Assembly: GCA_947494085.1 (NCBI GenBank)
Contig: CANLTP010000063.1
Location: 1 to 5,997, forward strand
Source of the DNA: Actinomycetota bacterium
GTDB taxonomy: Bacteria; Actinomycetota; Actinomycetes; Nanopelagicales; Nanopelagicaceae
Reading direction: 5' to 3'
DNA: 5,997 nucleotides
Part shown: positions 1 to 5,997 of the stretch, piece by piece
How positions within the stretch are numbered: position 1 is the stretch's first letter
How the letters are laid out: every line of letters begins with the position of its first letter
The notes under the pieces: generated by a model
Told to the model about the DNA's origin: nothing
Databases searched by the model: none
What the model saw: only the letters and a program-made list of their open reading frames with translations
Program-made: the position numbers and the translations under genes

Positions 1-228
1 GGGGTGCAGAATGAATTCTTCATTCGCTTCTACTGCAACTTCGCGAGTTAGATCAGGTTGCTCGATTGATGGGTCGATTACCGAATACTTATGGTTTTCA
101 AAGACCCGAAAGAACCGATCGAGTCGGACATCCACGCTAGATGGTTGAATCATGGCGCCGTCGAAAGGTTCAACCTTTACGCGGCCAGCGCTGATTTCGG
201 CCTTGATGTCGCGATCACTTAGTAGCAC
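1..228 (-). CDS. dcd: dCTP deaminase, N-terminal part (cut by left window edge)
   Basis: This is the first 76 codons of a gene running off the left edge. Dcd deaminates dCTP to dUTP in the cytoplasm, feeding dTMP synthesis; the mycobacterial enzyme also hydrolyses dUTP to dUMP. The translation begins [16 protein letters not shown], continues through [16 protein letters not shown] (about residues 28-43) and ends at EEFILHP, closely matching the start of the mycobacterial Dcd as I remember it. The family is about 190 residues, so roughly 60% is missing, including the catalytic glutamate region, and bifunctionality cannot be judged. The start is GTG at 228-226; an in-frame TAG at 240-238 rules out a long extension. 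There is no Shine-Dalgarno sequence, and a -10-like TAGGGT six bases upstream suggests a leaderless message. It is divergent from the acyl-CoA dehydrogenase gene. Confidence 0.93.
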
Positions 229-234
229 GGACAG

Positions 235-263
235 ACCCTATATCCTCAATCCGGCTTGATTAA
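235..263 (-). promoter_or_regulatory. candidate dcd promoter (leaderless type)
   Basis: On the minus strand the hexamer TAGGGT (240-235) fits the actinobacterial -10 pattern TANNNT. It is followed by six bases and then the GTG start at 228, so transcription would begin on or next to the start codon. The matching -35 position (263-258, TTAATC) is weak. It overlaps the -35 candidate of the opposing promoter, so the two genes could share control. Assigned by eye. Confidence 0.35.
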
Positions 264-284
264 GTTACTGGCGGGTAGCATTAT
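256..284 (+). promoter_or_regulatory. candidate promoter of the acyl-CoA dehydrogenase gene (leaderless type)
   Basis: TTGATT (256-261) is separated by 17 bp from CATTAT (279-284), each matching four of six positions of the sigma-70 consensus. An overlapping alternative -10 is TAGCAT (276-281), which fits TANNNT. Either would start transcription at about 291, the A of the ATG, and there is no purine-rich Shine-Dalgarno sequence at a usable distance. This supports a leaderless mRNA. Confidence 0.45.
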
Positions 285-290
285 TGTGCC

Positions 291-2114
291 ATGAGCCACT
301 ACATAGCCAACCTGCGCGATATCGAATTCTGCCTATTCGACCTCCTTAAGCGCGATGAGATTCTAGGCAAATCAATCTTTAAAGACATTGATCGTGAAAC
401 CTCGATGGGGATGTTAGAAGAAATCAAACGTTTAGCCGAGAACGATCTTGCTGACTCATTTGTTGAAAGCGATCGATTAGGTGTGCAATTCAATAAAGAG
501 ACTGGCGATGTTAAATTGCCTGAAAGTTTTAAGAAGTCATACCGAACATTTATGGATAACGAGTGGTGGCGTATCGACGCTCCAGTTGAAATCGGTGGCA
601 CGTTGATTCCAGCTTCACTGCGTTGGGCAATTGCCGAAATGGTTTTAGGATCAAACCCTTCAATTCACATTTATGCATCCGGAACTGCATTCGCACATGT
701 TGCATATGTTCTCGGAAATGATGAACAGAAAAAGATGGCAAAGCTAATGGTCGATAACGACTGGGGCGCCACGATGCAACTTACTGAACCAGATGCTGGC
801 AGTGATGTTGGTGCTGGAAGAACTAAAGCCGTACAACAGAGCGATGGCACTTGGCACATCACCGGAACAAAAAGATATATCACTTCTGGAGATTCAGATT
901 TAAACCCAAATATTATTCATTATGTTCTTGCCCGACCAGAAGGCGCCGGTCCTGGAACAAAAGGTTTGAGTTTATTTTTGGTTCCAAAGTTTATGTTTGA
1001 TTTTGAAACTGGCGAGCTTGGAAAGCGCAACGGCGCTTATGTAACCAGTGTTGAACACAAGATGGGGCTTAATGTTTCAGCTACTTGTGAAATGAATCTT
1101 GGCGAGAAAGAACCTGCTGTTGGCTACCTACTTGGCGATGTCCATGAAGGTATTGCTCAAATGTTTAAGGTAATTGAATACGCACGAATGATGGTCGGAA
1201 CTAAAGCAATTGCAACGCTTAGCGCTGGTTACCAACAAGCGCTGGCTTACGCAAAGGTTCGCGTGCAAGGACCAGATCTAACTAAGGCTGCTGATAAGGC
1301 AAGCCCGCGTGTAACGATTATTAATCATCCAGATGTTCGTCGTTCGCTAATGGTGCAGCAGTCTTATTCCGAAGGAATGCGCGCACTTATTCTGTATACC
1401 GCATCAATTCAAGATGAAATCTTGCTGGCCAAGGCTGCTAATGACAGTGATCGAGCCGATGACATGGAAGCTTTAAATGATTTATTGCTCCCAATTGTTA
1501 AAGGTTATGGCAGTGAAAAGTCTTGGGTTCTACTTGGAACCGAATCACTTCAGACATTTGGCGGGGCTGGCTTTACGCAGGATTGGCCACTTGAACAATA
1601 TGTTCGCGATGCCAAGATTGATACTTTGTATGAAGGCACAACAGCAATTCAAGGTTTAGATTTCTTCTTCCGTAAAATCATAAAAGATGGTGGACGTGCA
1701 CTTGGTCTGCTTGGAAAAGAGATTGCCGCATTTACTGCTACTGGTGGCGAACTTGCTGAAGAGAAAGCCGCATTAGCAAAAACCCTCGAAGATTTAAATG
1801 CGATGACTGGAACACTTGTTGGCTTCGCAATGGAATCACAAGAGAACGTTGAGAAGATCTATAAGGCTGGTCTGAATACAACTCGTCTTTTGATGTCTGT
1901 TGGCGAAGTAATTATTGCCTGGTTGTTATTGCGCCAAGCAGAAATCGCAATTTCAAAATCTGCTAACCCAGGTCGGGATGCAGATTTCTATGCTGGAAAA
2001 GTTGCATCTGCGAAGTTCTTCGTAAAAACGGTTCTTCCACACATTAAAGCTGAATTAAAGATTGTATTGGGCGAAACTGGCGAGTTAATGGAGATTCCAG
2101 AAAGCGCCTTTTAA
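291..2114 (+). CDS. fadE: acyl-CoA dehydrogenase, FadE5-type (607 aa)
   Basis: An FAD-dependent enzyme introducing the alpha-beta double bond into acyl-CoA, the first oxidative step of fatty-acid beta-oxidation, in the cytoplasm. At 607 residues it belongs to the long acyl-CoA dehydrogenases with an extra C-terminal region; ordinary members have about 380-400. Visible signatures are MQLTEPDAGSD (162-172, FAD/substrate contacts), the middle beta domain to about residue 285, TFGGAGFTQD (422-431) and LYEGTTAIQG (446-455), where Glu448 is the expected catalytic base. The start MSHY and the end ESAF closely resemble mycobacterial FadE5 from memory, which also supports this ATG as the true start. 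The extra helical C-terminus spans about 465-607. It is the first of three close plus-strand genes. Substrate chain length cannot be read from sequence; mycobacterial FadE5 is reported to be broad. Confidence 0.95.
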   Translation: MSHYIANLRDIEFCLFDLLKRDEILGKSIFKDIDRETSMGMLEEIKRLAENDLADSFVESDRLGVQFNKETGDVKLPESFKKSYRTFMDNEWWRIDAPVEIGGTLIPASLRWAIAEMVLGSNPSIHIYASGTAFAHVAYVLGNDEQKKMAKLMVDNDWGATMQLTEPDAGSDVGAGRTKAVQQSDGTWHITGTKRYITSGDSDLNPNIIHYVLARPEGAGPGTKGLSLFLVPKFMFDFETGELGKRNGAYVTSVEHKMGLNVSATCEMNLGEKEPAVGYLLGDVHEGIAQMFKVIEYARMMVGTKAIATLSAGYQQALAYAKVRVQGPDLTKAADKASPRVTIINHPDVRRSLMVQQSYSEGMRALILYTASIQDEILLAKAANDSDRADDMEALNDLLLPIVKGYGSEKSWVLLGTESLQTFGGAGFTQDWPLEQYVRDAKIDTLYEGTTAIQGLDFFFRKIIKDGGRALGLLGKEIAAFTATGGELAEEKAALAKTLEDLNAMTGTLVGFAMESQENVEKIYKAGLNTTRLLMSVGEVIIAWLLLRQAEIAISKSANPGRDADFYAGKVASAKFFVKTVLPHIKAELKIVLGETGELMEIPESAF

Positions 2115-2128
2115 TATCTTTTAATCGC

Positions 2129-2134
2129 TAAGAT
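2129..2134 (+). promoter_or_regulatory. candidate -10 element before the EamA gene
   Basis: TAAGAT fits TANNNT and ends five bases before the GTG start at 2140, where a Shine-Dalgarno sequence would otherwise be expected and is absent. No convincing -35 is visible 17 bp upstream; that position lies in the end of the preceding gene. It could give a separate leaderless transcript, or it may be chance in AT-rich DNA. Confidence 0.25.
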
Positions 2135-2139
2135 TCACT

Positions 2140-3057
2140 GTGCTTAAGAATCTGCGACATGAGATCTATCTAGTTTTCGGTTCACTTTTTTTTGCGATTA
2201 GTAGCATCCCAGCAAAGCTAGCAATGGAGAGCGGCTTATCTGCTTGGCGCCTTACTCAGATTAGAACGCTGGGTGCCTTCTTAGTTCTATTTATCTACGT
2301 TTATTTAAAGAATAAGCAGTCACTAAAAATTAAAGCGAAGGAACTTCCAACCCTCATAGTTTTTGGTATCTTCGGTTTTGCTGCAGTAAATCTTCTTTAT
2401 TTTCTGGCTATTCAAAGGCTGAATGTTGGGATTGCGCTAATTATTGAATTCACTGCGCCAATCTGGATTGCACTCTGGATGAGATTTATTCAGAAGAAAT
2501 TAGTGTCGAAATTAATGTGGTGGGGGCTTGTTATCGGTTTAACTGGCTTGGTTTTAATTGCCCAGGTTTGGCGGGGGTTAACTCTCGATGGACTTGGTGT
2601 TCTCTTCGCAGTCTTGTGCGCCTTTGCTCTTACAACATACTTCTTGGTCGGCGAAAAGTTAGTGGGTGTTAAATCCAGTGAAGCAACGATGGCTTGGGGG
2701 CTTGGAATTTCCTCGGCCTTCTTTGCGATTATCCAACCCTGGTGGACTTTCCCATTTAAAGAGATGGGCAACATAGTTGATCTGACTGGTCGGCTCTCAG
2801 GAATTTCCCTCCCAACTTTCTATTTAGTTCTTTGGGTAATTGTTTTTGGAACCGCAATCCCTTATTTCTTAGTCTTAAACGGGCTCCGTGGGTTAAGCGC
2901 TGCAAAAACTAGTTCGATCGGCATGTTAGAACCGGTTCTAGGTGGAATCTTTGCTTGGATCTTCCTGTATGAGAAGTTAAATTTCATTCAATCCGTTGGT
3001 GCTGTTGTTGTACTCGTCGGTATTTACCTCGCAAATCGCGCCAGAATTAATGTATAG
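2140..3057 (+). CDS. EamA/DMT-superfamily membrane transporter (305 aa)
   Basis: An inner-membrane protein of the drug/metabolite transporter superfamily, probably an exporter or exchanger of amino acids or other small metabolites; the substrate cannot be told from sequence. About ten hydrophobic segments are visible, near residues 10-28, 37-56, 70-90, 97-115, 124-142, 152-170, 184-200, 226-246, 255-277 and 281-299. They form two five-helix EamA repeats, and 305 residues is normal for the family. Typical motifs are EFTAPIW (103-109) at the end of repeat one and MLEPVLGGIFAW (262-273) followed by YEKL (277-280) in repeat two. The start is GTG, 25 bp after the dehydrogenase stop, with no Shine-Dalgarno sequence. 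It lies 14 bp before the carbonic anhydrase, so co-transcription is likely. RhtA-like threonine/homoserine export is one possibility, but not supported specifically. Confidence 0.9.
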   Translation: MLKNLRHEIYLVFGSLFFAISSIPAKLAMESGLSAWRLTQIRTLGAFLVLFIYVYLKNKQSLKIKAKELPTLIVFGIFGFAAVNLLYFLAIQRLNVGIALIIEFTAPIWIALWMRFIQKKLVSKLMWWGLVIGLTGLVLIAQVWRGLTLDGLGVLFAVLCAFALTTYFLVGEKLVGVKSSEATMAWGLGISSAFFAIIQPWWTFPFKEMGNIVDLTGRLSGISLPTFYLVLWVIVFGTAIPYFLVLNGLRGLSAAKTSSIGMLEPVLGGIFAWIFLYEKLNFIQSVGAVVVLVGIYLANRARINV

Positions 3058-3059
3058 GG

Positions 3060-3065
3060 TAAATT
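3060..3065 (+). promoter_or_regulatory. candidate -10 element before the carbonic anhydrase gene
   Basis: TAAATT fits TANNNT and ends six bases before the ATG at 3072. The only G-rich stretch upstream (AGGG, 3056-3059) leaves 12 bases to the start, too far for a good Shine-Dalgarno site. An overlapping alternative is TAGGGT (3055-3060), which contains the stop codon of the transporter gene. Weak evidence because the region is AT-rich. Confidence 0.25.
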
Positions 3066-3071
3066 TAGCTC

Positions 3072-3566
3072 ATGGAAAATTTTGCAGATTTAATCGGGGC
3101 TAATCAAGAGTATGCAAACACTTTTAAATCTCGCGGTTTAAGTGGTGAAGCTAAAAAAGGTTTAGCAATTGTCACATGCATGGACTCTCGAATTGATCCA
3201 CTTCATATTGTTGGCATGGAAGCTGGCGATGCAAAGATATTAAGAAACGCGGGTGCCAGAGTCACAGAGGACGTTCTTCGTACTTTAGTTCTTGCTACTC
3301 ATCTACTTAGTGTTACTCGAATTCTGGTAATGCCACATACTGATTGCAAAATGGCCAGTGGTGAGGAACATGAAATTCACGCAGCTATTCTTGAGAAATC
3401 TGGAATCGATACTCGAGGAATTGAGATTCGCACAGTTAAAGATCAGATGAAAGCGCTTGTTACTGATATCCAGAGAATCGAAAGCTACCCGCTACTTGCA
3501 AAAAATGTAAAAGTTATGGGAGCAGTCTTTAACGTAGAAACTGGAAAATTAACACCAGTTATTTAA
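3072..3566 (+). CDS. beta-class carbonic anhydrase (164 aa)
   Basis: A zinc enzyme interconverting CO2 and bicarbonate in the cytoplasm, supplying bicarbonate to carboxylases and helping pH balance. The beta-class zinc site is complete: Cys36 with the Asp38-Arg40 dyad in VTCMDSR, then His89 and Cys92 in PHTDC. RNAGARVTEDVLR (58-70) is the other conserved block. Length and sequence fit the short actinobacterial subgroup typified by M. tuberculosis Rv1284, as I recall that protein, including the C-terminal VETGKL motif (155-160). The ATG at 3072 places the conserved core where the family expects it. It follows the transporter gene by 14 bp, and its stop codon overlaps the end of dnaB. Bicarbonate could support acyl-CoA carboxylation reactions, but no carboxylase is in view. 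Confidence 0.93.
   Translation: MENFADLIGANQEYANTFKSRGLSGEAKKGLAIVTCMDSRIDPLHIVGMEAGDAKILRNAGARVTEDVLRTLVLATHLLSVTRILVMPHTDCKMASGEEHEIHAAILEKSGIDTRGIEIRTVKDQMKALVTDIQRIESYPLLAKNVKVMGAVFNVETGKLTPVI
3539..3560. repeat. inverted repeat at the convergent gene ends, possible weak bidirectional terminator
   Basis: AACTGG (3539-3544) and CCAGTT (3555-3560) are perfect 6-bp arms around a 10-base loop in the last codons of the carbonic anhydrase gene. On the plus strand the stem is followed by an AU-rich stretch ending in TTTT; on the minus strand the T of the arm leads into TTC. The stem is short and low in GC, so it would be a poor terminator. No better one is seen between these convergent genes. 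Confidence 0.3.
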
Positions 3567-4975
3567 TTATCTTTTACAAAACTTTCAGAGTTCTGAGAAT
3601 AGCTAGGCGCCATATCGCTAAATCTCGCGAAGTGTAATTGCGCGCTTACGGTGATTGTTCGAGTTGGCCCGTTACGGTGCTTAGCAATAATTAAATCAGC
3701 TTCACCAGAACGATTCGCTCCGTCATACATATCATCGCGGTGCAGAAGAATTACTACGTCGGCATCCTGCTCGATAGATCCAGATTCACGTAGATCAGAG
3801 AGCATTGGCTTCTTATCCGCACGCTGTTCTGGCGAACGGTTTAACTGCGAAATCGCGATAACCGGAACATCAAGTTCCTTGGCTAGAAGCTTTAGATTTC
3901 TAGAGAATTCGGATACCTCTTGTTGACGATTCTCTACACGCTTTCCGGCCGTCATCAACTGTAAGTAGTCGATAACAATTAACTTCAAACCATGGCGCTG
4001 CTTTAGGCGACGAGCCTTTGCGCGAATCTCCATAAGTGAAAGGTTCGGTGAATCATCAATAAATAAAGGTGCTTGAGAAATTTCACCCATACGTTTTGCT
4101 AATCGGCCCCACTCTTCATCTGTAAGAGCGCCGGAGCGAATGTTGTTTAGAGCAACGCGAGCTTCGGCAGAGAGCATACGCATCGTGATTTCAGAGCGGC
4201 TCATTTCGAGAGAGAAAATAACTGATGGATCACCATTATGAATTGATGCATAGCGTGCAATATCAAGGCCGAGTGTTGATTTACCAACTGCAGGACGTGC
4301 AGCAAGAACAATCATGTTTCCGGGATGCAGACCATTAGTTAAAGTATCGAGATCTTTAAATCCAGTCTTAACACCTTCGCCCTTAACGCCATTTGAGATT
4401 GCTTCGATTTCATCGAGAGCGGCAGGTAGAAGTTCTGATAGTTGAATGTAATCCTCAGTTGTGCGATGTTCGGTAACTTGAAAAATTTCTGCTGATGCTT
4501 GATCTACTGCATCATCAACTTCACCTTCGCCAGAATAACCAAGTTGCACAATCTTTGTTCCGGCTTCAACTAGGCGACGCATGATTGCATGGTCGCGAAC
4601 AATCTTTGCGTAATAGCCAGCGTTTGCTGCAGTCGGAACCGAATTAATAAGTGTGTGTAAATAAGGTGCGCCACCAGCACGAGCGATGTCGCCACGCTTT
4701 GTTAATTCAGCTGCAACGGTTACTGGATCAGCAGGTTCGCCGCGACCATACAAATCTAGAATTGCATCATAAATTAATTCGTGAGCTGGTCGATAGAAAT
4801 CACGTTCGCGAATAATTTCAACAACATCTGCAATTGATTCTTTACTCAACAACATTCCACCAAGAACACCTTGCTCAGCAATTAAATCTTGAGGTGGTGT
4901 GCGTTCGAATTCAACTGTTGCGGGAATTCGATTGTTGGAGTTATTTCCGCGGTTGGGGAGTTCTGCGATGCTCAT
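3563..4975 (-). CDS. dnaB: replicative DNA helicase DnaB (470 aa from the preferred start)
   Basis: Hexameric ATP-driven helicase that unwinds DNA ahead of the replisome and recruits primase. Counting from the ATG at 4975: the N-terminal domain begins around PPQDLIAEQ (27-35) and includes FYRPAHE and YGRGEP. The RecA-like domain carries Walker A RPAVGKST (227-234, Lys232), SLEMS (255-259), Walker B LIVIDY (332-337), SQLNRSPEQR (376-385) and the arginine-finger region KHRNGP (432-437). There is no intein at LRESGS, a site interrupted in some mycobacteria. An in-frame ATG at 5014 would add 13 residues, but the inner ATG has a strong GGGAGG eight bases upstream and the extra residues look unlike the family. 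The C-terminus continues about 13 residues past the conserved FSDMAP end, into the overlap with the convergent carbonic anhydrase gene. Confidence 0.95.
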   Translation of the reverse strand: MSIAELPNRGNNSNNRIPATVEFERTPPQDLIAEQGVLGGMLLSKESIADVVEIIRERDFYRPAHELIYDAILDLYGRGEPADPVTVAAELTKRGDIARAGGAPYLHTLINSVPTAANAGYYAKIVRDHAIMRRLVEAGTKIVQLGYSGEGEVDDAVDQASAEIFQVTEHRTTEDYIQLSELLPAALDEIEAISNGVKGEGVKTGFKDLDTLTNGLHPGNMIVLAARPAVGKSTLGLDIARYASIHNGDPSVIFSLEMSRSEITMRMLSAEARVALNNIRSGALTDEEWGRLAKRMGEISQAPLFIDDSPNLSLMEIRAKARRLKQRHGLKLIVIDYLQLMTAGKRVENRQQEVSEFSRNLKLLAKELDVPVIAISQLNRSPEQRADKKPMLSDLRESGSIEQDADVVILLHRDDMYDGANRSGEADLIIAKHRNGPTRTITVSAQLHFARFSDMAPSYSQNSESFVKDN

Positions 4976-4983
4976 AGATACAT

Positions 4984-4989
4984 CCTCCC
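4984..4989 (-). promoter_or_regulatory. ribosome binding site that decides the dnaB start
   Basis: On the minus strand GGGAGG sits eight bases before the ATG at 4975. It is the best Shine-Dalgarno match in the window and lies inside the reading frame of the longer alternative start at 5014. A message starting near 5014 would therefore have a leader of about 39 bases ending in this site. Confidence 0.75.
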
Positions 4990-5080
4990 AACGACCACTG
5001 ACAAAAGATGACATTAAAACTAGCTAACATGCGTAATTTAATGAGAATGGGGTGAGAGGTGTTAGAAAGTTCTGAATTGG

Positions 5081-5144
5081 TGTGGGTGAGCGTGTGGAGA
5101 AGTTGCGAATGAGAGTGGATAACTTGTGTATAACAGGTGGATAA
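5081..5144 (-). promoter_or_regulatory. helically phased array of DnaA-box-like 9-mers upstream of dnaB
   Basis: Six 9-mers in one orientation, read on the minus strand against TTATNCACA. They are TTATCCACC (5144-5136, one mismatch), TTATACACA (5133-5125, perfect), TTATCCACT (5122-5114, one mismatch), TCATTCGCA (5112-5104, two), TTCTCCACA (5101-5093, one) and TCACCCACA (5089-5081, two). Their left ends are 12, 11, 10, 11 and 11 bp apart, close to one helical turn, so bound DnaA would line up on one face of the DNA. The three best boxes are contiguous with 2-bp gaps. DnaA binding is inferred from the motif and arrangement; the outer boxes are degenerate and could be chance. Confidence 0.6.
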
Positions 5145-5148
5145 GCGC

Positions 5149-5162
5149 GAGGGTCAACCCTC
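5149..5162. repeat. short perfect inverted repeat next to the DnaA-box array
   Basis: GAGGG (5149-5153) and CCCTC (5158-5162) flank TCAA; the outer loop bases could also pair. It starts five bases beyond the last DnaA-like box. On the plus strand TTT follows, so it has the look of a very small terminator, and its minus strand contains TTGACC, a possible -35 for dnaB. It could be an operator, but no regulator is suggested by the sequence. Confidence 0.35.
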
Positions 5163-5189
5163 TTTCACGCTCAAAACAAGTTTAAAACC

Positions 5190-5198
5190 TGTGGGTAA
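5190..5198 (-). promoter_or_regulatory. isolated DnaA-box-like 9-mer
   Basis: On the minus strand this is TTACCCACA, one mismatch from TTATNCACA and in the same orientation as the array. It begins 54 bp from the nearest array box, close to five helical turns. It lies beside the AT-rich stretch, where an origin would have a box bordering its unwinding element. Confidence 0.4.
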
Positions 5199-5220
5199 AG
5201 ATTTATTTCTTCATCTCAAT

Positions 5221-5256
5221 ATCTAAGAAATCTAAGAAATCTAAGAAATCGAAGAA
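5221..5256. repeat. four-copy 9-bp tandem repeat in AT-rich DNA
   Basis: ATCTAAGAA occurs perfectly at 5221-5229, 5230-5238 and 5239-5247, and as ATCGAAGAA at 5248-5256 (one change). It lies in a stretch (about 5199-5274) with roughly a quarter GC. Tandem AT-rich short repeats of this kind are seen in origin unwinding regions, but they also arise by slippage between genes. No open reading frame or clear promoter explains it. Confidence 0.85.
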
Positions 5257-5270
5257 TACTTACGAAATAG

Positions 5271-5296
5271 AAAAGCCCGCCTCTTTCGAGACGGGC
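5271..5296 (-). terminator. intrinsic terminator of the rpsR-rplI transcript
   Basis: On the minus strand a nine-pair stem (arms 5296-5288 and 5283-5275, one G-U pair) is closed over a GAAA tetraloop and followed directly by TTTT (5274-5271). It lies 18 bases after the rplI stop codon. The wobble becomes a C-A mismatch when read on the plus strand and no U-tract follows there, so it is directed at rplI. It separates the ribosomal operon from dnaB, which therefore probably has its own promoter. Confidence 0.88.
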
Positions 5297-5314
5297 CTTT
5301 AATTCCTAGAACTA

Positions 5315-5761
5315 TTAAATAGCTACAACTGAGATTGTAACGTTGGCAGATATTTGACCTTGAAGTGAAACCTTCGCAGTGTATTTACCAAGCTTCTTAA
5401 TATGTCCAGCAACCTTTACGCGGTGGCGATCGATATCTAGACCGGTTGCAGCTTTGATGCCTGCAGCGATGTCCTTATCTGTCACTGAACCGAATAGAAC
5501 TCCAGTTGCTCCGACCTTTGATTTGATAACAATCTCGGTCTTCTCTAGTGAGTCCTTAATTTCTTTTGCATGATCGAGGTCGCGAATTTCACGAGCGCTA
5601 CGAGCACGACGGATTCCTTCAATCTGCTTTTCGCCACCAAGGCTCCAAGCGATCGCATTGCCGCGAGGCAATAGGTAATTGCGAGCAAAACCATCTTTAA
5701 CGGTTACAACATCGCCAGCTTGTCCTAGACCTGATACTTCACGAGTAAGAATAAGTTTCAT
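5315..5761 (-). CDS. rplI: 50S ribosomal protein bL9 (148 aa)
   Basis: Large-subunit protein that binds 23S rRNA near the L1 stalk and helps keep translation in frame. The family length is about 148-150 residues, so it is full length. The N-terminal RNA-binding domain shows GDVVTVKDGFARNYLLPRG (16-34), the bL9 signature. A charged connecting helix follows (about 44-75, rich in Arg, Glu and Lys). The C-terminal domain contains GATGVLFGSVT (84-94) and HIKKLGKYTAKV (120-131). It starts 12 bases after the rpsR stop with AAGGGG eight bases ahead of the ATG, so it is translated from the same transcript, which ends at the terminator beyond 5296. Confidence 0.97.
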   Translation of the reverse strand: MKLILTREVSGLGQAGDVVTVKDGFARNYLLPRGNAIAWSLGGEKQIEGIRRARSAREIRDLDHAKEIKDSLEKTEIVIKSKVGATGVLFGSVTDKDIAAGIKAATGLDIDRHRVKVAGHIKKLGKYTAKVSLQGQISANVTISVVAI

Positions 5762-5769
5762 TTTTTATT

Positions 5770-5775
5770 CCCCTT
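5770..5775 (-). promoter_or_regulatory. rplI ribosome binding site overlapping the rpsR stop codon
   Basis: On the minus strand the rpsR stop TAA runs straight into GGGG, giving AAGGGG eight bases before the rplI ATG. Ribosomes ending rpsR would be placed on the rplI start, consistent with coupled translation of the two ribosomal proteins. Confidence 0.65.
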
Positions 5776-5995
5776 ATCGCGCTGTTGAGGTGTAAGGCAG
5801 AAGTGCCATTTCGCGGGAATTCTTTACCGCGGCAGCAATCTGACGTTGGTGTTGGGTGCATGCACCTGTAACTCGACGAGCGCGGATCTTGCCGCGATCT
5901 GAGATGTATTTGCGAAGAAGATTTATGTCTTTGTAATCGATATAAGTTGCCTTATCGCGACAGAAAGAACATGGCTTCTTCTTAAACTTCTTCAT
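5774..5995 (-). CDS. rpsR: 30S ribosomal protein bS18, zinc-binding type (73 aa, possibly longer)
   Basis: Small-subunit protein that pairs with bS6 on the platform of the 30S subunit. It has the family core IDYKD (19-23), [19 protein letters not shown] (26-44) and the ending ALLPYTS (64-70). Cys9 and Cys12 (CSFC) with Cys46 and His49 (CTQH) make the zinc-ribbon form, the C+ version kept in many actinobacteria alongside zinc-free paralogues. The ATG at 5995 is only two bases from the window edge. The incomplete codon before it cannot be a stop, so a longer N-terminus, as in mycobacterial S18, remains possible and no ribosome binding site can be seen. It heads the visible part of the rpsR-rplI operon; ssb and rpsF would usually lie just upstream, outside the window. 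Confidence 0.95.
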
Positions 5996-5997
5996 TG

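Follow-up and report, generated by a model that had tools for sequence, protein, structure and literature searches.

A conserved, helically phased row of DnaA boxes upstream of dnaB in Nanopelagicales, probably a control region for the helicase gene

The window, by which we mean the whole analysed stretch of 5,997 bases, carries on its minus strand the genes rpsR, rplI and dnaB as recognised by Pfam, which also identifies the end of a dCTP deaminase gene, an acyl-CoA dehydrogenase, an EamA transporter and a carbonic anhydrase. The gap between rplI and dnaB holds, within 120 bp, five same-strand 9-mers with at most one mismatch to TTATNCACA, only one of them a perfect match, and two weak sites; for all seven, the minus strand is the sense strand of dnaB. 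The features are listed here in the order of dnaB transcription, with conservation given for nine close relatives (loci L001-L009, aligned with the window) or for the 77 Nanopelagicales gaps defined below.

5774-5995, minus strand: rpsR, by Pfam
5315 to 5761, minus strand: rplI, ribosomal protein L9 (PF03948 and PF01281)
5271 to 5300, minus strand: intrinsic terminator-like site 3' of rplI, a 13-pair stem followed by a T run
5199 to 5270, minus strand: AT-rich stretch adjoining box 1, 75% A+T by base composition
5213 to 5218, minus strand: TGAGAT element, 20 nt before box 1; in 47 of the 77 gaps TGAGA has exactly this distance to the first box
5190 to 5198, minus strand: box 1, the outer anchor, TTACCCACA, one mismatch to TTATNCACA; all 9 columns invariant across the nine relatives
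5168 to 5173, minus strand: TGAGCG element, 25 nt past the point where box 1 starts; the hexamer is present in 36 of the 77 gaps against 2.85 in shuffles
5149 to 5162, no strand assigned: GAGGGTTGACCCTC dyad between box 1 and box 2, from sequence reading
5136 to 5144, minus strand: box 2, TTATCCACC, one mismatch; mean column identity 0.86 in the nine relatives
5125 to 5133, minus strand: box 3, TTATACACA, perfect, no mismatch; variation among the nine relatives is limited to the free N position
5114 to 5122, minus strand: box 4, TTATCCACT, one mismatch; mean column identity 0.86 in the nine relatives
5104 to 5112, minus strand: weak in-register site, TCATTCGCA, two mismatches; poorly conserved in the nine relatives (0.54)
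5093 to 5101, minus strand: box 5, TTCTCCACA, one mismatch; all 9 columns invariant across the nine relatives
5081 to 5089, minus strand: weak in-register site, TCACCCACA, two mismatches; mean column identity 0.84 in the nine relatives
5031 to 5042, minus strand: ATTAAATTACGC, with a possible -10 region (TAAATT) of a dnaB promoter, picked out by conservation, the promoter role being putative
4984 to 4989, minus strand: GGGAGG, probable ribosome-binding site of dnaB, from sequence reading
3563 to 4975, minus strand: dnaB, replicative helicase (PF03796, 2.6e-106; PF00772, 3.8e-34); the mechanical open reading frame runs from 5014

The seven sites, which a first-pass annotation of this DNA had already placed on a single strand, were all recovered by a sequence check, and from 5190 downwards their starts are separated by steps of 54, 11, 11, 10, 11 and 12 bp. 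The rhythm of about 11 bp proposed in that annotation holds for the two steps of 11 that flank the perfect box, whereas across relatives the period is close to 10.65 bp and not exactly 11. In 1000 dinucleotide shuffles of the window the largest number of such same-strand boxes in 120 bp was three, reached in 3 of the 1000, against five in the gap itself. The observation is confirmed and is stronger than had been claimed. Matches to TTNTNCACA with up to two mismatches number 192 in the window where 203 are expected, and since such loose boxes are not rare, the two weak copies, at 5104 and 5081, count for little on their own.

The initial annotation implied a dnaB start at 5014. We reject it, because GGGAGG precedes the ATG at 4975-4973 and because in one relative (L036) the frame upstream of the matching start contains a stop, as judged by eye; translation thus probably begins at 4975. 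At the other end of the gap the terminator-like site would part rplI from the dnaB leader. The possible -10 hexamer TAAATT, conserved in the clade of the window, lies 40 nt past the last weak site and about 51 nt past the last stronger box, within a segment (5030-5043) that is conserved at 0.976 among the nine close relatives. A scan of 4950-5330 for promoters of the sigma-70 type found none, and TAARTTR, considered as a candidate -10 common to all gaps, was discarded, as it follows the last box in only 31 of the 77. No Rfam family matched the window at gathering score.

Among the nine close relatives the pattern of conservation follows the boxes. Column conservation is 0.93 in the five stronger boxes and 0.63 in the ten spacer bases between 5081 and 5144, while the stretch between box 1 and box 2, the dyad in which is kept only in part, retains 0.68; the boxes at 5190 and 5093 are invariant. 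The inner part of the AT-rich stretch (5199-5225) is conserved at 0.86 and the remainder (5226-5262) at only 0.24. Two relatives (L003, L006) carry an additional box inside a 10-nt insertion and three others (L001, L004, L005) an insertion of 11 nt, so that the length of the gap changes by approximately one helical turn.

For a broader comparison 80 dnaB loci were taken as Nanopelagicales, on the evidence of some record titles together with a DnaB identity to the window of at least 80%; the nearest DnaB relatives of the window include Nanopelagicales records, for example Ca. Planktophila lacus. Some metagenome-assembled records in this set bear the titles Bifidobacterium breve or Streptomyces griseus (L004, L024, L025, L039, L042, L048, L066, L071), with DnaB proteins 80 to 98% identical to that of the window, and a Streptomycetaceae title also occurs; since DnaB identity is at least 80%, these are probably misnamed records. 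The 76 of the 80 loci with at least 260 bp of upstream sequence (L022, L041, L054 and L077 being dropped) make up, with the window, the 77 gaps. Aligning the gaps of relatives was a check suggested in the first-pass annotation, and both the 9-mers and their spacing proved to be conserved: with at most one mismatch the 77 gaps contain 325 boxes on the sense strand and 9 on the antisense strand, the shuffle means being 15.75 and 4.0, and 17 and 3 being counted with the reversed consensus. Of the gaps, 74 have three or more boxes in sense, 2 have two and a single one has one; none is without. The boxes of these gaps accordingly share one orientation, as do those of an oriC-type low-affinity array.

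The spacing of these boxes is equally regular. Distances between adjacent boxes in the 77 gaps cluster at 10-12, 20-23, 32-34, 43-45, 53-55, 65, 73-76 and 96-97 bp, and only three values fall outside these clusters (18, 47 and 85, once each). For 145 distances from 46 distinct Nanopelagicales architectures the best period is 10.65 bp with R = 0.861, a figure that is not a probability because the 46 architectures share ancestry and are not phylogenetically independent; among 1000 random placements the largest R was 0.295, and when the 26 distinct distances are each counted once R is 0.72. With the closest steps at 10, 11 and 12 bp, this is the helical phase of an oriC-type array having about 2 bp between 9-mers. 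Weaker boxes, with at least 6 of 8 matches, occupy 51 of 549 in-register skipped positions against 1 of 1226 positions lying at least 4 nt off register (background 0.7%), a comparison partly confounded in that short gaps offer near-register positions only. The turns skipped by the stronger boxes in relatives thus tend to hold still weaker sites.

Boxes at this place extend beyond the order. From 60 genomes drawn from the class Actinomycetes 52 dnaB upstream regions were kept, three loci being set aside as Nanopelagicales (L106-L108, DnaB 82-83% identical to that of the window), one genome left out because its hits included only the C-terminal end of dnaB, and four of the 29 later-cut pieces (L199, L202, L204, L221) left out because dnaB was not found in them. 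At least one TTRTNCACA site with up to one mismatch is present in 50 of the 52 regions, and in the two regions lacking one the sequence available upstream was 0 and 240 bp. There are 47 exact TTRTNCACA sites, spread over 27 of the 52 regions, against 5 occurrences of the reversed consensus. At one mismatch the corresponding figures are 181 (123 sense and 58 antisense, where a palindromic site such as TTGTGCACA may be counted once per strand) and 29, a sense bias weaker than that in the 77 Nanopelagicales gaps. The 10.65-bp period, applied unchanged to 56 sense-strand distances of 9 to 100 bp from distinct architectures among the 52 regions, gives R = 0.79, with a Rayleigh value of 6e-16 if the distances were independent. 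In the five regions where the rplI-dnaB gap exceeds 600 bp (L118, L119, L123, L200, L213) every box listed is found no farther than about 460 bp from where the dnaB match begins. Regions in which rplI was not found have boxes too, some as far as 673 bp out, and say little about box position because only the last 700 bp were scanned. The other Actinomycetes regions use the TTGTCCACA form, which PMC4285127, in its accessible part, lists as the high-affinity box for M. tuberculosis and S. coelicolor.

The gaps contain further conserved elements besides the boxes. In several Planktophila-type gaps the TGAGA in front of the first box reads as part of an ATCTCA-N5-TGAGAT-like dyad, and GTCAGTG is found in 58 of the 77 gap slices, shortly before the ribosome-binding site where this was read by eye. 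Between box 1 and the next box there often stands, at a fixed distance, a conserved CTGACCTGC (sense strand, Nanopelagicales) or GCAGGTCAG (other Actinomycetes). GACCTGC occurs in sense in 38 of the 77 Nanopelagicales gaps (shuffle 1.25; loci among L009-L078) and its reverse complement GCAGGTC in 19 of the 52 other regions (shuffle 2.65; among L109-L220), while the opposite orientations are seen once in 77 and once in 52; the shuffles for these short motifs, as for TGAGCG, keep base composition only. Of 14 Nanopelagicales gaps printed, 11 have GACCTGC, placed 34-35 bp after the upstream box in all 9 that have such a box and 39-41 bp before the next box in 10 of the 11 (50 in L036). Among 21 printed rows from other Actinomycetes seven have an upstream box, and the motif follows it at 28 bp in four (L117, L118, L127, L198) and at 31, 88 and 95 bp in the remaining three; the next box stands 36-37 or 48 bp past the motif in 10 of the 21, the rest being scattered or without a box. 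The window itself carries TGAGCG at offset 25 in place of GACCTGC, like the 18 of the 36 TGAGCG-containing gaps in which this motif has the same offset from the closest box upstream. TGACCTGC is not enriched in the P. lacus genome, with 32 copies on both strands against about 45 expected from length alone.

Binding of DnaA next to dnaB is in itself already known from mycobacteria. As far as the accessible text of PMC7738170 goes, M. tuberculosis DnaA enriches five regions in vitro, one of which, Rv0057, lies upstream of dnaB; the homologous region of M. smegmatis is enriched in vivo by ChIP-seq, and the M. tuberculosis DnaA mutant I282T binds less upstream of dnaB and under-expresses the gene. 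The present site has the same place relative to dnaB and the same protein would be expected to bind it, and as the mycobacterial site is one of five highly enriched regions, so the dnaB gap of P. lacus is one of two dense clusters in its genome. The two differ in that mycobacteria belong to another order and the available portion of that report describes no phased or same-strand array. The first-pass remark that no standard description of such an array was known for actinobacteria is answered in part by that work, which reports the DnaA binding and, in its available portion, no phased array. DnaA boxes are also predicted upstream of dnaB in Caulobacter crescentus, where dnaB belongs to the DnaA regulon (PMC8203912, in its accessible part), although this is an alphaproteobacterium and no phased array is described in the same part. 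The closest structural likeness is with the low-affinity arrays of E. coli oriC (R5M-tau2-I1-I2 and C3-C2-I3-C1), in which, according to the available extracts of PMC4451416, sites separated by exactly two bp lie on one face; both there and here weak boxes about 2 bp apart face one side of the helix and a gap parts the anchor from the array. Unlike those, the array here lies upstream of a gene, has spacers of 1 to 3 bp and skipped turns, and no IHF site is known in it. Helical phasing is discussed for E. coli oriC only in what is accessible of PMC5043065. We found no description of a phased DnaA array at dnaB in the literature searched, a search largely outside subscription papers, and nothing on DnaA boxes in Nanopelagicales or on the Streptomyces cluster D78. 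Clusters of DnaA boxes near oriC of Streptomyces coelicolor were reportedly described by Smulczyk-Krawczyszyn in 2006, and one of these, H24, may lie near dnaB, in which case it would be the same site. As far as we have searched, then, the conserved one-orientation helical phasing and, in part of the relatives, the CTGACCTGC/GCAGGTCAG element would appear to be new.

We consider the rplI-dnaB gap to be, probably, a DnaA-binding control region of dnaB, in which a cooperative, one-faced DnaA oligomer would control transcription of the gene. Box 1 would serve DnaA as the outer anchor, and further molecules would occupy the boxes that follow in the same orientation and helical phase, most of which are weak. 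DnaA at box 1 and at the stronger inner one would nucleate a row on the weaker boxes, where neighbouring molecules, lying on one face of the DNA, could oligomerise cooperatively, much as happens at the low-affinity arrays in the oriC of E. coli. From the observed boxes we infer such binding in this lineage, together with its cooperativity, its ATP dependence and the direction of control. That DnaA binds the array at all we regard as very highly probable, and that it controls dnaB as probable. Among the three ideas first put forward for this site, control of dnaB, titration of DnaA and origin function, it is control that is best supported, if still in part, because the boxes, their strand and their helical phase are conserved, because the boxes stay near dnaB, and because DnaA binding at the mycobacterial counterpart is published (PMC7738170, accessible part).

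Assembled in a stretch cut off from rplI by the terminator-like site, the putative oligomer would alter dnaB transcription, with activation having a slight edge over repression, and the supply of helicase would follow the level or the ATP state of DnaA. Activation is favoured because the mycobacterial mutant under-expresses dnaB and because TAAATT is conserved past the array in the clade of the window. P. lacus speaks against it: there 42 nt separate the end of the array from the start codon (seen in L030, whose box offsets are shared by L028, L031, L034 and L048), leaving little promoter room downstream, an arrangement that would rather suit repression or a promoter upstream of the array. The conserved short blocks outside the boxes could also mean that other proteins matter as much as DnaA.

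One question then is whether the array serves DnaA rather than dnaB, soaking up the protein or promoting its ATP hydrolysis once the array has been duplicated close to oriC, as a titrating or datA-like site would, so that its adjacency to dnaB would be a matter of gene order. A whole-genome scan, of the kind proposed at the outset, was made on the complete P. lacus chromosome: it contains 803 sites with at most one mismatch, 20 of them exact, and only two places at least 1 kb apart reach at least four boxes in 200 bp, a cluster of six at 1562-1755, after dnaA in the canonical oriC place, and a cluster of five on one strand at 1439643-1439792, which is the dnaB gap. The latter is some 20 kb away from that end of the record which carries dnaA and so has, as a datA-type site does, many boxes near oriC; in B. 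subtilis and S. coelicolor clusters near oriC can repress untimely initiation, those of S. coelicolor being likewise actinomycete DnaA-box clusters (PMC4585315, accessible part). On the other hand, the listed boxes keep within about 460 bp of the dnaB match where the gap exceeds 600 bp, and a strict orientation and phase over nine turns exceed, as we see it, what titration needs. Nor is exact TTATNCACA clearly enriched genome-wide in five relatives, with 20, 31, 51, 25 and 22 copies against 23, 35, 39, 24 and 20 for the reversed sequence. We therefore think titration unlikely as the principal function, while it may be a side effect of dnaB control.

Considerably less probable is that a regulator other than DnaA binds the 9-mers, or that something unrelated to DnaA, such as a dnaB leader RNA, constrains them. 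The further conserved elements TGAGAT, GTCAGTG and CTGACCTGC speak for other proteins that may bind the gap. However, the same kind of 9-mers stands at the oriC of a relative: in G005, the genome of L001, groups of boxes that include the variant TTATCCCCA lie on both sides of dnaA with steps of 23, 11 and 10 bp. The TTGTCCACA form of other Actinomycetes is a listed high-affinity box (PMC4285127) and in mycobacteria it is DnaA itself that binds upstream of dnaB (PMC7738170), in so far as both texts are accessible, while a leader RNA finds no counterpart among the Rfam families at gathering score.

Origin function, with the phased boxes and the AT-rich stretch acting as an unwinding element for an origin or auxiliary origin, is more doubtful again. 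Its attraction is the origin-like anatomy of anchor box, gap, phased weak boxes and a flank of 75% A+T; the cumulative GC skew of P. lacus (G001:C1), which is weak, reaches its minima near 1.41 Mb and 55 kb, which bracket both loci rather than coinciding with dnaA, and cannot separate them. We reject an origin at the gap because separate clusters of boxes occur at dnaA/dnaN, the canonical oriC place, in G005 and P. lacus, apart from the dnaB gap, and because neither strand of the gap contains a run of at least four triplets resembling the DnaA-trio by one simple pattern. In addition, the AT-rich sequence beyond 5226 is not conserved (0.24). Finally, a chance cluster without function, for which one might cite the loose boxes being as common in the window as in shuffles, is refuted by the conservation, strand bias and phase in the 77 gaps and in other Actinomycetes, as well as by the shuffles of the window itself, and we give it practically no weight.

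A second, small group of DnaA boxes occurs just after ppiA and a rhomboid gene (L086 10679-10710 in P. lacus; L223-L252). Of the 30 such loci shown, from 41 genomes searched, 18 have an exact TTATCCACA no more than 80 bp from where the rhomboid gene ends, and in 13 of those 18 a second box follows after 13 bp; among the rest two have one-mismatch boxes only, one has no rhomboid match and a box after ppiA, and nine have none there. We take ppiA to be Rv0009, a neighbour of the Rv0010c-Rv0011c DnaA site of M. tuberculosis, so that the ppiA group too may be ancestral. Rv0010c-Rv0011c appears as a DnaA site in the accessible part of PMC7738170.

Returning to the control of dnaB by DnaA, a bolder form of this reading can be proposed, tentatively and as something possible rather than probable, in which the dnaB upstream region of Actinomycetes would be an orisome-like device outside the origin. 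It would comprise an anchor box, then a spacer measuring about 64 bp, or 75 bp in many Nanopelagicales, which in many lineages contains at a fixed distance the conserved CTGACCTGC/GCAGGTCAG element that a DNA-bending or regulatory protein would recognise, and a one-faced low-affinity array that ATP-DnaA would fill only near initiation, so that the helicase gene would read the same signal as oriC and helicase supply would be timed to origin firing. The comparison arises because the anchor stands about 64 bp from the array with an element between them, an arrangement reminiscent of the R1-R5M gap of E. coli, which contains an IHF site (PMC4451416, available extracts).

Dense clusters of DnaA boxes are confined in a related genome to oriC and the dnaB gap, and to our knowledge the matching of helicase supply to initiation in actinomycetes is not settled. 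In this context the conserved, phase-locked DnaA array at dnaB offers a concrete and testable site, which may sense the same DnaA state as the origin. The gaps together amount to a natural collection of phased arrays on double-stranded DNA, away from oriC, in which DnaA oligomerisation can be studied, and the element held at a fixed distance between anchor and array points to a partner protein.
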